Both the position numbers and the translations under genes were made by a program. The notes under the pieces are model-generated. The model was given only the letters and a program-made list of their open reading frames with translations. It was not told where the DNA came from and ran no database searches. Shown one piece after another: positions 1-64,000 of a stretch of DNA of 64,000 nucleotides. The stretch lies in assembly GCA_028281285.1 (NCBI GenBank), contig JANQKF010000020.1:1-64000 (forward strand), in the 5' to 3' direction. The stretch comes from Cyclobacteriaceae bacterium. Lineage in GTDB: Bacteria; Bacteroidota; Bacteroidia; Cytophagales; Cyclobacteriaceae. The stretch's first letter is position 1. Each line of letters begins with the position of its first letter.

Positions 1-121
1 GATTGCGCTGGCCAGCATCATGGCAGGAGCTGATGGAGTAATCTATGAAACTCATGAGAAACCGGAGGAAGCCTATTCCGATGGTCAGCAAACCTTGAAT
101 TTTCCGAATCAGATAAGTTGA
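1..121 (+). CDS. C-terminal end of a DAHP synthase-like aldolase (partial)
   Basis: The reading frame is open from base 2 to the TGA at 119-121 and encodes about 39 residues. They contain ALASIMAGADGVIYETHEKP and then PEEAYSDGQQTL. This matches the end of class I DAHP synthases of the AroA/KDO8P-synthase-like family, where the last barrel strand carries AGADG, an acidic-His motif (here ETH) and the PEEAxSDGxQ(S/T)L tail. The enzyme condenses phosphoenolpyruvate with erythrose 4-phosphate at the start of the shikimate pathway. The rest of the gene is outside the window, so I cannot tell whether a chorismate mutase domain precedes it. The reading frame ends soon after the tail, so there is no C-terminal mutase. 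Confidence 0.72.
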   Translation, partial: IALASIMAGADGVIYETHEKPEEAYSDGQQTLNFPNQIS

Positions 122-173
122 TTGAGCGGCTCCAGAAGACCTTCGAATTAAGGACGAGTTTTTAACAAATTTC

Positions 174-200
174 AACTCTTTTGGAAAAATTGGTGTCTAA
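174..200 (+). promoter_or_regulatory. Possible ECF-type promoter
   Basis: An AAC at 174-176 is followed after 17 bases by TGTCTAA (194-200). The layout resembles the AAC / CGTCTAA pair upstream of the sigma-factor gene at 41962. It lies 66 bases before the lipoprotein start at 266. The match is short and low-complexity, so this is a weak call. Confidence 0.22.
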
Positions 201-265
201 GCGATTAAGGGCTTAAATGCAGCACCATTGTATTTAGCTTGTGAGTATTTTAAATTCACTCCTGC

Positions 266-1303
266 ATGTCAAAAACTTTCATTCCCTGTGCAAAACAAAC
301 GCTATTGTTTGGGCTTTTTCTGGTAATGTTTTCGTCCTGCGCCACTCTTTTCAATAGGAGTTACATGGATGTCGAGATCAAGGCAAATGAATCGCTGCAA
401 CTCGTATATAACAATGATACCTTATCGGCACAACCTGATCAAGGCATCCGAATTCCGGTTAAGAACCAGAAAGAACCACTTGCCCTAATTGCGATCGGGG
501 AGAGTGAAACCAAGGCCGTGGCTATTCGCTCCAAGAAGGGGAGCGTTTATTGGAGTAACTTCTTCACATTACCGATTTGGGGGGCTGGTTTCTTGGTGGA
601 TGAAATCAGTGGTAAGAAATTCAACTATCCGAACAAGGTCTTTATTGATTTCAAAAAACCAGGAAACTCCTACTACCCATATTTTCCAATGAAAGACGAA
701 CTCATCGCCAAAAAGAACCTCTTCGGGATTAACCCTTTTGGTTTTTTTCGGGAAGCCCATCCCATGGTAGAAGTGAGCTATGAACGGATTATGAACCGCC
801 AATTGTCCTCTCGATTCACCTATGGCCATTTGCTGGATGTAGACAATGAATTTTCACGTGATAGCGAAGGTTTCCAGGCATCGTTGGAACAGAAATACTA
901 TTATCGAAATGAAGATAGGACAAGACTCTATGTCAGCCTTGTATTGGAGCATTTGAATAAATCACATTTAGCTGAATTGACCTTAGAAAGCACCAGCGAC
1001 TTAATCAATGATCCATTTGGTAGCCAATTCACCCAACAAAGCAGGGTGAAAAAGGTGTTTACCTCCCTCACACCCAGGATCGGGTTTCAAACTTATCTGG
1101 GGGATGGATTCATACTTGAAGGATTTGCGGGGTTGGGGATGCGTCATCGTAAGGTTAGCCATCCCGATGTGGATCCAAGGTTTCGAGTTGTTGACGATGG
1201 AGGAGGTTGGTTATTTACGGACATTGATCTGTTATCCAACCGAGCTGAGAATCGACTTACTTCCAATTGGGATCTTGGCTTTCGACTAATTTGGGCTTTC
1301 TGA
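266..1303 (+). CDS. Predicted outer-membrane lipoprotein of unknown function
   Basis: 345 residues. The first 25 form a lipoprotein signal: a hydrophobic stretch (about 12-22) and a lipobox ending in Cys25 (MFSSC). Residues 26-140 are a soluble-looking beta-rich part. From about 165 the sequence alternates polar and hydrophobic residues in strand-length runs, and it ends in an aromatic residue (RLIWAF), as barrel-forming outer-membrane proteins do. I do not recognise a specific family; DUF3575-like barrels are a loose comparison only. The gene converges on the TonB-like gene with no spacer: its TGA ends at 1303 and the opposing stop begins at 1304. Confidence 0.6.
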   Translation: MSKTFIPCAKQTLLFGLFLVMFSSCATLFNRSYMDVEIKANESLQLVYNNDTLSAQPDQGIRIPVKNQKEPLALIAIGESETKAVAIRSKKGSVYWSNFFTLPIWGAGFLVDEISGKKFNYPNKVFIDFKKPGNSYYPYFPMKDELIAKKNLFGINPFGFFREAHPMVEVSYERIMNRQLSSRFTYGHLLDVDNEFSRDSEGFQASLEQKYYYRNEDRTRLYVSLVLEHLNKSHLAELTLESTSDLINDPFGSQFTQQSRVKKVFTSLTPRIGFQTYLGDGFILEGFAGLGMRHRKVSHPDVDPRFRVVDDGGGWLFTDIDLLSNRAENRLTSNWDLGFRLIWAF

Positions 1304-2884
1304 TTATTTCTTAGGCCGGAATCGAATACTCACTTTTTCAGTTGACTCCACTACTTTGCCATTCTTCACTGCGGGTTGCCAGACTGGCCCCTCTTTGATA
1401 AGGCGGATTGCTTCTTCATCACAGCCATATCCAATCCCCTTAACGATTTTATGATTCGTGGTACTTCCATCTTCGAGCACGGTAAATTTCACTGTTACAC
1501 GGCCTCTTTTCTTTTCAACAAGTGCTCGGGAAGGATACCTGAGACTATCTCGTAGGTAGTTGGCAAAAGCCGTCTTTCCGAGGCCTGGAACTGCAGCCCC
1601 ATCCTTTAAGGGTTTCTCATCCAGAAAAACTACTCTAATCCCGTCTGAAGGGATGTACTTTCGCTTTGCTTCAACCGGAGCAGCTTGCCTGTCAAATGTC
1701 GGCATTGTGAATTGTGGATTGCCTTCAAGAATTATGATTTGATCTACAAATCCAGCCTGATTTACTCTAAGTCGATTGAATCTTTCTTCCAATTTAATGC
1801 TAAATCGGCCTTCAGCATCTGTCATGACAAAGTTTCTGGTTCCAAGTTCTTCGACTTTGGCATTGACCAATGGAGTACTATCTGTCCTTGAGAATATCTG
1901 GCCTCGTACTTCATCACCTATAGAAGTTACTGAATAACCTAGAGAGGCCCTAGAACGGTCTACCTCCAGGGAAGAGACTACAATTTCATCAAGTTCTGCT
2001 TCCTGTGGCTCCAACCCAATTCTCAAAAAGTTAGTGTCTCCAACACTCACGGTTTTCGTTTCAAACCCTAGAAACTGAAAGGAAATATCAGCTTTTGGAT
2101 CTTCCAAACTAAGACTAAATCGCCCGTCCTCATCCGTACTAATTCCATTAGTTGAGTTATTCTCCAATACAGTGACGTACTTTAAAGGAGAACTATCAGC
2201 AACCGAGTAAACCTGCCCAGAAATCATTCTTCGCTCAGGCTTTATCACGGGAGAGGCCTGAATCTCTGCTCTGAAAGCCTCAGTTTTGGGCAAAACTGGC
2301 GTTGTTCTCAAAATATCAGGAACAACTTGTTCCGCTTCTTCAGCGACTGCCCCTTCAAAAACAATCTCTTCTTCTGGTTCATTGGATACCCCGGCAGTTT
2401 GAGAAACTAAGGGTTGATTGGGTTCCTCATCTGCAACTTCGTCTTTCGGTTCAATAGTCTGTAAAGGAGTTGTTTTTTTATCCACTTCAGCGAGGCTATC
2501 AGCCTGTGATTCTCTCGAGTCAGATTTTTGTAACTCAGTCAATTCCTTTGTTGTCGGTTTAAAATCTACGACCTGCGTGATTCCGAAAGCGACTACCGCG
2601 AGAAGTACAACGGCTGCCATTCTTCTAACCGTGGTCCAATAAAGAGGATTAGGTCTTTCTTGCTCGAGAAGTGAATCGATTCTAGAGTCAAGTTCACTCA
2701 AGTCTTCCTCCAGTAATTCGGTATTCCCGATGGTATCCAGACCTTCCATGGCCTCTTCGAACAGTTCATACTTTAGCAACAATTGTTCAACCTGGTGCAT
2801 TTCCTCACCATTCAGCCTTCCTTCCCTATAAGCCCGAATGAGCCCCGGAGTAAGATGTTCAATATGGTTATGCTTCTTGCTCAC
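1304..2884 (-). CDS. Membrane TonB-like protein with two regulatory domains and an anti-sigma-like N-terminus
   Basis: 526 residues. Residues 1-85 are an acidic, helical, probably cytoplasmic segment of the kind found in Bacteroidetes anti-sigma-like proteins. One membrane helix follows (about 89-106, AAVVLLAVVAFGITQVV). An acidic, Pro-rich linker leads to two carboxypeptidase regulatory-like domains (about 218-305 and 325-395; motifs DEDGRFSLSL and DAEGRFSIKL). The C-terminal 90 residues look like TonB_C (RGRVTVKFTVLEDGS, then WQPAVKNGKVV). It overlaps the ECF sigma gene by 17 bases and is transcribed after it, which suggests a sigma/membrane-partner pair. By family logic it could carry a periplasmic signal to the sigma factor, energise outer-membrane receptors, or both; this is inference. 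Confidence 0.72.
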   Translation of the reverse strand: MSKKHNHIEHLTPGLIRAYREGRLNGEEMHQVEQLLLKYELFEEAMEGLDTIGNTELLEEDLSELDSRIDSLLEQERPNPLYWTTVRRMAAVVLLAVVAFGITQVVDFKPTTKELTELQKSDSRESQADSLAEVDKKTTPLQTIEPKDEVADEEPNQPLVSQTAGVSNEPEEEIVFEGAVAEEAEQVVPDILRTTPVLPKTEAFRAEIQASPVIKPERRMISGQVYSVADSSPLKYVTVLENNSTNGISTDEDGRFSLSLEDPKADISFQFLGFETKTVSVGDTNFLRIGLEPQEAELDEIVVSSLEVDRSRASLGYSVTSIGDEVRGQIFSRTDSTPLVNAKVEELGTRNFVMTDAEGRFSIKLEERFNRLRVNQAGFVDQIIILEGNPQFTMPTFDRQAAPVEAKRKYIPSDGIRVVFLDEKPLKDGAAVPGLGKTAFANYLRDSLRYPSRALVEKKRGRVTVKFTVLEDGSTTNHKIVKGIGYGCDEEAIRLIKEGPVWQPAVKNGKVVESTEKVSIRFRPKK

Positions 2885-3461
2885 GTAAATTCTGAATACA
2901 GATCTTTAAATTTCTTCTTCCGTTTTGGATATAACTTTTTACTTTTTTCAACTCAAACCCTGTTATGCTTACCACTTCTTCGTATGACTTTCTCTCCAGG
3001 TAGAATAGCTTAATACACTGTTGTTGTTCATCACGGAGTTTACCTATGCATGTTTCTAACTTGGCAAAGTCCTCTTCTATCGATTCTTCATTGTTATGAT
3101 GATAAGGGAGTTGATATTCCATAAAAGCCTCACCATTAATTACATCTAAATTGACTTCTCCCTTTTTCTTTTCCTTACGAAGTAGCATGAGGCACTCATT
3201 TTTGGTAAGAACATGAAGCCAGCTTTTGAAGTTTTTGATGTCATGCTTTTTGAGGTCTTTAAGTAGTTTTTCACAAACCTGCATTACCATGTCTTTTGCC
3301 TGTTCACGATCTTTAAAGTATTTCAAACAAACCCCGTAAATAAGATGTGAGTAGCGCTTAAAGAGGACCGAAAGGGCATCATTGTCACTACTCTTTTTAT
3401 AAAGAGCGATTAGCTCAAGATCGCTGAATTTGTCAATATTTCGGTTTCTCCTTAGAAACAA
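2868..3461 (-). CDS. ECF RNA polymerase sigma factor
   Basis: 197 residues. Region 2 is at about 28-100 (LFKRYSHLIYGVCLKYFKD, then the WLHVLTKNECLMLLRKEK helix) and region 4 at about 130-190 (KLRDEQQQCIKLFYLERKSY, with the helix-turn-helix VVSITGFELKKVKSYIQNGR). Regions 1 and 3 are absent, as in ECF sigma factors. The only start I find is TTG at 3459-3461; no ATG occurs before region 2, so either TTG or another non-AUG codon is used. The 3' end overlaps the TonB-like gene by 17 bases. The VWA-domain gene is divergent 87 bases away and may belong to the regulon. Confidence 0.83.
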   Translation of the reverse strand: MFLRRNRNIDKFSDLELIALYKKSSDNDALSVLFKRYSHLIYGVCLKYFKDREQAKDMVMQVCEKLLKDLKKHDIKNFKSWLHVLTKNECLMLLRKEKKKGEVNLDVINGEAFMEYQLPYHHNNEESIEEDFAKLETCIGKLRDEQQQCIKLFYLERKSYEEVVSITGFELKKVKSYIQNGRRNLKICIQNLREQEA

Positions 3462-3548
3462 GCCTTCAATTTTTTTGACCTCTTTTTATGGAATCACAAA
3501 TCATACCACATCATAGAGTTAAAGAATTGGTCAAAAAGTTTTTTACTC

Positions 3549-5462
3549 ATGAAAAAGATAATTGTAATAATGATGATTCTGGTGAATGGATTCCATAAAT
3601 CGCCAGAGGATATTGGAAAAATAGTGGTGACAGGTACAGTGATAGACGTTGAATCTAAGTTGCCAATGGGCTATGTGACTGTCTTGGAAGAAGGGACAAA
3701 AACAGGCACGGTCACAAATTCTAAGGGTGTTTACCGCATTACTGTGGATTCAAGGGCTACGCTTGTTTTCAGCTTTATCGGGTATCAGACGGTCATGAAG
3801 AAAGTAAGAGGTAAATCGAAAATTGATATCAAACTCTTTCCTCACACCGAGCGACTGGAGGAAATAGCAGTGCTACAAAATGAAACCGCAGCTGATGCCT
3901 CGGGCATTGATAGAAGCAAAGTTTCTGTGGGTTACGCGATGCGTTCACAATTTGTGAATGGAGCTCCTGTATTGGATCAATTTATGACCGATGTTCCCCT
4001 GCAATTAAAGCCCCTTGGATTGGGTTTGAAATACAATCAATCAGGTGAAACCTATAAAGAGATTGAAGAAAATGGATTCCATGTTCCTTGGAAGGATCCG
4101 TTATCTACCTTTTCAATTGATGTGGATGCTGCTTCTTACAGTAATGTTCGTAGGTACATCAGTCAAGGGCAGTTACCACCAAAGGATGCAATCAAAATAG
4201 AGGAGATGATCAACTATTTTGATTATGATTATCAAGGTCCTCGGGGAAAGCATCCATTTGCTGTTCATCATGAAGTTTCAACAGCACCATGGAACAGTAA
4301 GCATAAACTCGTGCACATTGGTCTGCAGGGACAACGAATTGCTATGGATAATTTACCGGCATCGAATCTGGTATTCCTGATCGATGTATCGGGGTCAATG
4401 CGAAGCCCCAATAAACTACCCCTTTTAAAATCGGCATTTAAACTGTTGACACAGCAGCTTAGAAAGCAGGATAGAGTGGCCATCGTGGTGTATGCAGGTT
4501 CTGCAGGTGAGGTGTTGGAATCGACTCCTGGAAATGAAAAACAAAAGATTAAGGACGCAATAGATAACCTAAACGCAGGCGGCTCGACAGCGGGTGGAGC
4601 AGGTATTCAATTGGCGTATAAGATTGCCAAAAAGAACTTCATTGAAGGAGGGAACAACCGTGTAATCCTCGCCACAGATGGGGATTTCAATGTCGGAGCC
4701 TCAAGCGACAAGGCCATGGAAGACTTGATTGAGGAGAGAAGAAGGGGTGGAGTTTTTCTTACTGTGCTAGGTTTTGGAACGGGCAACTACAAAGATTCCA
4801 AAATGGAGATTTTGGCAGATAAAGGAAACGGTAATCATGCCTATATCGACAATATTCTCGAGGCTAAAAAGGTGTTAATAAAAGAATTTGGAGGAACTTT
4901 GTTTACTATTGCCAAAGACGTTAAGCTTCAGGTGGAGTTCAATCCTGCAACCGTTCAAGCCTATCGATTGATCGGCTATGAGAATCGAAAATTGGCCGCA
5001 GAGGACTTTAATAATGACAAAAAAGACGCAGGTGAGTTAGGGTCGGGCCACAGCGTAACTGCACTTTACGAGGTGATACCGACTGGAATTGATAGTGATT
5101 TTCGTCCGGTAGACGATTTGAAGTACCAGACAAACGAGCCAAAACCGATATCTTCTAATACAGAAGATTTACTCACGGTCAAGCTAAGATATAAGGCGCC
5201 TGATGGAGATAAAAGTACGTTGCTTGAGGAAGTGGTAGCGAAAAAAGTGACCGGTTGGAATCGTGTATCGAATGACTTTCAATGGTCGGGAGTGGTAGCT
5301 GCATTTGGAATGTTGTTGAGAGATTCAGACTATATCCAGGAGATGGATTATCAAAAAGCCCTGAAGCTGGCCAAAGAATCCAAAGGACCGGACGTAGAAG
5401 GATATAGAGCAGAGTTTATTAAGTTGGTGGAGACAGCCGAATTGCTTTCTCAGGATAGGTAA
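3549..5462 (+). CDS. VWA-domain protein with N-terminal carboxypeptidase regulatory-like domain (YfbK-type)
   Basis: 637 residues. A hydrophobic N-terminus (1-15) suggests export. Residues 25-105 are a carboxypeptidase regulatory-like fold (NSKGVYRITV, FSFIGYQTV). Residues 150-245 match the von Willebrand N-terminal domain (DPLSTFSIDVDAASYSNVRR). Next comes a VWA domain whose metal site is intact (DVSGS at 279-283, later ATDGDFNVG). The last 170 residues resemble DUF3520. This order is that of the YfbK-type family common in Bacteroidetes; a surface or periplasmic binding role is presumed but unproven. Its regulatory domain resembles the first one in the divergent TonB-like protein, including a shared YVTVLE motif. 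A terminator follows at 5467. Confidence 0.82.
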   Translation: MKKIIVIMMILVNGFHKSPEDIGKIVVTGTVIDVESKLPMGYVTVLEEGTKTGTVTNSKGVYRITVDSRATLVFSFIGYQTVMKKVRGKSKIDIKLFPHTERLEEIAVLQNETAADASGIDRSKVSVGYAMRSQFVNGAPVLDQFMTDVPLQLKPLGLGLKYNQSGETYKEIEENGFHVPWKDPLSTFSIDVDAASYSNVRRYISQGQLPPKDAIKIEEMINYFDYDYQGPRGKHPFAVHHEVSTAPWNSKHKLVHIGLQGQRIAMDNLPASNLVFLIDVSGSMRSPNKLPLLKSAFKLLTQQLRKQDRVAIVVYAGSAGEVLESTPGNEKQKIKDAIDNLNAGGSTAGGAGIQLAYKIAKKNFIEGGNNRVILATDGDFNVGASSDKAMEDLIEERRRGGVFLTVLGFGTGNYKDSKMEILADKGNGNHAYIDNILEAKKVLIKEFGGTLFTIAKDVKLQVEFNPATVQAYRLIGYENRKLAAEDFNNDKKDAGELGSGHSVTALYEVIPTGIDSDFRPVDDLKYQTNEPKPISSNTEDLLTVKLRYKAPDGDKSTLLEEVVAKKVTGWNRVSNDFQWSGVVAAFGMLLRDSDYIQEMDYQKALKLAKESKGPDVEGYRAEFIKLVETAELLSQDR

Positions 5463-5466
5463 CAAA

Positions 5467-5492
5467 AAAGGGAGACTATAATGTCTCCCTTT
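5467..5492. terminator. Rho-independent terminator between convergent genes
   Basis: A perfect 10-bp stem (AAAGGGAGAC / GTCTCCCTTT) with a 6-base loop, flanked by A and T runs. It can stop transcripts from both sides. The opposing lipoprotein gene's stop codon lies inside the structure. Confidence 0.8.
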
Positions 5493-6060
5493 CTATTAAT
5501 ACTCTAATGTCGTGACTTGGGGTTTCATCTCCTCCAAAATAGGGCCATAACCAGTAATTTGTTCCTGCTTCGCAATCCTCAGAGTTTCTTGGCATTTCGA
5601 TAGTGGTTAGACCATCCCCTGAAAAGCGGTAAGCCTCCGGAAGAATATCAATTCTAAGGTTGATGGCTTGGTCAAAAGGAACAGAGCCCATAGGCTCAAA
5701 AGTGCGATCGCCATCAGTATATACATAAGTTAGAAGTTGCAATTCATCTTCAAACCATCTCCATCCGAAGCGGGCGCTTTCGGTTCGATGATGCTTCAGG
5801 CAGTATGAAAAGCCCAAGAGTTTATTGATGTCTCCCTGATTGCCTGGACTTTGAGTTGTGTACACGGCAGATTGATCAAAGATGACTTTGAATTGGATGC
5901 CATTGCCGTCAAATTCTTCTGTCCTGACAATGGATGAGTGAGAACCCGCTTCCATTACGAATATCTCAAATCCAGTATCAGGATCAATTTCTATCGATTC
6001 GCTACAAGCCAACACTCCAAACAACAGTAGAAATGCCAAATATTTCTTCATGACCTTCAT
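5476..6060 (-). CDS. Hypothetical lipoprotein
   Basis: 194 residues beginning with a lipoprotein signal: a hydrophobic run at 7-17 and lipobox GVLAC with Cys19. The mature part has several aromatic, strand-like segments (RFGWRWFEDELQLLTYVYTD) and two later Cys/Trp-rich stretches near the C-terminus. I do not recognise a family. MKKYL at residue 4 is an alternative start and would also give a good signal peptide. It is monocistronic, converging on the VWA gene and divergent from the PadR operon. Confidence 0.6.
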   Translation of the reverse strand: MKVMKKYLAFLLLFGVLACSESIEIDPDTGFEIFVMEAGSHSSIVRTEEFDGNGIQFKVIFDQSAVYTTQSPGNQGDINKLLGFSYCLKHHRTESARFGWRWFEDELQLLTYVYTDGDRTFEPMGSVPFDQAINLRIDILPEAYRFSGDGLTTIEMPRNSEDCEAGTNYWLWPYFGGDETPSHDIRVLIERETL

Positions 6061-6232
6061 TTTGACTACAATTTACTAAAGAATATCGTTTACCGACATT
6101 TTATTGGGATCATCTTATTGAGAATAGAGCGGGATGTAATGAAATCTGCCCCATTTCGTCACCTCTACATACCACTTCAGTAACCAAAAATAACTTTCGG
6201 GGTAATTTAGATTATACCGTTTGATCGTTTTT

Positions 6233-6247
6233 ATTAGTTTTACTAAT
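6233..6247. promoter_or_regulatory. Candidate PadR operator
   Basis: A perfect inverted repeat, ATTAGT TTT ACTAAT, ends 16 bases before the padR-like start codon. Size, symmetry and position fit an autoregulatory PadR operator. A possible -33 TTTG lies at 6220-6223. Confidence 0.5.
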
Positions 6248-6263
6248 GGGTAAGTAATGAATT

Positions 6264-6605
6264 ATGGAACGAAGACATTATCTGGGAGAATTTGAGGAAA
6301 CGGTGCTTCTCGTTGTGGCGATGCAGCATGAGGCGGCCTACGGACTTTCCATCACCAAAGTGATAGAAGAGGATTTGGGGAGGTCCGTTAATATGAGTTC
6401 GGTGCATACCGCCCTCTATCGATTGGAAGAAAAGGGATACGTAATGTCAGACCTGGGAGGCGCCTCTGAAAAAAGGGGAGGTAGGAGAAAGCGGATATTC
6501 GTGATCACCGCAGCCGGTAAATCTGCATTATTAGAAGCAAAATCCCATCGTCAGTATCTCTGGTCCAGAATTCCAGGAATTGTCTTCAAAGGAGGAACCT
6601 CATGA
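6264..6605 (+). CDS. PadR-family transcriptional regulator
   Basis: 113 residues with a winged-helix layout: EFEETVLLVVAMQ (helix 1), AAYGLSITKVIEEDLGR, the recognition region VNMSSVHTALYRLEEKGYV, and a wing with GRRKRIFVITAAGK. Size and motifs are those of PadR proteins, which repress transporter genes and respond to ligand or membrane stress. The stop overlaps the following permease start by 4 bases (ATGA), so the two are translationally coupled. In Bacteroidetes and Acidobacteria this PadR plus FtsX-permease pairing is common. A perfect palindrome just upstream is the likely operator. Confidence 0.88.
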   Translation: MERRHYLGEFEETVLLVVAMQHEAAYGLSITKVIEEDLGRSVNMSSVHTALYRLEEKGYVMSDLGGASEKRGGRRKRIFVITAAGKSALLEAKSHRQYLWSRIPGIVFKGGTS

Positions 6606-9199
6606 ATGTAAAGGACCCCAAGCCACCCAAGTTGGCCACTCGATTGTTTTTCACCTATTGTTCACCGGAGCTTCAGGAGGAAATTCATGGTGATATGGTG
6701 GAACGATTCAGAGATCACATCAAGGAATTTGGTCTTAGAAGGGCCAAACAGAAATACTGGCTGAATGTGCTCAAATTTTTCCGTTGGCATACGCTCAAAA
6801 GAAGAAAATCAAAACAATACTCAAAAAACAACATTGCTATGTTCAAGAACTACTTCAAAATAGCCTGGCGAAATGCGCTAAAGCATAAGGCCTATTCTAC
6901 CATTAATCTTTCGGGACTTGCTGTCGGATTGACGAGTTTCATCCTTATTGTCATCTATGTTCAACACCAGTTGAGCTATGATCAATTCCATGAGAACAAG
7001 GATCGAATTTTTAGGGTAGTCGATGGTGAATTTGCAATTACCCCCAATATTGTGGGTCCCATTCTAGCCAGGAATTTCACGGAGGAAATTGAGCACAGCG
7101 TTCGAACCATTATCATGGGGAGTCAGATCTTCAATCTTGAGGGCGAATCCTTCACTGATAATGTATTCCATGCCGATCCGGAGTTCTTTGATATGTTCAC
7201 CTTTGAAATGCTTTACGGCACAAAGGAGGCTATCAAGAACCCCAATAGTCTTGTGATATCAAGGAAGGAAGCTGTCAAAAGATTTGGGCGAGAGGATGTA
7301 CTGAATGAAACGCTTAAGATGTCGGGTCGGAACTACACCATAACAGGGGTATTGGCGGATATTCCCGAAAATTCAATGCTTCAGTTTGATTATGTAGCTC
7401 CGTTTTATGATTTACAATGGGCCAGAAGAGAACATTGGTCAAATACCAGCTATCATACATTTCTCCAATTGTCGAATGGTGTCGATGAGGGAGAATTCAG
7501 GATAAAAATCGAAGATCTTCTCAACGCAGATTTGGAAAACGAAGAAGATGAGCGACAGTCCTTCTTTCTTCAGGCTTTCCCAAGTATTTATTTGCAATCG
7601 GACATGCGGTTGGGTTATGAGATCGGACGAACCGGAGACATTAAGTACGTCTACATCTTCATGGCCGTTGCTGTACTCATTTTGCTTATCGCCTGCATCA
7701 ATTATGTAAACTTGTCCACCTCGCGGTCGCTGGAGCGGGCTAAGGAAGTAGGTATTCGAAAAGTTGTTGGGGCATATCGAAAACAGCTGGTGTTCCAGTT
7801 TTTGGGAGAATCATTTTTGTTTGTCTTTGGCTCACTGGCGGTTTCTATAGGCGTGTCTTACTTAATGATCCCTTATTTCAATCAATTGGCCGGTGTACAG
7901 CTCGACAAGTCCTTTTTATTGACAATGGATTTGTTGTTAACCCTTGGACTACTGGGGCTTGTAATCAGCTTACTCGCGGGTTTTTACCCGGCCATCATGT
8001 TGTCCACTTTTAAGCCCGTTGCCGTATTGAAGGGGAATTTCAAAAATTCTGGTGCCGGAAGCAGACTGCGAAAAGTACTTGTGGTTTTCCAATTTTCGAT
8101 TTCAGCATTTCTTCTGGTGGCCACATTGGTGGTCAATAAACAACTCAGTTACATTCAGAATAAGAATCTGGGCTATGACAGGGAGCAAGTACTATTCTTT
8201 CGAGTCAACGGAGAAGTAAAGTCGAATTTTCAGACTATCAAAAACGAACTTCTTGCAAATCCGAATATTGAAGCGGTCAGTATGACCTCCAATACACCAA
8301 TTAATGTCGGATCGGCCCATGGGATCAAAACAGGACCCACTGACGAAGATTACGAATTATTGTACTACATCACGGCCGATGAGGATTTTATTGATTTAAT
8401 GGATATGAAGGTTCTTGCAGGGGTTGACTTCAAAGAGCGCGCTGTACCCTTTGTAGAATTGGATTCAATAGAAAGAGTGCCGTCCATCATACTCAATGAA
8501 ACCGCCATTGGTCTTTTTGGCTGGACCCCACAGGAAGCTATTGGTAAAATGGTCACTGTTTCAGGTTATGAGGCACCGGTTCAGGCCGTTTTGGAGGACT
8601 TTCACTTCAAATCCATGCAAAATGAAATTGAACCGTTTGTTATTCTCTTCAATCCTCAACGTTACTACTTCGGCTTGATCAAATTGAAGACGGATCAAGC
8701 CAAGGAGACCATTGAGTTCTTGGAAAGCAAGATGCGGGAACTTGCCCCAAGCTTACCGTTAGAGTATCGTTTTCTCGATGACCATTTTGATAGCATGTAT
8801 CGGTTTGAATCAAGGCTGAAAGATGTCTTCCTGACTTTCGCTTCCATAGCTATAGTGATTGCATGTCTGGGAATGTTCGGTTTGATCTCTTTTATGTCTT
8901 TGAATCGCGCCAAGGAGATCGGCATCCGAAAAGTATTAGGGGCCTCAGTGCCGAACATTATCGTTCTCTTGTCAAGTGACTTTTTGAAACTGGTCTCGAT
9001 TGCTTTGATCATCTCTTTACCATTGGCCTACTACTTTATGTCAGATTGGTTAATGGATTATGCTTATAGTATTCAAGTTGGGGTTGATGTTCTGGTAATT
9101 TCCGTAATCTCCGCATTGTTGATCACGTGTATGACAATTGGCTATCAGGCCTTCAAGACGGCCGTGATCAATCCGGCAGGGATTCTTAGAAACGAATAA
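6602..9199 (+). CDS. FtsX/MacB-type ABC transporter permease with N-terminal prefix domain
   Basis: 865 residues. Residues 1-80 (CSPELQEEIHGDMVERFRDH) form the cytoplasmic prefix domain seen in permeases encoded next to PadR regulators. A first membrane helix follows at about 100-120, then a periplasmic MacB core (about 130-340), FtsX block 1 with three helices (about 350-470), a second periplasmic core and FtsX block 2 (about 740-855). Both FtsX blocks carry the RAKEIGIRKVLGA / RAKEVGIRKVVGA coupling motif. The protein is therefore a fused two-repeat permease. No ATPase gene is adjacent, so the partner must be elsewhere. Such systems usually move lipoproteins, peptides or antimicrobials; the substrate is unknown. 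Confidence 0.85.
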   Translation: MNVKDPKPPKLATRLFFTYCSPELQEEIHGDMVERFRDHIKEFGLRRAKQKYWLNVLKFFRWHTLKRRKSKQYSKNNIAMFKNYFKIAWRNALKHKAYSTINLSGLAVGLTSFILIVIYVQHQLSYDQFHENKDRIFRVVDGEFAITPNIVGPILARNFTEEIEHSVRTIIMGSQIFNLEGESFTDNVFHADPEFFDMFTFEMLYGTKEAIKNPNSLVISRKEAVKRFGREDVLNETLKMSGRNYTITGVLADIPENSMLQFDYVAPFYDLQWARREHWSNTSYHTFLQLSNGVDEGEFRIKIEDLLNADLENEEDERQSFFLQAFPSIYLQSDMRLGYEIGRTGDIKYVYIFMAVAVLILLIACINYVNLSTSRSLERAKEVGIRKVVGAYRKQLVFQFLGESFLFVFGSLAVSIGVSYLMIPYFNQLAGVQLDKSFLLTMDLLLTLGLLGLVISLLAGFYPAIMLSTFKPVAVLKGNFKNSGAGSRLRKVLVVFQFSISAFLLVATLVVNKQLSYIQNKNLGYDREQVLFFRVNGEVKSNFQTIKNELLANPNIEAVSMTSNTPINVGSAHGIKTGPTDEDYELLYYITADEDFIDLMDMKVLAGVDFKERAVPFVELDSIERVPSIILNETAIGLFGWTPQEAIGKMVTVSGYEAPVQAVLEDFHFKSMQNEIEPFVILFNPQRYYFGLIKLKTDQAKETIEFLESKMRELAPSLPLEYRFLDDHFDSMYRFESRLKDVFLTFASIAIVIACLGMFGLISFMSLNRAKEIGIRKVLGASVPNIIVLLSSDFLKLVSIALIISLPLAYYFMSDWLMDYAYSIQVGVDVLVISVISALLITCMTIGYQAFKTAVINPAGILRNE

Positions 9200-9209
9200 A
9201 CACATCTAT

Positions 9210-10646
9210 ATGAAAAGGCGTGCCGTCTATTTAATTAATACTGTATTGTTATTCACGGGATCACCTGTTTTTGCGTGGCAACAGCCCTCATCTTGTTCAG
9301 GTGTATATGCCGCAATGATTGAAAAGCTAGAAGCTAACTACATTGGCTTGCATCATTATCAGGATATGGGTAAGGGGACCGATTACGATCAACTCAAAAA
9401 GGAGTATGAAGGTCTGACCAAAGATATTGTGCTATCAGGTTGTACGGAGGTTTTGCAGGAGTTTCTCAACTTCTTCGAAGATGGACATTTGTTCGTGACA
9501 GAATTCCCCGATTTTTCTCAAAATCAGAAAGACTCGCTCAAAGATTATTCAAGAGGCATTATGACGTCTGATCAGGTTGAGAAACAGTTGAATTCACAAT
9601 CTTCGATCGAACTTACAGATGGGGACAAAATAATTGGTCGATACAGTGATCTGGATTCCGAAATTTCAGTAATAAAAAGGGGAGAGTTCTATGATGCTTT
9701 TATTGTCAAAACCAAGAAGGAAGGAACGCTGGAAGGTGAACTAAAGGCTCGGTTTAGATGGACAGGTGATGGTTATAAAATCAACTATCATACCTATGAC
9801 AGTACCTCTCGCTTTTTGACAGGAGATTTATACAAAGAAAATACCCTGCTAAAAATATCTGGAGGTGTGAGTTGGGTAAAATTGGATAGTCCCAATGAAA
9901 AAGAACTGGAAATGATTAATTGGGATGAGGGATTAAGGGCCCCTAAGATTATGATGATGGATGAAAATACGGTTCTGTTTTCTGTCCCTTCCTGGAATTT
10001 GAACTATCAGGACTTCGTTGCCCTTGTTAGAAAAAACAGAGACACCTTACTAAATGCAACGACCCTCATTTTGGATATTCGAGGGAATACAGGAGGTAAC
10101 GGGATCTACTTTCCCTTTTTCTATGTATTTGCTGATCGAAATATGCCTGGAGGACAGGGACACGTGCTAGCATCACCAGACAATGAGAAATACTTCAAAC
10201 GAAATCTTCAGTTTTCTAAGGATATCTATGGTCCTGTGGTTGAAGCCATTCAGAACAACATGGGTGAAATTGTCGATGGCCCGCAATACCCCGGAAGAAA
10301 ATTTAAACAGAGTAAAAGAAGCAAGGTAAAGAATGTAGCAATTCTTACTGATGGGGCATGTATGAGTGCTGCAGAATCCTTTATCCTTCATGCCAAAGGT
10401 GCCAGCACTAAAGTGAAAACTTTTGGTAGCCCAACTAGAGGTGTCATCGATTATACTTCGATTTTTATGGTGAGACTCGAATCCGGAGATCAGAAGATCA
10501 TGTTTGGGTACCCAACAGGAACGTTGAACAAGGACATCCCTTCAAATGGCTATAATAAAACGGGCATAGTCCCTGATGTGCCGATTTCTGAAGATGTAGA
10601 AGATAAGGTTGCCTTTATCATGGACTACTACCGGAAAGGTAAATGA
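9210..10646 (+). CDS. S41-family peptidase (exported)
   Basis: 478 residues with an N-terminal signal peptide (hydrophobic 8-22). The C-terminal half carries S41 features: LILDIRGNTGGNG (about 288-300) and the nucleophile segment LTDGACMSAAESF with Ser386, followed by a GSPTRG loop. No clear PDZ domain is visible, and the first 230 residues look like the cap region of Bacteroidetes S41 proteins. The usual CPP Lys spaced 25 residues after the Ser is not obvious, so the dyad may be arranged as in tricorn-type members. It starts 10 bases after the permease and may share its transcript, although substrates and partners are unknown. Confidence 0.78.
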   Translation: MKRRAVYLINTVLLFTGSPVFAWQQPSSCSGVYAAMIEKLEANYIGLHHYQDMGKGTDYDQLKKEYEGLTKDIVLSGCTEVLQEFLNFFEDGHLFVTEFPDFSQNQKDSLKDYSRGIMTSDQVEKQLNSQSSIELTDGDKIIGRYSDLDSEISVIKRGEFYDAFIVKTKKEGTLEGELKARFRWTGDGYKINYHTYDSTSRFLTGDLYKENTLLKISGGVSWVKLDSPNEKELEMINWDEGLRAPKIMMMDENTVLFSVPSWNLNYQDFVALVRKNRDTLLNATTLILDIRGNTGGNGIYFPFFYVFADRNMPGGQGHVLASPDNEKYFKRNLQFSKDIYGPVVEAIQNNMGEIVDGPQYPGRKFKQSKRSKVKNVAILTDGACMSAAESFILHAKGASTKVKTFGSPTRGVIDYTSIFMVRLESGDQKIMFGYPTGTLNKDIPSNGYNKTGIVPDVPISEDVEDKVAFIMDYYRKGK

Positions 10647-10676
10647 CATTATTGAACCAAATAATTTGTATTGACG

Positions 10677-10707
10677 TTTGCTAATTTCAAAAGGGATATT
10701 ACCTTTG
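10677..10707 (+). promoter_or_regulatory. Bacteroidetes-type promoter of the phhA-his leader
   Basis: TTTG at 10677-10680 and TACCTTTG at 10700-10707 are separated by exactly 19 bases, a full match to the Bacteroidetes primary-sigma consensus TTTG-N19-TAnnTTTG. Initiation is expected 5-7 bases beyond the -7 box, at or next to the ATG at 10713, so the leader ORF may be read from a leaderless mRNA. Confidence 0.75.
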
Positions 10708-10712
10708 ACGCA

Positions 10713-10784
10713 ATGATTAACAGAAACGCATATTACTACCACTATTACCACAACCCGATGCTTCGGAACGGTAGTGCTATGTGA
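10713..10784 (+). CDS. Tyr/His-rich leader peptide of a transcription attenuator
   Basis: A 23-codon ORF from ATG at 10713 to TGA at 10782-10784. The peptide begins MINRNAYYYHYYHN, with five Tyr (residues 7, 8, 9, 11, 12) and two His codons (10, 13), then continues PMLRNGSAM. It starts right after a strong promoter and is followed by mutually exclusive antiterminator and terminator stems upstream of phenylalanine hydroxylase. This is the classic arrangement of an amino-acid attenuator. The likely sensed amino acid is tyrosine, the product of the first gene. The two His codons may add histidine sensing for the downstream his genes. Function is inferred; the ORF and stems are seen directly. Confidence 0.72.
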   Translation: MINRNAYYYHYYHNPMLRNGSAM

Positions 10785-10829
10785 TCAGGAAAGAAATTAA
10801 AAACTGAAAATATAAGACCCGGTTCCGAA
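10762..10829 (+). promoter_or_regulatory. Antiterminator pairing of the phhA-his attenuator
   Basis: TTCGGAAC (10762-10769), inside the end of the leader ORF, is fully complementary to GTTCCGAA (10822-10829), which contains the 5' side of the terminator stem. GGT (10770-10772) can extend the pairing to ACC (10817-10819) past a 2-base bulge. A ribosome stalled at the Tyr codons (10731-10748) leaves this segment free. A ribosome reaching the stop codon covers it and lets the terminator form. Confidence 0.65.
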
Positions 10830-10845
10830 AGAGCCGGGTTTTTTT
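10817..10845 (+). terminator. Rho-independent terminator (attenuator) before phhA
   Basis: A 9-bp stem ACCCGGTTC / GAGCCGGGT with one G-U pair and loop CGAAA is followed by a T run to 10845. It sits 31 bases before the phenylalanine hydroxylase start, so it must be conditional if that gene is read from the upstream promoter. Confidence 0.8.
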
Positions 10846-10876
10846 ATGGATTACGAATAAGATAACTACCTATACA

Positions 10877-11611
10877 ATGAAACAGGAATACGATAAGTAC
10901 ACAGAAGAGGACCAGAAAGTCTGGAAGATCCTTTTTGACCGGCAAATGCCAAATCTGCCTAAGGCAGCAACTCAGGAGTTCATGAAAGGAATTGAGAGAG
11001 TCAACTTTAACGGTGAGGCCATTCCTAATTTCGAGGAAACGAATAAAGTTTTGAAAAGCCTGACAGGCTGGGAAATCTATGCGGTACCAGGAATCGTGGA
11101 GGATGATTTATTCTTTGACCTTATGGCGAATAGGAAATTCCCGGCTACCACGTGGGTAAGGAAGATGAGCGAACTCGACTATCTGGAAGAGCCGGACATG
11201 TTCCATGATGTGTTCGCCCACATTCCGTTATTGACCAATCAGGCGTTTGTGGATTTCCTTCAGGCGATCAGCAAATTTGGCCAGGAATGGATCGATGATG
11301 AGTGGGCAATCCATTTGCTCTCAAGAATCTATTGGTTCACGATTGAGTTTGGGTTGATAAGAGAACAAGGAGAGATCAAGATTTATGGTGCAGGTATTCT
11401 GTCATCCTCAGGAGAAACAAAATTCTCTTTGAGCGATGAACCTGAGCACTTTGAATTTGATGTGGATAAAATGCTAGACACTCCTTACAGAAAAGACATG
11501 ATGCAAGATAAGTACTTCATTATTGATTCCTACGAGCAATTGTACTCGTCAATTCCCGAGATCAAAGAGAAGATTGAATTGAGGTTGAAGGAGAAGGCGG
11601 CATTGGCTTAA
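10877..11611 (+). CDS. phhA: Phenylalanine 4-monooxygenase
   Basis: 244 residues, the size of bacterial single-domain aromatic amino acid hydroxylases that lack the eukaryotic ACT regulatory domain. The non-haem iron ligands are in place: His110 and His115 in FHDVFAH, and Glu157 in WFTIEFG. The pterin/substrate region (DEPEHFEFD) is also typical. The enzyme uses tetrahydrobiopterin and O2 to turn Phe into Tyr in the cytoplasm. It is the first structural gene after the Tyr-rich attenuator, which suggests expression rises when Tyr-tRNA runs short. hisH follows after 31 bases on the same strand. Tyrosine or tryptophan hydroxylase is unlikely in this setting. Confidence 0.93.
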   Translation: MKQEYDKYTEEDQKVWKILFDRQMPNLPKAATQEFMKGIERVNFNGEAIPNFEETNKVLKSLTGWEIYAVPGIVEDDLFFDLMANRKFPATTWVRKMSELDYLEEPDMFHDVFAHIPLLTNQAFVDFLQAISKFGQEWIDDEWAIHLLSRIYWFTIEFGLIREQGEIKIYGAGILSSSGETKFSLSDEPEHFEFDVDKMLDTPYRKDMMQDKYFIIDSYEQLYSSIPEIKEKIELRLKEKAALA

Positions 11612-11642
11612 ACCGTTTGAGCGTTCTGAAGTTGTTAAGGCT

Positions 11643-12224
11643 ATGGATGTAGTCATCATAGACTATAATGCGGGGAATGTACGATCAGTGAGCTATGCGC
11701 TTCAACGGTTGGGTGTAGATCCAATTTTGAGTGCTGAAGCTGAGGTGATTCGAAAAGCAGATAAAGTGATCTTTCCCGGGGTGGGTGAGGCGAGCACAGC
11801 CATGAGGTTTTTGGAAGAAAGGAACCTTAAAGAGGTAATCAAGGAGCTTCAGCAACCGGTATTTGGGGTTTGTCTGGGGCTTCAATTACTCTGCACTCAT
11901 TCAGAGGAAAATGATACTGAAGGGTTAGATATATTTGATGTCAGGGTCAAAAGGTTTGAACCAAAGCTGAAGGTGCCTCAAATGGGATGGAATAGCCTGA
12001 AATCGATGAATTCACCGCTTTTCGATGGTATCGATGAAAACAGTCATGTCTACTTTGTGCATAGTTATTATGCCGAATTAAGTGACTATACAGTAGCTCG
12101 ATCGGATTACATAAACCCGTTTAGTGCTGCTCTGCAAAAGGATAATTTCTATGCGTTGCAGGCCCACCCTGAGAAGAGTGGAAAAGTTGGAGAACGGATA
12201 CTGGAAAATTTTCTGAAACTATGA
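11643..12224 (+). CDS. hisH: Imidazole glycerol phosphate synthase, glutaminase subunit
   Basis: 193 residues, usual HisH length. It is a class I glutamine amidotransferase with nucleophile Cys77 in FGVCLGLQLL and the His175/Glu177 pair in LQAHPEKSG. The N-terminus (IDYNAGNVRSVSYAL) and PQMGWN motif are HisH-specific. It releases ammonia from glutamine and passes it to HisF for imidazole ring closure in histidine synthesis. It lies between phhA and hisA. Instead of the tight spacing seen later in the operon, 128 bases with a dispersed inverted repeat separate it from hisA. Confidence 0.96.
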   Translation: MDVVIIDYNAGNVRSVSYALQRLGVDPILSAEAEVIRKADKVIFPGVGEASTAMRFLEERNLKEVIKELQQPVFGVCLGLQLLCTHSEENDTEGLDIFDVRVKRFEPKLKVPQMGWNSLKSMNSPLFDGIDENSHVYFVHSYYAELSDYTVARSDYINPFSAALQKDNFYALQAHPEKSGKVGERILENFLKL

Positions 12225-12232
12225 ACCCAAAC

Positions 12233-12339
12233 GTCATTCTGAAGGAGGGTATCTGTCTAAGAGACGGTAGACGACTGAAAGAATCCCCTTATGGCGAAAA
12301 CGAGATTCTTTCGCTTCATCATGTTTCGCTCAGAATGAC
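12233..12339. repeat. Dispersed inverted-repeat element inside the his operon
   Basis: 107 bases bounded by perfect 10-bp inverted ends, GTCATTCTGA and TCAGAATGAC. Inside are GAAAGAATC and GATTCTTTCG, which can pair as an inner stem. The same end pattern recurs at 16222, 16313, 21931, 24054, 24350 and 24411. This is the only copy seen between genes of one apparent operon, so its transcript hairpin could affect hisH/hisA expression or mRNA processing. Confidence 0.7.
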
Positions 12340-12352
12340 AATTAACTGAAAG

Positions 12353-13072
12353 ATGAAAATAATTCCTGCGATAGATATTATTGACGGCAAGTGCGTAAGG
12401 CTCACTCAAGGAGACTATGCCCAAAAGAAAGAGTATGCATCCGATCCATTAGAGGTGGCCCAAAGGTTTGAAAAGGCCGGGCTTTCCCGATTGCATATTG
12501 TTGATCTTGATGGAGCCAAGTCCAGAAAAGTAGTGAATGCCGAAACGCTAAAAAGAGTGGCGGATAATACCAACTTAGCCATAGATTTTGGAGGCGGAAT
12601 AAAGTCAAATGAATCGCTGGAGCTAGTTTTGGCTTCAGGTGCAAACCAGGTGACGGCCGGAAGCATAGCGGCCAAAAACCCTGAGCTTGTCAAGCAGTGG
12701 ATCAACCAATATGGACCCGAAAAGATCATTCTGGGAGCGGATGTAAAGGAAGAGGAAATAGCCATTAACGGCTGGCAGGAAGGCTCTGGAATAAATTTGT
12801 TTAATTTTTTAGACCAATACATTAAACAAAATATTATTTACTGTATTTGTACTGACGTAAGTAGAGACGGATTACTCCAGGGACCATCTTTTCAATTGTA
12901 TCAAAGAATAATGGCGCGCTTTCCAACGCTAAAACTCATAGCAAGTGGCGGTGTATCCTCGATGGATGACTTGGTTGAACTTGAAAAAATTGGAGTATAT
13001 GGAGCCATTGTCGGAAAGGCTTATTATGAAGGAAGAGTTAGTTTGGATGAGTTAGCAGCAATAGATCAGTAA
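12353..13072 (+). CDS. hisA: Phosphoribosylformimino-5-aminoimidazole carboxamide ribotide isomerase
   Basis: 239 residues, a (beta/alpha)8 barrel with two half-barrel repeats. The first catalytic Asp is Asp8 in [14 protein letters not shown]; the second lies in [10 protein letters not shown]. Phosphate-binding Gly motifs are [10 protein letters not shown] and [11 protein letters not shown]. It carries out the Amadori rearrangement of ProFAR to PRFAR in histidine synthesis, just before HisHF. hisF starts one base after the stop with no real gap, so they are co-translated. The second Asp separates it from TrpF-like enzymes. Confidence 0.96.
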
Positions 13073-13073
13073 T

Positions 13074-13835
13074 ATGTTAACTAAGAGAATCATACCCTGC
13101 TTAGATATCAAAGATGGTCGGACCGTGAAGGGAGTGAACTTTGTCGGTTTACGGGATGCGGGTGATCCGGTGGAGCTGGCAGCACGTTATGCCAAGGAAG
13201 GAGCCGATGAATTGGTGTTTTTGGATATTACAGCGACAGTCGAAAAACGAAAGACATTGGTTGAACTGGTCAATCGCATTGCGGCCGAAATTAATATCCC
13301 CTTTACCGTAGGAGGAGGAATTTCAAGTAAGGAAGATGTCTCAGCCCTTTTGAATGCCGGTGCCGACAAGATTTCGATCAACTCGGCAGCAGTGAAACGA
13401 CCTGAACTGATAGATGAACTGGCCCTCGAATTTGGAAGTCAATGTGTGGTGGTGGCCATTGATTCACGATTGATTGAAGGCGAACATATTGTGCATGTTC
13501 GAGGAGGTAGAACCCCTACAGAACTTCGAACATTGTCCTGGTCGAAAGAAGTGGAAAGCCGAGGTGGAGGTGAGATTTTATTGACTTCAATGGACCATGA
13601 CGGGACTAAGTCTGGGTTTGCAAACGAATTAGTTGCTGAAATTTCTTCATCACTTTCAATACCTGTAATTGCGTCAGGAGGAGCAGGTACGATGGACCAC
13701 TTTGTAGATACATTTACCACAGGCAAAGCAGATGCGGCCCTGGCAGCAAGCATCTTCCATTTTAAGGAAATAGGAGTGCCGGAACTCAAGAAATACCTAA
13801 GAGAACACAATTTACCTATAAGAATTGAACGATGA
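13074..13835 (+). CDS. hisF: Imidazole glycerol phosphate synthase, cyclase subunit
   Basis: 253 residues, normal HisF length. Asp11 is in [15 protein letters not shown], and the second catalytic Asp is in [11 protein letters not shown]. Further hallmarks are [23 protein letters not shown] and [13 protein letters not shown]. With HisH it forms a two-subunit enzyme that channels ammonia through the barrel and makes IGP and AICAR from PRFAR. The 3' end overlaps hisIE by 4 bases (ATGA), a coupling typical of this operon. Confidence 0.97.
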
Positions 13836-14443
13836 GAGCATTGACTAATTCGAACGAAGTCAAATTTGATGATAAAGGACTGGTTCCGGCTATTGTTCAA
13901 GACAACTCGACCGGTAAAGTTTTAATGTTGGGCTATATGAATAGCGATTCGATAAAGAAGACGCAGGAATCCGGAAAGGTCACTTTCTTCAGTCGGAGTA
14001 AGCAGCGCCTGTGGACAAAAGGAGAGACCAGTGGAAATTTTCTTAATCTAAAAGAGCTATTGATTGATTGTGATCAGGATGCCGTGCTGGTCAAAGCAGT
14101 TCCCGAAGGCCCGACTTGTCACACGGGCACTGACACTTGTTTCAATGAGAAGAACGACTCAAATGTTTCATTTCTTGACCATCTGACCTCGGTAATCAAG
14201 GATCGGAAAGACAAACCAGTTGACGAGTCATATACTGCTCGTTTGTTTGCAAAAGGGCTCAATAAAATGGCCCAGAAGGTCGGAGAAGAAGCAGTCGAAT
14301 TGGTGATTGAGGCAAAGGACAACAACGATGAATTGTTTTTGAATGAGGCGGCCGATTTGCTCTTTCACTATATGATTCTGCTCGAAGCGAAAGGTTACTC
14401 GTTGACCGATATTGTCGAAGTATTGCAGCAACGACACCGATAA
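13832..14443 (+). CDS. hisIE: Bifunctional phosphoribosyl-AMP cyclohydrolase / phosphoribosyl-ATP pyrophosphatase
   Basis: 203 residues with two domains. The N-terminal HisI part (about 10-110) has MLGYMNSDS, the [16 protein letters not shown] motif and the zinc-binding cysteines in [20 protein letters not shown] and TCF. The C-terminal HisE part (about 115-203) has the acidic helical motif [14 protein letters not shown] followed by [14 protein letters not shown]. It hydrolyses PR-ATP to PR-AMP and opens the ring to ProFAR. hisG, hisD, hisC and hisB are not in this window, so the pathway is split between loci. Confidence 0.96.
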
Positions 14444-14477
14444 GGATAATCCTGTTTATGATTGTATATTAGGGGAT

Positions 14478-15212
14478 ATGGTCGTTAAACAAAGGGTCAC
14501 TCTATTCCTGATTTTCTTCCTCAGTTTTGGTAGTTATTTGAAGGCGCAGATCAACACTGATCGCCCTACCCAAACCTCTTCGTCTTTTTTGGTTTCGAAA
14601 GGGGCTTTGCAAATTGAAACCGGTTATGCGAATAGAAAGTTTAATAACGAGAATTTCTTTACGCTCAATTCAACACAGATACGCTACGGGGTTTCCAGGA
14701 AAATTGAATTGCGCGTTTCTCAGGACTTGTCACAAAATCGAATTGATAGGGGTACGAATGGAACTTTCACCACTGATCCTAATTTTACCAATGCTCAAAT
14801 CGGGGTGCGGGTTCATCTTTTGGATGAAGATAAATGGGTGCCTCAAATGTCGGTTCAGGCCAATATAGGAGTGGATCTGTCCGATGTCCGATTGAACATG
14901 TCACATAATATTAATCGGGATTGGTGCATTGGGTATACGCTGGGGCTTGATTTCCCCAATGCATTTAGTTATCGGGCCATTTATTCAGTGGTGGCGAATT
15001 ATGCGATGAGAGATAAATTCACCCTCTTCACAGAGCTTTCCGGAAACTCTCCAAGATTTCATACCAAGGAGTTGTCATTGACCTTCGGATTGCTCTTTGC
15101 TGCTGGCCCCAACTTGCAGTTGGATATTTATAGTGGTCGAACTATTACTGCGGTAAAAACTTACGATTCAGTTCTGGGATTTGGTCTGGCGTTTAGTCTT
15201 CCTAAGAAATAG
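14478..15212 (+). CDS. Predicted outer-membrane barrel of the phenol MetA-pathway/transporter type
   Basis: I place the start at ATG 14478 (244 residues) because it gives a clean signal peptide (VTLFLIFFLSFGSYLKAQ); a start at 14412 would overlap hisIE and bury the signal. The mature end INTDRPTQT and the SKGALQIETGY motif are characteristic of Bacteroidetes proteins annotated as MetA-pathway-of-phenol-degradation-like or 'transporter'. Repeated amphipathic strands (RYGVSRKIELRVSQDL, AQIGVRVHLL) support a beta barrel. It sits 34 bases after hisIE and 14 before ctlX, so it probably belongs to the same transcript; its link with histidine or citrulline metabolism is unclear. Confidence 0.66.
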   Translation: MVVKQRVTLFLIFFLSFGSYLKAQINTDRPTQTSSSFLVSKGALQIETGYANRKFNNENFFTLNSTQIRYGVSRKIELRVSQDLSQNRIDRGTNGTFTTDPNFTNAQIGVRVHLLDEDKWVPQMSVQANIGVDLSDVRLNMSHNINRDWCIGYTLGLDFPNAFSYRAIYSVVANYAMRDKFTLFTELSGNSPRFHTKELSLTFGLLFAAGPNLQLDIYSGRTITAVKTYDSVLGFGLAFSLPKK

Positions 15213-15226
15213 TTCTATCTTTCGGC

Positions 15227-16138
15227 ATGCCCCAGCAAGCTGCCAAAACGATCATGATGGTCCGACCAAAACACTTTGGTTACGACCACGAATCTGCCAG
15301 TTCCAATGGTTTTCAAAAAGTCGATGGAGCCGAGAATGCTTTTCAAATTCAACAAGCTGCCGCTCAGGAATTTGACACTGCTGTGGAAGCCCTCAAAAGC
15401 CATGGAGTCGATGTTCGCGTAATCGAAGATACTTCTGGACCAATAAAGCCAAATGCTGTATTTCCGAACAACTGGGTGTCTTTTCACGGAGACCGAACTT
15501 TTCTTTACCCCATGATGGCGGTGAATCGAAGAGCCGAACGGAGATCGGATTTGCTGGATGAATTAGAAGATCAAGGCATTGATATTGGGGAGATTATTGA
15601 CTTCTCAGTGTTTGAAAAAGAGTCGAAATATTTGGAGAGTACCGGCAGCCTGATATTGGACTATGAGAACAAGCTGATGTATGCTTGTCGCTCTAACCGA
15701 ACGCATCCTGAGCTTATCGAGAAACTTTGTGAAATACTCGGGTTTGAAGCGGTGGTATTTGATGCTTACGACCGGGAAGGTTTGGAGATCTATCATACTA
15801 ATGTGATGATGTGTCTTGCCCAGCAATATGTCGTGATTTGTTTGGAGTCCATTCCAGAGGACCAACGACCTGAAGTGGAAGGTGCTTTGAAAAAATCCGG
15901 GCACGAAATTGTACCGATTACTTTCGATCAAATGTATTCTTTTGCCGGGAATATGTTAGAGGTTGAGAATGAAGCAGGGCAATCGATTCTGGTGATGTCT
16001 AAGGCAGCCATGAAAAGCCTTTCCCTGGATCAAAAGGAACGGCTTTCTCAATACTCGCAGTTACTATCGACCCCGATTCCTACCATCGAAAAATATGGAG
16101 GAGGCAGTATCCGCTGCATGATGTGCCGGCTTAACTAA
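15227..16138 (+). CDS. ctlX: Amidinotransferase-family citrulline hydrolase (CtlX-type)
   Basis: 303 residues of the guanidino-modifying enzyme fold. Characteristic segments are MVRPKHFGY near the N-terminus, the substrate loop IKPNAVFPNNWVSFHGD, the STGSLILDYEN region, the catalytic His region IYHTNVMMCL, and a C-terminal GGGSIRCMMCR whose Cys297 is the likely nucleophile. The pattern matches CtlX, which hydrolyses citrulline to ornithine, CO2 and ammonia, better than arginine deiminase or dimethylargininase. It follows the barrel protein by 14 bases and ends the operon-like run from phhA. Assignment within the superfamily is by motif similarity only. Confidence 0.8.
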   Translation: MPQQAAKTIMMVRPKHFGYDHESASSNGFQKVDGAENAFQIQQAAAQEFDTAVEALKSHGVDVRVIEDTSGPIKPNAVFPNNWVSFHGDRTFLYPMMAVNRRAERRSDLLDELEDQGIDIGEIIDFSVFEKESKYLESTGSLILDYENKLMYACRSNRTHPELIEKLCEILGFEAVVFDAYDREGLEIYHTNVMMCLAQQYVVICLESIPEDQRPEVEGALKKSGHEIVPITFDQMYSFAGNMLEVENEAGQSILVMSKAAMKSLSLDQKERLSQYSQLLSTPIPTIEKYGGGSIRCMMCRLN

Positions 16139-16221
16139 GATATCATGCCGAACCATGTCCTGATGAAGATCAGGATCATTCGGGATCTCCGTGATGAGCT
16201 GCTGAAATAACAAAAAAGGGC

Positions 16222-16301
16222 GTCACCCTGAAACAAGTTCAGGGTCTATTCTACTAGATGCTGAAACAAGCCTGCCTACCGTCAGACAGGTTCAGCATGA
16301 C
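16222..16301. repeat. Dispersed inverted-repeat element
   Basis: 80 bases with ends GTCACCCTGA and TCAGCATGAC. It contains two nested hairpins: CCTGAAACAAGTTCAGG and the CCTGCC / GACAGG arms around 16271-16290. It lies after ctlX in the convergent gap before the GntP gene. Confidence 0.62.
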
Positions 16302-16312
16302 TTCTCTTTGAC

Positions 16313-16409
16313 GTCATTTCGACCCCGAGGATTCGGGGGAGAAATCTCCTGTTCGCGACAAGGGGACCCCTGCCTACCGGCAGGCAGGTCTCACTTCGTT
16401 CGAGGTGAC
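16313..16409. repeat. Dispersed inverted-repeat element, second copy in this gap
   Basis: 97 bases from GTCATTTCGA to TCGAGGTGAC. It contains a hairpin CCCCGAGGATTCGGGG and a perfect CCTGCC-TACC-GGCAGG stem. It is the second element in the 293-base gap between convergent genes and may also act as a bidirectional transcription stop. Confidence 0.6.
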
Positions 16410-16431
16410 GATTCCAAAAGAGAACCTGGAA

Positions 16432-17781
16432 TCAAATCATCCCCAGACTCCAGAACAGGCAAACCGCCAGGAAGGACGTGATTCCTCCCACCAATGTCGC
16501 CCCACCATAACCGAAAATAGCGTCCTTCACGGATAACCCACTCAATGAAGTACATACCCAGAAATAGCTACTGTTCACATATTTGATGATCACAGATCCG
16601 GAAGCTCCTGAAAGCATAGCCGCTTCCGGGGAAAGATTAAGACTGCCAAGCATAGGTGCAGCGATCGAAGCCGCTGTGATCACCCCAACGGTAGTCGATC
16701 CGGTGACCATGTTGCCAATAATGCCGATAATAAAAGGCAGTACAATAGGAGGGACATTATAACTTCTGAAGAAATCCACAATATAGTCGACCACCGGAGT
16801 GCCTTTCAGGATTTCGCTCAAAGAGCCTCCTAGTCCGGTGACCACGAGGATCATTGCTGAGGCTCGCAGGGCTTCTTCAATCCAGGAGGACTTTGATTCC
16901 GTCTTGTCCGCTTGGTTCTTGACCATCCTAAAGGCCAGCCAAACACCAATAGACAATGCCACTACCGGCCAGCCTAAATAAGTTAACACCGGCTTGATCG
17001 CATTACCATCATCCAAATAGAATTTGGCCACCGAGTGTAGTGCAATCAGCACTATCGGAATGACAATAGGAGCGTAGGAATTCAGGATGGATCGCGTGGA
17101 AGGTTTGGTTTCAAGCAGGTCGGTATCAAATTCTTTATTGGGCAAGGTTTTGATTCGGGGAGCTGCAATCCATTTACCCCAAGCCCAACCTGCTAAGGAA
17201 CCGAGAAGACAGCAAAACCCACCAAACAAGATCGTTTTACCTATGTCCGCACCCACCAACCCGGCAGCTGCCAATGGTCCCGGAGTAGGAGGAACGATGG
17301 CATGGGTCAATTGGACGGCACCCACCAATCCAATCGACATGGTTGCAATTCCTGTTTCAGCGGCAGAGGCCACCGAATGTACCAGTGGATTGAGGATCAC
17401 ATAGGCTACATCGGAGAAGATAGCCACTCCCAGAATGAACCCGGTGATGGTTAAGGCTAAAGGCATGCGTTTCGTTCCGATAAAGCCAATCACCGACCGG
17501 GTGATTACATTGATAGCTTTCGTTCGTTTCAGAGCTTCTGCGATGACTGAGCCAAGGACAATTACTACCCCGATTTTCCCTAATGTCTTTCCAAAACCGG
17601 TTTCAAAGGCCTTGATGAAGTTGTTTTGCTCAATACCAGGAATGATTCCGAAAAGCATAAGGGGAATCAATAGAGCCAGGAATACGTGCCATTTCCATTT
17701 GGCAATCAGGAAGAGGAGAAGGAAGATCAGTATGAGAAATCCGATCAGCGCGACAATGGGATTAGTAGCAACCTGATCCAT
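16432..17781 (-). CDS. GntP-family permease
   Basis: 449 residues, about a dozen membrane helices, the usual GntP size. Typical segments are FETGFGKTLGKIGVVIVLGS, the conserved HAIVPPTPGPLAAAGL loop and GSTTVGVITAASIAAP. The family imports gluconate and related sugar acids, glycerate or hydroxy acids by proton symport. It overlaps the stop of the upstream aminotransferase gene by one base (TAATG), so the two are coupled. Pairing with an alanine-glyoxylate-type aminotransferase suggests a substrate such as glycerate or another small hydroxy acid; this is inference. Confidence 0.88.
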   Translation of the reverse strand: MDQVATNPIVALIGFLILIFLLLFLIAKWKWHVFLALLIPLMLFGIIPGIEQNNFIKAFETGFGKTLGKIGVVIVLGSVIAEALKRTKAINVITRSVIGFIGTKRMPLALTITGFILGVAIFSDVAYVILNPLVHSVASAAETGIATMSIGLVGAVQLTHAIVPPTPGPLAAAGLVGADIGKTILFGGFCCLLGSLAGWAWGKWIAAPRIKTLPNKEFDTDLLETKPSTRSILNSYAPIVIPIVLIALHSVAKFYLDDGNAIKPVLTYLGWPVVALSIGVWLAFRMVKNQADKTESKSSWIEEALRASAMILVVTGLGGSLSEILKGTPVVDYIVDFFRSYNVPPIVLPFIIGIIGNMVTGSTTVGVITAASIAAPMLGSLNLSPEAAMLSGASGSVIIKYVNSSYFWVCTSLSGLSVKDAIFGYGGATLVGGITSFLAVCLFWSLGMI

Positions 17782-18968
17782 TAATTATTCTTAAGATGGT
17801 TGGCCAAAAACTGCATGGCTGCCTGTACACCACCTGGGTTATAAGGCACTCCGGCCATTTCCATACCCATTTCCACTCCCGAAAGGGTGCCCATCAACAT
17901 CAATTCATTAAAATCACCAAGATGACCGATTCGGAAAACCTTTGATTTCAACTGGCCTAATCCGGTGCCTAATGACATATTTAATCGGGTCAGGATTAAT
18001 TTTCGAAGCTCATCGGCATTAAGACCTTCAGGAACCCTAAGTGCGGTCGTGGAATCCGAATACTCATGGGTATTAAGTGCCTGATTCTCGAGCCCCCACA
18101 CGTCCGCAGCGACTCGTGTGGCTTGTGCCAATATTCGGTGTCGTTGATAGACGTTCTCCATGCCTTCTTCAAGCAGCATGTCCAATGCCTCGTTTAGCCC
18201 GAAGAACAAGCCACTTGCCGGAGTATAAGGATAGTACCCGGTTTCATTCATGGTGACAATCCGATCCCATGACCAATAGGATTGAGGGAAATCAGTTCCT
18301 TTACTATAGTCCAATGCTTTTTGGTTGATCGAATTGAATCCCAATCCCGGAGGCATCATCAATCCTTTTTGCGAAGCGCAAATCGCCACATCCACGCCCC
18401 ATTCGTCCTGATAAAAAGGCGTGGTGGCCAATGAAGAAACCACGTCTACCAGAAATAAAGCCGGATGATTGGCCACATCAATCGCTCTACGAATGGACTT
18501 TAAATCACTCGTGATACCATTGCAGGTTTCATTATGGATGACCATCACACCTTTGATGTTATGTTGGTTATCCTTTTTCAATTCTTCCTCAACGCGATTG
18601 GGATCAACCCCATGTCGCCAATCACCTTCCACCCATTGCACTTTCAGTCCGATTTTCTCCGCCAGATTTTTCCAGAGTATGGCAAAATGACCTGTCTCAA
18701 AACCCAATAAGGTATCACCCGGCTTGAACAGGTTGGTCAAAGCTGCTTCCCATGCCCCGGTACCCGAGGAGGGGTAGACCAATACATGACCATCCGTTTG
18801 GAATACCTTTTTTGCCTTGCCTATAATCTCTAGACCAAGCTCCCCAAATTCCGGACCGCGATGATCGATCGTAGGCTTGCTCATGGCTCTGAGCACACGC
18901 TCCGGGGTATTCGAAGGACCAGGTATTTGCAGAAAATGCCAACCGCGTTGGGGTGATGAAGGGGTCAT
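17781..18968 (-). CDS. Alanine-glyoxylate/serine-pyruvate-type aminotransferase
   Basis: 395 residues from the ATG at 18966-18968. A longer frame to 19088 adds 40 atypical residues and overlaps the divergent regulator, so I reject it. The class V PLP fold is clear: IPGPSNTPERVLRAM and DHRGPEFGEL near the start, SSGTGAWEAAL for phosphate binding, FLVDVVSSLATTP, and the Schiff-base Lys in CASQKGLMMPPGLGF. The family transfers amino groups among alanine, serine, glycine and keto acids such as glyoxylate and pyruvate. It is the first gene of a two-gene unit with the GntP permease and is divergent from the AraC-type regulator. Confidence 0.88.
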   Translation of the reverse strand: MTPSSPQRGWHFLQIPGPSNTPERVLRAMSKPTIDHRGPEFGELGLEIIGKAKKVFQTDGHVLVYPSSGTGAWEAALTNLFKPGDTLLGFETGHFAILWKNLAEKIGLKVQWVEGDWRHGVDPNRVEEELKKDNQHNIKGVMVIHNETCNGITSDLKSIRRAIDVANHPALFLVDVVSSLATTPFYQDEWGVDVAICASQKGLMMPPGLGFNSINQKALDYSKGTDFPQSYWSWDRIVTMNETGYYPYTPASGLFFGLNEALDMLLEEGMENVYQRHRILAQATRVAADVWGLENQALNTHEYSDSTTALRVPEGLNADELRKLILTRLNMSLGTGLGQLKSKVFRIGHLGDFNELMLMGTLSGVEMGMEMAGVPYNPGGVQAAMQFLANHLKNN

Positions 18969-19073
18969 GGATTGAAGCTTATTTCCCAATGTAAGAAATT
19001 GAGTGGAAAGGGTGAAGATGGATATGATGACAGGGCCAACCTGAATCCGGGCTTTTCGTATTTTGAAGAACGA

Positions 19074-20201
19074 ATGCAGTCCGTTCAATTTGATATCTGG
19101 TCGTTGTTATTGTCCTTCGGTGTCTTCCAGGGGCTTTTTATTACACCAATCATTCTAAAGACTAAACGGCAACCGAGCTACTTTCTCGCGGGTTTGGTGT
19201 TGATCATATCCCTGAACGTGCTCAATTATCTATTTCTGAGTAGTCGACTCTATCAGGTCTTTCCACATTATGTATTCATACCTAATGCCTTCTTCTTTTG
19301 GATGGGGCCGTTTTATTATTTCTATATCCGGTCGGTGGCAGAACCCGGCTTTCGATTTCAGCTCAAACGATATTGGCTCCATTTCACACCAATTTTATTG
19401 GGAATCGCCTATTACTGGCCTTTCCTGACTTTGTCGGGACAAGGCAAAATTGAGTTCTTCAACAATTACTTTGCGCTCGAGCAGTTGCCTGCTTCCTGGA
19501 TGGTAACCACATTTTTCTCCTTGAATATTATCCAATCGCTGATCTATATTCTGCTGGCGAGAAAGGTATTAGTCAAGCAGCAACTTGAAGCCAACGGATC
19601 CAAACGAGGTAAGTACCTTAAATGGCTTTCTCAATTCAGTATCGTCTTTGCGGTCTATTGGTTGATTGATTTCCTTGGATTGATCTGGTTGACTGTTGCT
19701 GATGGATTCTTCCATGCGGTCGACTATATCATAATGTTAAGTAGTGCTTTGATCGTGCACGTATTGGCCTATGTTGCCGTTTCGAAGAACAGCATTTTTC
19801 AAACTGTCTTTCTGGGAGCGAAGGCCTTGAATAAAGCGAAGAGTGGTCTTGAGGAAAAAGAAGTCATGTTGAGCTTAGATAGGCTGACACGTTTGATGGA
19901 AGTGGAAAAACCTTACCTCAATCCGGAGTTGAAGATGAACGAGCTGGCTGGCCGAGTGGATTTGTCCTCGAACGATTTGTCCATGTTGCTCAACGATCAT
20001 TTGGGAAAGACCTTCTATGAGTTTGTAAATGATTACAGATTGGAGGAGGTGAAAAGCAAGCTCAGTAACCCCGCATTTTCTAACTATACCATTCTCGGTA
20101 TCGCAGTCGACTCGGGTTTCAATAATAAGAACACCTTCAATCGCTATTTCAAAAAAGAGACGGGGCTGACTCCATCGGACTATCTGAAAAAATCTTCCTG
20201 A
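19074..20201 (+). CDS. Membrane AraC-family transcriptional regulator
   Basis: 375 residues from ATG 19074; the longer frame from 18972 has a non-hydrophobic, atypical N-terminus. Residues 5-225 contain about seven hydrophobic helices (LLSFGVFQGLFITPIIL, FFFWMGPFYYFYI, YIIMLSSALIVHVLAYVAV). The last 100 residues are an AraC HTH domain with LAGRVDLSSNDLSMLLND and the second HTH ILGIAVDSGFNNKNTFNRYF, then KKETGLTPSDY. Such fused receptors are common in Cytophagales. It is divergent from the aminotransferase/permease pair and could regulate it or the secreted-protein genes just downstream. Confidence 0.86.
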   Translation: MQSVQFDIWSLLLSFGVFQGLFITPIILKTKRQPSYFLAGLVLIISLNVLNYLFLSSRLYQVFPHYVFIPNAFFFWMGPFYYFYIRSVAEPGFRFQLKRYWLHFTPILLGIAYYWPFLTLSGQGKIEFFNNYFALEQLPASWMVTTFFSLNIIQSLIYILLARKVLVKQQLEANGSKRGKYLKWLSQFSIVFAVYWLIDFLGLIWLTVADGFFHAVDYIIMLSSALIVHVLAYVAVSKNSIFQTVFLGAKALNKAKSGLEEKEVMLSLDRLTRLMEVEKPYLNPELKMNELAGRVDLSSNDLSMLLNDHLGKTFYEFVNDYRLEEVKSKLSNPAFSNYTILGIAVDSGFNNKNTFNRYFKKETGLTPSDYLKKSS

Positions 20202-20271
20202 ATAGGTCACATTCTACCTAAAATGACGCTCTGCATATTGTTTGGGCCTACTTTCAGCCAAAAACAAAAGC

Positions 20272-20781
20272 ATGAGAAAACTCAAATTTATCCTGGCCAT
20301 TTGTTTCCCGGTGGCACTTTCGGCACAGACTAATGACATTCCCGAGTGGTTCAAGAAGGAAATTGAAGTCCGAACCGGAGAGTGGATTACCAGCAATGCA
20401 GACTATCAAAATGAGAATGAGCCCTATCAGTCGTATGGCATGACCTGGACACCCGGACCAGGAGGGAAGAGCATCACAGGAACGCTCTATGGTATTCTCG
20501 ATGGAAAGAAGACCGTACCCTTTTGGGAGTTCAAAACCTTTTATCATCCTGCAGAAAAAAAGGTGTATGCCTATCAGTTTGGGATAGCCGGGGTAGTGGG
20601 CATGGGTGAGTTCCTTCCGGGCACAATGGATCAGACATTTTATCATCTCAACGGTACGGTAGAACGACACGGGCACAAAGCTGAGGATAAAGGAGGGGAG
20701 CATATCACAGAATCCTTTGATGTCGATATCCAGGGGGTGTGGACCATGAGGAGGAAGTACACCTGGAAAAGAGTGAAGTGA
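20272..20781 (+). CDS. Secreted protein of unknown function
   Basis: 169 residues from ATG 20272, chosen because it gives a signal peptide (FILAICFPVALSAQ). The mature part is a compact beta-rich domain with GEWITSNADYQ, YGMTWTPGPGGKSITGTLYG and YAYQFGIAGVVGMGEF, somewhat like DUF1579-type lipocalin-like proteins. I do not recognise a defined family. Its stop shares one base with the start of the next gene (TGATG), so expression is coupled. Confidence 0.6.
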   Translation: MRKLKFILAICFPVALSAQTNDIPEWFKKEIEVRTGEWITSNADYQNENEPYQSYGMTWTPGPGGKSITGTLYGILDGKKTVPFWEFKTFYHPAEKKVYAYQFGIAGVVGMGEFLPGTMDQTFYHLNGTVERHGHKAEDKGGEHITESFDVDIQGVWTMRRKYTWKRVK

Positions 20782-21311
20782 TGAGCAGAAAGAAGAAGAT
20801 TGTTATTATCGTAGTTACAGTCCTGCTCACCGGGGCAATTTGGGGCCTTACTCCCGGACCTGTGGAGAGTTATGTTGGAGAACGAACTATCAGCGCTCCG
20901 GGAGCTATTGTCTGGGAGGTGTTGGCTGATGTGGACGGCTATGAGAACTATGCCACTACGCTTCATGATGCCCAAATTATCTCAGGAACAGGAGAGGGAA
21001 TGGTGAGAAGTTGCCGTAGTGATGCCGGAGGTTGGACAGAAACCTGCACGGACTGGGAAGAAGGGAAGTCCTATAGTTTCCTGGTAGATACTAAGGCGGC
21101 TGATTACCCCTTTCCTTTTAAGCATGTTCGAGGCACCTGGTCGCTTGAACCCTTGTCGGATGAAGTGACTCATGTGACTGTCAGGTTTGAGTACCAATTC
21201 TCCATGCGATGGATCCACTGGCTCTATAATGGAGCCACTCAAAAAGTCTTTGATGAAGGAAATTCCACCCTGTTCGACAATTATGAAAGCGAGATTTTGT
21301 CAAGAAAGTGA
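20781..21311 (+). CDS. SRPBCC-family protein with N-terminal membrane anchor
   Basis: 176 residues from ATG 20781. Residues 3-22 (KKKIVIIVVTVLLTGAIWGL) form a signal anchor. The remainder has the START/polyketide-cyclase-like layout: ERTISAPGAIVWEVLADVDG, a central strand region (GEGMVRSCRSDAGGWTETC) and a long C-terminal helix. These domains bind hydrophobic ligands. It is co-translated with the preceding secreted protein, whose stop overlaps its ATG. The ligand is unknown. Confidence 0.74.
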   Translation: MSRKKKIVIIVVTVLLTGAIWGLTPGPVESYVGERTISAPGAIVWEVLADVDGYENYATTLHDAQIISGTGEGMVRSCRSDAGGWTETCTDWEEGKSYSFLVDTKAADYPFPFKHVRGTWSLEPLSDEVTHVTVRFEYQFSMRWIHWLYNGATQKVFDEGNSTLFDNYESEILSRK

Positions 21312-21369
21312 CAAATACAGAAACGCTGCATGCATACCAATGAAGTAAATCTCAGGGGATTCTTTGGTG

Positions 21370-21387
21370 TTAACATTGGCTTAACAT
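21370..21387. promoter_or_regulatory. Direct repeat TTAACAT, 11-bp period
   Basis: TTAACAT occurs at 21370-21376 and 21381-21387 with start-to-start spacing of 11 bases. The motif and period resemble Pho boxes recognised by PhoB/PhoP-type regulators. The nearest downstream gene starts 123 bases later and has no known phosphate role, so this is tentative. Confidence 0.25.
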
Positions 21388-21479
21388 AGAATCTTTGGAG
21401 TGCCAACGATTGTTACAAAATATAATTATAAATCACTGAAATTCAGTTACTAAGCTAGTAAAATTGTTTGAATTCTCCG

Positions 21480-21487
21480 TAACTTTG
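21480..21487 (+). promoter_or_regulatory. -7 promoter element
   Basis: TAACTTTG matches the TAnnTTTG element of Bacteroidetes promoters and lies 23 bases before the ATG at 21511. No perfect TTTG is present 19 bases upstream, so the -33 part is degenerate. Confidence 0.45.
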
Positions 21488-21510
21488 TAGCCGGAAGTTG
21501 GACGTGAGTA

Positions 21511-21879
21511 ATGGAAATTTCTGTGGTTAATGAAGGAGGGTTGGATATCGTCTCCGGAAGGATTGAAGGGGACTTAACCAAACAGATTGCAGTGGACTAC
21601 TTTGCCCAAGTAAGCAAGGTAGCGCAGGAACGCGATATCAAGCGCGTATTGACGGATGTGAGGAGGGCCAAATTAATGGCCGGTGACGAAGACATGAAAT
21701 GTCTGTCATTGGAATTACCGGAAATTGGCATGGAACAGTCGTGTCGAAGAGCCATTTTGATTAAGAATGATATCAAGGGCTATAAGACATGGGAAAATTA
21801 TTGCTTCCGGCATGGTTTTCATAAGGTCAAGATCTTTTTAGACGAGGACCTGGCTGTCCACTGGCTTTCACAGAACTAA
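21511..21879 (+). CDS. Small cytoplasmic protein, SpoIIAA/STAS-like fold suspected
   Basis: 122 residues without signal or membrane segment. The alternation of strands and helices (IVSGRIEGDLTKQIAVDYFA, IKRVLTDVRRAKL, CRRAILIKNDIKGYKTWENY, FHKVKIFLDEDLAVHWL) resembles small SpoIIAA-like proteins, whose members often end with a helix carrying a Trp-Leu pair. I do not recognise a named family. It is monocistronic: a promoter element lies 23 bases upstream and a terminator follows 11 bases after the stop. Confidence 0.62.
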   Translation: MEISVVNEGGLDIVSGRIEGDLTKQIAVDYFAQVSKVAQERDIKRVLTDVRRAKLMAGDEDMKCLSLELPEIGMEQSCRRAILIKNDIKGYKTWENYCFRHGFHKVKIFLDEDLAVHWLSQN

Positions 21880-21890
21880 ACACTTGGGAA

Positions 21891-21916
21891 GACCCGCAGC
21901 GATGTGGGTCTTTTTT
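21891..21916 (+). terminator. Rho-independent terminator
   Basis: Stem GACCCGCA / TGTGGGTC (8 bp, one G-U pair), loop GCGA, then a run of six T. It ends the 21511 gene. Confidence 0.8.
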
Positions 21917-21930
21917 GTTTAATGGTAAAC

Positions 21931-22072
21931 GTCATCCTGAGGAAGCGGAGCGACCGAAAGGATCTCATCATCGCGATAGTGAGATTCCTGTCTGCCGACA
22001 GGCAGGCTTGATTCAGGATCTACAGACATCTAAAGTGGATAAAACTAGATTCTGAAATAAATTCAGAATGAC
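21931..22072. repeat. Dispersed inverted-repeat element
   Basis: 142 bases between GTCATCCTGA and TCAGAATGAC. It contains GAAAGGATCTC and GAGATTCC, and a hairpin CCTGTC-TGC-CGACAGG-type arm near 21990-22010 that recurs at about 24311-24330. It lies in the convergent gap before the TPR gene. Confidence 0.65.
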
Positions 22073-22098
22073 TGAGAGGTCTCCCTGACCATTTGGTA

Positions 22099-22617
22099 TT
22101 AAAGATACCCCTCACACTCCTTAACCCCTTCTTCAATCCCAAATTCCGCATAAATATCCCGGGCTTTGATCCAGTAGGTCTTGGCTTCGTCAGAGCGGTT
22201 AAGGGCTTCTAAAACCAGTGCATAAATACGATAGGTATTGGCCGTTTCCATGGGGTTTACAGGGCTGTGCTTGTAGTGGTCCACCACTTGGATAATGCAT
22301 TTATCCGCACATTCGAATTCACCTAGTTCAAGGAAGGTATCTGCAATATGACGAAGGGCGTGCATCTGCTTTTGAGGGTTGCCTAACTCGATATAGACCT
22401 TTTCGAGTTGCTTGTAATACGAGAGGGCTTCCCTCAATTCTCCCTGATCGGAATGGACCTGGGCAAAGAGTTTTAGGAAGAGGGCTTCTGCATTTTTATC
22501 CTGAGCTTCTTGAGCTAAGGAAAGGTTTTCCCCTGCAATGGCCAGAACCTGCTCGTAATCTCCCTGGTTTCGGAGTTGCCAGGCTTCGTTAAAGATGGAT
22601 TGAAAGTCCTTGCTCAT
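22099..22617 (-). CDS. TPR-repeat protein
   Basis: 172 residues, all helical, no signal peptide. About three to four tetratricopeptide repeats are visible, for example GELREALSYYKQLEKVYIEL, NPQKQMHALRHIADTFLELG and ETANTYRIYALVLEALNRSD. TPRs mediate protein contacts; no partner can be named. Its start overlaps the stop of the PLP decarboxylase gene by 4 bases (ATGA), so it is translationally coupled to that enzyme. Confidence 0.78.
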   Translation of the reverse strand: MSKDFQSIFNEAWQLRNQGDYEQVLAIAGENLSLAQEAQDKNAEALFLKLFAQVHSDQGELREALSYYKQLEKVYIELGNPQKQMHALRHIADTFLELGEFECADKCIIQVVDHYKHSPVNPMETANTYRIYALVLEALNRSDEAKTYWIKARDIYAEFGIEEGVKECEGYL

Positions 22618-24050
22618 GATGCATTCATTTTTACCATCGCCTTTTTGATCATGGTAACCGCCCGATCTATCATTTCCTTTTTGGTACGGAAGACCAATAG
22701 GGCCATCCGGATTACAAACTGACCATTCAATTGGGTAGAGCTCAGAAAGACATCCCCATCCTCATGAAGAAGGTCTAATAATCGCTTGTTGTAAGCATTA
22801 ACGTCTCCATTTTGATAAGGATACCAGAAATAACTTACCGAAAGATCGGGTTCAGGACCTACCTCAAAGCCCAGTTCTACCAATTGCTCACGGAAGTAAT
22901 GAGTAAGCAAAAGCTTTTCTTCAAGACAAGCCTTAAAAGGTTCCACGCCATAGTGTTGAAGTGGCAGCCAAGCGCGTAATCCACGAAAATGCTTGGTCAA
23001 CTCAGGCGATACATCGGCCGGATTTACAGGCAGGTTTTCACCCAGGATATCCTGCATATAGTTGGCAAAGTAATGATGAGAATACATTACCGCTTCCTTA
23101 TCCTTGACGAGTACAGCCCCTACTCCATAGGGGAGAAAGAGCCCTTTATGGGGATCAATCACCAAGGAGTCAGCCAAATCAATACCTTCAAAAAGTGGCT
23201 TGGTTTGGTCCACGAGAATAAAGAAGCCGCCATAGGCCGCATCGATATGATACCAAAGCCCTTCTTCTTGTGCTAACTCACCAATGGCCTTGAGAGGGTC
23301 TACCACTCCGGTATCCGTAGTGCCGGCCGAGGCAATGACCAAGAAGGGACTAAGCCCATTGGCCTTGTCTTCCCGAATTTGCTGATGGATCAAATCAGGC
23401 TGAAGCCGGAATTCCTCGTCCAGTTCCATTTCCCGAACTACCACATCTTCCAAGCCGATAATTCGAAGTGCCTTCTTGATACAGTGATGGACATGAGAAC
23501 TCAGGTAGATGACTGATTTCTTGATTCGCTCGTTCTTGACACCAAACTTATCGCGAGCGGCTGTCAGAGCAATCAAGTTGGCTATTGATCCTCCCGAGGC
23601 CAGGTTGCCCACCGCTGACTTTGGGAAACCAAAGATGTCTTTGAGCCAATCTAATACTGCGTTTTCAATGGCGACAGCACCCGGAGAAGCAAAGTGTACT
23701 CCTGCATATTCATTGGTAATGGCGACCATATAGTCAGCCAGACCGGAGATGGGCAGGCCACCGCCCGGGATATAGCCAAAATGCGCCCCTGAGCAGGCAT
23801 AAATACCCTTATGAGCGACTTCATTTTTGTATATACCGATGAGTTCGTTAAGGGGTCTTGGATTTCCTGAAATGGAAAAGTCCTGCGTTAGTTCCGCTTT
23901 GGCGTAACCGGGTAAGGAAGTCATCCCGTTGAGGAACTCGTTGGCAAAGGCCATCACCTGACCTTGTTGGTCTTTTCGTTCGGTCTTGGTCGGTTCGAGT
24001 ACCGAGGAGATCTTTGCGAGTTCTTCTAAGCGGGAGTGGAGGTTTTTCAT
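22614..24050 (-). CDS. PLP-dependent group II amino acid decarboxylase
   Basis: 478 residues, the length of aromatic-L-amino-acid/tyrosine/tryptophan decarboxylases. Features in order: PGYAKAEL and GIYACSGAHFGYIPGGG near the N-terminus, ASGGSIANLIALTAARD (phosphate binding), the helper His in SSHVHHCIKKALRIIG, WYHIDAAYGGFF, and the Schiff-base Lys in VIDPHKGLFLPYG. It would release CO2 from an aromatic or related amino acid to give an amine. The substrate cannot be fixed from sequence alone; glutamate or sulfinoalanine decarboxylase activity is possible. It is the first gene of a pair with the TPR protein. Confidence 0.86.
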   Translation of the reverse strand: MKNLHSRLEELAKISSVLEPTKTERKDQQGQVMAFANEFLNGMTSLPGYAKAELTQDFSISGNPRPLNELIGIYKNEVAHKGIYACSGAHFGYIPGGGLPISGLADYMVAITNEYAGVHFASPGAVAIENAVLDWLKDIFGFPKSAVGNLASGGSIANLIALTAARDKFGVKNERIKKSVIYLSSHVHHCIKKALRIIGLEDVVVREMELDEEFRLQPDLIHQQIREDKANGLSPFLVIASAGTTDTGVVDPLKAIGELAQEEGLWYHIDAAYGGFFILVDQTKPLFEGIDLADSLVIDPHKGLFLPYGVGAVLVKDKEAVMYSHHYFANYMQDILGENLPVNPADVSPELTKHFRGLRAWLPLQHYGVEPFKACLEEKLLLTHYFREQLVELGFEVGPEPDLSVSYFWYPYQNGDVNAYNKRLLDLLHEDGDVFLSSTQLNGQFVIRMALLVFRTKKEMIDRAVTMIKKAMVKMNAS

Positions 24051-24053
24051 AAT

Positions 24054-24157
24054 GTCATTGCGAGGAATGAGCTTTGCGTATGACGAAGCAATCCCCTAAA
24101 TATAATAAGAGATTGTTTCTCTCGTCTCGATTGCCATTGTGACGAGATCGCAATGAC
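24054..24157. repeat. Dispersed inverted-repeat element
   Basis: 104 bases bounded by perfect 10-bp inverted ends GTCATTGCGA / TCGCAATGAC. It begins GAGGAATGAGC, then GACGAAGCAATC. The first 40 bases are nearly identical to the copy at 24411. It lies directly upstream of the decarboxylase start. Confidence 0.72.
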
Positions 24158-24349
24158 AGTTTGAAAGTTTTTTCAGTAGGCACAACCATTACTGACCTTA
24201 CTTTGTATGACGTTTTTAGATTCCTCGATTCGCTCGGAATAAAAAACAAAGAAGGGCCGAAATGAAGGACTGAGAGGTTCTTTCGGTCCGACTTGGACCA
24301 GATCTTCCCCGTCTGCCGACAGGCAGGCTCAGGATGATGTTATTCTTTT

Positions 24350-24399
24350 GTCATCTCGACCGAAGGAATAAGAAGATCCCGAAACAAGTTCGGGATGAC
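24350..24399. repeat. Short dispersed inverted-repeat element
   Basis: 50 bases from GTCATCTCGA to TCGGGATGAC, containing CCCGAAACAAGTTCGGG, a 6-bp hairpin. The stretch 24158-24349 before it holds no gene I can support; it includes one more CTGCCGACAGGCAG-type hairpin near 24312-24327 and looks like decayed repeat sequence. Confidence 0.58.
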
Positions 24400-24410
24400 C
24401 GCAAATGAAT

Positions 24411-24503
24411 GTCATTGCGAGGAATGAGCCTTGCGAGTGACGAAGCAATCTCCTGTCCTTACAAGAGATTGCCTCACCCCGACAACTCGGGGTTCGCAAT
24501 GAC
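24411..24503. repeat. Dispersed inverted-repeat element
   Basis: 93 bases with perfect inverted ends GTCATTGCGA / TCGCAATGAC. An inner CCCCGACAACTCGGGG hairpin and a GCAATCTC / GAGATTGC pairing are visible. It ends two bases before the stop codon of the S10 peptidase gene. Confidence 0.72.
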
Positions 24504-24505
24504 AA

Positions 24506-25984
24506 TTAATATTTCGCAGGAGTACCTGGAGGAGGTATGGAGTTCCTGATGAACTCGCGAATGTCCTCGTTGGCGTTTTTCAAATCCTCGGCACGCAGGT
24601 ACATCATATGTCCACTGCGATAACCCTTAAAGCTCATGCGATCCTTCATCCTACCACTCGGGTCCAAGTGCCACATATTGTACTTCGCGTTGAAGTAGGT
24701 GGTAGCACCATCATAGTACCCACTTTGCGTCATCACATGCAAATACGGATTCTGAGCCATCGCCTGACGAAGGTTCTCACCGGTATTATCCCCACTTCGA
24801 TCCCATGGATTCACCGGACCAAACATATTGTACTTAATATCAGTCTGGTAGTTCAGGTAATTCTTGAAGTAGTAGTTGATCGCAGGCGTAAAGCTGTGCA
24901 ACCACGAAGTCAACTCCGAATTAAAATCAGGTCGTTGTCCGGCATCCATTCGGTCCAGCCCTTTGTATCGGGAATCGAGCCGTCCTACAGTATGCCCTTC
25001 ATGGCGCAATAGGTCTTTCCAGAAGAATCCGGTGGGTACATCCAGGTTATGCTGACGAATCACGAGCTCATCCAGTCCTGAATAGCGAGCAAAATTCCTG
25101 ATTGCATCGTTCTTTTCTGCCTCTGTTGCCCATGCACCCTTGGCCATAACAGGCAACAATTTATTCATGGTATAGCTTTCAGCCTCATCCAGTACTTCCA
25201 ACAGGTCCTTACTCTGAAGATCGGCAGGAAGTTGCTTATGGTACCAGGCTGCCGCAGCATAGTAAGGGAGTCGGTTGGCAGCTCCAACGGGTCCGTCTCT
25301 GTCTATACCCAAGCCGGTTGGTGAAACCAGAATTACTCCATTAAGATACATCCAGTGCCTGCCTTGCAGCTCAAGTGATAGCCCTGACACACGGGTAGTT
25401 CCATAACTTTCCCCGATCAGGAACTTTGGAGAATTCCATCGATTAGTACGCGTTACGAAGGTGTTGATCCACTCGGCCAGGTACCTGATGTCTTGGTTGA
25501 CACCAAAGAATTGGCTGCGTTTTGCTTTTTTGTCGGTAATTCTGGAATAGCCCGTATTCACCGGGTTCACAAACACGATATCGGCTACATCGAGGATGGA
25601 ATGCGGATTATCCTTCACACCATAGGGCTGAATTGGATAACCCTCATCATCGATTTTCAAGATTCTAGGCCCAGTATACGCCAAGTGCATCCAAACAGAA
25701 GCAGACCCCGGCCCACCGTTAAAAGAGATAACTAATGGACGGGTATCCTTGTCCCTGACATCTGTCCTTTCATAATAGGTATAGAACAAAGTGGCAACGG
25801 GGTCGCCATCATTGTTCCAAACAGGTTGCGTACCTGCAGTGGCTGAAAAGGGCACTCTTTTGCCTTTGATCACTACTTCATGATTGGTGACTACAGCTGA
25901 CTCCACAGGAATCTTACGGTCCTGTGCGAATAGGAATGAGGTGGTTGCCAGTAGTAGAAAGGCAACTATAATTTTTCGGTTCAT
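24506..25984 (-). CDS. S10-family serine carboxypeptidase (exported)
   Basis: 492 residues with signal peptide (VAFLLLATTSFLFAQ). Motifs in order: FNGGPGSASVWMHLAYTGP (oxyanion region), GESYGTTR with the nucleophile Ser, HVMTQSGYYDGATTY with the catalytic Asp, and YRSGHMMYL with the catalytic His. It should remove C-terminal residues from peptides in the periplasm. The VPS10-type protein starts its reading in the same direction 28 bases upstream, so the two are probably one transcript, consistent with extracellular protein degradation. Confidence 0.9.
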   Translation of the reverse strand: MNRKIIVAFLLLATTSFLFAQDRKIPVESAVVTNHEVVIKGKRVPFSATAGTQPVWNNDGDPVATLFYTYYERTDVRDKDTRPLVISFNGGPGSASVWMHLAYTGPRILKIDDEGYPIQPYGVKDNPHSILDVADIVFVNPVNTGYSRITDKKAKRSQFFGVNQDIRYLAEWINTFVTRTNRWNSPKFLIGESYGTTRVSGLSLELQGRHWMYLNGVILVSPTGLGIDRDGPVGAANRLPYYAAAAWYHKQLPADLQSKDLLEVLDEAESYTMNKLLPVMAKGAWATEAEKNDAIRNFARYSGLDELVIRQHNLDVPTGFFWKDLLRHEGHTVGRLDSRYKGLDRMDAGQRPDFNSELTSWLHSFTPAINYYFKNYLNYQTDIKYNMFGPVNPWDRSGDNTGENLRQAMAQNPYLHVMTQSGYYDGATTYFNAKYNMWHLDPSGRMKDRMSFKGYRSGHMMYLRAEDLKNANEDIREFIRNSIPPPGTPAKY

Positions 25985-26012
25985 ACTATTTCTGTTTCAA
26001 GTTTTTGGTCAA

Positions 26013-29000
26013 TTATTCTTGATCGACTACAATGCGATCATCTCCCTTCAACCTTCTGTTGAGTTGCGGGATGGTTCTGTTCATTAAAGCATCCTTTCGA
26101 GGAGCAAGCTTGTCAAGCATTTCATTATAATAAGCAAACTGAGCCTTTTGGTCACCGGTCATGATGCCGATATAACCTGCTACCTGGAAGTAAAGCGAAC
26201 GAGCACGGTTGGATAGTTCACCATACATTCTATTCAACTCCTTGATTTCTGCAACAGCTGATGCAGAAAGTTTTTTATTGTCTTTTTCCAACTTGTTTAC
26301 CTTCTGGTAGACCTTGCGAATTGAGGTACTCGCAGCTCTGGTCTTCGCCATCAGATCTGAAACTTCAAGTACCATTGCCGTATAGGCCGTACGATCAGCA
26401 ATGCTGATGTCAATTCGAGGATCATCTTCCACGTTGAACGTTTGCTCCATAGACTCTCCATTCACGGTAAGTTTGGCCACGTACAAGCTCGGCACTACTC
26501 TTGGACCGGGAACCGGGAAGGTTCTGTTTCCAAATCGCATTGGGGGGATATTAGACGTGTAGGTCATATCCCAAGCAGCACGATGAATTCCGGAAGTAGT
26601 GTCCACTTTGACTTCATTGATTTGCTTTCCACTCATATCGTGAATGGTCAGTTTGATATCGCCTTTAGCGACCGGAGACTTCAAATAATAGTCAATCAGT
26701 GCTCCGTATTGAGGATTTTGACCTCTGTAGAACATGTCACCGGTATGTGCCCCAGTGCTTGAATAGTTGATCATGACACCTTTTGGAATCTCGAACAAGG
26801 CAGCCTGTTGATTCAATACATTCGTAGTTAATCCCTGCAGTGAATTCAAGTTGTCCAGGATCCAAACACCTCGACCGTGAGTTCCTAGTACCAAGTCATT
26901 GTCTCTCGGATGGATCACCAAATCATTGAAAGGAAGGGTAGGCATATTGTTCTTCAACTCCACCCAATTTCTTCCTCCATTGATGGACACAAATAGCCCG
27001 ATTTCAGTACCGAGGTAAAGAAGATTCGGGTTCTTGGGGTCTTCTCTGAGCGTTCTGGCTACTCTTCCTTCAGGAAGATCGCCTTCAATAGAGGTCCAGC
27101 TCTGACCAAAGTCAGTGGTCTTGTAGATGTAATTGTTGAAGTCGTTGTTACGATAGTTATTGATCGCGACATAAGCCGTTCCGGCAAAGTGGCTGGAAGG
27201 CTCGATCGTGTTAATCCAGGTCTCTTTTGGAAGTCCTGAAAGTCTGGAAGTCACATCGGTCCAGTTGTTGCCATCATCAGATGAGACTTGAAGTAATCCA
27301 TCATCCGTTCCTACATAAAGCATTCCTGCTTTTAATGGAGATTCGGCAACTGCCGTCAGGGTAGGATAATACGGAATACCATCATCCAGGGAAGCCGTAC
27401 TGGTGTCTGCTCGCTGTCCCATAATCAACAACTCTCTTCTATTTACTTTGGTAGTTAAGTCACCAAGAGAGGTCCAATTAGCACCTCCATCGGTACTTTT
27501 CCAAAGGATATTCGTTCCGGCATAGATCGTATTCGGATCGTGATGAGACAAGTAGAACGGTCCATCCCAGTTACCTGGTGCCATGGCGTTACCTAATTCG
27601 GGCTCAGGAATACCCGGTCCCCAGGCATCCCAGTTTCTTCTTGGTCCAATACGACCCTTTGGATCACCCGGACGAATGGATTGCGATTGTCTCGTCTTTT
27701 TGTTGAGTCGGAAAAGGCCTAAGTACTGTGATTCTCCATAAACAATATCCGGATCAGTATGATGTACCAGACTTAGGAAGCCATCGCCACCACCTGTTCG
27801 TTTCCAATCGGAATTCAGGATTCCACGGCTGTCATAGGTAGCATTTGGTCCGTACCAGCTACCATTGTCCTGAAGGCCACCGTATACATTATATGGTTCT
27901 TCCATATCCACACTCACACGATAGAACTGGCTTAGTGGTAGGTTGGTGACAAACAACCAAGTCTTCGCACGGTCATAGGAAATTCCGATACCTCCGTCAT
28001 CACCTTTGATCACATGGCGACTGTCTTTTGGATTCACCCATAGAATTCGGTCATCACCGTGAAGCGATTGTCTTGGGGAAATAAATTTCTTTCCGCCATC
28101 ATCGGAGTAGCTGAATTGGTTCATCATATAGACCCGCTGATCGTCACTAGGATCAACTAGTGGCTGACTGGCATACATTGGTCGTGGGTTCCAGTCACTC
28201 ATAAAGGTCCAGGATTCACCTTTATCTTCAGAGCGGTAGAGTCCAGCTCTTCGCTCATTGTAAGCCGTGGAGGCATTATATTGGAAGCCTTGTTCAACGG
28301 ATGCATAAACGATATTCGGGTTTGAGCGATAGATAGAGATTCCAATACGTCCATAATCTCCTTCTGGTAGACCTGTTCTTAATTCCTTCCAGGTTTTACC
28401 ACCATCAGTTGACTTATGAAGTCCACTACCTGGCCCACCTCCATGGAAGCCGTATGGCCTTCTTCTTCTCTGATAAGTGGCAGCATAAAGCGTATTCGGA
28501 TCTCCCGGATCCATGGCAACGTCTACCACACCGGTGTTTTCATCTACATAAATCAGGCGTTCCCAGCTTTCACCGCCATCGTTGGTCATGTAAAGTCCTC
28601 TTTCTTCATTCGGACCCCATAGGTGACCCATTGCGGCCACATAGACGATGTCCGGGTTATCGGGGTGGATGACAATACGACCGATATGATGAGAATCTTT
28701 AAGTCCCATATTTTTCCAGGTCTTACCGCCATCGGTGGTCTTGTATACACCGTCTCCCCATCCGGAACTTTGACGGTTGGCGCGTTCTCCCGTACCTACC
28801 CAAATGATATCCGGATTAGGTTGGTGGATGGCGATATCTCCCACGGAATGCGTGCCTTCCTTTTCGAAGATTGGCTTCCAATTGATACCGTTATTGGTGC
28901 TTTTCCAGACACCTCCGGTTGACGATGCCGCAAAGATGGTATAGGTATTGTCCTCGACTACGGCCAAGTCAACAATACGACCACTCATATTGGCCGGGCC

Positions 29001-29114
29001 AATATTCCTTAGACGAAGGCCACTTAAGGTTTCCGAACTTAAATTTTGAGATTGAATGGGGGATGTGGCGAAGACAAGAACTGCCGCACACACCAAAGGA
29101 ATCAGACGTTTCAT
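26013..29114 (-). CDS. VPS10/sortilin-type beta-propeller protein, exported
   Basis: 1033 residues. A signal peptide (1-23) precedes about eleven Asp-box motifs of the form S-x-D-x-G-x-x-W, such as KSTNNGINW, KTTDGGKTW, MTNDGGESW, KSTDGGANW and VSSDDGNNW. This implies a large or double propeller spanning roughly residues 30-740. The last 280 residues are different: a beta-sandwich-like part (about 770-900) and a coiled-coil helix pair. Such proteins are usually labelled VPS10 or glycosyl hydrolase-like, but no catalytic residues for sugar cleavage can be named. A paralogue of the same architecture is at 56380-59685. Confidence 0.84.
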   Translation of the reverse strand: MKRLIPLVCAAVLVFATSPIQSQNLSSETLSGLRLRNIGPANMSGRIVDLAVVEDNTYTIFAASSTGGVWKSTNNGINWKPIFEKEGTHSVGDIAIHQPNPDIIWVGTGERANRQSSGWGDGVYKTTDGGKTWKNMGLKDSHHIGRIVIHPDNPDIVYVAAMGHLWGPNEERGLYMTNDGGESWERLIYVDENTGVVDVAMDPGDPNTLYAATYQRRRRPYGFHGGGPGSGLHKSTDGGKTWKELRTGLPEGDYGRIGISIYRSNPNIVYASVEQGFQYNASTAYNERRAGLYRSEDKGESWTFMSDWNPRPMYASQPLVDPSDDQRVYMMNQFSYSDDGGKKFISPRQSLHGDDRILWVNPKDSRHVIKGDDGGIGISYDRAKTWLFVTNLPLSQFYRVSVDMEEPYNVYGGLQDNGSWYGPNATYDSRGILNSDWKRTGGGDGFLSLVHHTDPDIVYGESQYLGLFRLNKKTRQSQSIRPGDPKGRIGPRRNWDAWGPGIPEPELGNAMAPGNWDGPFYLSHHDPNTIYAGTNILWKSTDGGANWTSLGDLTTKVNRRELLIMGQRADTSTASLDDGIPYYPTLTAVAESPLKAGMLYVGTDDGLLQVSSDDGNNWTDVTSRLSGLPKETWINTIEPSSHFAGTAYVAINNYRNNDFNNYIYKTTDFGQSWTSIEGDLPEGRVARTLREDPKNPNLLYLGTEIGLFVSINGGRNWVELKNNMPTLPFNDLVIHPRDNDLVLGTHGRGVWILDNLNSLQGLTTNVLNQQAALFEIPKGVMINYSSTGAHTGDMFYRGQNPQYGALIDYYLKSPVAKGDIKLTIHDMSGKQINEVKVDTTSGIHRAAWDMTYTSNIPPMRFGNRTFPVPGPRVVPSLYVAKLTVNGESMEQTFNVEDDPRIDISIADRTAYTAMVLEVSDLMAKTRAASTSIRKVYQKVNKLEKDNKKLSASAVAEIKELNRMYGELSNRARSLYFQVAGYIGIMTGDQKAQFAYYNEMLDKLAPRKDALMNRTIPQLNRRLKGDDRIVVDQE

Positions 29115-29198
29115 GTGCTCAAGATTGTTTGAGCCTTAAATTAACGAAACGGGCTTAAGCCAAATCTAATTTTTTGAAGAGTGGTGAAAAGTGATGAA

Positions 29199-29582
29199 TT
29201 ACTGCTGTCTGGTCAGCCTCTTTACCCTTAGGCCATCAAATATTTCCATAGTTGTTTCCCGTACTTCAAGCAACCAGGGTGAATTATTGACCGATATTTC
29301 GTAGGTAGTGACGTTATTTACATTTTGAGCCGTAATGACTGTGTATCCGGCAGTGGCTGTCACTTGATCGTCAAGTTTTTCGACCCAGTCGTTGGCTCTG
29401 AACTCTAAGGTGACGGTTGTCCCAGGGTCTGGTGATACACAAGCGTCATTGATGCAGGTCTCATTTAGTATCCAAACCCCAACCATGGGATTTCCAATAT
29501 TAATTTCCGGCTTATCACAGGCTCCGAGAGCAACCAAGCCGATGGTAAATGTTAGTAGTAGCAGTCCTTTTATCTTCCTCAT
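29199..29582 (-). CDS. Small lipoprotein, lipocalin-like
   Basis: 127 residues. Lipoprotein signal with lipobox ALGAC, Cys22. The mature sequence starts with MVGVWILNETC and has several short strands (TVTLEFRANDWVEKL, TTYEISVNNSPWLLEV), like the lipocalin-like domain of small Bacteroidetes lipoproteins. Two further Cys (in CINDACV) could form a disulfide. Function unknown. It is a single gene between the VPS10-type and dacB genes. Confidence 0.62.
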   Translation of the reverse strand: MRKIKGLLLLTFTIGLVALGACDKPEINIGNPMVGVWILNETCINDACVSPDPGTTVTLEFRANDWVEKLDDQVTATAGYTVITAQNVNNVTTYEISVNNSPWLLEVRETTMEIFDGLRVKRLTRQQ

Positions 29583-29656
29583 AATCTCCTTTGTTGACTA
29601 AACATTTCAAGTGGCATGAACCCTTAATAGATGGTCAATGCCAGAATCACACAAAA

Positions 29657-30988
29657 CTAATAGGCATCACGGATTTTTTCCAACATTATTTGCATGCTTT
29701 GCCTGACTTTATTGGTTGAGTGGGCATAATGGTTTACCATAAACGAAAAAATCAGCGTTTTCCCTTTTCTGGTTTTAATATAGCCACTCAGGCAATGATT
29801 GTTGCTGAGTGTGCCTGTTTTGGCAAATACATAAGGTTCATTTTCCCCGGCATACCAATTCTCAATGGTCCCGGATACTCCTCCTGCGGGCAACAACTCA
29901 AATAGTTTTTCCTCTCCAATCTCACTTCTGAGGCGTTCGAGGAGGGTGACAATCGTTCTCGGGGTGAACATATTGTAGCGTGATAGACCGGAGCCATCTA
30001 CCCAGATCACTTCATCTTCCCAGTCCGTAAAATGGTTTTCCTGAATATGCTCAATTGCCTTTTGGGTACTGAGCGTATCTCCCAATTGATCACTGATCAT
30101 CATTAAGATTTGCTCTGCCAATAGATTGTCGCTCGGTTGAAGCATTCGCTTATACAACGTATCGATGGGTAAGCTATAAAGCGTTTGCACAGTCGAGAGA
30201 TCGATCTTTGAATCGTAAGGTCGTACTGCTTTTTTTAAGGTATCGGCCAGCAACTTTCTAAATAAGTCGTTAGAGTATAAGAACGGTCTGACGTATTCTT
30301 CAAGTTCTACCGAATCGGAGTCCTCAGCATCTGGTTTGCCGATTTGATACGTGTAGTCATTATCAAATTCCACCCTCCGAATCGAATTCCGTTCTGAGCT
30401 GTCAGCATTCAATGCAAAGTTGTTCGCTAACCTGGAAGGATAGGTTTTAATCATTCCACCAGATCGGTCGATGATTGACCGAGTACTGTTTCCATAGATG
30501 GGAAAGATGGATTTTTCTGCCGAATAATATCCATTGTAGTCGTCCCAACTCCATCCCGGGCCATAGCGATCTTCATCACTGGGTCGTACCCAATAAAACA
30601 GATTTTCCGGTCGGCTTCTAAGAAAGTCCAGAACGGCTGTATCCCCAATTTCAGGATGTAAAAACAAAGGATTTCCCGTACCCCAGAATATTAAGGAATC
30701 ACCTTTGACTGTATATTTCATCGCTGGCACAGCATCGTCTAGTGCTTTTAACCCTGCAAAAAAGGTGAATAGCTTGGTATTCGAAGCAGGGGTCATGTAC
30801 TTGTCATCATAGTGTCTGGCGATGACTTTGTCCTTGCCTGGGTCAAATAGTTTGAAGCCCACATAGGCATGCTCAAATCCGGGCAATTCCCGAATGTCCT
30901 TGAGAATTTTCCTTCGATTATAATTCTGTGAGACGGCCCAATTGGTCATTAGGCCCATCAAAACAATCAGTATGAGCTTTCTAGGCAT
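29657..30988 (-). CDS. dacB: PBP4-type D-alanyl-D-alanine carboxypeptidase/endopeptidase
   Basis: 443 residues with signal peptide (LILIVLMGLMTNWAVSQ). The three S13 motifs are present: SxxK as Ser69-Lys72 in TPASNTKLFTF, SxN in PSDNLLAEQI, and KTG in FAKTGTLSN. It trims or cleaves peptidoglycan cross-links in the periplasm. Its start overlaps the stop of the glutamate dehydrogenase gene by one base (TAATG), an unusual coupling of nitrogen metabolism with wall remodelling, perhaps only a compact arrangement. Confidence 0.9.
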   Translation of the reverse strand: MPRKLILIVLMGLMTNWAVSQNYNRRKILKDIRELPGFEHAYVGFKLFDPGKDKVIARHYDDKYMTPASNTKLFTFFAGLKALDDAVPAMKYTVKGDSLIFWGTGNPLFLHPEIGDTAVLDFLRSRPENLFYWVRPSDEDRYGPGWSWDDYNGYYSAEKSIFPIYGNSTRSIIDRSGGMIKTYPSRLANNFALNADSSERNSIRRVEFDNDYTYQIGKPDAEDSDSVELEEYVRPFLYSNDLFRKLLADTLKKAVRPYDSKIDLSTVQTLYSLPIDTLYKRMLQPSDNLLAEQILMMISDQLGDTLSTQKAIEHIQENHFTDWEDEVIWVDGSGLSRYNMFTPRTIVTLLERLRSEIGEEKLFELLPAGGVSGTIENWYAGENEPYVFAKTGTLSNNHCLSGYIKTRKGKTLIFSFMVNHYAHSTNKVRQSMQIMLEKIRDAY

Positions 30989-32367
30989 TACAATACGCCT
31001 TGGGCAATCATTGAGTCGGCCACTTTAAGGAATCCGGCAATATTTGCTCCTGCCATATAATCCTTGTCATGGCTGTACTTTGTAGCGGCATGCAAACAGC
31101 TATCGTGAATACTCTTCATGATAATCTTGAGTCTGCGATCCACTTCCTCACTTGTCCAATGCGATCCGGAATAGTTCTGTACCATTTCCAGTCCTGAGGT
31201 GGCTACACCGCCAGCATTCGAAGCCTTTCCCGGTGCGTAAATCACACCATTGTCTCTTAGCAGATTGATCGCTTCCGGAGTACATGGCATATTCGCCCCT
31301 TCTGCAACTAAAATGGCCCCACCGTTGATCAGGTTTTGAGCATCGATCTCATTGAGTTCATTTTGGGTAGCACATGGCAGAGCAAGGTCAGCTTTGTGTG
31401 ACCAAAGCGGATTGTACCCCATTGATCGATCAGTAGGGAAGTATTCAGCTGTCGAGAACTCATCGGCATATTCTGCAATTCGTCCTCGTCTTTCGTTTTT
31501 CAATTCTTTAATGAACTCCAGTTTCTTGGTGTCAATACCAGCAGGGTCATAAATGTATCCTGAGGAATCCGAAGCTGTAACTGGTTTACCACCTAGCTCG
31601 ATAACTTTTTCCATGGCGTATTGCGCCACGTTACCTGAACCCGAGACAAGGCAAGTCTTGCCTGCCATTGAATCATTATTATTCTCTAATATGTATTGTG
31701 AGAAGTAGACCAAGCCATAACCGGTAGCCTCTGGCCGAATCAAGCTACCGCCCCATTTAACTCCTTTTCCAGTGAGTACCCCGGAAAACTGGTTCTCGAT
31801 CTTTCTATACATTCCATACATGTAGCCGATTTCTCGTCCGCCAACACCAATATCTCCTGCCGGAATATCAATTCTATGTCCGATATGCTTGGAAAGCTCT
31901 AACATGAAGTTCTGACAGAACCTCATTACTTCCGCATCCGATTTACCTTTTGGATCAAAGTTGGATCCACCTTTACCGCCACCAAGCGGCAAACTTGTAA
32001 GTGCGTTCTTGAAAATCTGTTCAAAGCCCAAAAACTTGAGGATGCTTTGATTTACGGATGGGTGAAAGCGCAAACCTCCTTTGTAAGGTCCGATGGCGCT
32101 GTTCATTTGAACACGGTATCCACGATTCACCTGAGGAATACCATTGTCATCAATCCAGGTCACCCTGAAACTAATGATTCGTTCCGGCTCAACAATTCTT
32201 TCCAAAATTCGATGCTTACGATATTCAGCATGTTGCTCGATAACGGGAGCCACGCTCTCATGAACTTCCTGAACGGCTTGGTGAAATTCTGTTTCTCCGG
32301 GAGTTGTACTTTTGAGAGTATCTAAAAAGTCTGATTTAGACACTTCTGGCATTAAAGTGCTTTCCAT
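30988..32367 (-). CDS. gdhA: Glutamate dehydrogenase (hexameric)
   Basis: 459 residues, typical of the 450-residue class usually specific for NADP. Markers in order: RVTWIDDNGIPQVNRGYRVQ, the catalytic Lys region LPLGGGKGGSNFDPKGKSD, DIPAGDIGVGGREIGYMYG, the Rossmann motif VSGSGNVAQYAMEK, and EGANMPCTPEA. It interconverts 2-oxoglutarate plus ammonia and glutamate. Cofactor specificity is inferred from class, not tested. It is the first gene of a pair with dacB; 113 bases separate it from the nitroreductase gene upstream on the same strand. Confidence 0.93.
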   Translation of the reverse strand: MESTLMPEVSKSDFLDTLKSTTPGETEFHQAVQEVHESVAPVIEQHAEYRKHRILERIVEPERIISFRVTWIDDNGIPQVNRGYRVQMNSAIGPYKGGLRFHPSVNQSILKFLGFEQIFKNALTSLPLGGGKGGSNFDPKGKSDAEVMRFCQNFMLELSKHIGHRIDIPAGDIGVGGREIGYMYGMYRKIENQFSGVLTGKGVKWGGSLIRPEATGYGLVYFSQYILENNNDSMAGKTCLVSGSGNVAQYAMEKVIELGGKPVTASDSSGYIYDPAGIDTKKLEFIKELKNERRGRIAEYADEFSTAEYFPTDRSMGYNPLWSHKADLALPCATQNELNEIDAQNLINGGAILVAEGANMPCTPEAINLLRDNGVIYAPGKASNAGGVATSGLEMVQNYSGSHWTSEEVDRRLKIIMKSIHDSCLHAATKYSHDKDYMAGANIAGFLKVADSMIAQGVL

Positions 32368-32480
32368 TAAAATGTTATTTGGGGTTTAGTTTCAGCGTTG
32401 TAAAAGCTTCAAGAATTAGTCAATTCGATAGGTTGGGAACTCTAATTGCTTAATTCTAAGTGAAATATACACAGATTTAT

Positions 32481-33173
32481 TTATTCATAGTAAACTACTA
32501 CTTGATCTAATGGTTTTCTTGTCAGATCGGGAACGTATACCTCATCGGCCTCATAGCCAACAGGAAGAAGCAAAAACGGGCGTTCATTCTCTGGTCGATC
32601 AAGAATTTTGGTCAGAAAATTCATTGGACTTGGCGTGTGAGTCAAAGTCACCAATCCCGCATCATGTATGGCCGTCAATAAGAAGCCTGCAGCTAATCCG
32701 ACTGACTCATTTACATAATAGTTGTTCAGTTTTTCACTATTAGGACCAAATTCATAAGCTTTTTTAAAAACAATGATGAGGTAAGGAGCGATCTCAAGAA
32801 AAGGCTTGTGCCAATCGGTACCAAGAGGTTGAAGATCTTTCAACCAGCTTTCACTCATTCTTCCATTATAGCTTTCATATTCTTCCTTTTCGGCAGCCTC
32901 GCGAATCTTAGATTTAATCTCCGAATTACTCACGACACAAAATGTCCAGGGTTGCTTATGAGCCCCTGAAGGGGCAGTGGATGCCGAACGAATGATATTA
33001 TCAATCACCTCTTTTGGTACCGGTTTATCTGAAAACTCTCGAACACTTCTTCTGGTGTCCAGCCATTTGTGAAAAGAATTACTTCTTTCCACCATTTCTG
33101 ATGGCTCATAATGGACGTGTGAGTAACGGACATACGGATACCCTCCAATCAGCTTCGTTTCTTTCTCATTCAT
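32481..33173 (-). CDS. Nitroreductase-family flavoprotein
   Basis: 230 residues from the ATG at 33171-33173. A longer frame to 33236 runs through a terminator hairpin and encodes atypical sequence, so I reject it. FMN-binding motifs are TRRSVREFSDKPVP near the N-terminus, ASTAPSGAHKQPWTF and the C-terminal PVGYEADEVYVPD. These fit the iodotyrosine-deiminase/BluB-like branch of nitroreductases more than classic NfsA. It uses NAD(P)H to reduce an unidentified substrate. Confidence 0.82.
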   Translation of the reverse strand: MNEKETKLIGGYPYVRYSHVHYEPSEMVERSNSFHKWLDTRRSVREFSDKPVPKEVIDNIIRSASTAPSGAHKQPWTFCVVSNSEIKSKIREAAEKEEYESYNGRMSESWLKDLQPLGTDWHKPFLEIAPYLIIVFKKAYEFGPNSEKLNNYYVNESVGLAAGFLLTAIHDAGLVTLTHTPSPMNFLTKILDRPENERPFLLLPVGYEADEVYVPDLTRKPLDQVVVYYE

Positions 33174-33198
33174 TGGTGCAAAAGTAGGGAGGACAGAG

Positions 33199-33233
33199 AA
33201 AAAAAAGAACCCCGACTGAAAATTCAGCCAGGG
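33199..33233 (-). terminator. Rho-independent terminator of the ABC-2 exporter operon
   Basis: On the minus strand, CCCTGGCTGA / TCAGTCGGGG forms a 10-bp stem with two G-U pairs and a 4-base loop, followed by TTCTTTTTTTT. It separates the exporter operon from the nitroreductase gene. A smaller hairpin, ACCGC / GCGGT, is at 33253-33267. Confidence 0.72.
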
Positions 33234-33319
33234 CACGATTTGGATGTATAAAACCGCCTTACGCGGTACTTTTAAGACGATCTAAGTTTTATAATGTTCC
33301 ACCTTATTTAAAAAAAATG

Positions 33320-33919
33320 TCACGTGGTCAAATTTCGACTTCTAATCTGGACTATCGCAATGGCAATAATTGACATTGCCACTATAGACCAAGCCATTTC
33401 TTTGCTAACATATGAAAGCGGAATAGAGACCAAAATAAGCAAACAAGCCAATAGCCACTTTCTATCTGCAGAAGGATTGTTTCGACTTAACCGAATTTTT
33501 CGAACTTCAGCTGTTTTGTCTGTTAAGATGAACTTCAACTTAGGGTAATCGTAAGCGAGTAGCCATGCGTTTAACATGACCAAAACTAAGTTTACGTAGG
33601 GAGTACCTGTCCAACCCATGGATAGAGTGACCATGAAAATATTCAGAATGATTGGGAAACAAAGAATGGCTCCAAGGGTTGCAAATCTTTGTGTGAATAA
33701 TAATAGCCCTGCAATAATCTGAGAACCAGCTATAAAACGGGCATACATTCCCAGCCCATATTCAGTGAGTCGCTCTTCCAACCAGACGGGTCCGATGATC
33801 CCGGGAAAGGCATGATCTGCATAGAGCTTGCTCATTCCCGCGGTGAAAAAGATTAGTCCAAGAAAGACCCTGATTAGTACGATGACTGTAGGATGTGGGA
33901 TCCATAGAATTCGTTTCAT
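33320..33919 (-). CDS. DoxX-like membrane protein
   Basis: 199 residues from the ATG at 33917-33919; the longer frame only adds sequence overlapping the ABC permease. Four main hydrophobic helices are visible, the first with VLIRVFLGLIFFTAGMSKLY, a DoxX/MauE-type signature, then RFIAGSQIIAGLLLF and a C-terminal pair (LACLLILVSIPLSYV, SIVAMSIIAIAIVQI). Function is unknown; DoxX proteins are linked to redox or membrane stress. It overlaps the ABC-2 permease gene by 4 bases and is third in that operon. Confidence 0.72.
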   Translation of the reverse strand: MKRILWIPHPTVIVLIRVFLGLIFFTAGMSKLYADHAFPGIIGPVWLEERLTEYGLGMYARFIAGSQIIAGLLLFTQRFATLGAILCFPIILNIFMVTLSMGWTGTPYVNLVLVMLNAWLLAYDYPKLKFILTDKTAEVRKIRLSRNNPSADRKWLLACLLILVSIPLSYVSKEMAWSIVAMSIIAIAIVQIRSRNLTT

Positions 33920-34692
33920 ACGATCCTTTTCCTGGTCTGTTCGATGCCTGCACCGATGAAAAATACAGCTGCCACGATCAGACTGTAATATACATGCTCC
34001 ATTGATGCCCAAACACTATTATTCTCCGGGCTCAGTCCTTGAGTAGTCAGTACATGATAACTATAGGGATGATATTTAGCGTATTTCCATCCTTGCATCA
34101 CGATCAATGATGAAATGACTCCTGCAATGCCAACACCAAGGGACAAAATCATGTTTTTCCACCGTTGACTAATCCAGAATTGAATGGCTGCCATAGCCAG
34201 TGTGCACAAAAATATCTTTAGGTATAAGGAGTAGACCAAGGTGTAATCGTACCCGACCTCAAAGCCCAGTCCCGGTTTCACAAACCGCATCGAGATGCCG
34301 ACCAAAATGGTGAATGTGGTGAACAACATTAAGGTGATGAACAACATCATAACAAATGTGGTCACCTTCGAGAAATAGACCGAAAAACGGGAAAGTGGTT
34401 GAGCATAGATCAACTTCCATGTATTGGCGTTGTATTCCAGGCTATTTACCAGCAAGGCAATCATGATGATGAAGAAGGGAAAAAGGAAGTTCGCTGGGCC
34501 CATACTCAACTGCATAAGCATATCCCAGGCATTTCCATCTTTGATAATATCTCCACCTCTTCTCCACAGAATAAGGAAGTTGATGGCAGGAATAAATGCC
34601 GGAGCAATAATCAGCAGCCAGAAGGTTAATGTCTTTTTATACTTATAAACTTCTGCTGAAAGTCCACGGGTGATTTGTATTGCTAAATTCAT
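33916..34692 (-). CDS. ABC-2 type transporter permease
   Basis: 258 residues with six predicted membrane helices (LTFWLLIIAPAFIPAINFLI near the N-terminus, FLFPFFIIMIALLVNSLEY, TFVMMLFITLMLFTTFTILV and more). The WKLIYAQPLSRFSVYFSKV loop is the usual coupling region of lantibiotic-immunity-type ABC-2 permeases. It overlaps both neighbours by 4 bases, so the ATPase, permease and DoxX-like protein are made together. The substrate is unknown; export or bacitracin/peptide resistance is typical for such pairs with LytTR systems. Confidence 0.85.
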   Translation of the reverse strand: MNLAIQITRGLSAEVYKYKKTLTFWLLIIAPAFIPAINFLILWRRGGDIIKDGNAWDMLMQLSMGPANFLFPFFIIMIALLVNSLEYNANTWKLIYAQPLSRFSVYFSKVTTFVMMLFITLMLFTTFTILVGISMRFVKPGLGFEVGYDYTLVYSLYLKIFLCTLAMAAIQFWISQRWKNMILSLGVGIAGVISSLIVMQGWKYAKYHPYSYHVLTTQGLSPENNSVWASMEHVYYSLIVAAVFFIGAGIEQTRKRIV

Positions 34693-35606
34693 TGGTCTAG
34701 TCGGTTTGTGAGGTTCAAGAATACAGACTCCAGGTTCTCAGAGGATGTCTTTAACTGGTAGATATCCAGGCCCTCAGCCACCAGTGCTTTGTTGATTCTG
34801 GCGATATCTTCACGGCCGGTAATGGGAAGTTCTACGTAATGCGCATTTGAATCTGAAATAGTGAAATTCATTCCCTGAATGATTGGCAAAGCTTTGTGTG
34901 CATCATTCAATTCAATTCTTAGCTCTTGAATATCACTTCCCGATTTTAGGCCTTCGAGTTTTCCTTCATATAGAATTTTACCTTGATCGATAATGGCCAC
35001 ATCGGTGGCCACTTTTTCGATTTCAGAGAGAATATGGCTTGAAAGAAAAATAGTCTTGTCATGATCCTTGTTGAGAGATTTGATAAGTTCTCTCATTTCA
35101 ATAATTCCACTCGGATCGAGACCGTTCGTAGGCTCATCTAAAATCAGTAAATCCGGATCGGTGAGTAGGGCAGACGCCAGTCCTAATCGTTGACACATGC
35201 CTAAAGAATAGTTTTTGACCTTTTTATCTGCATTATCTCTTAACCTGACGATTTCCAATACATCATCAATCCTTCGTTTTCCAACTCCGGTCATCCTCCT
35301 AACAACTTCCAGGTTTTGTCGACCTGTCAAATGCTTATAGATCGAGGGGTTTTCGATCAGTGCACCCACTCTTCCGAGAATATCATCACGATGGGTTTTT
35401 AGTGAATTTCCGAAGATTTTGACCTCTCCGCTGGAAGCCCTGAACAAATCCAAAAGGATTCTGATTGTCGTGGTCTTACCAGCTCCATTTGGACCGAGAA
35501 AACCATAAATACTTCCCGGAGGGACATTGATGTTAACCTGATCGAGTGCTTTAAAGTCTTTAAAGAAAAAGTCGAGGTTGTTTGCTTGTATTATCGGTTG
35601 TGACAT
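34689..35606 (-). CDS. ABC transporter ATP-binding protein
   Basis: 305 residues. Walker A is GPNGAGKTTTIR (about 39-50), the Q-loop follows at LIENPSIYKHLTG, the signature is YSLGMCQRLGLA (a common variant of LSGGQ in this subfamily), Walker B LLILDEPTNGLDP and the switch His in FLSSHILSE. The C-terminal 80 residues are the accessory domain of drug- or peptide-exporter ATPases. It is the first gene of the ABC-2 operon and divergent from the LytS/LytTR pair, with direct repeats in the shared upstream region. Confidence 0.92.
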   Translation of the reverse strand: MSQPIIQANNLDFFFKDFKALDQVNINVPPGSIYGFLGPNGAGKTTTIRILLDLFRASSGEVKIFGNSLKTHRDDILGRVGALIENPSIYKHLTGRQNLEVVRRMTGVGKRRIDDVLEIVRLRDNADKKVKNYSLGMCQRLGLASALLTDPDLLILDEPTNGLDPSGIIEMRELIKSLNKDHDKTIFLSSHILSEIEKVATDVAIIDQGKILYEGKLEGLKSGSDIQELRIELNDAHKALPIIQGMNFTISDSNAHYVELPITGREDIARINKALVAEGLDIYQLKTSSENLESVFLNLTNRLDQ

Positions 35607-35667
35607 GTTGGTCGATTTGAAGAAAGAACGGAAGATATCTGCAGTTTGTGAACAAGAAAAAAATTGA

Positions 35668-35718
35668 ATCTACCAACCGGGTTTGTTTATCTACCAAGGC
35701 CTGTTCCTTCTCTATCAA
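35668..35718. promoter_or_regulatory. Three 21-bp-spaced direct repeats, probable LytTR binding sites
   Basis: ATCTACCAA at 35668-35676, ATCTACCAA at 35689-35697 and CTCTATCAA at 35710-35718 recur with a start-to-start distance of exactly 21 bases, about two helical turns. LytTR regulators such as AgrA bind pairs of 9-bp direct repeats separated by 12 bases, the same geometry. The sites lie 62-112 bases upstream of the exporter start and 70-120 upstream of the kinase start. Confidence 0.62.
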
Positions 35719-35787
35719 CCCGAGGCCCAATGATTCTTGGAATAATTACTGAACCAATAATGCCGATTAAACCGCTATTTTTAGCCA

Positions 35788-36858
35788 ATGACAAAGGAAA
35801 AAGGGTGGGCCATAGAGAATCGTGAACGACTGATCGAGGTATTGGTTCATGTGTTGGCCTGGGGCTTGTATACTGCATTCTGGTTCCTCAACAATGCCTT
35901 TATGCAGCTTAGTCCATGGCACCGATTCTTTTACCTGATGGACATCCTGATCTTCGACTTGTCTATATTTTACTACCTCTATCTGATTGCCATTCCACAG
36001 CTTTTAAGGAATCGAAAAACGTGGATGTTTGTGATTATGGTGATCGCCATTTTGGGTCTTTACCCATTCTTCAAGCATATGGCTGACTCGATAATAGGGA
36101 GCTACTTTCCTGATGAGAGTACGGTGATGTCGAGAATTGCTTCAGCGGGTTTTTGGCAGGCCTATCTGATTCGGGTTTTGTCTTGCTTATTTGTGGTGAT
36201 TATGGCGGCCCTGGGCCGCTTTACCTTCGATTGGTTCAGAAATATGAGGATCAGGGCCGAATTGGAAAACCAAAATCTCACGAGTGAGCTGGCTTTTCTG
36301 AAGTCGCAGATAAACCCTCATTTCTTGTTCAATACCTTAAACAATATTCATACACTGGCCTACAAGAAATCAGACATGGCTCCCGATTCCATTATGAAGC
36401 TTTCCGATCTGATGCGTTATATGATTTACGAGTCAAATGCTGATTTGGTACCGTTGGAGAAGGAGTTGGTTCATTTAAGGAGCTTCATTGACTTGCAATC
36501 ATTGAGGTTCAGAGAAAGGGACATCGTCAATTTCCAAACTGCGGGTGACCATTCAAATCACATGATTGCTCCTTTGTTGCTGTTGCCGTTTGCTGAAAAT
36601 GCCTTTAAGCACGGTGCCGATCTGAATTCGAGGGAAGCGATATCAATCACCCTAAATTCATTAAATGATTCTGTTGAATTTCAAATCACAAATAGAACTA
36701 ATACTTCAAAAAAGGTCCAGAAAGACGGGGTTGGAGGTATAGGCCTTGAAAATATTAAGCGAAGACTGGAGCTGATATATCCCGACAGGTATACATTAGC
36801 GATCAATGAGTCGTCAACCCAATATAGGGTGAAACTCACAATTCGAACAAATGGATAA
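35788..36858 (+). CDS. LytS/YehU-type sensor histidine kinase
   Basis: 356 residues. Four hydrophobic helices occupy about 15-150 (LVHVLAWGLYTAFWFLNNAF, FVIMVIAILGLYPFF, VLSCLFVVIMAALGRF). A coiled linker leads to the His_kinase domain, with phospho-acceptor His178 in QINPHFLFNTLNNIH, and an ATP-binding region with LLLLPFAENAFKHG and GGIGLENIKRRLEL. It should sense a membrane or envelope signal and phosphorylate the LytTR regulator, whose gene overlaps by 8 bases. TATTTTTA at 35776-35783 resembles a -7 box only 4 bases before the ATG. Confidence 0.9.
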   Translation: MTKEKGWAIENRERLIEVLVHVLAWGLYTAFWFLNNAFMQLSPWHRFFYLMDILIFDLSIFYYLYLIAIPQLLRNRKTWMFVIMVIAILGLYPFFKHMADSIIGSYFPDESTVMSRIASAGFWQAYLIRVLSCLFVVIMAALGRFTFDWFRNMRIRAELENQNLTSELAFLKSQINPHFLFNTLNNIHTLAYKKSDMAPDSIMKLSDLMRYMIYESNADLVPLEKELVHLRSFIDLQSLRFRERDIVNFQTAGDHSNHMIAPLLLLPFAENAFKHGADLNSREAISITLNSLNDSVEFQITNRTNTSKKVQKDGVGGIGLENIKRRLELIYPDRYTLAINESSTQYRVKLTIRTNG

Positions 36859-37540
36859 GATCAGACATATCATTGTAGACGATGAGCCTTTAGCCATCGA
36901 AATACTAGAGGAATACTCTTCTAAGATTGATGACTTGGAACATTTGGCTTCGTTCGATTCAGGGATTGATGCCCTCAATTTTATCAAGCAAAATAGTATA
37001 GACCTGGTCTTTCTTGATATCCAGATGCCTGATCTGACTGGCCTTCAAATGGCAGAATTAATCCAGAGAAAGACGAAGGTGATTTTCACCACCGCGTATG
37101 CTGAATATGCAGTTGACGGCTTCGAATTGCAGGCAAGTGATTATCTGTTGAAACCCATTTCCTTTGAGCGTTTCTATAAAGCGGTAGAGCGAATTCAACA
37201 AACCAATGAAGTGGAAGAGGCCGACTATGTCTTTGTCAAATCTGAATATAAAATTCAAAAGGTGAGGTTCGATGATATCTTGTTTATAGAGGGGATGAAG
37301 GACTATTTGAGAATTGTTACGAGGGAGGCCAAGATCATGACTCTCCAGAGTTTTTCGAAGATGGAAAAGGCCTTACCCGCCACACGGTTTATGAGAGTAC
37401 ATAAGTCTTATATGATATCGTTTGATAAGATTGATGGTGTAGAGAAAAATCAGGTGAGAATTGGAAACAAATTGATTCCGATTGGAGAGGCTTACAAAGG
37501 GCGATTCTTGGACCAAATCAAAAAACACGAGATTAAATGA
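36851..37540 (+). CDS. LytTR-family response regulator
   Basis: 229 residues. The receiver domain (about 1-120) has the acidic pair in IVDDEPLA, the phosphorylation site Asp56 in LVFLDIQMPDLTG, Thr in IFTTAY and Lys in DYLLKPISF. The C-terminal LytTR domain (about 130-228) has FIEGMKDYLRIVT, the FMRVHKSYMI strand and IPIGEAYKGRF. LytTR domains bind direct repeats, and three such repeats lie in the divergent region beside the ABC exporter. Paired with the LytS-type kinase, it likely controls that exporter. Confidence 0.92.
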   Translation: MDKIRHIIVDDEPLAIEILEEYSSKIDDLEHLASFDSGIDALNFIKQNSIDLVFLDIQMPDLTGLQMAELIQRKTKVIFTTAYAEYAVDGFELQASDYLLKPISFERFYKAVERIQQTNEVEEADYVFVKSEYKIQKVRFDDILFIEGMKDYLRIVTREAKIMTLQSFSKMEKALPATRFMRVHKSYMISFDKIDGVEKNQVRIGNKLIPIGEAYKGRFLDQIKKHEIK

Positions 37541-37570
37541 CAGAAATTCTCCCTCTCGGCCAACCTTTTT

Positions 37571-37588
37571 GTTGACAGTACGGTTAAC
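37571..37588. promoter_or_regulatory. Candidate TetR operator
   Basis: GTTGACAGTACGGTTAAC is an imperfect 18-bp palindrome with a GTAC centre; 14 of its 18 bases are symmetric. It ends 5 bases before the tetR-like ATG, as expected for autorepression. CTTTTTG immediately upstream could be part of the promoter. Confidence 0.5.
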
Positions 37589-37593
37589 GGGGT

Positions 37594-38262
37594 ATGGGAA
37601 CAGCTACAGTGGAAAAGACCGCAAAAAAATCCGGTGGTCAGAAAGAAAAAATCAAGAAGGCGTACATCGAATACGTATTAGAAAATGGGAGCCGTCCAGC
37701 TTCAATTTTCAAATTTGTAAAAGACTTGAAAATCAAGGAAGAAGTCTTCTACGATCATTTCAATTCATTTGAGAATCTGGAAAAAGCCATCTGGCTGGGA
37801 ATGCTTGAGGAGACATTGGATATGATTACTGCCGAAGAAGTTTATTCCGACTATTCAGCAAGAGAAAAACTCCTGGCCTTCTACTATTCTTTTGTTGAGG
37901 TATTGAAGAAAAACCGAAGTTTCATCCTTCAAACCGATGAAAGGTCGAAATTTCCTGGGATGACTCCATATTATCTAGAGTCACTTAGAAAGCGATTTAA
38001 GGAGTTTGTTCAGGAGATTTTAGTCGATGCCAAAGAATCAAAAGAAGTGGTTGATAGAAAATACATAAGCGACAAATATGACGAAGGCATCTGGATTCAA
38101 TTTTTGTTTGTAGTGCACTTCTGGATACGAGACGATAGTCCTGCTTTTGAGAAGACGGATGCAGCTATTGAGAAAGCGGTTAACCTTTCATTTGATTTGA
38201 TGGGGCAGGGACCTTTGGAGGCCATGATCGACTTTGGCAAGTTCTTATTTCAGAATAGATAG
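37594..38262 (+). CDS. TetR/AcrR-family regulator
   Basis: 222 residues. The N-terminal 65 residues form the TetR HTH region (IKKAYIEYVLENGSRPASIF, then VKDLKIKEEVFYDHFNSFEN in the position of the recognition helix); the rest is the helical ligand-binding part. The N-terminal 15 residues are Lys/Gly-rich and probably disordered. In Bacteroidetes this regulator type is often next to an ABC1/AarF kinase gene, as here (24 bases downstream). A palindrome directly before the start codon is the likely operator. Confidence 0.83.
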   Translation: MGTATVEKTAKKSGGQKEKIKKAYIEYVLENGSRPASIFKFVKDLKIKEEVFYDHFNSFENLEKAIWLGMLEETLDMITAEEVYSDYSAREKLLAFYYSFVEVLKKNRSFILQTDERSKFPGMTPYYLESLRKRFKEFVQEILVDAKESKEVVDRKYISDKYDEGIWIQFLFVVHFWIRDDSPAFEKTDAAIEKAVNLSFDLMGQGPLEAMIDFGKFLFQNR

Positions 38263-38286
38263 ATCATAGTAAAGAGTAGAAGAATA

Positions 38287-39600
38287 GTGAAGGAGCAATC
38301 GAAAATACCAACCAGTAAGGTTCAGAGAGCCGCCAAATTTGTCAAGACTGGAGCAAAGGTGGGCAGCAATTATGTAAAGCACTACGCCAAGAAGGTGGCC
38401 AATCCAAATCTCAGCAAGGATGAACTCCATGAGGATAATGCAAGGGATATTTATAATTCACTAAGCGAATTGAAGGGGAGCGCGTTAAAGGTAGCGCAAA
38501 TGATGAGCATGGATAAAAATCTGCTCCCAGCTGCCTACCAGGACAAGTTTTCAATGGCTCAGTACAATGCTCCACCATTATCTTATCCACTCGTTTCCAA
38601 AACGTTCAGGCAATCTTTTGGGAAGTCTCCTTCCGATATTTTCGAATCCTTTACCAAAGAAGCGGTCAATGCAGCTTCAATAGGTCAGGTGCATAAGGCT
38701 ATAAAGGGAGGTAAAAGTTTTGCGGTGAAAGTGCAATACCCAGGAGTGGCTTCTAGTGTGAGATCGGATTTGAAACTGGTACGTCCCTTTGCGGTGCGCT
38801 TGATGAATCTGAATGAAAAGGACCTGGATCATTACATGGGTGAGGTAGAAGAGAAACTACTGGAGGAAACTGACTATCAGCTTGAAGTTGCACGATCCAT
38901 TGAGATTTCTGAGGCATGTGCTCATATCCCCAATTTGAGATTTCCAAAATATTATCCTGAACTCTCCGCAGACCGGATTATCACAATGGATTGGGTAGAT
39001 GGAAAAGTGTTGAAGGAGTTTGTGAAGATCAATCCGAGCCAGGAAATTCGCGACCAAATCGGACAAGCATTATGGGATTTTTATGATTACCAGATTCATA
39101 CGCTAAAGCAGGTTCACGCGGATCCACATCCAGGCAATTTCATTATTAATGAACAAGGTGATTTAGGGGTAATTGACTTCGGCTGTGTCAAGGTTATCCC
39201 AGATCAATTTTACGAACCTTATTTCAGCTTGATTCGAAAGGACATGTTGTTCAACCCTGAAAGTTTGGTAAAAAGGTTTATGGAACTTCAGTTCATTTAT
39301 CCTGATGACACAGAGGAAGACAAGAACTATTTTACGGGTGTTATCACAGACATGATGGATCTCCTGGGCCGTCCGTTTCATCAGGACGAGTTTGATTTTG
39401 GTGATGATGACTATTTCAAACAAATCGCGGATATGGGTGATACCATTTCTAAATCCAAGAAATTTCGTGAATCACAAAAGGCGAGGGGAGCAAAAGACGG
39501 TTTGTATATTAATCGTACCTACTTCGGACTGTATAGCATTCTGAATGAGTTACAGTCCAAGGTGAAGACGACAAAGCCTGAATGGGCGATGGCAGTTTAA
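38287..39600 (+). CDS. ABC1/AarF (UbiB-family) protein kinase-like protein
   Basis: 437 residues, GTG start. Typical ABC1 signatures are LKGSALKVAQMMSMD (the KxGQ-like motif, here KVAQ), AASIGQVHKA, the nucleotide Lys in FAVKVQYPG, VDGKVLKEF, the catalytic HADPHPGNF and the metal-binding VIDFGCVK. In bacteria these ATPases support quinone synthesis or lipid handling. The MenD/MenE genes in this window show the organism makes menaquinone, which fits a UbiB-like role, but function is unproven. It is transcribed with the TetR gene and its stop overlaps the convergent small membrane-protein gene by 4 bases. Confidence 0.87.
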   Translation: MKEQSKIPTSKVQRAAKFVKTGAKVGSNYVKHYAKKVANPNLSKDELHEDNARDIYNSLSELKGSALKVAQMMSMDKNLLPAAYQDKFSMAQYNAPPLSYPLVSKTFRQSFGKSPSDIFESFTKEAVNAASIGQVHKAIKGGKSFAVKVQYPGVASSVRSDLKLVRPFAVRLMNLNEKDLDHYMGEVEEKLLEETDYQLEVARSIEISEACAHIPNLRFPKYYPELSADRIITMDWVDGKVLKEFVKINPSQEIRDQIGQALWDFYDYQIHTLKQVHADPHPGNFIINEQGDLGVIDFGCVKVIPDQFYEPYFSLIRKDMLFNPESLVKRFMELQFIYPDDTEEDKNYFTGVITDMMDLLGRPFHQDEFDFGDDDYFKQIADMGDTISKSKKFRESQKARGAKDGLYINRTYFGLYSILNELQSKVKTTKPEWAMAV

Positions 39601-39881
39601 TCTTTGACTGGTTTATCTTGGTTTCCGGACATCACCTGATTTTTGATCAGTTCCTTGTTTAGCTTGTGATACTTCACAAAACTCATGAGCATTAGAAATG
39701 ATAGGATAAGGTAGAGCAGACCAAAAGACCATCCGACCATTTTTATTCCAAGAAAATCCTGGTATTCCATTGGTGCTAGAAAGCCATCGGTGGCCTGAGT
39801 CAAAAAACCGAAAGTTGCTACCAGGTAAATCCACCGGTAACGGATCATAGCATGTTCCGATCTGGATATTTTCTTAGCCAT
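39597..39881 (-). CDS. Small membrane protein
   Basis: 94 residues with two or three hydrophobic helices (IYLVATFGFLTQATDGFL, WSFGLLYLILSFLMLMSF) and a Lys-rich tail. It resembles no family I can name. The start overlaps the DUF1801 gene by 8 bases on the same strand, so the two are probably co-expressed. The 3' end overlaps the convergent ABC1-kinase gene by 4 bases. Confidence 0.58.
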   Translation of the reverse strand: MAKKISRSEHAMIRYRWIYLVATFGFLTQATDGFLAPMEYQDFLGIKMVGWSFGLLYLILSFLMLMSFVKYHKLNKELIKNQVMSGNQDKPVKD

Positions 39882-40296
39882 ACTTGTTGGTCATATATGA
39901 AAAAGATTCGGTGATCAAGTCCTTTAGAACGTCATTATCAACGTCCTCCAGTTTCTTTACATAGAGACAGGACTTTCCGATTTTGTATTTCCCCAAACGC
40001 TCCATCAACTCCTCATATCGGCCAAAACCAGGCATAATATAAAGTGTAATATTTTGTGCTCTGGGAGAGAAGCCCACTTTCATGAAATCACCTTCGCGGC
40101 CACTTGCATATTTATAATGATAAGTGCCAAAACCAACGATGGAGGTACCCCACATTTTAGCAGGTTCACTAGTGATTTCTTCCATCCACTTTTTTATTTG
40201 CAAACAATCATTGCGCTTGTTTTCGTCTGCGACACTATTGAGAAAATCATTGACATTACCATCGTTTTCGATTGTCTTATTTTGCGCTTTGGCCAT
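39874..40296 (-). CDS. DUF1801-domain protein
   Basis: 140 residues without signal peptide. FLNSVADENKRNDCLQIKKW, EPAKMWGTSIVGFGTYHYKY and KIGKSCLYVKKLEDVD match the DUF1801 (YdhG-like) fold, related to YjbR/CyaY-type domains. Members are small cytoplasmic proteins of uncertain function. It lies 20 bases after the diacylglycerol kinase-like gene and overlaps the small membrane-protein gene. Confidence 0.82.
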   Translation of the reverse strand: MAKAQNKTIENDGNVNDFLNSVADENKRNDCLQIKKWMEEITSEPAKMWGTSIVGFGTYHYKYASGREGDFMKVGFSPRAQNITLYIMPGFGRYEELMERLGKYKIGKSCLYVKKLEDVDNDVLKDLITESFSYMTNKYG

Positions 40297-40316
40297 GGTG
40301 TTTTGTTTGATTGAAT

Positions 40317-40682
40317 TTAGAAAAACTTAGGAATAAATATGATCAGGCCAATTATTACGGCCGCTATGGCTGCAATTAAGACTGCTCCAGCACTAATATC
40401 CTTGATCAACCCTGCTTTTTTATCAAAATCGGGTTGTTTCAAATCTACTAGTTTCTCTATGGCACTATTGAAGGTTTCCGCTATAAAGACCATTGCAATG
40501 GCTAAAATAATCCATAACCATTCACCTTGGGACAAATCCATCAAGGCACCGGTAGCCACCACTACTATTGCCGCGAATAAGTGTATTTGGAAATTGTGTT
40601 CGTTTCTAATCACATGAAATATTCCTTTCAATGCAGGGCCGAAGCTTTTGATACGGGCTCTTATTGAGAATTTAGCAGACAT
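40317..40682 (-). CDS. dgkA: Diacylglycerol/undecaprenol kinase family protein
   Basis: 121 residues from the ATG at 40680-40682; the longer frame adds 16 residues without family character. The family motif is MVFIAETFNSAIEKLVDL (E-x-x-N-[TS]-A-I-E), preceded by GIFHVIRNEHNFQIHLFAA. Three membrane helices are predicted. The enzyme phosphorylates a membrane lipid alcohol, in this branch probably undecaprenol or diacylglycerol, to recycle envelope lipids. It is divergent from the TPR lipoprotein gene. Confidence 0.87.
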   Translation of the reverse strand: MSAKFSIRARIKSFGPALKGIFHVIRNEHNFQIHLFAAIVVVATGALMDLSQGEWLWIILAIAMVFIAETFNSAIEKLVDLKQPDFDKKAGLIKDISAGAVLIAAIAAVIIGLIIFIPKFF

Positions 40683-40771
40683 TGAATTGAAATTAACAAT
40701 TCTTAAGGAGCATATAATTGCATCAGCCATTTCGATAGATATCTTTGTCTTCCGAATTGTATTGGATCGTT

Positions 40772-41791
40772 ATGAAGAGAGCATTAGTCGGATTGTTGGT
40801 AATTGGTTTAATCGCCTGCGAGAGTGCTGCAGATAAAGCAGATCGCTTTTTTCTTAAAGGAAATGTAGCCTTGAATGAGGGTAGGCTTGAAGAGGCGGTA
40901 AGAATGTATAATGAGGCTATCGACAAGAACCCAAGTTTGAAAGAGGCTTACAACAATAAGGGAGTAGCCTTGTACAGAGATGGAAAACTCGAGGAGGCCA
41001 TTGACACCTATACCGACTTACTTTTTAATGTCGATGCCTACTATATGGAGGCTCGCAGAAATCGACTTGATGCTTACCTCGATAATAGGGACATGAAAAA
41101 TGTCGCCAAAGAACTGAAATTCTTTCAGGATGCTTATCCGGATTCGAGCTGGGTCTATATGCTTCGGGGAATTGCCATGATCAAAACCAAAAGCTATGGA
41201 ATGGCACGCTTGAATTTTGCCAGGGCCCTGGAGATGGAACCAGACAATGCCGAGAACCTTGTCAATATTGCAAATACTTATTATTACCTGAAACGGCATG
41301 ATGATGCCACAGTCTACTTAGATAGTGCACTGAAGGTCAATCCCGATCTGGCCAGTATTTACAATACTAAATCCATGATTGCTTCCAGTGTGGGCAACTA
41401 CGAGAGAGCACTTGAACATTCAAATAAGGCAATAAGTCTCGATCCTACGAACCCTTATTTCTACAATAACAGGGGTTTTGCGCAATTGAAACTTGGTGCT
41501 CTCGATGAAGCGGAGCGAGATATTGACATTGCTATTCGTGGAGATATCTACAATGGATGGGCCTACAAGAATAAAGGGATCTTCTATAACCTTAAGGGGG
41601 ATTACGAATCGGCACTTCGCAATTTCCAGCTTGCTGTCAAGTACGATTCTGCAGTGGAACAACTTCATTCTTATTATGGTGATGCACTTTATGAATTAGG
41701 AAGGACTGATGAAGCTTGCAAGCAATGGAAAATCTCTTTTGACCTCTTTGAGAATGAAGGAAGAGAAAGCCTCGAGAAGTTCTGCAAATGA
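40772..41791 (+). CDS. TPR-repeat lipoprotein
   Basis: 339 residues from ATG 40772, which gives a lipobox LIAC with Cys16; the 40745 start would bury it. About eight TPR units follow, for example GRLEEAVRMYNEAIDKNPSL, NKGVALYRDGKLEEAIDTYT, NRGFAQLKLGALDEAERDID and NKGIFYNLKGDYESALRNFQ. It is probably anchored in the outer or inner membrane as a protein-interaction scaffold. A single gene; no partner is evident. Confidence 0.82.
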   Translation: MKRALVGLLVIGLIACESAADKADRFFLKGNVALNEGRLEEAVRMYNEAIDKNPSLKEAYNNKGVALYRDGKLEEAIDTYTDLLFNVDAYYMEARRNRLDAYLDNRDMKNVAKELKFFQDAYPDSSWVYMLRGIAMIKTKSYGMARLNFARALEMEPDNAENLVNIANTYYYLKRHDDATVYLDSALKVNPDLASIYNTKSMIASSVGNYERALEHSNKAISLDPTNPYFYNNRGFAQLKLGALDEAERDIDIAIRGDIYNGWAYKNKGIFYNLKGDYESALRNFQLAVKYDSAVEQLHSYYGDALYELGRTDEACKQWKISFDLFENEGRESLEKFCK

Positions 41792-41925
41792 TTATCTATC
41801 GATTTTACAGATTAAGATCACTTCCAAGGTCGCTGGAGTCTTAAAAATTCATTTCTGTAATTTGCTTAAAATCAGTAGTTTGTACTAAATAATTAGTGCG
41901 ACAGATTTTTTTTTGGCTTCTTGTT

Positions 41926-41952
41926 AACCAAGCTCCGTTACAAGCCGTCTAA
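41926..41952 (+). promoter_or_regulatory. Candidate ECF-sigma autoregulatory promoter
   Basis: AAC (41926-41928, within GTTAACC) and CGTCTAA (41946-41952) are 17 bases apart. AAC plus CGTC with 16-17 bp spacing is the usual layout of ECF promoters, and the next gene (ATG 41962) is itself an ECF sigma factor, so autoactivation is plausible. Confidence 0.45.
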
Positions 41953-41961
41953 CAATTGATT

Positions 41962-42495
41962 ATGGATGTAGAACAGTATAAGGTTGAAATACTGCCCTTA
42001 AAGAATAAGCTGTTTCGTTTTGCTCTGAACATTGTTCGAGATGAAGACCTGGCGAAGGACGTTGTGCAGGAAAGCATGATCAAGGCCTGGGAAAAAAGAA
42101 ACGAGCTTAATCTGGTCCATAATTTGGAAGCCTGGTGCATGCAGGTAACCAAGAATAAGGCGCTTGACAAGCTAAGGTCAAAGCATGTGAAGCGCACTGA
42201 CTTGTTCGAGGTAGAGCTTGACACCAGAAAGGAAAGGGACACCCCTTATGTTGTGATGGAACGCAATGATGTGCTTGCAAGAATAAAAGGGCTCATTGCT
42301 AATCTTCCGGAACGACAACGAGAGGTCATGCAATTAAGAGACATCGAAGGCTTTACCTATAAGGAAATTGCCGAGACACTTGAGATTGACATCAACCTGG
42401 TGAAGACGAATTTGTTCCGAGCCAGGAGAAAACTCAAAGAGAGTTTGACAAAAGAAAATGCTTATGGAATCGAAAATAGAGAAACTGCTTCATAA
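41962..42495 (+). CDS. ECF RNA polymerase sigma factor
   Basis: 177 residues from ATG 41962. Region 2 (about 8-75) has FRFALNIVRDEDLAKDVVQE, then NLEAWCMQVTKNKALDKLRS; region 4 (about 113-168) has NLPERQREVMQLRDIEGFTY and KEIAETLEIDINLVKTNLFR. It lacks region 3. The 3' end overlaps a small membrane-protein gene (candidate anti-sigma factor) by 38 bases. An ECF-like promoter lies just upstream, suggesting positive autoregulation. The downstream DUF4252 and ABC exporter genes are the probable regulon. Confidence 0.92.
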   Translation: MDVEQYKVEILPLKNKLFRFALNIVRDEDLAKDVVQESMIKAWEKRNELNLVHNLEAWCMQVTKNKALDKLRSKHVKRTDLFEVELDTRKERDTPYVVMERNDVLARIKGLIANLPERQREVMQLRDIEGFTYKEIAETLEIDINLVKTNLFRARRKLKESLTKENAYGIENRETAS

Positions 42496-43006
42496 ATACT
42501 GGGAATCGGAATCCAGTTTGGAAGAAGAGAATGAACTCAAAACTTTGTTGAGTGAATCTCAGGATGAGCACTTTGCCGAAGAGAAGGAGTTGTTCTCGCA
42601 TTTCCAAAATGAAGCGACTATCGAATTGGATAGCAGTTTTGACGATGAGCTTTTAGCACAGCTTGAAGCTCCGTCAGAAACCAAGGTGTTAAGGTTTTCC
42701 GACTTCGTGAAACGGTATTCAAGTATTGCCGCTGCAGTATTAGTGCTCTTTGTTAGTTCATACATTTTCATTGAGCAGCAGAAGACTTACGAAGCAGAGG
42801 ATACCTTTGCCACCCCCGAAGAAGCCTATGCGGAATTGAAGAAGCAATTATTGATGGTGTCCAGATACATGAACAAGGGTAATGAAACAGTGAGCGAATT
42901 GAGCAATCTAGGTAAGTTTGGTGATGTAGTGAATGACATTGGAACGATAGAAAGAGCCTCTGAAACCACCTTTGGCCATTTGAAAGAATTAAATAGAACA
43001 AATTAG
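42458..43006 (+). CDS. Candidate anti-sigma factor, single-pass membrane protein
   Basis: 182 residues (an ATG two codons later is also possible). Residues 1-85 are acidic and helical (KYWESESSLEEENELKTLLS), like the cytoplasmic sigma-binding part of Bacteroidetes anti-sigma factors. One membrane helix follows (about 90-107, SIAAAVLVLFVSSYIFI), then a short periplasmic domain. The 38-base overlap with the sigma gene indicates translational coupling. There is no zinc-type HxxxCxxC motif, so it is not a ZAS protein. Function is inferred from context and topology. Confidence 0.7.
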   Translation: MLMESKIEKLLHKYWESESSLEEENELKTLLSESQDEHFAEEKELFSHFQNEATIELDSSFDDELLAQLEAPSETKVLRFSDFVKRYSSIAAAVLVLFVSSYIFIEQQKTYEAEDTFATPEEAYAELKKQLLMVSRYMNKGNETVSELSNLGKFGDVVNDIGTIERASETTFGHLKELNRTN

Positions 43007-43026
43007 AAATAGAATAAACTTAGAAT

Positions 43027-43554
43027 ATGAAAAGGTTAGTAATAATGTTGAGTTTAAGCGTTCTGGCATTCGGAGCGAATGCGCAGAATGACGCGATATC
43101 TAAGTACTTCGCTAAGTACATGGATAACGAGGACTTCATGTCCGTCAATATCAGTGCAAAGATGTTCCAAATGATGAGCAGCATCGAAATGGACGATAAG
43201 GATGAACAGAAGTACATGGAAGAGTCGATCGGAAAAATCAAAGGAGTTAGAGCCATTGCTGCTGAAAGAGATGTGGACGGCATGAAGATGTATAACGAAG
43301 CGCTTGGATTGGTTGACGGAAAGGGATATGAGGAATTAATGTCTGTTCGTGAAGAGGACAAAAGAATCAGATTCCTGATCAAGGAAAAAGACAACAAAAT
43401 TGATGAGCTATTTATGGTAATGGGAGGTGACGATGAGTTCGGTCTCTTGAGTATCATAGGTGATGGTATCGATTTGAATATGCTCTACAAACTTTCGAAA
43501 TCAGTTGGTGTTGAAGGTTTCAGAGAGCTGGAAAGACTAGGAGACGGTCATTAA
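43027..43554 (+). CDS. DUF4252-domain exported protein (first copy)
   Basis: 175 residues with signal peptide (VIMLSLSVLAFGANAQ). The mature part is the DUF4252 domain: FMSVNISAKMFQMM, IGKIKGVRAIAAER, MSVREEDKRIRFLIKEKDNK, LFMVMGGDDEFGLLSIIGD. These periplasmic proteins of unknown function typically sit beside ECF sigma genes in Bacteroidetes. It starts 20 bases after the anti-sigma candidate and is followed by a perfect terminator hairpin before the second copy. Confidence 0.85.
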   Translation: MKRLVIMLSLSVLAFGANAQNDAISKYFAKYMDNEDFMSVNISAKMFQMMSSIEMDDKDEQKYMEESIGKIKGVRAIAAERDVDGMKMYNEALGLVDGKGYEELMSVREEDKRIRFLIKEKDNKIDELFMVMGGDDEFGLLSIIGDGIDLNMLYKLSKSVGVEGFRELERLGDGH

Positions 43555-43567
43555 ACTGTTCTCACAA

Positions 43568-43600
43568 GGTTTCCCTGAGATTTTCAGGGAAACCATTTTT
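43568..43600 (+). terminator. Rho-independent terminator between the two DUF4252 genes
   Basis: A perfect 11-bp stem GGTTTCCCTGA / TCAGGGAAACC with a 5-base loop, then ATTTTT. It probably lowers transcription of the second DUF4252 gene and ABC exporter relative to the sigma operon. Confidence 0.82.
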
Positions 43601-43618
43601 GATTTGGATTAAGGATGT

Positions 43619-44164
43619 ATGAAAAAAGTAACTCTCACCCTTTTATTGGTTGTGCTTGGAAGTTCTGCGTTTGGTCAAAGCAGAAACATTGAAAGATTCC
43701 GGCAAGATCATCGACCTGACCAATCATTATTTTTCTACAAAAGTACCCTTCGAATGTTTGCTCGTTTGAGCAATCGGCTATCAGAGTCCAGCGATTTGGC
43801 AGGCACCACCGAACTGCCTGAAATTCCTGATTTCATGAGCCTTATTGATGGTATTGAGAAAGTGAAGTTCTTCACTTATGATAGAAACCATGAAGCCATT
43901 GACCTGCGCGATGATTTAGAAGCTGGTGTAATGGATGAAGGCTATGAAAGCGTGATGACAGCGCGAGTTCAGAGAGCGAATATCAATATCATGATGAAGG
44001 AAAAGAGAGGTAAACCCGATGGCTTTGTGGTGATAGTCAGTGGTGAGGACGGAATGTCGCTGATTGACCTGGAGGGGATGCCGGACCTGTCAAATTTGAT
44101 GACGCTCTCTCAGTTCATGAATACAAATAAAGACAGCTTTAGTTTATTGGAGACATTCAGATAA
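43619..44164 (+). CDS. DUF4252-domain exported protein (second copy)
   Basis: 181 residues with signal peptide (TLTLLLVVLGSSAFGQ). The DUF4252 pattern is recognisable (FYKSTLRMFARLSN, IEKVKFFTYDRN, VQRANINIMMKEKRGKPDGF, VVIVSGEDGMSLIDLEG) but diverged from the first copy at 43027. It lies after a terminator and 28 bases before the ABC exporter ATPase gene, so it may be co-transcribed with the exporter. Confidence 0.8.
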   Translation: MKKVTLTLLLVVLGSSAFGQSRNIERFRQDHRPDQSLFFYKSTLRMFARLSNRLSESSDLAGTTELPEIPDFMSLIDGIEKVKFFTYDRNHEAIDLRDDLEAGVMDEGYESVMTARVQRANINIMMKEKRGKPDGFVVIVSGEDGMSLIDLEGMPDLSNLMTLSQFMNTNKDSFSLLETFR

Positions 44165-44192
44165 ACTAAAGGCTCAAAAATAACAACACGAT

Positions 44193-45098
44193 TTGGAAAC
44201 AGTATTAACAGTAAGAAACCTATCGAAGCATTACGGTAGGATAAAGGCCGTTGATGATCTCACCCTCGAGGTCAAAAAGGGGAATATCTTTGGTATTCTC
44301 GGGCCTAATGGTAGTGGGAAGACCACAACATTGGGGATGATCCTGGATGTGATCAACCCGACAAGTGGCGATTACCTGTGGTTTGGGCAGGCACCCACAA
44401 AAGATACCAGAAAGAACATTGGCGCTATTCTTGAACACCCGATTTTTTATCCGTATTTGACCGGTGTCCAAAACCTCAAGATCGTCTGCGATATAAAGGA
44501 AGTGCCCTATTCCAGAATTGATGAAGTACTGCTTCAGGTAGGACTTGACGAACGAAAAGATACCAAGTACAAGACCTACTCATTGGGTATGAAACAGCGA
44601 TTGTCAATCGCTTCTGCATTGCTTTGTGACCCGGATGTGATGCTCCTTGACGAGCCCACCAATGGTCTTGACCCTCAGGGTATAGCCGAAATCAGAGAGC
44701 TTATCATCAACATTGCCAATAGCGGGAAGACCATCCTTTTGGCCAGTCACCTATTGGATGAAGTTCAAAAGGTGTGTACCCATTTTGCTGTGTTGAGAAG
44801 AGGAAAGTTGATGCATGTCGGTTTAGTGGATGACGTAGGTAAGGGACATACAACAGTAGAGGTGAAGGCAAATCATGATAATCTACAGGAAGTGCTGGAA
44901 AAGTCTGGAATGGCTTCCAAGGTGAAGAGAGAGTTGGATAAGCACATCCTAACGATGAATGACGGATACTCTCCTGAAGACATTAATAGGTATTTGTTTG
45001 ACAACGGTATCACGGCCAAGCACCTCTTATTGAAAACGAGAAGTCTTGAACAGCAGTTTCTGGAGATTTTGGCTGAAAACGAAGGAGGTGCACAATGA
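44193..45098 (+). CDS. ABC transporter ATP-binding protein
   Basis: 301 residues with a TTG start; no ATG lies before the first conserved strand (LTVRNLSKHYGRIKAVDDL). Walker A GPNGSGKTTT, signature YSLGMKQRLSIA, Walker B VMLLDEPTNGLDP and the switch His in LLASHLLDE are intact. It belongs to the same exporter subfamily as the ATPase at 34689. The 3' end overlaps the permease gene by 4 bases. Confidence 0.92.
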   Translation: METVLTVRNLSKHYGRIKAVDDLTLEVKKGNIFGILGPNGSGKTTTLGMILDVINPTSGDYLWFGQAPTKDTRKNIGAILEHPIFYPYLTGVQNLKIVCDIKEVPYSRIDEVLLQVGLDERKDTKYKTYSLGMKQRLSIASALLCDPDVMLLDEPTNGLDPQGIAEIRELIINIANSGKTILLASHLLDEVQKVCTHFAVLRRGKLMHVGLVDDVGKGHTTVEVKANHDNLQEVLEKSGMASKVKRELDKHILTMNDGYSPEDINRYLFDNGITAKHLLLKTRSLEQQFLEILAENEGGAQ

Positions 45099-45907
45099 TA
45101 AGATTATTAAAAATAGAACTGCACAAGATCCGATCAAATCGGTCTTTTAAGGTATTGGCAACACTTTATATCATTGGATTGCTTGTGACCGGAATGGGGG
45201 TAATGCCTTTCCTGCAATGGATGAAAAGAAAGTTTGCAGAATTCGATGCGGATGAGATTGATCCGACAATACTGCCTTTCTACGAGTTTCCGGATATCTG
45301 GCAGAACCTGACCTCAGTAGTGATCTATTTCAAGATCCTATTGGCTTTGAGTCTCATTTACTCAATTACCAATGAGTACACCTACCGGACCATCAGACAG
45401 AATGTGATCGATGGATTGAGCAAGCATGAATTTATATGGAGTAAGATTATCATGGCTGGTTTTCTAAGCCTGGCCTCGGCCGTTGCACTTTTCGTTATTG
45501 GGTTAATAACCGGGCTGATTTATTCTTATGATGTTTCAATAGGGGCAATTTTCGAAGACACTCAATTTCTATTTGCATTCTTTTTGCAACTATTCGCATT
45601 CCTGCTTTTCACCCAATTCTTAGCCACATTAATTCGAAAACCAATAATGACTATGGGGCTAATGTTCCTTTGGGTAGTCATCATAGAAAACGGAGTATTT
45701 ATATGGGCACAGGTGAAACATCAGGAGTGGGCGGTCAATTTATTACCGGTTAAATCAATTAATGCATTGATTCACTCACCATTTCCCAAATATGCCTTTA
45801 TGGAGATCCAAGACTATGTGGCCTTACCCGAACTTGGACTGGTTTTGCTCTATGGAGCACTATTCTATTTTGCAACGGTGCGGTTGGTAACGAAACGAGA
45901 CCTATAA
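45095..45907 (+). CDS. ABC-2 type transporter permease
   Basis: 270 residues with six membrane helices (FKVLATLYIIGLLVTGMGV, VIYFKILLALSLIYSITNEY, LASAVALFVIGLITGLIY, FAFFLQLFAFLLFTQFLATL and others). The TYRTIRQNVIDGLSKHEFI loop is the usual coupling motif. It is the exporter partner of the preceding ATPase; substrate unknown. Placement behind an ECF sigma/DUF4252 set suggests an envelope-stress role. A strong terminator follows directly. Confidence 0.86.
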   Translation: MIRLLKIELHKIRSNRSFKVLATLYIIGLLVTGMGVMPFLQWMKRKFAEFDADEIDPTILPFYEFPDIWQNLTSVVIYFKILLALSLIYSITNEYTYRTIRQNVIDGLSKHEFIWSKIIMAGFLSLASAVALFVIGLITGLIYSYDVSIGAIFEDTQFLFAFFLQLFAFLLFTQFLATLIRKPIMTMGLMFLWVVIIENGVFIWAQVKHQEWAVNLLPVKSINALIHSPFPKYAFMEIQDYVALPELGLVLLYGALFYFATVRLVTKRDL

Positions 45908-45916
45908 ACTGAAGAG

Positions 45917-45948
45917 AAAAAAGGCGACTTAAACAAGTCGCCTTTTTT
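45917..45948. terminator. Rho-independent terminator
   Basis: A perfect 14-bp stem, AAAAAAGGCGACTT / AAGTCGCCTTTTTT, around loop AAAC. It closes the sigma/exporter transcript. Confidence 0.88.
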
Positions 45949-46088
45949 GATGTTGATAACAAAGTGGTACCAGCGATAGAGGGCTTCAGCCATTCATAGT
46001 TGTTTTAGTATAGAGTATAAAAAGAATGGCACCGACCTATTAATTCAGATTTTGACATTTTATATTAGTGGGATTGATTAAAAATACA

Positions 46089-47582
46089 ATGACCAAGTTC
46101 CGTTTTAAGACTGGTATTCTCACCTTACTGGTTTTACTCTCCTTCAATTCATGTGATGATCCAATTGATACCCAGGCACTGGTTTTTACTGAGGATGTGA
46201 TCTTCATTAGCGGAGAAATTATGAGGGTAACCGGAAGAGTTGTAGCATCCGGTGAGATATCGGTCTCTGATCATGGTTTTCAGATTGATGTTTCAGAGTC
46301 GTTTAGTTCTCCGATCATTATCTCATTGGGAGAGAGAAGTATACCCGGTAGATTTATAGGTGCCTATGAGGACTTGAGCACAGGAACGGATTATTTTGTC
46401 AGGTCTTATATGGTTGATAATGGAGAAACCAAGGTAGGTGAGACCATCCAATTCACGACACTTAACTCTGAACTCTCCTCGTTCACTCCGAACATTCAGC
46501 GGGTGGGAGAATCCATTACCATACTTGGAAGAAGTCTTACGCGTGAAGCGAGAGTTCTTTTTGGAGATGTAGAAGCCGAGATACTGCAATTCAAGTTTGA
46601 GTCGGTTTTGAGAGTTCGTGTCCCCAACCCGGAACCGGGAAAATATGTCGTTGATCTTAAGGTGATCTCCGATGGCAAGACATTGACATTTCCCGAACCG
46701 TTTGAATATGTGATTGGGAAATGGACTAATATTTCCGGTTTCCCTGGCCCATCTGGCTTTTCTAGAAATGCATTTTTCAGCAATGGGGACAAACTATATG
46801 CGGGAATTACGGCACCAGAAGGAACACCAGATCAGATATTCTGGACGTATGACATCAGCGACCAGGCCTGGACTCAGACCAACTACTCTGGTACCTTCGT
46901 TGAGAATCCGGGCTTATTCAATGGAGGAATTGTCGGAGGAGAAAGTTCATTTTTCCTGGCCATTGTTAACGGACAAACTCGTGGAGTATATGGGTTATCA
47001 AGACAGTTCTGGCAAATCAATGGCAGTAACGAATTCGAATCGCTGGGTAATGTGCCTTTTGAACTGCACCGCACAGTGACTATGCGAGACGGGGATGATC
47101 TGTATGTTGTCGGTGGTTGGGATTGGTTGGGTGAGTTTAGTCCATTGGTTTGGCGCTACAACTTCACCTCGGCCGAATGGACACAACATGATCTTGCGCC
47201 TTCCAATTTCTTTAGTCTACTGCCACACTTTCAGCATAATGGATTACTCTACGTATTTGATCCCGATGGTGCATTATTTAAATATGACCCAAGGCTAAAG
47301 TCCTGGGAACAAGTCAATCAATACCCGGGGGATAGGGTTTCACTTGCTATGGGCGTTGTGCTCGGAGATTATGCTTATGTTGGACTAGCGTCTCAGCAAC
47401 GTCAACTTTTTGAATACGACATTGTCAATAATTCCTGGAAGGAGAAAACCGCAATCACAGGTGTCAACTCAGACATTATCCTTGGATACTATTCTGTAGG
47501 TGATCGGATATATGTCTTGAGAAGCCAGAATCTGGGCAATGGAAGTCCGGCTCTTTTTGAGTTCGATCCCTTCGATCTTTGA
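46089..47582 (+). CDS. IPT/TIG-kelch lipoprotein, paralogue A1
   Basis: 497 residues from ATG 46089 (a GTG at 46068 is less likely). Lipobox FNSC puts the lipid on Cys22. Residues 30-130 form a fibronectin-like domain (LVFTEDVIFISGEIMRVTGR), 135-215 an IPT/TIG domain (ITILGRSLTREARVLFGDVE), and 220-495 a kelch-type propeller with repeated blade endings (IFWTYDISDQAWTQ, LVWRYNFTSAEWTQ, FKYDPRLKSWEQV, FEYDIVNNSWKEK). It is probably displayed on the cell surface or in the periplasm as a ligand binder. Close paralogues are at 47942 and 54850. It lies 5' of the TonB-dependent receptor in the same direction. Confidence 0.8.
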   Translation: MTKFRFKTGILTLLVLLSFNSCDDPIDTQALVFTEDVIFISGEIMRVTGRVVASGEISVSDHGFQIDVSESFSSPIIISLGERSIPGRFIGAYEDLSTGTDYFVRSYMVDNGETKVGETIQFTTLNSELSSFTPNIQRVGESITILGRSLTREARVLFGDVEAEILQFKFESVLRVRVPNPEPGKYVVDLKVISDGKTLTFPEPFEYVIGKWTNISGFPGPSGFSRNAFFSNGDKLYAGITAPEGTPDQIFWTYDISDQAWTQTNYSGTFVENPGLFNGGIVGGESSFFLAIVNGQTRGVYGLSRQFWQINGSNEFESLGNVPFELHRTVTMRDGDDLYVVGGWDWLGEFSPLVWRYNFTSAEWTQHDLAPSNFFSLLPHFQHNGLLYVFDPDGALFKYDPRLKSWEQVNQYPGDRVSLAMGVVLGDYAYVGLASQQRQLFEYDIVNNSWKEKTAITGVNSDIILGYYSVGDRIYVLRSQNLGNGSPALFEFDPFDL

Positions 47583-47941
47583 TCCAATATGGTGGTAATG
47601 TTTTTTACCTGACAATTGTGTATCCTATTCCAATTTTCCCGTTGTAGACAACAAATTCAACAATTTTTGGTTGAATGATTGGTGTCTAAAAAATCCCTTG
47701 TCTTTTGATTTTCAATTATTGTAGTTCACATATCTATGTGGTCTTTGCGAATTGGAAATCTTTAATAGGGGTTTTGAGGCTTGATATTGTTTCAAAAAAC
47801 GCCAAAAGTTGACTTTTGAAGTTTGAATTAAAGTGTGTCAATTTGAGGCAAAAATTCAATAGGCGGCATTTCATCATAACATTTTTTGTAGTTACTTGCG
47901 CGCCAATAATTCTACCTGATAACTAAACTATTACTGACTTA
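47583..47941. other. 359-base intergenic stretch, AT-rich, no gene
   Basis: I see no ORF, tRNA or repeat of the family listed above. A perfect 16-bp palindrome CAAAAGT-TG-ACTTTTG lies at 47803-47818. ATTGGTGTCTAA at 47678-47689 also occurs at 189-200, before the lipoprotein gene near the window start. TTTG at 47885-47888 with TAATTCTA 18 bases later is a poor match to a promoter for the next gene. Confidence 0.45.
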
Positions 47942-49408
47942 ATGAAATTACTTACTAAAGCGAAGTACTTTCTGCTTCTTTCCTTAGTGCTCTTTAGCGG
48001 TTGCGAAGAGGAAATAGATTCAGAAGCACTTGTATTTACAGAGAATGTAATTTTCGTCAGCGGGGAAATCATGAGGGTTACCGGAAGGGTGGTTGCATCC
48101 GGACAGGTACCAGTCACAGATCACGGTTTCCAGATTGACGAGAGTGAGACATTCGACTCACCAATAACAATTTCACTTGGCGAGCGAAACATACCAGGGA
48201 GGTTCATAGGAGCCTACGAAGAACTCAGCACCGGAACCGACTACTTTGTCCGTTCCTTCATGGTGGTTGAAGGAGAAACCCGCGTAGGCGCTGCAATTCC
48301 TTTTACCACGCTAAATTCAGAACTTTCATCTTACAGCCCTCAGGTAGAAAGTGTGGGCGGTTCCATCACCATTTTTGGACGTAGCCTCACTAAAGGAGCA
48401 CAGGTATTTTTTGGTGAAGTGCCTGCTCAAATTATTGACTTTAAATTCGAATCAGTATTAAGAGTTAGGATACCCAATCCCCAACTGGGAGAGTATGAGG
48501 TTCCGATTCGCGTGATATCTGACGGAACCGAATTAATATTTGACGATAATTTCCAATACGTAATTGGTAAATGGGAGAACATTTCAACCTTTCCTGGTCC
48601 AAACGGATTTACCCGGAATGCTTTTTTCGCCAATGATGGCAAACTCTATGCTGGGATAACCGTTCCCGAAGGAACATCTGATCAGGTTTTTTGGACCTTT
48701 GACATTCCTACTGAACAATGGACACAGACTGATTTCGCAGGACAGTTCGTAGAAAATCCGGGATTGTTTGATGGAGGGTTTCTGGCAGGTGAAAGTTCAT
48801 TCTTTGCTGGAATTTATGGCGTCTCTCGTGAATTCTGGGTGCTGAACAACAGCAATGAATTTGAGTCAATTGGCACTGTGCCGTTCAATCTTCACAGACC
48901 AACCACTTTTAGAGAAGGGGACGATCTCTATGTTTTTGGCGGGTGGGATACTACTGGAGATTTTAGTCCATTGGTTTGGCGATATAACTTCACCTCAAGA
49001 ACATGGGTAGAACACGATTTGACTCCAACGAATATCTTCAGTCATCTACCTTCGTTCTCACACAACGGAATGTTCTATTTCATTGATGCCAACCGAGCCT
49101 TGTTCAGATATGATCCCGTTGCAAAAAATTGGGAAGAAATCAATCAATATCCGGGCGACAGAATATCTTTAGCCATGGGACTTACCATTGGTGATTATGC
49201 CTATGTCGGATTGGCTTCTCAACAGAGAGGTATGTTTGAGTATGACATTGCTAATAACACCTGGATTGAGAAAACAGCGATTCCTGGCCTGAATTCTGAG
49301 GTTGTTTTGGCCTACTATTCTTACCAGGATAGAATCTATGTATTAAGAAGTCAGAGTCTGGGTGTCCAGCCTCCGATATTGTATTCCTTTGATCCATTCG
49401 ATCTTTAA
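47942..49408 (+). CDS. IPT/TIG-kelch lipoprotein, paralogue A2
   Basis: 488 residues. The signal peptide ends in lipobox FSGC (Cys21). The order of domains is that of A1: fibronectin-like (LVFTENVIFVSGEIMRVTGR), IPT/TIG (SITIFGRSLTKGAQVFFGEV) and kelch blades (VFWTFDIPTEQWTQ, LVWRYNFTSRTWVE, FRYDPVAKNWEEI, FEYDIANNTWIEK). Long identical runs with A1 show a recent duplication, strongest in the first 120 residues. It precedes the TonB-dependent receptor gene by 77 bases, so it is the copy most likely to work with that receptor. Confidence 0.81.
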   Translation: MKLLTKAKYFLLLSLVLFSGCEEEIDSEALVFTENVIFVSGEIMRVTGRVVASGQVPVTDHGFQIDESETFDSPITISLGERNIPGRFIGAYEELSTGTDYFVRSFMVVEGETRVGAAIPFTTLNSELSSYSPQVESVGGSITIFGRSLTKGAQVFFGEVPAQIIDFKFESVLRVRIPNPQLGEYEVPIRVISDGTELIFDDNFQYVIGKWENISTFPGPNGFTRNAFFANDGKLYAGITVPEGTSDQVFWTFDIPTEQWTQTDFAGQFVENPGLFDGGFLAGESSFFAGIYGVSREFWVLNNSNEFESIGTVPFNLHRPTTFREGDDLYVFGGWDTTGDFSPLVWRYNFTSRTWVEHDLTPTNIFSHLPSFSHNGMFYFIDANRALFRYDPVAKNWEEINQYPGDRISLAMGLTIGDYAYVGLASQQRGMFEYDIANNTWIEKTAIPGLNSEVVLAYYSYQDRIYVLRSQSLGVQPPILYSFDPFDL

Positions 49409-49485
49409 AAGGGTTCAGAAACAATGTTAACTATCGAATGAAGAATCAAATGAAAATCAACTACAGCGATATAAAAGAACTTAGA

Positions 49486-52400
49486 ATGAGGACTAGTATC
49501 ACCAGACTTTTTGTTCTACTCACGCTCTCATTACTAGTGAGCTCATCCGTAATCGGGCAGGAAGTTCGCTTGATCTCCGAAGATCCGGCCAACGTGAAGG
49601 ATGCGTCTTACCTGTTAAGGTTTGATGTCACTGGAGTGCCAACGGGTCAAACAAGTGACAGAGTTTGGGTGCAACACCAAGGATCCGAAACAAAAGAATT
49701 TACTATTAGACGAACGGCTAACGGTGATTTTAGGCTTCCACTTACATTGAGCCAGGGAGAAAACAAAATCATTGTGGGAAATGCGCCTTTCAATGACGGG
49801 AACAAGAATTGGACCGGTGGAGAATCCTGGAACTGGGTGAAGATCTTTACTTTCTCGCCTGTGGGTCAGGGGTTGGAATTCAATCTGATAGCCGGTGAAA
49901 AGGGCCGTCAAAGAAACAAAGAGTATAATCTCCAGTTTACGGCTTCTTACAACTACGTTGAGTTACAGCAAGTAAAGCTTATCTATAATGGCCTGAAGGA
50001 CGGTCTTATTTACCGAATTTTCGAGAGGACGCTTGATGCGGGTGTTGATGGTATCTTTAGAACCTCATTTGACCTTATAGACGAAGGCACATCAATTGAG
50101 ATCACGAATGCAAGTGGTCAACAGACATTTAGAGAATCATGGGAGGTTACTTATTCCGATCCAAGTGCTCGAGAAGTTACGCCAGCTCAAGCGGCTAGAA
50201 GAAACAGACAGCCCAGAGTGGTTGCGGACGGAGTAATTGAACAGACTATTGGTAGAGATCGTGGCGGGGCTGGCCCATTTGATGTGTCAGGTGAAGTGGT
50301 AGATGATGCTTCGAATTTCAGCCTTCCCGGAGCAAACCTCTACTTCCCGGCTACAGAACAAGGGTATAACACCAATGTAGATGGTCGATTTGATATGACT
50401 TTGGCAAAGGGAGAACACACGATGGAGGTGAGTTTTGTAGGATATGAGAAGCTCACAGTGAAATTGACAGTGAACAACCGTGGGGCTTTTACGATTAGAC
50501 TGAGAGAGAACTCACAGCAGCTGGAAGAGGTAGTGGTCACATCAGAAAGAGCCGATCAGAATATAAAGAGTGCCGATTTAGGTAAAGAAGTCTTGAGTCT
50601 CGATATGATTGAAGCACTGCCTCCATTTGTAGGTGAGGTTGATGTACTTAAGTCATTAACACTATTACCAGGTATCAGTACTGTAGGTGAGGCCTCTTCC
50701 GGTTTTAATGTTCGAGGAGGTGGAAGTGATCAAAACCTTATTCTTTTGGGAGGAACGACACTTTATAACCCTTCTCACTTCTTTGGCTTCTTCAGTAGTT
50801 TCAACTCTGATCTGGTTAGGGATGTGACAGTTTACAAAGGAGGTATTCCTGCAAAGTACGGTGGAAGAGCTTCAGCAATTGTAGACATTAAGTATAAGGA
50901 TGGGGATTACCAGAAGTGGAATGGCAAGCTTTCCGTAGGATTGATATCCACCAAAGTATCTGCTGACGGGCCATTGATCAAGGATAAATTGTCAATTGTA
51001 CTCGGGGGAAGAATTTCTTATGCAAATTGGTTGCTGGCCAGATCTAAAGACGATGATGTGGCTACTAGTACAGCATCATTCTGGGATGGGAATGTTATCC
51101 TTAATTATAAAATCAATGACAATAACTCACTGAAGTATTCCTATTACAGAAGTTTTGACGATTTTAGTTTTGCCAGTGATACAACTCAGGGCTGGACCAA
51201 CGAAGTTCATAACCTTACCTACAAAGGGCAGATTACCGATAAACTCTTCTCTACTGTTTCCTTGAGCAGGAGTCAATATGACTTTGATATCAAGAGTAGT
51301 TTTGAGTTTTCGAGTTTTGATCTGAAGTCAACAATAGTCGAAAATGGAGCTTATGCTGACATTCAATACGAAATAGCGGAAAATAATACCTTGACTTTTG
51401 GAGTACAGACCAAGGACATTGAGATAAGTCCTGGAACGAGGGTGCCGACCTCTGATATATCAAGTATCAACCCCATATCTATTGAACCGGAAAGCGCTCT
51501 GGAATCAGGGATTTTTGCTCAGCATGAGGTGGATCTGACGCCAAAAATACGTCTATCGTATGGTGTGAGATACAGTCATTTCAATTATAGAGGACCTAAC
51601 GATGTATTCGTCTATGCACCATTTACTCAACGAATAGTTGAGAATATTGTAGATACTGTTTCGTACGGGAGCAACGAATCCATTGTGACCCATGGAGGTT
51701 TTGAACCCAGAGCGTCTTTGAGGTACCAGATTGATCCCACAAGCTCCATAAAACTAGGCTATAATAGAATTCACCAGTTCATACACTTGGTATCAAACAC
51801 TGCGGCCATTTCTCCAACAGATACCTGGAAGTTAAGTGATACGCATATTGATCCTGCTGTGGTAGATCAGTACTCAATTGGAATATTCAAAAACTTCAGC
51901 GACAATACGCTAGAGACCTCAATTGAGGCCTATTATAAGGATCAGAAAGGAATCATCGAATTTAAAGAAGGAGCCGAGCTATTCTTAAACGATCACTTGG
52001 AAACTGAATTGGTAAGTGGTATTGGACGTTCATATGGGGTCGAGTTCTATGTGAAAAAGTTGAAGGGTAAGTCCACAGGATGGATTAGTTATACCTATTC
52101 CAGAAGTCAAAGAAAGGTGATTGGTAGTTTCCCTGATGAAATTATAAACAATGGTGAATGGTTTGCTGCCAACTTTGACAAACCACATGATCTGACGGCT
52201 GTTCTGGAACACAGAATCAGTCCTTATGTTGACTTGTCTGCTGTATTCACCTACAGTACTGGTCGACCAGCGACTTTCCCAATTGCAAAGTTCAGGTTCC
52301 TGGAAGATGAGGATGTAGCATTCTTTGATTCAAGGAACAAGAGCCGTGGACCGGACAACCACCGCCTGGACTTGTCCCTGGGTTTCCGATTCAATGCGGT

Positions 52401-52569
52401 TAGAAAGATATGGAGAGGTGAATGGAAGGTATCGTTGTACAATGCGTATGGCCGTAACAATCCATTCTCTGTATTCTTTGACGATCTTCCTGGCCGACCT
52501 CCAGGGGCATTTAAATTGGCTGTGCTGGGTAACCCATTCTTGTCAGCTTCTTATACACTTAAACTCTGA
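49486..52569 (+). CDS. TonB-dependent outer-membrane receptor with N-terminal extension
   Basis: 1028 residues from ATG 49486, which gives the best signal peptide (LFVLLTLSLLVSSSVIGQ). Residues 25-245 are an uncommon beta-rich extension (WVQHQGSETKEFTIRR, WNWVKIFTFSPVG). A carboxypeptidase regulatory-like domain follows (about 265-345; NVDGRFDMTLAKGEHTMEVS, FVGYEKL), then the plug (STVGEASSGFNVRGGGSDQN, FSSFNSDLVRDVTVYKGGIP) and a long barrel to the C-terminus. It imports a ligand across the outer membrane with TonB energy. It is not a SusC with SusD partner; instead it is linked to DUF4249 and kelch lipoproteins. Its TGA overlaps the DUF4249 start (TGATG). Confidence 0.88.
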   Translation: MRTSITRLFVLLTLSLLVSSSVIGQEVRLISEDPANVKDASYLLRFDVTGVPTGQTSDRVWVQHQGSETKEFTIRRTANGDFRLPLTLSQGENKIIVGNAPFNDGNKNWTGGESWNWVKIFTFSPVGQGLEFNLIAGEKGRQRNKEYNLQFTASYNYVELQQVKLIYNGLKDGLIYRIFERTLDAGVDGIFRTSFDLIDEGTSIEITNASGQQTFRESWEVTYSDPSAREVTPAQAARRNRQPRVVADGVIEQTIGRDRGGAGPFDVSGEVVDDASNFSLPGANLYFPATEQGYNTNVDGRFDMTLAKGEHTMEVSFVGYEKLTVKLTVNNRGAFTIRLRENSQQLEEVVVTSERADQNIKSADLGKEVLSLDMIEALPPFVGEVDVLKSLTLLPGISTVGEASSGFNVRGGGSDQNLILLGGTTLYNPSHFFGFFSSFNSDLVRDVTVYKGGIPAKYGGRASAIVDIKYKDGDYQKWNGKLSVGLISTKVSADGPLIKDKLSIVLGGRISYANWLLARSKDDDVATSTASFWDGNVILNYKINDNNSLKYSYYRSFDDFSFASDTTQGWTNEVHNLTYKGQITDKLFSTVSLSRSQYDFDIKSSFEFSSFDLKSTIVENGAYADIQYEIAENNTLTFGVQTKDIEISPGTRVPTSDISSINPISIEPESALESGIFAQHEVDLTPKIRLSYGVRYSHFNYRGPNDVFVYAPFTQRIVENIVDTVSYGSNESIVTHGGFEPRASLRYQIDPTSSIKLGYNRIHQFIHLVSNTAAISPTDTWKLSDTHIDPAVVDQYSIGIFKNFSDNTLETSIEAYYKDQKGIIEFKEGAELFLNDHLETELVSGIGRSYGVEFYVKKLKGKSTGWISYTYSRSQRKVIGSFPDEIINNGEWFAANFDKPHDLTAVLEHRISPYVDLSAVFTYSTGRPATFPIAKFRFLEDEDVAFFDSRNKSRGPDNHRLDLSLGFRFNAVRKIWRGEWKVSLYNAYGRNNPFSVFFDDLPGRPPGAFKLAVLGNPFLSASYTLKL

Positions 52570-53609
52570 TGAAATTGAAAAAGCTACATAAACTATTTAT
52601 TCTGCTATTGGTGATCACGAGTTCGTGTATCACGCCTATAGACGTGACTATTGACGAGGAGATCAATGTCCTGGTAATTGATGGTTTCATCACTACTGAG
52701 AATGGTCCTCATGAAATAAGAGTGACTCGAAGTGCTAAGTTTGGTGACATCTTCGTAGGTACTATCGAGCAAGTAAGCCGGGCACTGGTTTTGGTAAGAG
52801 ATCAAAATGGAGAGGTCGTGGAGTTGATTGAAGAAAGACCTGGTTTATACCTGACGCCAGAAACTTTCAAAGGCGAAATAGGGTCTACATATACGCTTCT
52901 CGTGGAAACGGCTGCAGGTGAAAGCTACTCTTCTTTCCCACAAACCATAAACCCTGCCCCTCAGATTGAAGACGTATTCTATCAATTTACAAGCAGACCT
53001 ACAGCAGACCCAGATGTAAATCTTTCGGGGCTGGATGTATTTATTCAATTTGATGATCCAGCCGATGAGGATAATTTTTATCTATGGGAAGTGGATGGTG
53101 TTCACACACAGCTTACCAACCCGGAATTGTTTCGCGATCCACTGTCACAGGCTATTGCACCAAAGTCTTGCTGCTCAGTATGCTATATAACTGATGCAGG
53201 TATTGCGACAAATATTTTGTCTGATGCCCAAATCAATGGCAATCAGGTAGTTCAAAAAATTGCATTCTTACAGGATGATCAAAAAAGGTTTCAGGACGCC
53301 TATCGAATCAGTGTTAAACATTACAGCATCGGTGATGCGGCATTCGAGTTCTTCAGAGTTTTAAAAAACCAGCTTGAAATTCAAGGTTCTATTTTTGACC
53401 CGCCACCAGCAACTATTGGTAGTAATATCATCAACCTCAATGATCCGGATGCTCCGACCATTGGATACTTTGGAGCTTTTGATGTAAGAAGGTTTGAAGA
53501 GTTTGTTGATCTTGACCTTATCTCGCAGCCCCGTGAGGATGCTGTTGTTCACGATGATTGCAGACTTCTTCTGAATTCTACTGATATACGGCCGGAGGAA
53601 TGGAATTAA
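52569..53609 (+). CDS. DUF4249-domain lipoprotein, paralogue B1
   Basis: 346 residues. Lipobox TSSC with Cys20, followed by ITPIDVTIDEEINVLVIDGF and HEIRVTRSAKFGD, the N-terminal signature of DUF4249. A Cys cluster KSCCSVCYI lies near the middle and PPPATIGSNIINL near the end. These lipoproteins are encoded next to TonB-dependent receptors and probably act as the surface partner, analogous to SusD but unrelated. It shares one base with the receptor stop codon, so receptor and lipoprotein are co-translated. A terminator follows. Confidence 0.87.
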   Translation: MKLKKLHKLFILLLVITSSCITPIDVTIDEEINVLVIDGFITTENGPHEIRVTRSAKFGDIFVGTIEQVSRALVLVRDQNGEVVELIEERPGLYLTPETFKGEIGSTYTLLVETAAGESYSSFPQTINPAPQIEDVFYQFTSRPTADPDVNLSGLDVFIQFDDPADEDNFYLWEVDGVHTQLTNPELFRDPLSQAIAPKSCCSVCYITDAGIATNILSDAQINGNQVVQKIAFLQDDQKRFQDAYRISVKHYSIGDAAFEFFRVLKNQLEIQGSIFDPPPATIGSNIINLNDPDAPTIGYFGAFDVRRFEEFVDLDLISQPREDAVVHDDCRLLLNSTDIRPEEWN

Positions 53610-53629
53610 AAAAGGACTAAATCCTATAG

Positions 53630-53664
53630 AAAAAGCCAATTGTTTAACACAATTGGCTTTTTTG
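53630..53664 (+). terminator. Rho-independent terminator after the first DUF4249 gene
   Basis: A 14-bp perfect stem AAAAAGCCAATTGT / ACAATTGGCTTTTT with loop TTAAC and T run. It separates the receptor transcript from the second DUF4249 gene. Confidence 0.88.
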
Positions 53665-53812
53665 TTTAGGTAAGATCATGTAGTATCAAATAACATTTCC
53701 CAATAAGGCGCTTTTGGGAAGCCGGTTGTTGTAACGTCACATTCTGCTTTGGCGTAATGGTATATACTGAAAACGCTTATTCGCTCTTTTGAACTGAATC
53801 GATCACATTTCA

Positions 53813-54859
53813 ATGGCTCTCTCGAATCCACCTTTTCATAAGTCAATTTTCATCCTTCTGGTGCTACTAGTGAGCTGTATAACCCCAATTGATGTTGACA
53901 TTGAGGAAGAGATAAAAGTGCTGGTAATTGATGGATATATCACCACAGATTATGGGCCACATGAAATAAGAATAACAAGAAGTGCCAGATTCGGGGATAT
54001 TTTTGAAGGAGAAATCGACCTGGTTTCAGGTGCCCTTGTTTTGATCAGAGATCATACCGGTGAAACCGTGGAATTGAGTGAGAGCCAATCTGGTCTCTAT
54101 CATACACCGGACAACTTTAAGGGAGAGGTAGGATTCACCTATTCTATCCTCGTTGAAACTAATGCCAACGAAAGATATTCTTCCTTCCCTGAAACCATTG
54201 TACCCGTTTCTCCAATCAAGGAAGTATTCTTCAACTTTGATGAACGACCAACAGCCGATCCATTGGTAGATGTTTCAGGACTCGAAGTCTTTGTTCGGTT
54301 TGACGATCTAGCTACAACCGATAATTATTATCTATGGGAGATAGATGGTTCGTATAGAGTGATTACAAGGCCTGAATTGTATCGGAATCCTGAGACGGGT
54401 CAAATTACTCCCAAAGAATGTTGCGCAGTATGTTATATATCTGATCCGAATATTTCATCAGAAATACTGTCTGACCTTGATCAAAATGGAAATTCCATTG
54501 TTCAGAAAATTGGTTTAATAGAAGACAAGGGATTGGAGTTTCATGAAGCCTATCATATTGTAATCAGGCAGTTCGGGATTAACGAATCGGCCTACGAGTT
54601 TCAACGAATACTAAGAAATCAGCTGGAAATAGAAGGAAGTATTTTTGATCCTCCTCCAGCAACAATTCGTAGTAACATAATAAATCTTGACAACCCCAAA
54701 GCCACTACAATTGGCTATTTTGGTGCGTTTGATGTTGTTGAGTACGAGGCTTTTATTGACTTGAGCTTGGTTTCAGATGTCAAAATGCGAAGGCAAATCA
54801 ATGATGATTGTCGGCTACTACCTAATTCATCCATTACCAGACCAGAAGAATGGAATTAA
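53813..54859 (+). CDS. DUF4249-domain lipoprotein, paralogue B2
   Basis: 348 residues, clearly paralogous to B1 along the whole length (ITPIDVDIEEEIKVLVIDGY, HEIRITRSARFGDIFEGEI, KECCAVCYISD, DPPPATIRSNIINLDNP, both ending EEWN). Lipobox LVSC, Cys22. It is not preceded by its own TonB-dependent receptor gene, which is unusual for DUF4249. Its last 10 bases overlap the start of kelch lipoprotein A3, so B2 and A3 are coupled. The copies differ enough to suggest distinct ligand preference. Confidence 0.86.
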   Translation: MALSNPPFHKSIFILLVLLVSCITPIDVDIEEEIKVLVIDGYITTDYGPHEIRITRSARFGDIFEGEIDLVSGALVLIRDHTGETVELSESQSGLYHTPDNFKGEVGFTYSILVETNANERYSSFPETIVPVSPIKEVFFNFDERPTADPLVDVSGLEVFVRFDDLATTDNYYLWEIDGSYRVITRPELYRNPETGQITPKECCAVCYISDPNISSEILSDLDQNGNSIVQKIGLIEDKGLEFHEAYHIVIRQFGINESAYEFQRILRNQLEIEGSIFDPPPATIRSNIINLDNPKATTIGYFGAFDVVEYEAFIDLSLVSDVKMRRQINDDCRLLPNSSITRPEEWN

Positions 54860-56331
54860 AATCAGGAATACTCTCTTTTTTCCTCATTTTGGTGTTGCTT
54901 GGCACCAACGGTTGTACCCGAAAATTCGAGGGGGAGACGCTGGTATTCACGGAAGAGTTAGTTTTCGTAAGTGGAGAGATTCTGAGAGTGACTGGACGAG
55001 TTGTTGCTCCGGGAGAAGTAGATTTGGATGACCACGGTTTTGAAATTTCACAGGATGAAAGTTTTGCAAACCCCATTGTAATTTCGCTCGGAGAACAGAA
55101 TATCCCGGGGCTTTTTATCGCTGAATATACTGGTCTAAGTATCACAACAGATTATTACGTAAGGGCATACATTGTCAATAGTGGAACTACCTTTTATGGA
55201 GAAAATGTCCAATTTATCACTTTGGAACCGTTCCTAAGAACGGCAAGTCCGCTGTATCATGATCCGCAAGGTTTGGTGAAAATCCGTGGTAAGAACTTCA
55301 CGACAGACACGCGTGTGTTCTTTGGGGAAGTGGAAGCCGAGTTGATAAGCAATAAGTTTGAATCAATTCTGGATGTAAGGGCTCCACAGCCACGAGAGAA
55401 TGAATACTTGGTTCCCATTAAAGTCATCTCAGGTGGAAAAGAAATGACTTTCGAGGATTCATTTGAGTATGTAATCGGCAGATGGACAACAGAATCAGAC
55501 GAATTCCCAGGCTCTAAATCATTTGGAAGACATGCTTATTTCGTAGCAGAAGATAAACTATACACAGGATTTCAAAGGGATTCAAACAATCCGGATCAGC
55601 TGTCATTTTGGGTTTATGATCCGAGTGTTGGAAACTGGGATGAGCAGCCATTTCAGGGAAGCTTTGTTAGAAACCCGGCTAAGTTTGACGGTGGCTTTTT
55701 GGGAGGAGAAACGGGTGCGGCATTTGGAGTTTATTTCATGTCAAATGAGTTTTGGGTAGTGAGAAATGGGCAATTCGAACTGGAAGGAATATTACCATTT
55801 CAGAGCCATAGATCTGTTGCTTTCAGGGAAGGGGATGACCTATATGTATTCGGAGGTTGGGGTGCGGAACCTAATGTTTATTTGGACACTGTCTGGAAAT
55901 ATAACTTTGGTTCCAGGGAATGGATAGAATTTGATCGAACTCCATTTGACCTGTACAATTTGAATCCGTCATTTCGCCATGATGGAATGATGTACTTCAT
56001 ATCATCAGAACGGATTTTGTTTCGATATGACCCTACCACTAAAACATGGACTGAAATGGGAGAATATCCCGGCAGTCTTGTGACGAGTGGAGTAGCAGTG
56101 GTGATAGGAGAAACAGCTATTGTAGGACAGGCAAGCTCAGATAGAGCAATTTATGAATATAATATTGAGGCAAATACATGGAAAAGGAAAGTGCCTACAC
56201 CGCTTACTCACCCCTTGGATATCGCTCTTAGTGTCTGGGTGTTAGATGACAGATACTTTACACTAAGAAGCAATGGGGTGGGACTCCGATCTCCAAAACT
56301 CTGGGAGTTTGAGCCATTTGAGTTGTATTAA
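54850..56331 (+). CDS. IPT/TIG-kelch lipoprotein, paralogue A3
   Basis: 493 residues. Lipoprotein signal with lipobox TNGC, Cys22. It keeps the A1/A2 order: fibronectin-like domain (LVFTEELVFVSGEILRVTGR), IPT/TIG (LVKIRGKNFTTDTRVFFGEV) and kelch blades (SFWVYDPSVGNWDE, TVWKYNFGSREWIE, FRYDPTTKTWTEM, YEYNIEANTWKRK), but is more diverged. Its start overlaps B2 by 10 bases, so the pair forms a lipoprotein-lipoprotein unit. It converges on the VPS10-type gene across a shared terminator. Confidence 0.8.
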   Translation: MELKSGILSFFLILVLLGTNGCTRKFEGETLVFTEELVFVSGEILRVTGRVVAPGEVDLDDHGFEISQDESFANPIVISLGEQNIPGLFIAEYTGLSITTDYYVRAYIVNSGTTFYGENVQFITLEPFLRTASPLYHDPQGLVKIRGKNFTTDTRVFFGEVEAELISNKFESILDVRAPQPRENEYLVPIKVISGGKEMTFEDSFEYVIGRWTTESDEFPGSKSFGRHAYFVAEDKLYTGFQRDSNNPDQLSFWVYDPSVGNWDEQPFQGSFVRNPAKFDGGFLGGETGAAFGVYFMSNEFWVVRNGQFELEGILPFQSHRSVAFREGDDLYVFGGWGAEPNVYLDTVWKYNFGSREWIEFDRTPFDLYNLNPSFRHDGMMYFISSERILFRYDPTTKTWTEMGEYPGSLVTSGVAVVIGETAIVGQASSDRAIYEYNIEANTWKRKVPTPLTHPLDIALSVWVLDDRYFTLRSNGVGLRSPKLWEFEPFELY

Positions 56332-56339
56332 ACAAAAAA

Positions 56340-56358
56340 GGCCATCAATTTGATGGCC
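56340..56358. terminator. Bidirectional terminator hairpin
   Basis: GGCCATCA / TGATGGCC (8 bp, 3-base loop) flanked by A on the left and CTTTT on the right. It lies between convergent genes, 8 bases after the A3 stop. Confidence 0.72.
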
Positions 56359-56379
56359 CTTTTGATCTAATCTTCCTTG

Positions 56380-59300
56380 TCAATTATTGTCGATCGGTTC
56401 CGAGAAATCCTTAAAGAAACCTAAATCAGTTTCGTCATAGGCGTTTTTGAATTTAGGCCACTGATTGGTAAAGAAATCATCAGCCATATCCATCGCCTTT
56501 TGAATCATTTTCTCTGCATTTTCCAATAGGTTGCGCTCATTTGGTCCAGGTGCTGCCCTTCGCGATTGAGCGGCAAATCGAGCCTGGAATATCCATTGAT
56601 TGGCGGTTGGATCTGAACTTCTGAAAATTCCTTGTGTACCTGGAGGAGTTGGACGACCAGAAATAATCGCTCTTACCTCGATCAACATCTCCTTGGTTTC
56701 CTTTGTGATCTTCTTCAATTCCTTCACCTTGTCCTTATCAGCATTTTTCATTTGATCCTCAACCTTCGAAATAATGCTATTCGCATCACGCACTCTGGTG
56801 GCCAACTTGCCAAAGGTTTGCTGCTTTTGAAGAACTTCGTCAACAAAATCCTGAGCAGCTCTCAGATCACTCATGCTAAGGTTTTCGCGTGGGTCAGCAT
56901 GGACCATCACTTTAGTGCTTACCTCTTGATCTCCATATTTCATGGCGATGGTGTACTCACCAGGTAATGCACTTCCAGCAGATTGCTCCCTATTTCGGCC
57001 ACTACCTCCACCTGGTCCACCACGGAAGCCTCCGCCACCCCCTTGAGTAGGATATGGGTTGCGTCTATCCAGTCCCCATTGTGTTTTATTAACAACGCCT
57101 TTTCTTACAGTTATAGAACGCGTTCGGATAGTGTCGCCTGCAGAATTGATCACCGCCATACTTAGTTTGGACGGCTTCTTTTTGGGCTTGGCCTCAGGTT
57201 CTTTATCTTCTTCAGCCTTTTTGCCTCTTCTTCTACGTGCCGGCTTTTCCTCTTCTTCTTTTTTCTTCTCCGGATCAGGGGAAATGTAGAATGAAATTCT
57301 GGCATTACTACCGCGATTGACCCCCTCGAAAGGACCGCCATTGGCCGGGAACCTCATACCATCAGGCTGACGATAGGACACCTGATAAGCATCAGGAACA
57401 CCAAACAAAATAATGTCCTGGGCTTTAGCCGTTTCATAACCTTGCTTCGCAAATTCTCTTAGTGGTCGAATATCATCTAGTATATAGAAGGCACGTCCAA
57501 ATGTACCAATGGCCAAATCATGCTCATCCGTTTGAAGGGCCAAATCCATTGTGGAAGCAGAAGGGTAGCCGTGTGTCCACTTGTTCCAGGTTTGTGCTTT
57601 ATCGAAGCTAACAAACAAACCATTTTCTGTTCCCAACCATACCAGGTTTGGCTCGATCGGATCTTGAAGAATTGCCAACGAATAACCAAACACGTCATTC
57701 TCATCTACAATTCTGGTCCAGGTTTGTCCATAGTCTGAAGTATGATAGGCATATGGTTTCCAGTCATTTCTCCTGTAGTTGTTGGCAACTAGGAATGCCT
57801 CTCCGGCATTATAGTCTGAAGCCTTGATTTGTGGAATCCAGCTTCCTGCCGGTAGCCCTGGTAAATTGGCAGCAACATTCGTCCAATTAGCTCCTCGATC
57901 CTGCGTGATTTGAACGTTACCGTCATCAGTACCCACCCAAATGACATTGCGATCAACCGGACTTGGCGCAATAGCCAAAATAGTAGTGTGATTTTCAGCG
58001 CCTGTTGCGTCATAGGTCAATCCACCACTTTCCTGCTGTTTTTGTTTTTCGGGATCGTTGGTAGTCAGATCCGGAGATATTGCGGTCCAGTCATCACCTC
58101 TGTTGGTACTGTAGTGCAAGAATTGTGAGCCATAGTAAACACTATTCTGATCATGAGGATCTTGTGCAATGGCCGCGTTCCAGTTAAACCTCAACTGAAC
58201 CGCAGTATCGGTGGAGGTTGGTCGGATATTTTTATTTCTTCCTGTATTCCAATCGTATCTGGAGACATTACCCTGCTGAGACATGGTATAGCCATAGCGA
58301 GAATCTCCTGGAATCGGCACCACATCAAATCCATCACCAAAGCTAATTTCCCTCCAGTCATGATTTCTGATACCGGCTCTGGTCCATGTATAGGCCGGGC
58401 CTCTCCATGATCCATTATCCTGCATACCACCATAAACATTGTATGGAGTCTCATTATCGACATTGATGTGATAAAACTGACCCACCGGAAGCTTTTCAGT
58501 AAACCTCCAGGTTTTACCCCGGTCACGACTGATGTTTAGTCCTCCGTCATTTCCATCCACGAGGAAATTAGGATCATCTGGGTGAATCCAAAAGGCATGG
58601 TGATCAGGGTGAACCGCATACTGACCAAAGTAGGGGAGGATTACCTCGAAGCTCTTTCCTCCATCTTCAGACATCGAAACTCTTGAATACAAACTGTAAA
58701 TTCTATTTTCATTTGCCGGATCCACATAGATATCTCCATAGTAGAACGGGCGATCTCCAATGTTCTGAACTTTCGAAGAAGCCCCTCTTAATGACCAGGT
58801 TTTGCCTCCATCAGTAGATCGATAAAGACCGTTGGACTTTGATTCGATCAAGGCATAAACATAGTCGGGGTTACTTCTGGATATAGCCAAGCCAATTCGA
58901 CCCAATTCGCCTTTCGGCAAGCCATCATCACTTGATAGTTTTTTGAAATTGTCACCACCGTCATAAGTGACGTACAGTCCTGATCCTTCTCCGCCCGATT
59001 TAAAGAACCACGGCCATCTTTTATGCTCCCACATCGCCACAAACATTTTGTTTGGGTTGTCGGGATCTACAATCATGTCTGCTACTCCAGTCAGGTCGTT
59101 GACTTTTAGAATATGCTCAAAAGTCTTACCGCCATCCTTGGTTCTCCAAAGTCCTCGTTCAGGAGTTTCTCCCCAAGGAGAGCCAATGGCACCAATATAT
59201 ACGGTATTGGGGTCATCAGCATGGATAATTATCCTGTGAATCGACCGGGTTTCCTCAAGCCCCAGCAGTTCCCATGTATCTCCCCCATCAATACTTTTAT

Positions 59301-59685
59301 AGAGACCATAACCACTGGAAACAGAATTTCTTGGATTTCCTTCACCAGTTCCTACCCAGATTACATCCGGATTATTCTGGTCGATGGCAATTGCACCAAT
59401 ACCGAGTACTTCCTCATCATCAAACAGAGGCTCCCAGTCTAATCCACCACTGGTAGATTTCCATAGGCCTCCGGAGGCTGCACCTGCATAAATTATATTG
59501 GGGTTGCTTTCGACAACGTCAATTGCCGTGATACGGCCGCTCATACCAGCCGGACCAATGGCTCGGGCCTTCATATTTTTGAATATATCCATGTCCACTT
59601 TCTGGGCCCAGGAGGGGGCTGCTAAAAGCAGAAATAGGAACATGAAACTGAATTTCTTCAGGTTCTTAACCTTGTAAAATTTCAT
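56380..59685 (-). CDS. VPS10/sortilin-type beta-propeller protein with charged insert
   Basis: 1101 residues with signal peptide (FMFLFLLLAAPSWAQ). About ten Asp-box motifs (KSTSGGLDW, KSIDGGDTW, RTKDGGKTF, RSTDGGKTW, ISRDRGKTW, ITQDRGANW) mark a large propeller over about 40-740. A highly charged insert follows (runs such as KKKEEEEKPARRRRGKKAEE), then a Gly-rich stretch (GGGGGFRGGPGGGSGR) and a C-terminal helical domain with many Lys/Arg. It is a paralogue of the protein at 26013, distinguished by this insert, which is probably disordered. Function is unknown; extracellular binding or protein maturation is possible. Confidence 0.83.
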   Translation of the reverse strand: MKFYKVKNLKKFSFMFLFLLLAAPSWAQKVDMDIFKNMKARAIGPAGMSGRITAIDVVESNPNIIYAGAASGGLWKSTSGGLDWEPLFDDEEVLGIGAIAIDQNNPDVIWVGTGEGNPRNSVSSGYGLYKSIDGGDTWELLGLEETRSIHRIIIHADDPNTVYIGAIGSPWGETPERGLWRTKDGGKTFEHILKVNDLTGVADMIVDPDNPNKMFVAMWEHKRWPWFFKSGGEGSGLYVTYDGGDNFKKLSSDDGLPKGELGRIGLAISRSNPDYVYALIESKSNGLYRSTDGGKTWSLRGASSKVQNIGDRPFYYGDIYVDPANENRIYSLYSRVSMSEDGGKSFEVILPYFGQYAVHPDHHAFWIHPDDPNFLVDGNDGGLNISRDRGKTWRFTEKLPVGQFYHINVDNETPYNVYGGMQDNGSWRGPAYTWTRAGIRNHDWREISFGDGFDVVPIPGDSRYGYTMSQQGNVSRYDWNTGRNKNIRPTSTDTAVQLRFNWNAAIAQDPHDQNSVYYGSQFLHYSTNRGDDWTAISPDLTTNDPEKQKQQESGGLTYDATGAENHTTILAIAPSPVDRNVIWVGTDDGNVQITQDRGANWTNVAANLPGLPAGSWIPQIKASDYNAGEAFLVANNYRRNDWKPYAYHTSDYGQTWTRIVDENDVFGYSLAILQDPIEPNLVWLGTENGLFVSFDKAQTWNKWTHGYPSASTMDLALQTDEHDLAIGTFGRAFYILDDIRPLREFAKQGYETAKAQDIILFGVPDAYQVSYRQPDGMRFPANGGPFEGVNRGSNARISFYISPDPEKKKEEEEKPARRRRGKKAEEDKEPEAKPKKKPSKLSMAVINSAGDTIRTRSITVRKGVVNKTQWGLDRRNPYPTQGGGGGFRGGPGGGSGRNREQSAGSALPGEYTIAMKYGDQEVSTKVMVHADPRENLSMSDLRAAQDFVDEVLQKQQTFGKLATRVRDANSIISKVEDQMKNADKDKVKELKKITKETKEMLIEVRAIISGRPTPPGTQGIFRSSDPTANQWIFQARFAAQSRRAAPGPNERNLLENAEKMIQKAMDMADDFFTNQWPKFKNAYDETDLGFFKDFSEPIDNN

Positions 59686-59800
59686 CTGATTATAGTTTTG
59701 ATTGAAATGATAAATCTGATGAAAGTAAGCTAAGAAGCTTTGGGCTAAAATTCAATTTCTAGGAGCGCGAATAATGGGGTATGAGTGGTTTTGGTTCCTT

Positions 59801-60481
59801 TTAGTCATTGATATGAGAAAAAAGGACTTTCAAGCCAATCCCAAACGAAAAATGATCTAATCGTGATTCACGAATATTGAAATGGTAACCTTCAATCTGC
59901 GGATCATAGGAGACAGATCTTGGCGTCAGGTATTGACTTCTTGACCCTTTCAACGCTTTGAAGTTAATATCAAGACTTAAAAATTCATTGAGGAAGAATT
60001 CGACTCCTACTCCGGCACCATAATTCAAGGCCAAATCATCAAAATCGAGGCTTTCTTCAAACACGTCAGAAAGTGCGTCCTCACGAATTGATGATCGCGT
60101 ATAAACGTAGCTAACTCCGCTATAAAAATCGAAATACGGCTGAATATTGTTGTTGACCGGTGGTTTAATCCTAACGAATGCAAGCCCCTGAGCAATTTCA
60201 TTGTTTCTTCTTACCCTTACGTCTCCAAGAAAGGCGCCATGGTCTCCATCTCTAACTTCTGAACCATAACGGGTGAACCCGAATTGCCCACCAAGATGGA
60301 CAGGGGAGTCTTTTATTTTCAATGCCAGCTCAAGAGAGAAACCACCTCCCCAAATCTCAGGAGAGTCCTCTCTCAGTTCTCCTGTAGGAATGAAACCATT
60401 GAGGTTAAACCCCAAGGTTGATTGGGCATGAGAGTAGGAAAGACAGCAACCCAGGATTGCTATAAGTAAAAGTCTTTTCAT
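59801..60481 (-). CDS. Outer-membrane beta-barrel protein
   Basis: 226 residues with signal peptide (LLLIAILGCCLSYSHAQ). Amphipathic strands fill the rest (LGFNLNGFIPTGEL, VHLGGQFGFTRYG, NIQPYFDFYSGVSYVYTR, LALNYGAGVGVEFFLNEFL, HFSFGIGLKVLFS). This is the OmpW/OprF-like eight-strand porin-family layout frequent in Bacteroidetes. Ligand or role unknown. It is divergent from the S24 regulator gene. Confidence 0.74.
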   Translation of the reverse strand: MKRLLLIAILGCCLSYSHAQSTLGFNLNGFIPTGELREDSPEIWGGGFSLELALKIKDSPVHLGGQFGFTRYGSEVRDGDHGAFLGDVRVRRNNEIAQGLAFVRIKPPVNNNIQPYFDFYSGVSYVYTRSSIREDALSDVFEESLDFDDLALNYGAGVGVEFFLNEFLSLDINFKALKGSRSQYLTPRSVSYDPQIEGYHFNIRESRLDHFSFGIGLKVLFSHIND

Positions 60482-60566
60482 TGGTTGAAGAGTTTGACCA
60501 ATTATTTCAGAGCCAATAATGTGCCAAGTTTTTTAAATCTAATCTGTCTAATAAAATTATCATTTC

Positions 60567-60590
60567 AACTAAAAATATTAGTTATTTTTG
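60567..60590. promoter_or_regulatory. Operator and -7 box of the S24-family regulator
   Basis: AACTAAAAATATTAGTT (60567-60583) is a 6-5-6 inverted repeat. It overlaps TATTTTTG (60583-60590), a perfect TAnnTTTG -7 element located 27 bases before the ATG at 60618. A repressor bound here would block RNA polymerase, implying autorepression. Confidence 0.55.
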
Positions 60591-60617
60591 TATTTTAGAT
60601 CGATAAACCTAATCACT

Positions 60618-61403
60618 ATGAGCACTGTATCCGAAAATATTAAACATCTGAGAAAACTCAGAGGTTGGACACAAGGAGATTTTGCGGAGAAAATCGAAAT
60701 CAAGCGTTCTCTTGTTGGAGCCTATGAAGAAGGGCGGGCTGATCCTCGTTTAAATAATCTGCTTAATATGTCCAGGTTGTTCAAAGTTCCTGTTGATGCT
60801 TTGATTGGCAAAGACTTGACCAAGCTTTCGGCTCAACAAATTGAAAAATTGAGCAAGGGGCAAAAGTCGGCTGCAAAGGTGCTTTCAATTACTGTGAATG
60901 AAAAGGATGAGGAGTACATTGATTTAATTCCTCAAAAGGCCTCTGCAGGGTATATGAATGGTTACGCAGATCCTGAATATCTTGAAGAGCTTCCAAAATT
61001 TCAACTCCCTACACTTCCTCGGAATGGGACGTATCGTGCTTTTGAAATTACCGGTGATTCCATGCTTCCTTTGAAACCAGGAACAGTGGTAATAGGACGT
61101 TATATGGAGGATGCCGGAGATATTAAGAATGGGCAGTGCTATGTTATTCTCTCCAAAGAGGAGGGTGTTGTCTATAAGCGTGTATTTGACTATAGTGATG
61201 ACCACGGTAAACTGTTTCTTGTTTCTGACAATAAAGCCTATTCTCCCTACGAGATTTCAGTGACTGATGTGATTGAGATTTGGGAGGCAAAGGCCTATCT
61301 GAGCATGGAATTTCCTGAACATAGTGATGATGAAATGACTTTTGAAAAGCTGACCAATATAGTCATGGACCTCCAGCAAGAGGTGATTAAACTGAAGGGT
61401 TAG
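60618..61403 (+). CDS. LexA/CI-like transcriptional regulator (XRE HTH plus S24 peptidase domain)
   Basis: 261 residues from ATG 60618; the TTG at 60588 lies inside the promoter. The HTH (about 5-60; LRGWTQGDFAEKIEIKRSLV, GAYEEGRADP) is CI/XRE-type. The C-terminal S24 domain has Ser148 in ITGDSMLPLKPGT and Lys187 in GVVYKRVF, and a possible Ala110-Gly111 cleavage bond in ASAGYMNGY. Spacings of 38 and 39 residues are close to LexA. It should dimerise on DNA and may self-cleave during DNA damage. No SOS or phage genes are adjacent; a palindrome at its own promoter suggests autoregulation. Confidence 0.86.
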   Translation: MSTVSENIKHLRKLRGWTQGDFAEKIEIKRSLVGAYEEGRADPRLNNLLNMSRLFKVPVDALIGKDLTKLSAQQIEKLSKGQKSAAKVLSITVNEKDEEYIDLIPQKASAGYMNGYADPEYLEELPKFQLPTLPRNGTYRAFEITGDSMLPLKPGTVVIGRYMEDAGDIKNGQCYVILSKEEGVVYKRVFDYSDDHGKLFLVSDNKAYSPYEISVTDVIEIWEAKAYLSMEFPEHSDDEMTFEKLTNIVMDLQQEVIKLKG

Positions 61404-62457
61404 CCAGTTTCTTGGCCTTTATACGGTCGGGTTTGTTAGTGGCTGTTAAAGGTAGGTGGTCGACCACTATGTAATCTCTGGGTGCCTGATAACGGTCAAG
61501 AGAGGATTTTATCAGATCACGTGTTTCAAAGTCCACTTTTGAGGTGACCAACATAACCACTTCTTCGCCATAGACATCATTGGTTCTAAACGTAATCATG
61601 AAAGATAAGCCCGGTAGTAGGGTAGCGATTCTTTTTTCGAGAGATTCAATTTGAATCTTGATTCCACCCGAGTTGATGACATTATCCACTCTCCCCAGCC
61701 ACTTGAAACGATTGTCCTCGTGTAGTTCAACCCGATCATTGGTGTCCAACCATTGATGGTTGGTTATGCTACCTTTAATTCTCAAGCATTCTTTTTCATT
61801 AAGTTGAAGGTCAATGCTTTTCAAAGGGGTAAACAGCTTTTCTTGAATTGGGCCACTTAATTTCCTTAGAGCAATATGAGATGAGGTTTCTGTCATGCCA
61901 TAGGTGCTAAATATTGAATTTGACAGGTCTTCCAATCGAGATTCAAGAGCCAAGGAAACTTCCCCTCCTCCGATGATCACTTTTCTAATTGATTCCAGGC
62001 ATTTTATTCCTTGTTGGGTATTCATCAGATTATGTACCTGAAGAGGTACCATGGCAGCAAATTCGAATGGATTATGGTCAATTATTGTGTGAATAGGGTT
62101 AGCTTCAGGAGCTACAATGGTGAGATGAAAACCGATTTCCATCGCCCTTACGAGCATCATTTTACCGCCAATATAGTCAGCGGATATACAAAGAAGTGCA
62201 CTATCCCCTGACTCTAGTTCCAGGGCTGAAGCTGTAGCCATGGCACTGGCTTGCATCTGCTCACGTGTTAGTGAAATTGTCTTGGGCCTCCCCGTTGAAC
62301 CTGAGGTAAGCTGGCCAAATTTTTGCTTACCGGATAACCAATCACGAACAAAGTCTTGACAGGATTGTATATACTTAGAGTGAGAGTTAAGGTGTTTGCT
62401 ATTCGCAAACTGTTTAAAAGTGAAAGATTCTGAATTGAAATTGATACTACCCACCAT
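61387..62457 (-). CDS. menE: o-Succinylbenzoate-CoA ligase
   Basis: 356 residues, an ANL-superfamily adenylating enzyme shorter than usual, as in Bacteroidetes MenE. Motifs are LTSGSTGRPKTISLT (AMP loop), STYGMTETSSHIAL, WLDTNDRVEL and the C-terminal WLGRVDNVINSGGIKIQ hinge with a final PDRIKAKKL. It makes o-succinylbenzoyl-CoA in menaquinone synthesis. menD lies downstream-to-upstream on the same strand with one opposite-strand gene between them. Its 3' end overlaps the S24 regulator gene by 17 bases. Confidence 0.85.
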   Translation of the reverse strand: MVGSINFNSESFTFKQFANSKHLNSHSKYIQSCQDFVRDWLSGKQKFGQLTSGSTGRPKTISLTREQMQASAMATASALELESGDSALLCISADYIGGKMMLVRAMEIGFHLTIVAPEANPIHTIIDHNPFEFAAMVPLQVHNLMNTQQGIKCLESIRKVIIGGGEVSLALESRLEDLSNSIFSTYGMTETSSHIALRKLSGPIQEKLFTPLKSIDLQLNEKECLRIKGSITNHQWLDTNDRVELHEDNRFKWLGRVDNVINSGGIKIQIESLEKRIATLLPGLSFMITFRTNDVYGEEVVMLVTSKVDFETRDLIKSSLDRYQAPRDYIVVDHLPLTATNKPDRIKAKKLANPSV

Positions 62458-62479
62458 TAATGCTAATGTTAGCCAAAAG

Positions 62480-63625
62480 ATGAGACCAATTCAAACAATG
62501 TTATTTGCAATTCTACTTCTTGCTTGTCTGCAGGGGTATGGGCAATCCCAATCTGGTTTTACAATTGCTGGTATGGTCACTGACTCCGAGACCGGAGAAA
62601 CACTGCCCTTGGCTAATATATTTATTGCTAATACAACATTTGGAACCACTTCCAAAGCAGATGGTTCGTTCAGTTTGCAATTACCCGAAGCTGGAACCTA
62701 TGATCTGGTGATCTCTTTTTTGGGATATGAGACATTCGCGCGATCTGTGAGGTTTTTGCGCCCGAATGTTGTTTGGATTGACGCCAAGATGGTCACAAAG
62801 TCTCAGGAGCTAAGCGGGGTGACCGTTACAGCCAAAAAAGATGCGAACTGGGCCAGAAATCTTCAGGAATTCAGAGTGGGGTTCTTAGGCAGATCCAAAT
62901 TTGGTAAGTCTTCCAGAATATTGAATGAAGAGGTCCTGAACTTTGATTTAGATGAGGACACAGGAGTATTTGAAGCGTGGGCATCCGAACCTTTAGTTAT
63001 CGAAAATAAAAGATTGGGCTATCGCTTATTCTACCTTCTTGAAGATTACAGAGTTTATACAAGAGATGGCTATAGCTCCTTTTATGGCTTCACTTCTTTT
63101 GAGGAGATAGAGGCCAAAACTCGATCGAAAAAGACAAAGTATGAAAGAGCAAGGAAGGAGGCATACGATGGTTCAATGGTTCACTTCTTTAAATCTTTGT
63201 ATGCTGGTTCAACGAAAGAGCAGGGATATGAAATTTACGCTGCACAAGACATCGAAGGGAAAAGGGTAATCGACCCAAATCAAGTAGACCTCGATGGCAT
63301 TGTTTTAAGAGGACAACGTGGTCAATCGAAGAAGCTGAGGTTCGAAAACATGCTCTATATCTACTTTAAAAATGAAGGTTTACCCCCCGAATATATGGGC
63401 AAGCTGATGAGTAACGTCAGTATTTCTACCAAAAACAAATCACAAAATTCATGGATCGAAATGATCGAGGGAAAGGAATATATTGAATTTGAGAGTACCG
63501 GATATATTCGCAATCCGTTGGAATTCTACTCCAACGGCTATTGGGCTTTCGAGAAAGTGGGGGATATGATGCCTATCAACTATCAACTTTCCGATTCGAA
63601 AAGAGCCTCTCGCAGAAGGCGTTAG
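62480..63625 (+). CDS. Carboxypeptidase regulatory-like domain protein, exported
   Basis: 381 residues from ATG 62480, which gives a signal peptide (TMLFAILLLACLQGYGQ); upstream Met codons lie inside the menE region. Residues 25-110 are the regulatory-like domain (ADGSFSLQLPEAGTYDLVIS, FLGYETFARSV). The remaining 270 residues are a conserved Bacteroidetes domain with LEDYRVYTRDGYSSFYG and PPEYMGKLMSNV; I cannot name a function. It is a single gene on the strand opposite menE/menD, splitting that pair. Confidence 0.72.
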   Translation: MRPIQTMLFAILLLACLQGYGQSQSGFTIAGMVTDSETGETLPLANIFIANTTFGTTSKADGSFSLQLPEAGTYDLVISFLGYETFARSVRFLRPNVVWIDAKMVTKSQELSGVTVTAKKDANWARNLQEFRVGFLGRSKFGKSSRILNEEVLNFDLDEDTGVFEAWASEPLVIENKRLGYRLFYLLEDYRVYTRDGYSSFYGFTSFEEIEAKTRSKKTKYERARKEAYDGSMVHFFKSLYAGSTKEQGYEIYAAQDIEGKRVIDPNQVDLDGIVLRGQRGQSKKLRFENMLYIYFKNEGLPPEYMGKLMSNVSISTKNKSQNSWIEMIEGKEYIEFESTGYIRNPLEFYSNGYWAFEKVGDMMPINYQLSDSKRASRRRR

Positions 63626-63633
63626 TACTACGT

Positions 63634-64000
63634 TCACTCGGTCAAATTCCCAGTAATAAAATGCTTAAAGCTTTTGAAAAAACTGGCGTTTTGAGCAGAA
63701 TCAGTTTCGATTTCAAGGACTTTCGCCTCTTCGCTGCTATTATAGAATTCCTTAAGATGCTGTCTTAACTCGTCCCTGGATTTTGCATTGTAATAGGCAA
63801 ATCCAAAATCATGGCAAGTATTTTCAGCATTTAGTTTTTGCTGAGTCTCAAAATATTCTTCCAACTCTGGTTGGTTCGAAGGCCCTTCAATCATTCTGAA
63901 GATTCCTCCTGCATGGTTGTTCAAAATGACTATACGTAAATTTTTGAGATCGTAATTATGCCAAAAAGCATTACGATCGTAAAAGAAAGCCATATCTCCA
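63634..64000 (-). CDS. menD: MenD C-terminal part (partial, runs off the window)
   Basis: The open frame continues beyond base 64000, so only about 122 C-terminal residues are visible. GDMAFFYDRNAFWHNY, LRIVILNNHAGGIFRMIEGP and the later helical part are the thiamine-diphosphate-binding end of MenD, which condenses isochorismate with 2-oxoglutarate to SEPHCHC. A normal menaquinone pathway is thus present with menE. The stop is 8 bases from the convergent regulatory-domain gene. Confidence 0.88.
   Translation of the reverse strand, partial: GDMAFFYDRNAFWHNYDLKNLRIVILNNHAGGIFRMIEGPSNQPELEEYFETQQKLNAENTCHDFGFAYYNAKSRDELRQHLKEFYNSSEEAKVLEIETDSAQNASFFKSFKHFITGNLTE

Follow-up and report, generated by a model that had tools for sequence, protein, structure and literature searches.

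The window that we analysed is a 64,000-nucleotide stretch of contig JANQKF010000020.1 from a Cyclobacteriaceae bacterium. On its forward strand it carries a phenylalanine 4-monooxygenase gene (phhA) followed by hisH, hisA, hisF and hisIE, identified from NCBIfam families, whose cut-offs were passed, and from Pfam. Upstream of phhA lies a leader with a predicted promoter, a short ORF and an intrinsic terminator (Table 1). A preliminary description had placed the promoter, the 23-codon ORF, the terminator and an 8-base alternative pairing here, and every coordinate that we checked was correct. The 8-base pairing is indeed perfect: TTCGGAAC (10762-10769) is the complement of GTTCCGAA (10822-10829), and the pairing extends on to 10788/10804.

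Table 1. Features of the leader region and downstream genes in the window.
Feature	Position	Strand	Remarks
-33-type promoter element TTTG (predicted)	10677..10680	+	sequence, consensus only
-7-type promoter element TACCTTTG (Bacteroidota type, predicted)	10700..10707	+	predicted +1 = 10712
Leader ORF, 23 codons and TGA, ATG start, peptide MINRNAYYYHYYHNPMLRNGSAM (begins MINRNAYYYHYYHN)	10713..10784	+	kept in relatives
Regulatory codons Y Y Y H Y Y H (codons 7-13)	10731..10751	+	modelled stall at codons 8-10 abolishes terminator
Strand 1 (control codons)	10729..10740	+	pairable with strand 2 at 10770-10781, 11 pairs
Strand 2, antiterminator 5' side	10763..10788	+	20 pairs with 10804-10828
Strand 3, antiterminator 3' side	10804..10828	+	overlaps terminator 5' arm
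Intrinsic terminator	10816..10845	+	stem 10816-10825/10831-10840, T-run 10839-10845
phhA, phenylalanine 4-monooxygenase, first structural gene	10877..11611	+	NF008877 and TIGR01267 over cut-off; PF00351
hisH	11643..12224	+	TIGR01855 over cut-off
hisA	12353..13072	+	TIGR00007 over cut-off
hisF	13074..13835	+	TIGR00735 over cut-off
hisIE	13832..14443	+	NF002747 over cut-off

The transcription start is predicted one base 5' of the leader ATG because in Flavobacterium psychrophilum the TAnnTTTG box occupies -12 to -5, according to excerpts of a report on that species (PMC9723704). The leader mRNA would therefore be near-leaderless, and we add to the preliminary description that the ORF is probably translated from such an mRNA. 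The spacing recurs in the 63 phhA leaders that we collected: 34 have a TAnnTTTG box at most 40 nt upstream, and 22 of the 34 boxes end 4 or 5 nt short of the start codon.

The leader combines a run of codons for an amino acid of the operon with a terminator between the ORF and the first gene and with an antiterminator that excludes this terminator, since both structures use the terminator 5' arm. Its 184 nt fold better than shuffled sequences (z -3.43), with 2 of 200 shuffles equally good. Together, these parts very probably make up an attenuator of phhA-hisHAF-IE transcription that works through the translating ribosome and responds to charged tRNA-Tyr, and probably also to tRNA-His. Transcription would begin about one base before the leader ATG, giving a near-leaderless nascent mRNA. 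When tRNA-Tyr (or tRNA-His) is charged, the ribosome would pass YYYHYYH, reach the stop codon and cover strand 2. Strand 3 would then be free for strand 4, and transcription would end at 10845. Under starvation, a ribosome stalled in the Tyr/His run would mask strand 1, so that strands 2 and 3 could pair while strand 4 is still untranscribed. The terminator could then not form, phhA and the presumably co-transcribed his genes would be expressed, and PhhA would supply tyrosine from phenylalanine.

Computed folding agrees with this scheme for the leader in the window. With the ribosomal A-site at Y8, Y9 and H10, the terminator probability was 0.35, 0.08 and 0.03, respectively, and it was at least 0.958 at all other codons and without a ribosome. 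When footprints of 9-15 nt were assumed, the drop across codons 5-15 was confined to codons 7-11, and 2 of 300 shuffled linkers mimicked the dependence on ribosome position. The preliminary description had proposed folding the leader with and without a stalled ribosome; in this computation, its terminator was lost only at Tyr/His codons. Equilibrium folding is not a general proof of switching, however. Although it fits the leader in the window, only 8 of 45 leaders had a core codon at which the terminator probability of full-length RNA was below 0.5; most leaders would thus need a kinetic switch.

Because the equilibrium model works in only 8 of the 45 leaders, we modelled partly transcribed RNA in which the terminator 3' arm is still unmade. 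In all 45 leaders, strand 3 was more sequestered when the ribosome stood at the best core codon than when it stood at the stop. At the best core codon its mean sequestration was 0.70, versus 0.56 with shuffled linkers, and at the stop codon it was 0.17 versus 0.37. In these computations and in those on the leader of the window, a stall at the control codons would prevent the terminator and a ribosome at the stop codon would allow it. Pre-core codons sequestered strand 3 as much as the core in many leaders, so the test separates the core from the stop codon and not from earlier codons. Without a ribosome, sequestration averaged 0.46 in real and 0.46 in shuffled leaders (0.82 in the leader of the window). 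A protective 1:2 hairpin that keeps the system off by default is therefore unsupported as a general feature.

We determined how widespread such leaders are by surveying the regions upstream of phhA. A phhA match was present in 40 of the 59 genomes searched, including the own genome, and further phhA loci were taken from named genomes (the best 80 matches). Among relatives of the same genus, all 16 phhA upstream regions that were read have a Tyr/His-rich ORF followed by a terminator; locus L022, whose upstream region lies beyond the contig end, and genome G017, which had no phhA match, were excluded. Leader and terminator also occur in families other than the own one. The preliminary description had made its reading depend on conservation of the Tyr codons and stems among relatives, and the reading was not refuted.

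A fixed rule, which required an ORF of 10-50 codons with at least four Tyr or His codons in eight and a terminator within 130 nt, was positive for 47 of 109 phhA upstream regions (L022 dropped beforehand). The same rule alone accepted 3 of 2,799 control windows from the same loci and none of 545 shuffled upstream regions, in which blocks of two bases had been permuted. It likely missed leaders at L092, L145, L150, L256 and L259. In a later class-wide sample, a leader was found at 18 of 38 phhA loci. According to record titles, the leader-bearing loci include Roseivirga, Marivirga, Fulvivirga, Algoriphagus, Hymenobacter and Chitinophagales. By the fixed rule, none of the 13 phhA loci outside Bacteroidota (L154-L166) had a leader. 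Judging from these comparisons of sequence, the same kind of putative switch is widespread in Bacteroidota.

Twenty-two leaders were aligned for structural statistics. The terminator was paired in 98.6% of cells and showed 15 both-side changes, a number that none of 500 shuffles reached. The 20-pair antiterminator was paired in 81.2% of cells, versus at most 47.6% when the strands were slid against each other. Its both-side changes comprised 7 pairs and 20 cells, and 101 and 31 of 500 column shuffles, respectively, were as high. Strands 1 and 2 were paired in 84.3% of cells, versus at most 47.2% when slid. The covarying stems that the preliminary description had called for were thus found in part: the terminator covaries and the antiterminator is in register, but covariation of the antiterminator and of the 1:2 pairing is not clearly above shuffles. 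RNAalifold alone predicted only the terminator, as expected since the strands compete. Of 45 leaders, 49% had a 2:3 pairing whose plain duplex energy was better than shuffles at the 0.05 level (mean z -1.8), and 49% had such a 1:2 pairing. A nearly invariant ATATA lies just 5' of the terminator (window positions 10807-10814; columns 114-121 of alignment A2). It can pair with TATGT of strand 2, and its variation is too low to separate pairing from another role.

The pairing of strands 1 and 2 also bears on whether the ORF is read by ribosomes at all. Strand 1 overlaps the Tyr codons, as would be expected if the ORF were spurious, the Tyr codons were kept merely for the 1:2 pairing, and a constitutive partial terminator simply lowered expression. 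Yet Tyr runs are kept where the 1:2 pairing is no better than shuffles (e.g. L014-L016, L114, L137 and L148), and codon order varies among leaders while the residues remain Tyr or His. His content, moreover, tracks the content of the operon. We therefore regard a spurious ORF as very unlikely. The peptide itself likewise does not look like a protein or RiPP precursor: it has no NCBIfam or Pfam family match, and its tail is not kept, with an early stop in L006 and a one-base deletion in L011. In L011, the missing base follows the control codons and shifts the frame of the tail but leaves strand 2 intact as RNA, which indicates that the core and the tail are conserved for different reasons.

A further alternative is that a T-box, a riboswitch or a protein-bound antiterminator takes the place of the translating ribosome. 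The terminator, and nothing further, would fit such a system. No Rfam family reached its gathering score in the window or in ten other loci (eight from relatives, plus the DAHP synthase and hisG loci of the own genome). The ten weak matches at 10600-10900 include Thr_leader (21.9 bits versus a gathering score of 55) and Trp_leader (14.7 versus 41), and the T-box covariance model matched neither there nor elsewhere in the window. These results make the alternative extremely unlikely. They also speak against assigning the leader to a known Rfam RNA family, given that the best weak match, Thr_leader, reached 21.9 of 55 bits.

The metabolic setting of phhA is consistent with tyrosine control. No prephenate/arogenate dehydrogenase domain (PF02153, tyrA) was found in the own genome at E 0.001. 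This assembly is 98.17% complete in 40 contigs, and the control search was positive in 13 of 14 known genomes. With phhA present and tyrA not found, phhA is the only tyrosine route found in the own genome. The view in the preliminary description that the phhA product makes tyrosine is thereby strengthened in its biosynthetic aspect. In excerpts of one study, fitness data are used to argue for a biosynthetic role of bacterial phenylalanine hydroxylase in Dyella japonica and, alongside a dehydrogenase, in Echinicola vietnamensis (PMC7311316).

The Tyr codons of the leaders vary with the route by which tyrosine is made. Loci with leaders of at least four Tyr codons were in tyrA-less genomes in 42 of 51 cases, versus 18 of the 65 other loci (116 phhA loci, both samples). 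The first sample gave 29 of 37 versus 7 of 41 and the second 13 of 14 versus 11 of 24; with the own genus removed, the counts were 28 of 34 versus 18 of 65. The exceptions are the 9 of 51 Tyr-leader loci in tyrA-bearing genomes and the 18 of 65 leaderless or low-Tyr loci without tyrA. We scored tyrA as present at 30 bits, and 13 rows had matches of 20-42 bits. At the Pfam cut-off of 26.5 bits, two more Tyr-leader genomes became tyrA-bearing and the counts were 40 of 51 versus 18 of 65. The association stands at 26.5, 30 and 60 bits.

For these counts, the first sample left out L087 and L088 (contigs of L014 and L015) and the loci outside Bacteroidota. The second sample comprised 40 of 49 genomes, chosen at E 1e-30 and completeness 90; its omissions were three genomes already in the first set and G048, G272, G474, G490, G534 and G535. 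L243 and L266 were dropped from the joint counts as duplicates. No two of the 132 remaining rows have identical last 200 upstream bases, and many come from one genus. The tyrA state was scored for 116 of the 132 rows, and the downstream gene was known for 61 of the 63 leaders.

The 8-codon cores of the 63 phhA leaders contain 254 Tyr, 91 His and 10 Phe codons, a low Phe count that is partly built in because the rule picks cores by Tyr and His. A broader scan by eye that allowed Phe and Trp revealed no Phe-dominated leader of the same layout. The His codons are distributed with the his genes. Among 61 leaders, hisH lies downstream of 29 of the 31 with at least two His codons and of 2 of the 30 with fewer, and with the own genus removed the counts are 13 of 15 versus 1 of 29. 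A histidine input would rest on this correlation, in which leaders have His codons when his genes lie behind them and mostly lack them otherwise.

There is a substantial, though less than even, chance that the same attenuator responds to tyrosine alone, that its His codons arose by neutral drift (a single transition turns TAY into CAY) and that the his genes come under its control incidentally. Leaders with Tyr codons only share the same anatomy, H10 is one of three effective stall positions together with Y8 and Y9, and the independent His contrasts are few (1 when starred branches are counted, 4 when all are). Drift would not readily account for the hisH counts given above, which outside the own genus are 9 of 11 versus 1 of 15 in the first sample and 4 of 4 versus 0 of 14 in the second. 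Nor would it account for Algoriphagus-type leaders, which are dominated by His (e.g. TFVHHSYHH) in genomes that have tyrA where searched. On the phhA tree, starred branches gave four independent contrasts for tyrA (expected direction 0.8, opposite 0.3 on average) and one for hisH; in the first sample these numbers were five and two. The independent pairs lean the same way as the counts and are too few for significance, and the raw counts are not independent of descent. Taken together, the leader is most likely a conserved tyrosine-reading attenuator of phhA, with histidine also read where his genes follow. In tyrA-bearing relatives (L091, L097, L100, L104 and L110-L113), phhA and hisH are linked as well although no leader was detected, which suggests that their linkage is distinct from the Tyr/His leader.

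Leaders of this kind also precede other genes. A covariance model built from the 22 leaders had two significant matches in the own genome, the phhA leader (E 5.8e-25) and a leader before a DAHP synthase-chorismate mutase gene (E 4.0e-4). The latter, MRAQRRFYYFFYFSWRDKVGSVLA followed by a terminator, lies at G000:C9:364227-364361 (L168:1501-1635). Its ORF reads RFYYFFYFSW, with Phe, Tyr and one Trp codon. The hisG gene, which is on another contig than phhA and the his genes, lies behind its own His-rich leader-like ORF, MIDLVNTYSQNNAHHVHHIHHLS, with the run AHHVHHIHH (G000:C9; L081, minus strand, 903-832). This ORF starts 7 nt behind a TATCTTTG box, and no clear terminator with a T-run was seen by eye in this leader-like region. 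The contrast among codon runs within one genome, AHHVHHIHH before hisG and FYYFFYFSW before the DAHP synthase-chorismate mutase gene, would be in line with an attenuator at phhA.

Family-wide, 103 of 148 genomes had a covariance-model match at E 0.05 or better, many of them weak. Inspection by eye placed 15 of 29 newly found loci before phhA (Tyr, some His), 7 before an aminotransferase gene (Tyr, some Phe) and 6 before a DAHP synthase gene (Phe and Tyr); the remaining locus precedes another gene, and its leader ORF was not found. By BLAST, aminotransferase and tyrA genes follow the leaders of L209, L213 and L229. A single leader with seven Tyr codons (Tyr7) lies ahead of phhA-aminotransferase-tyrA in Fulvivirga, and a single Tyr5 leader lies ahead of aminotransferase-tyrA-phhA in L229. 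A Tyr leader ahead of tyrA is not the rule, since 11 of 40 tyrA stretches had a leader and 29 had none within the stretch. In 4 of the 11 (L209, L213, L223 and L229) the leader is directly ahead of aminotransferase-tyrA or phhA genes, and the leaders of the remaining 7 are some 1 kb farther upstream, before a gene.

Leader-peptide attenuation as a class is textbook knowledge. The classical attenuators of Proteobacteria (trpL, hisL and pheL) have a short residue-rich ORF, four alternative strands and a terminator before a biosynthetic operon. The leader in the window is like these systems (Rfam RF00513 and RF00506) in its ORF, its four-strand alternative pairing and its terminator before the operon. 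Unlike them, it is concerned with tyrosine (with histidine), has phhA as its first gene and a predicted near-leaderless start, and belongs to another phylum. Tyrosine control of biosynthesis is known mainly from protein repressors and T-boxes. The attenuation of tyrS in Enterococcus durans is presumably of the T-box type. We take the Bacteroid-trp RNA motif (RF01692) to be a Trp-codon leader, and its model was unmatched in the window and in the ten other loci scanned.

Excerpts of the literature place these systems as follows. The Bacteroid-trp motif is listed as a Bacteroidetes cis-regulatory motif by Weinberg et al. 2010 (PMC2864571). The E. durans report describes "tyrosine-dependent attenuation" (PMC3315439); this shares tyrosine-responsive transcription control with our leader, and differs in acting on a tRNA synthetase-like gene in a Firmicute. 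According to a 2010 paper, which itself then added Firmicutes, leader-peptide systems had been demonstrated in no phyla other than Proteobacteria and Actinobacteria (PMC2965389), and leader-like sORFs have been mentioned in Bacteroides (PMC7366714). The F. psychrophilum report presents strong indications of attenuation by leader peptides ahead of operons for amino-acid biosynthesis; in its excerpts no tyrosine leader or phhA is named, and the words "phenylalanine" and "histidine" are absent from its main text (PMC9723704). Among the matches listed in our search of the open-access literature (subscription papers and supplements being outside its scope), there was no description of a tyrosine leader or of phhA attenuation, in agreement with the preliminary description, which knew of no Tyr-leader control of a bacterial phhA. 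The class of mechanism is thus known, and as far as the literature searched goes, the tyrosine leader and its use on phhA would be new.

A broader reading, which we offer tentatively and at a little under even confidence, is that near-leaderless leader attenuators are widespread and interchangeable in Bacteroidota, and that their control codons are adjusted when operons are rearranged. The Tyr version would sit on the gene that completes tyrosine synthesis, namely phhA where tyrA was lost and, in some other genomes, aminotransferase-tyrA or both. Phe codons would be added before DAHP synthase genes and His codons when his genes join the phhA operon, and YYYHYYH in the window would be a true two-input Tyr/His switch.

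If true, a tyrosine-sensing leader on phenylalanine hydroxylase would show the biosynthetic role of this enzyme in tyrA-less lineages and give a direct readout of it. The natural series of leaders (Tyr only, Tyr and His, His-dominated, and Phe/Tyr) beside differing operons would provide a set for studying the evolution of control codons and for asking how one leader integrates two amino acids. It would also aid the annotation of short ORFs and regulation in a phylum with few described attenuators.

Two minor observations concern the surroundings of the his genes. In two relatives, L084 (positions 83-433, minus strand) and L022, a small-protein gene lies directly behind hisH, where the window has just a 128-nt gap between hisH and hisA. 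From its residues, by eye, the small protein reads as a four-helix bundle of the 23S rRNA insertion type. Slightly downstream of the his cluster, at 15227-16138, the window carries a gene that matches PF19420 (eukaryotic dimethylarginine dimethylhydrolase) at E 4.5e-92.
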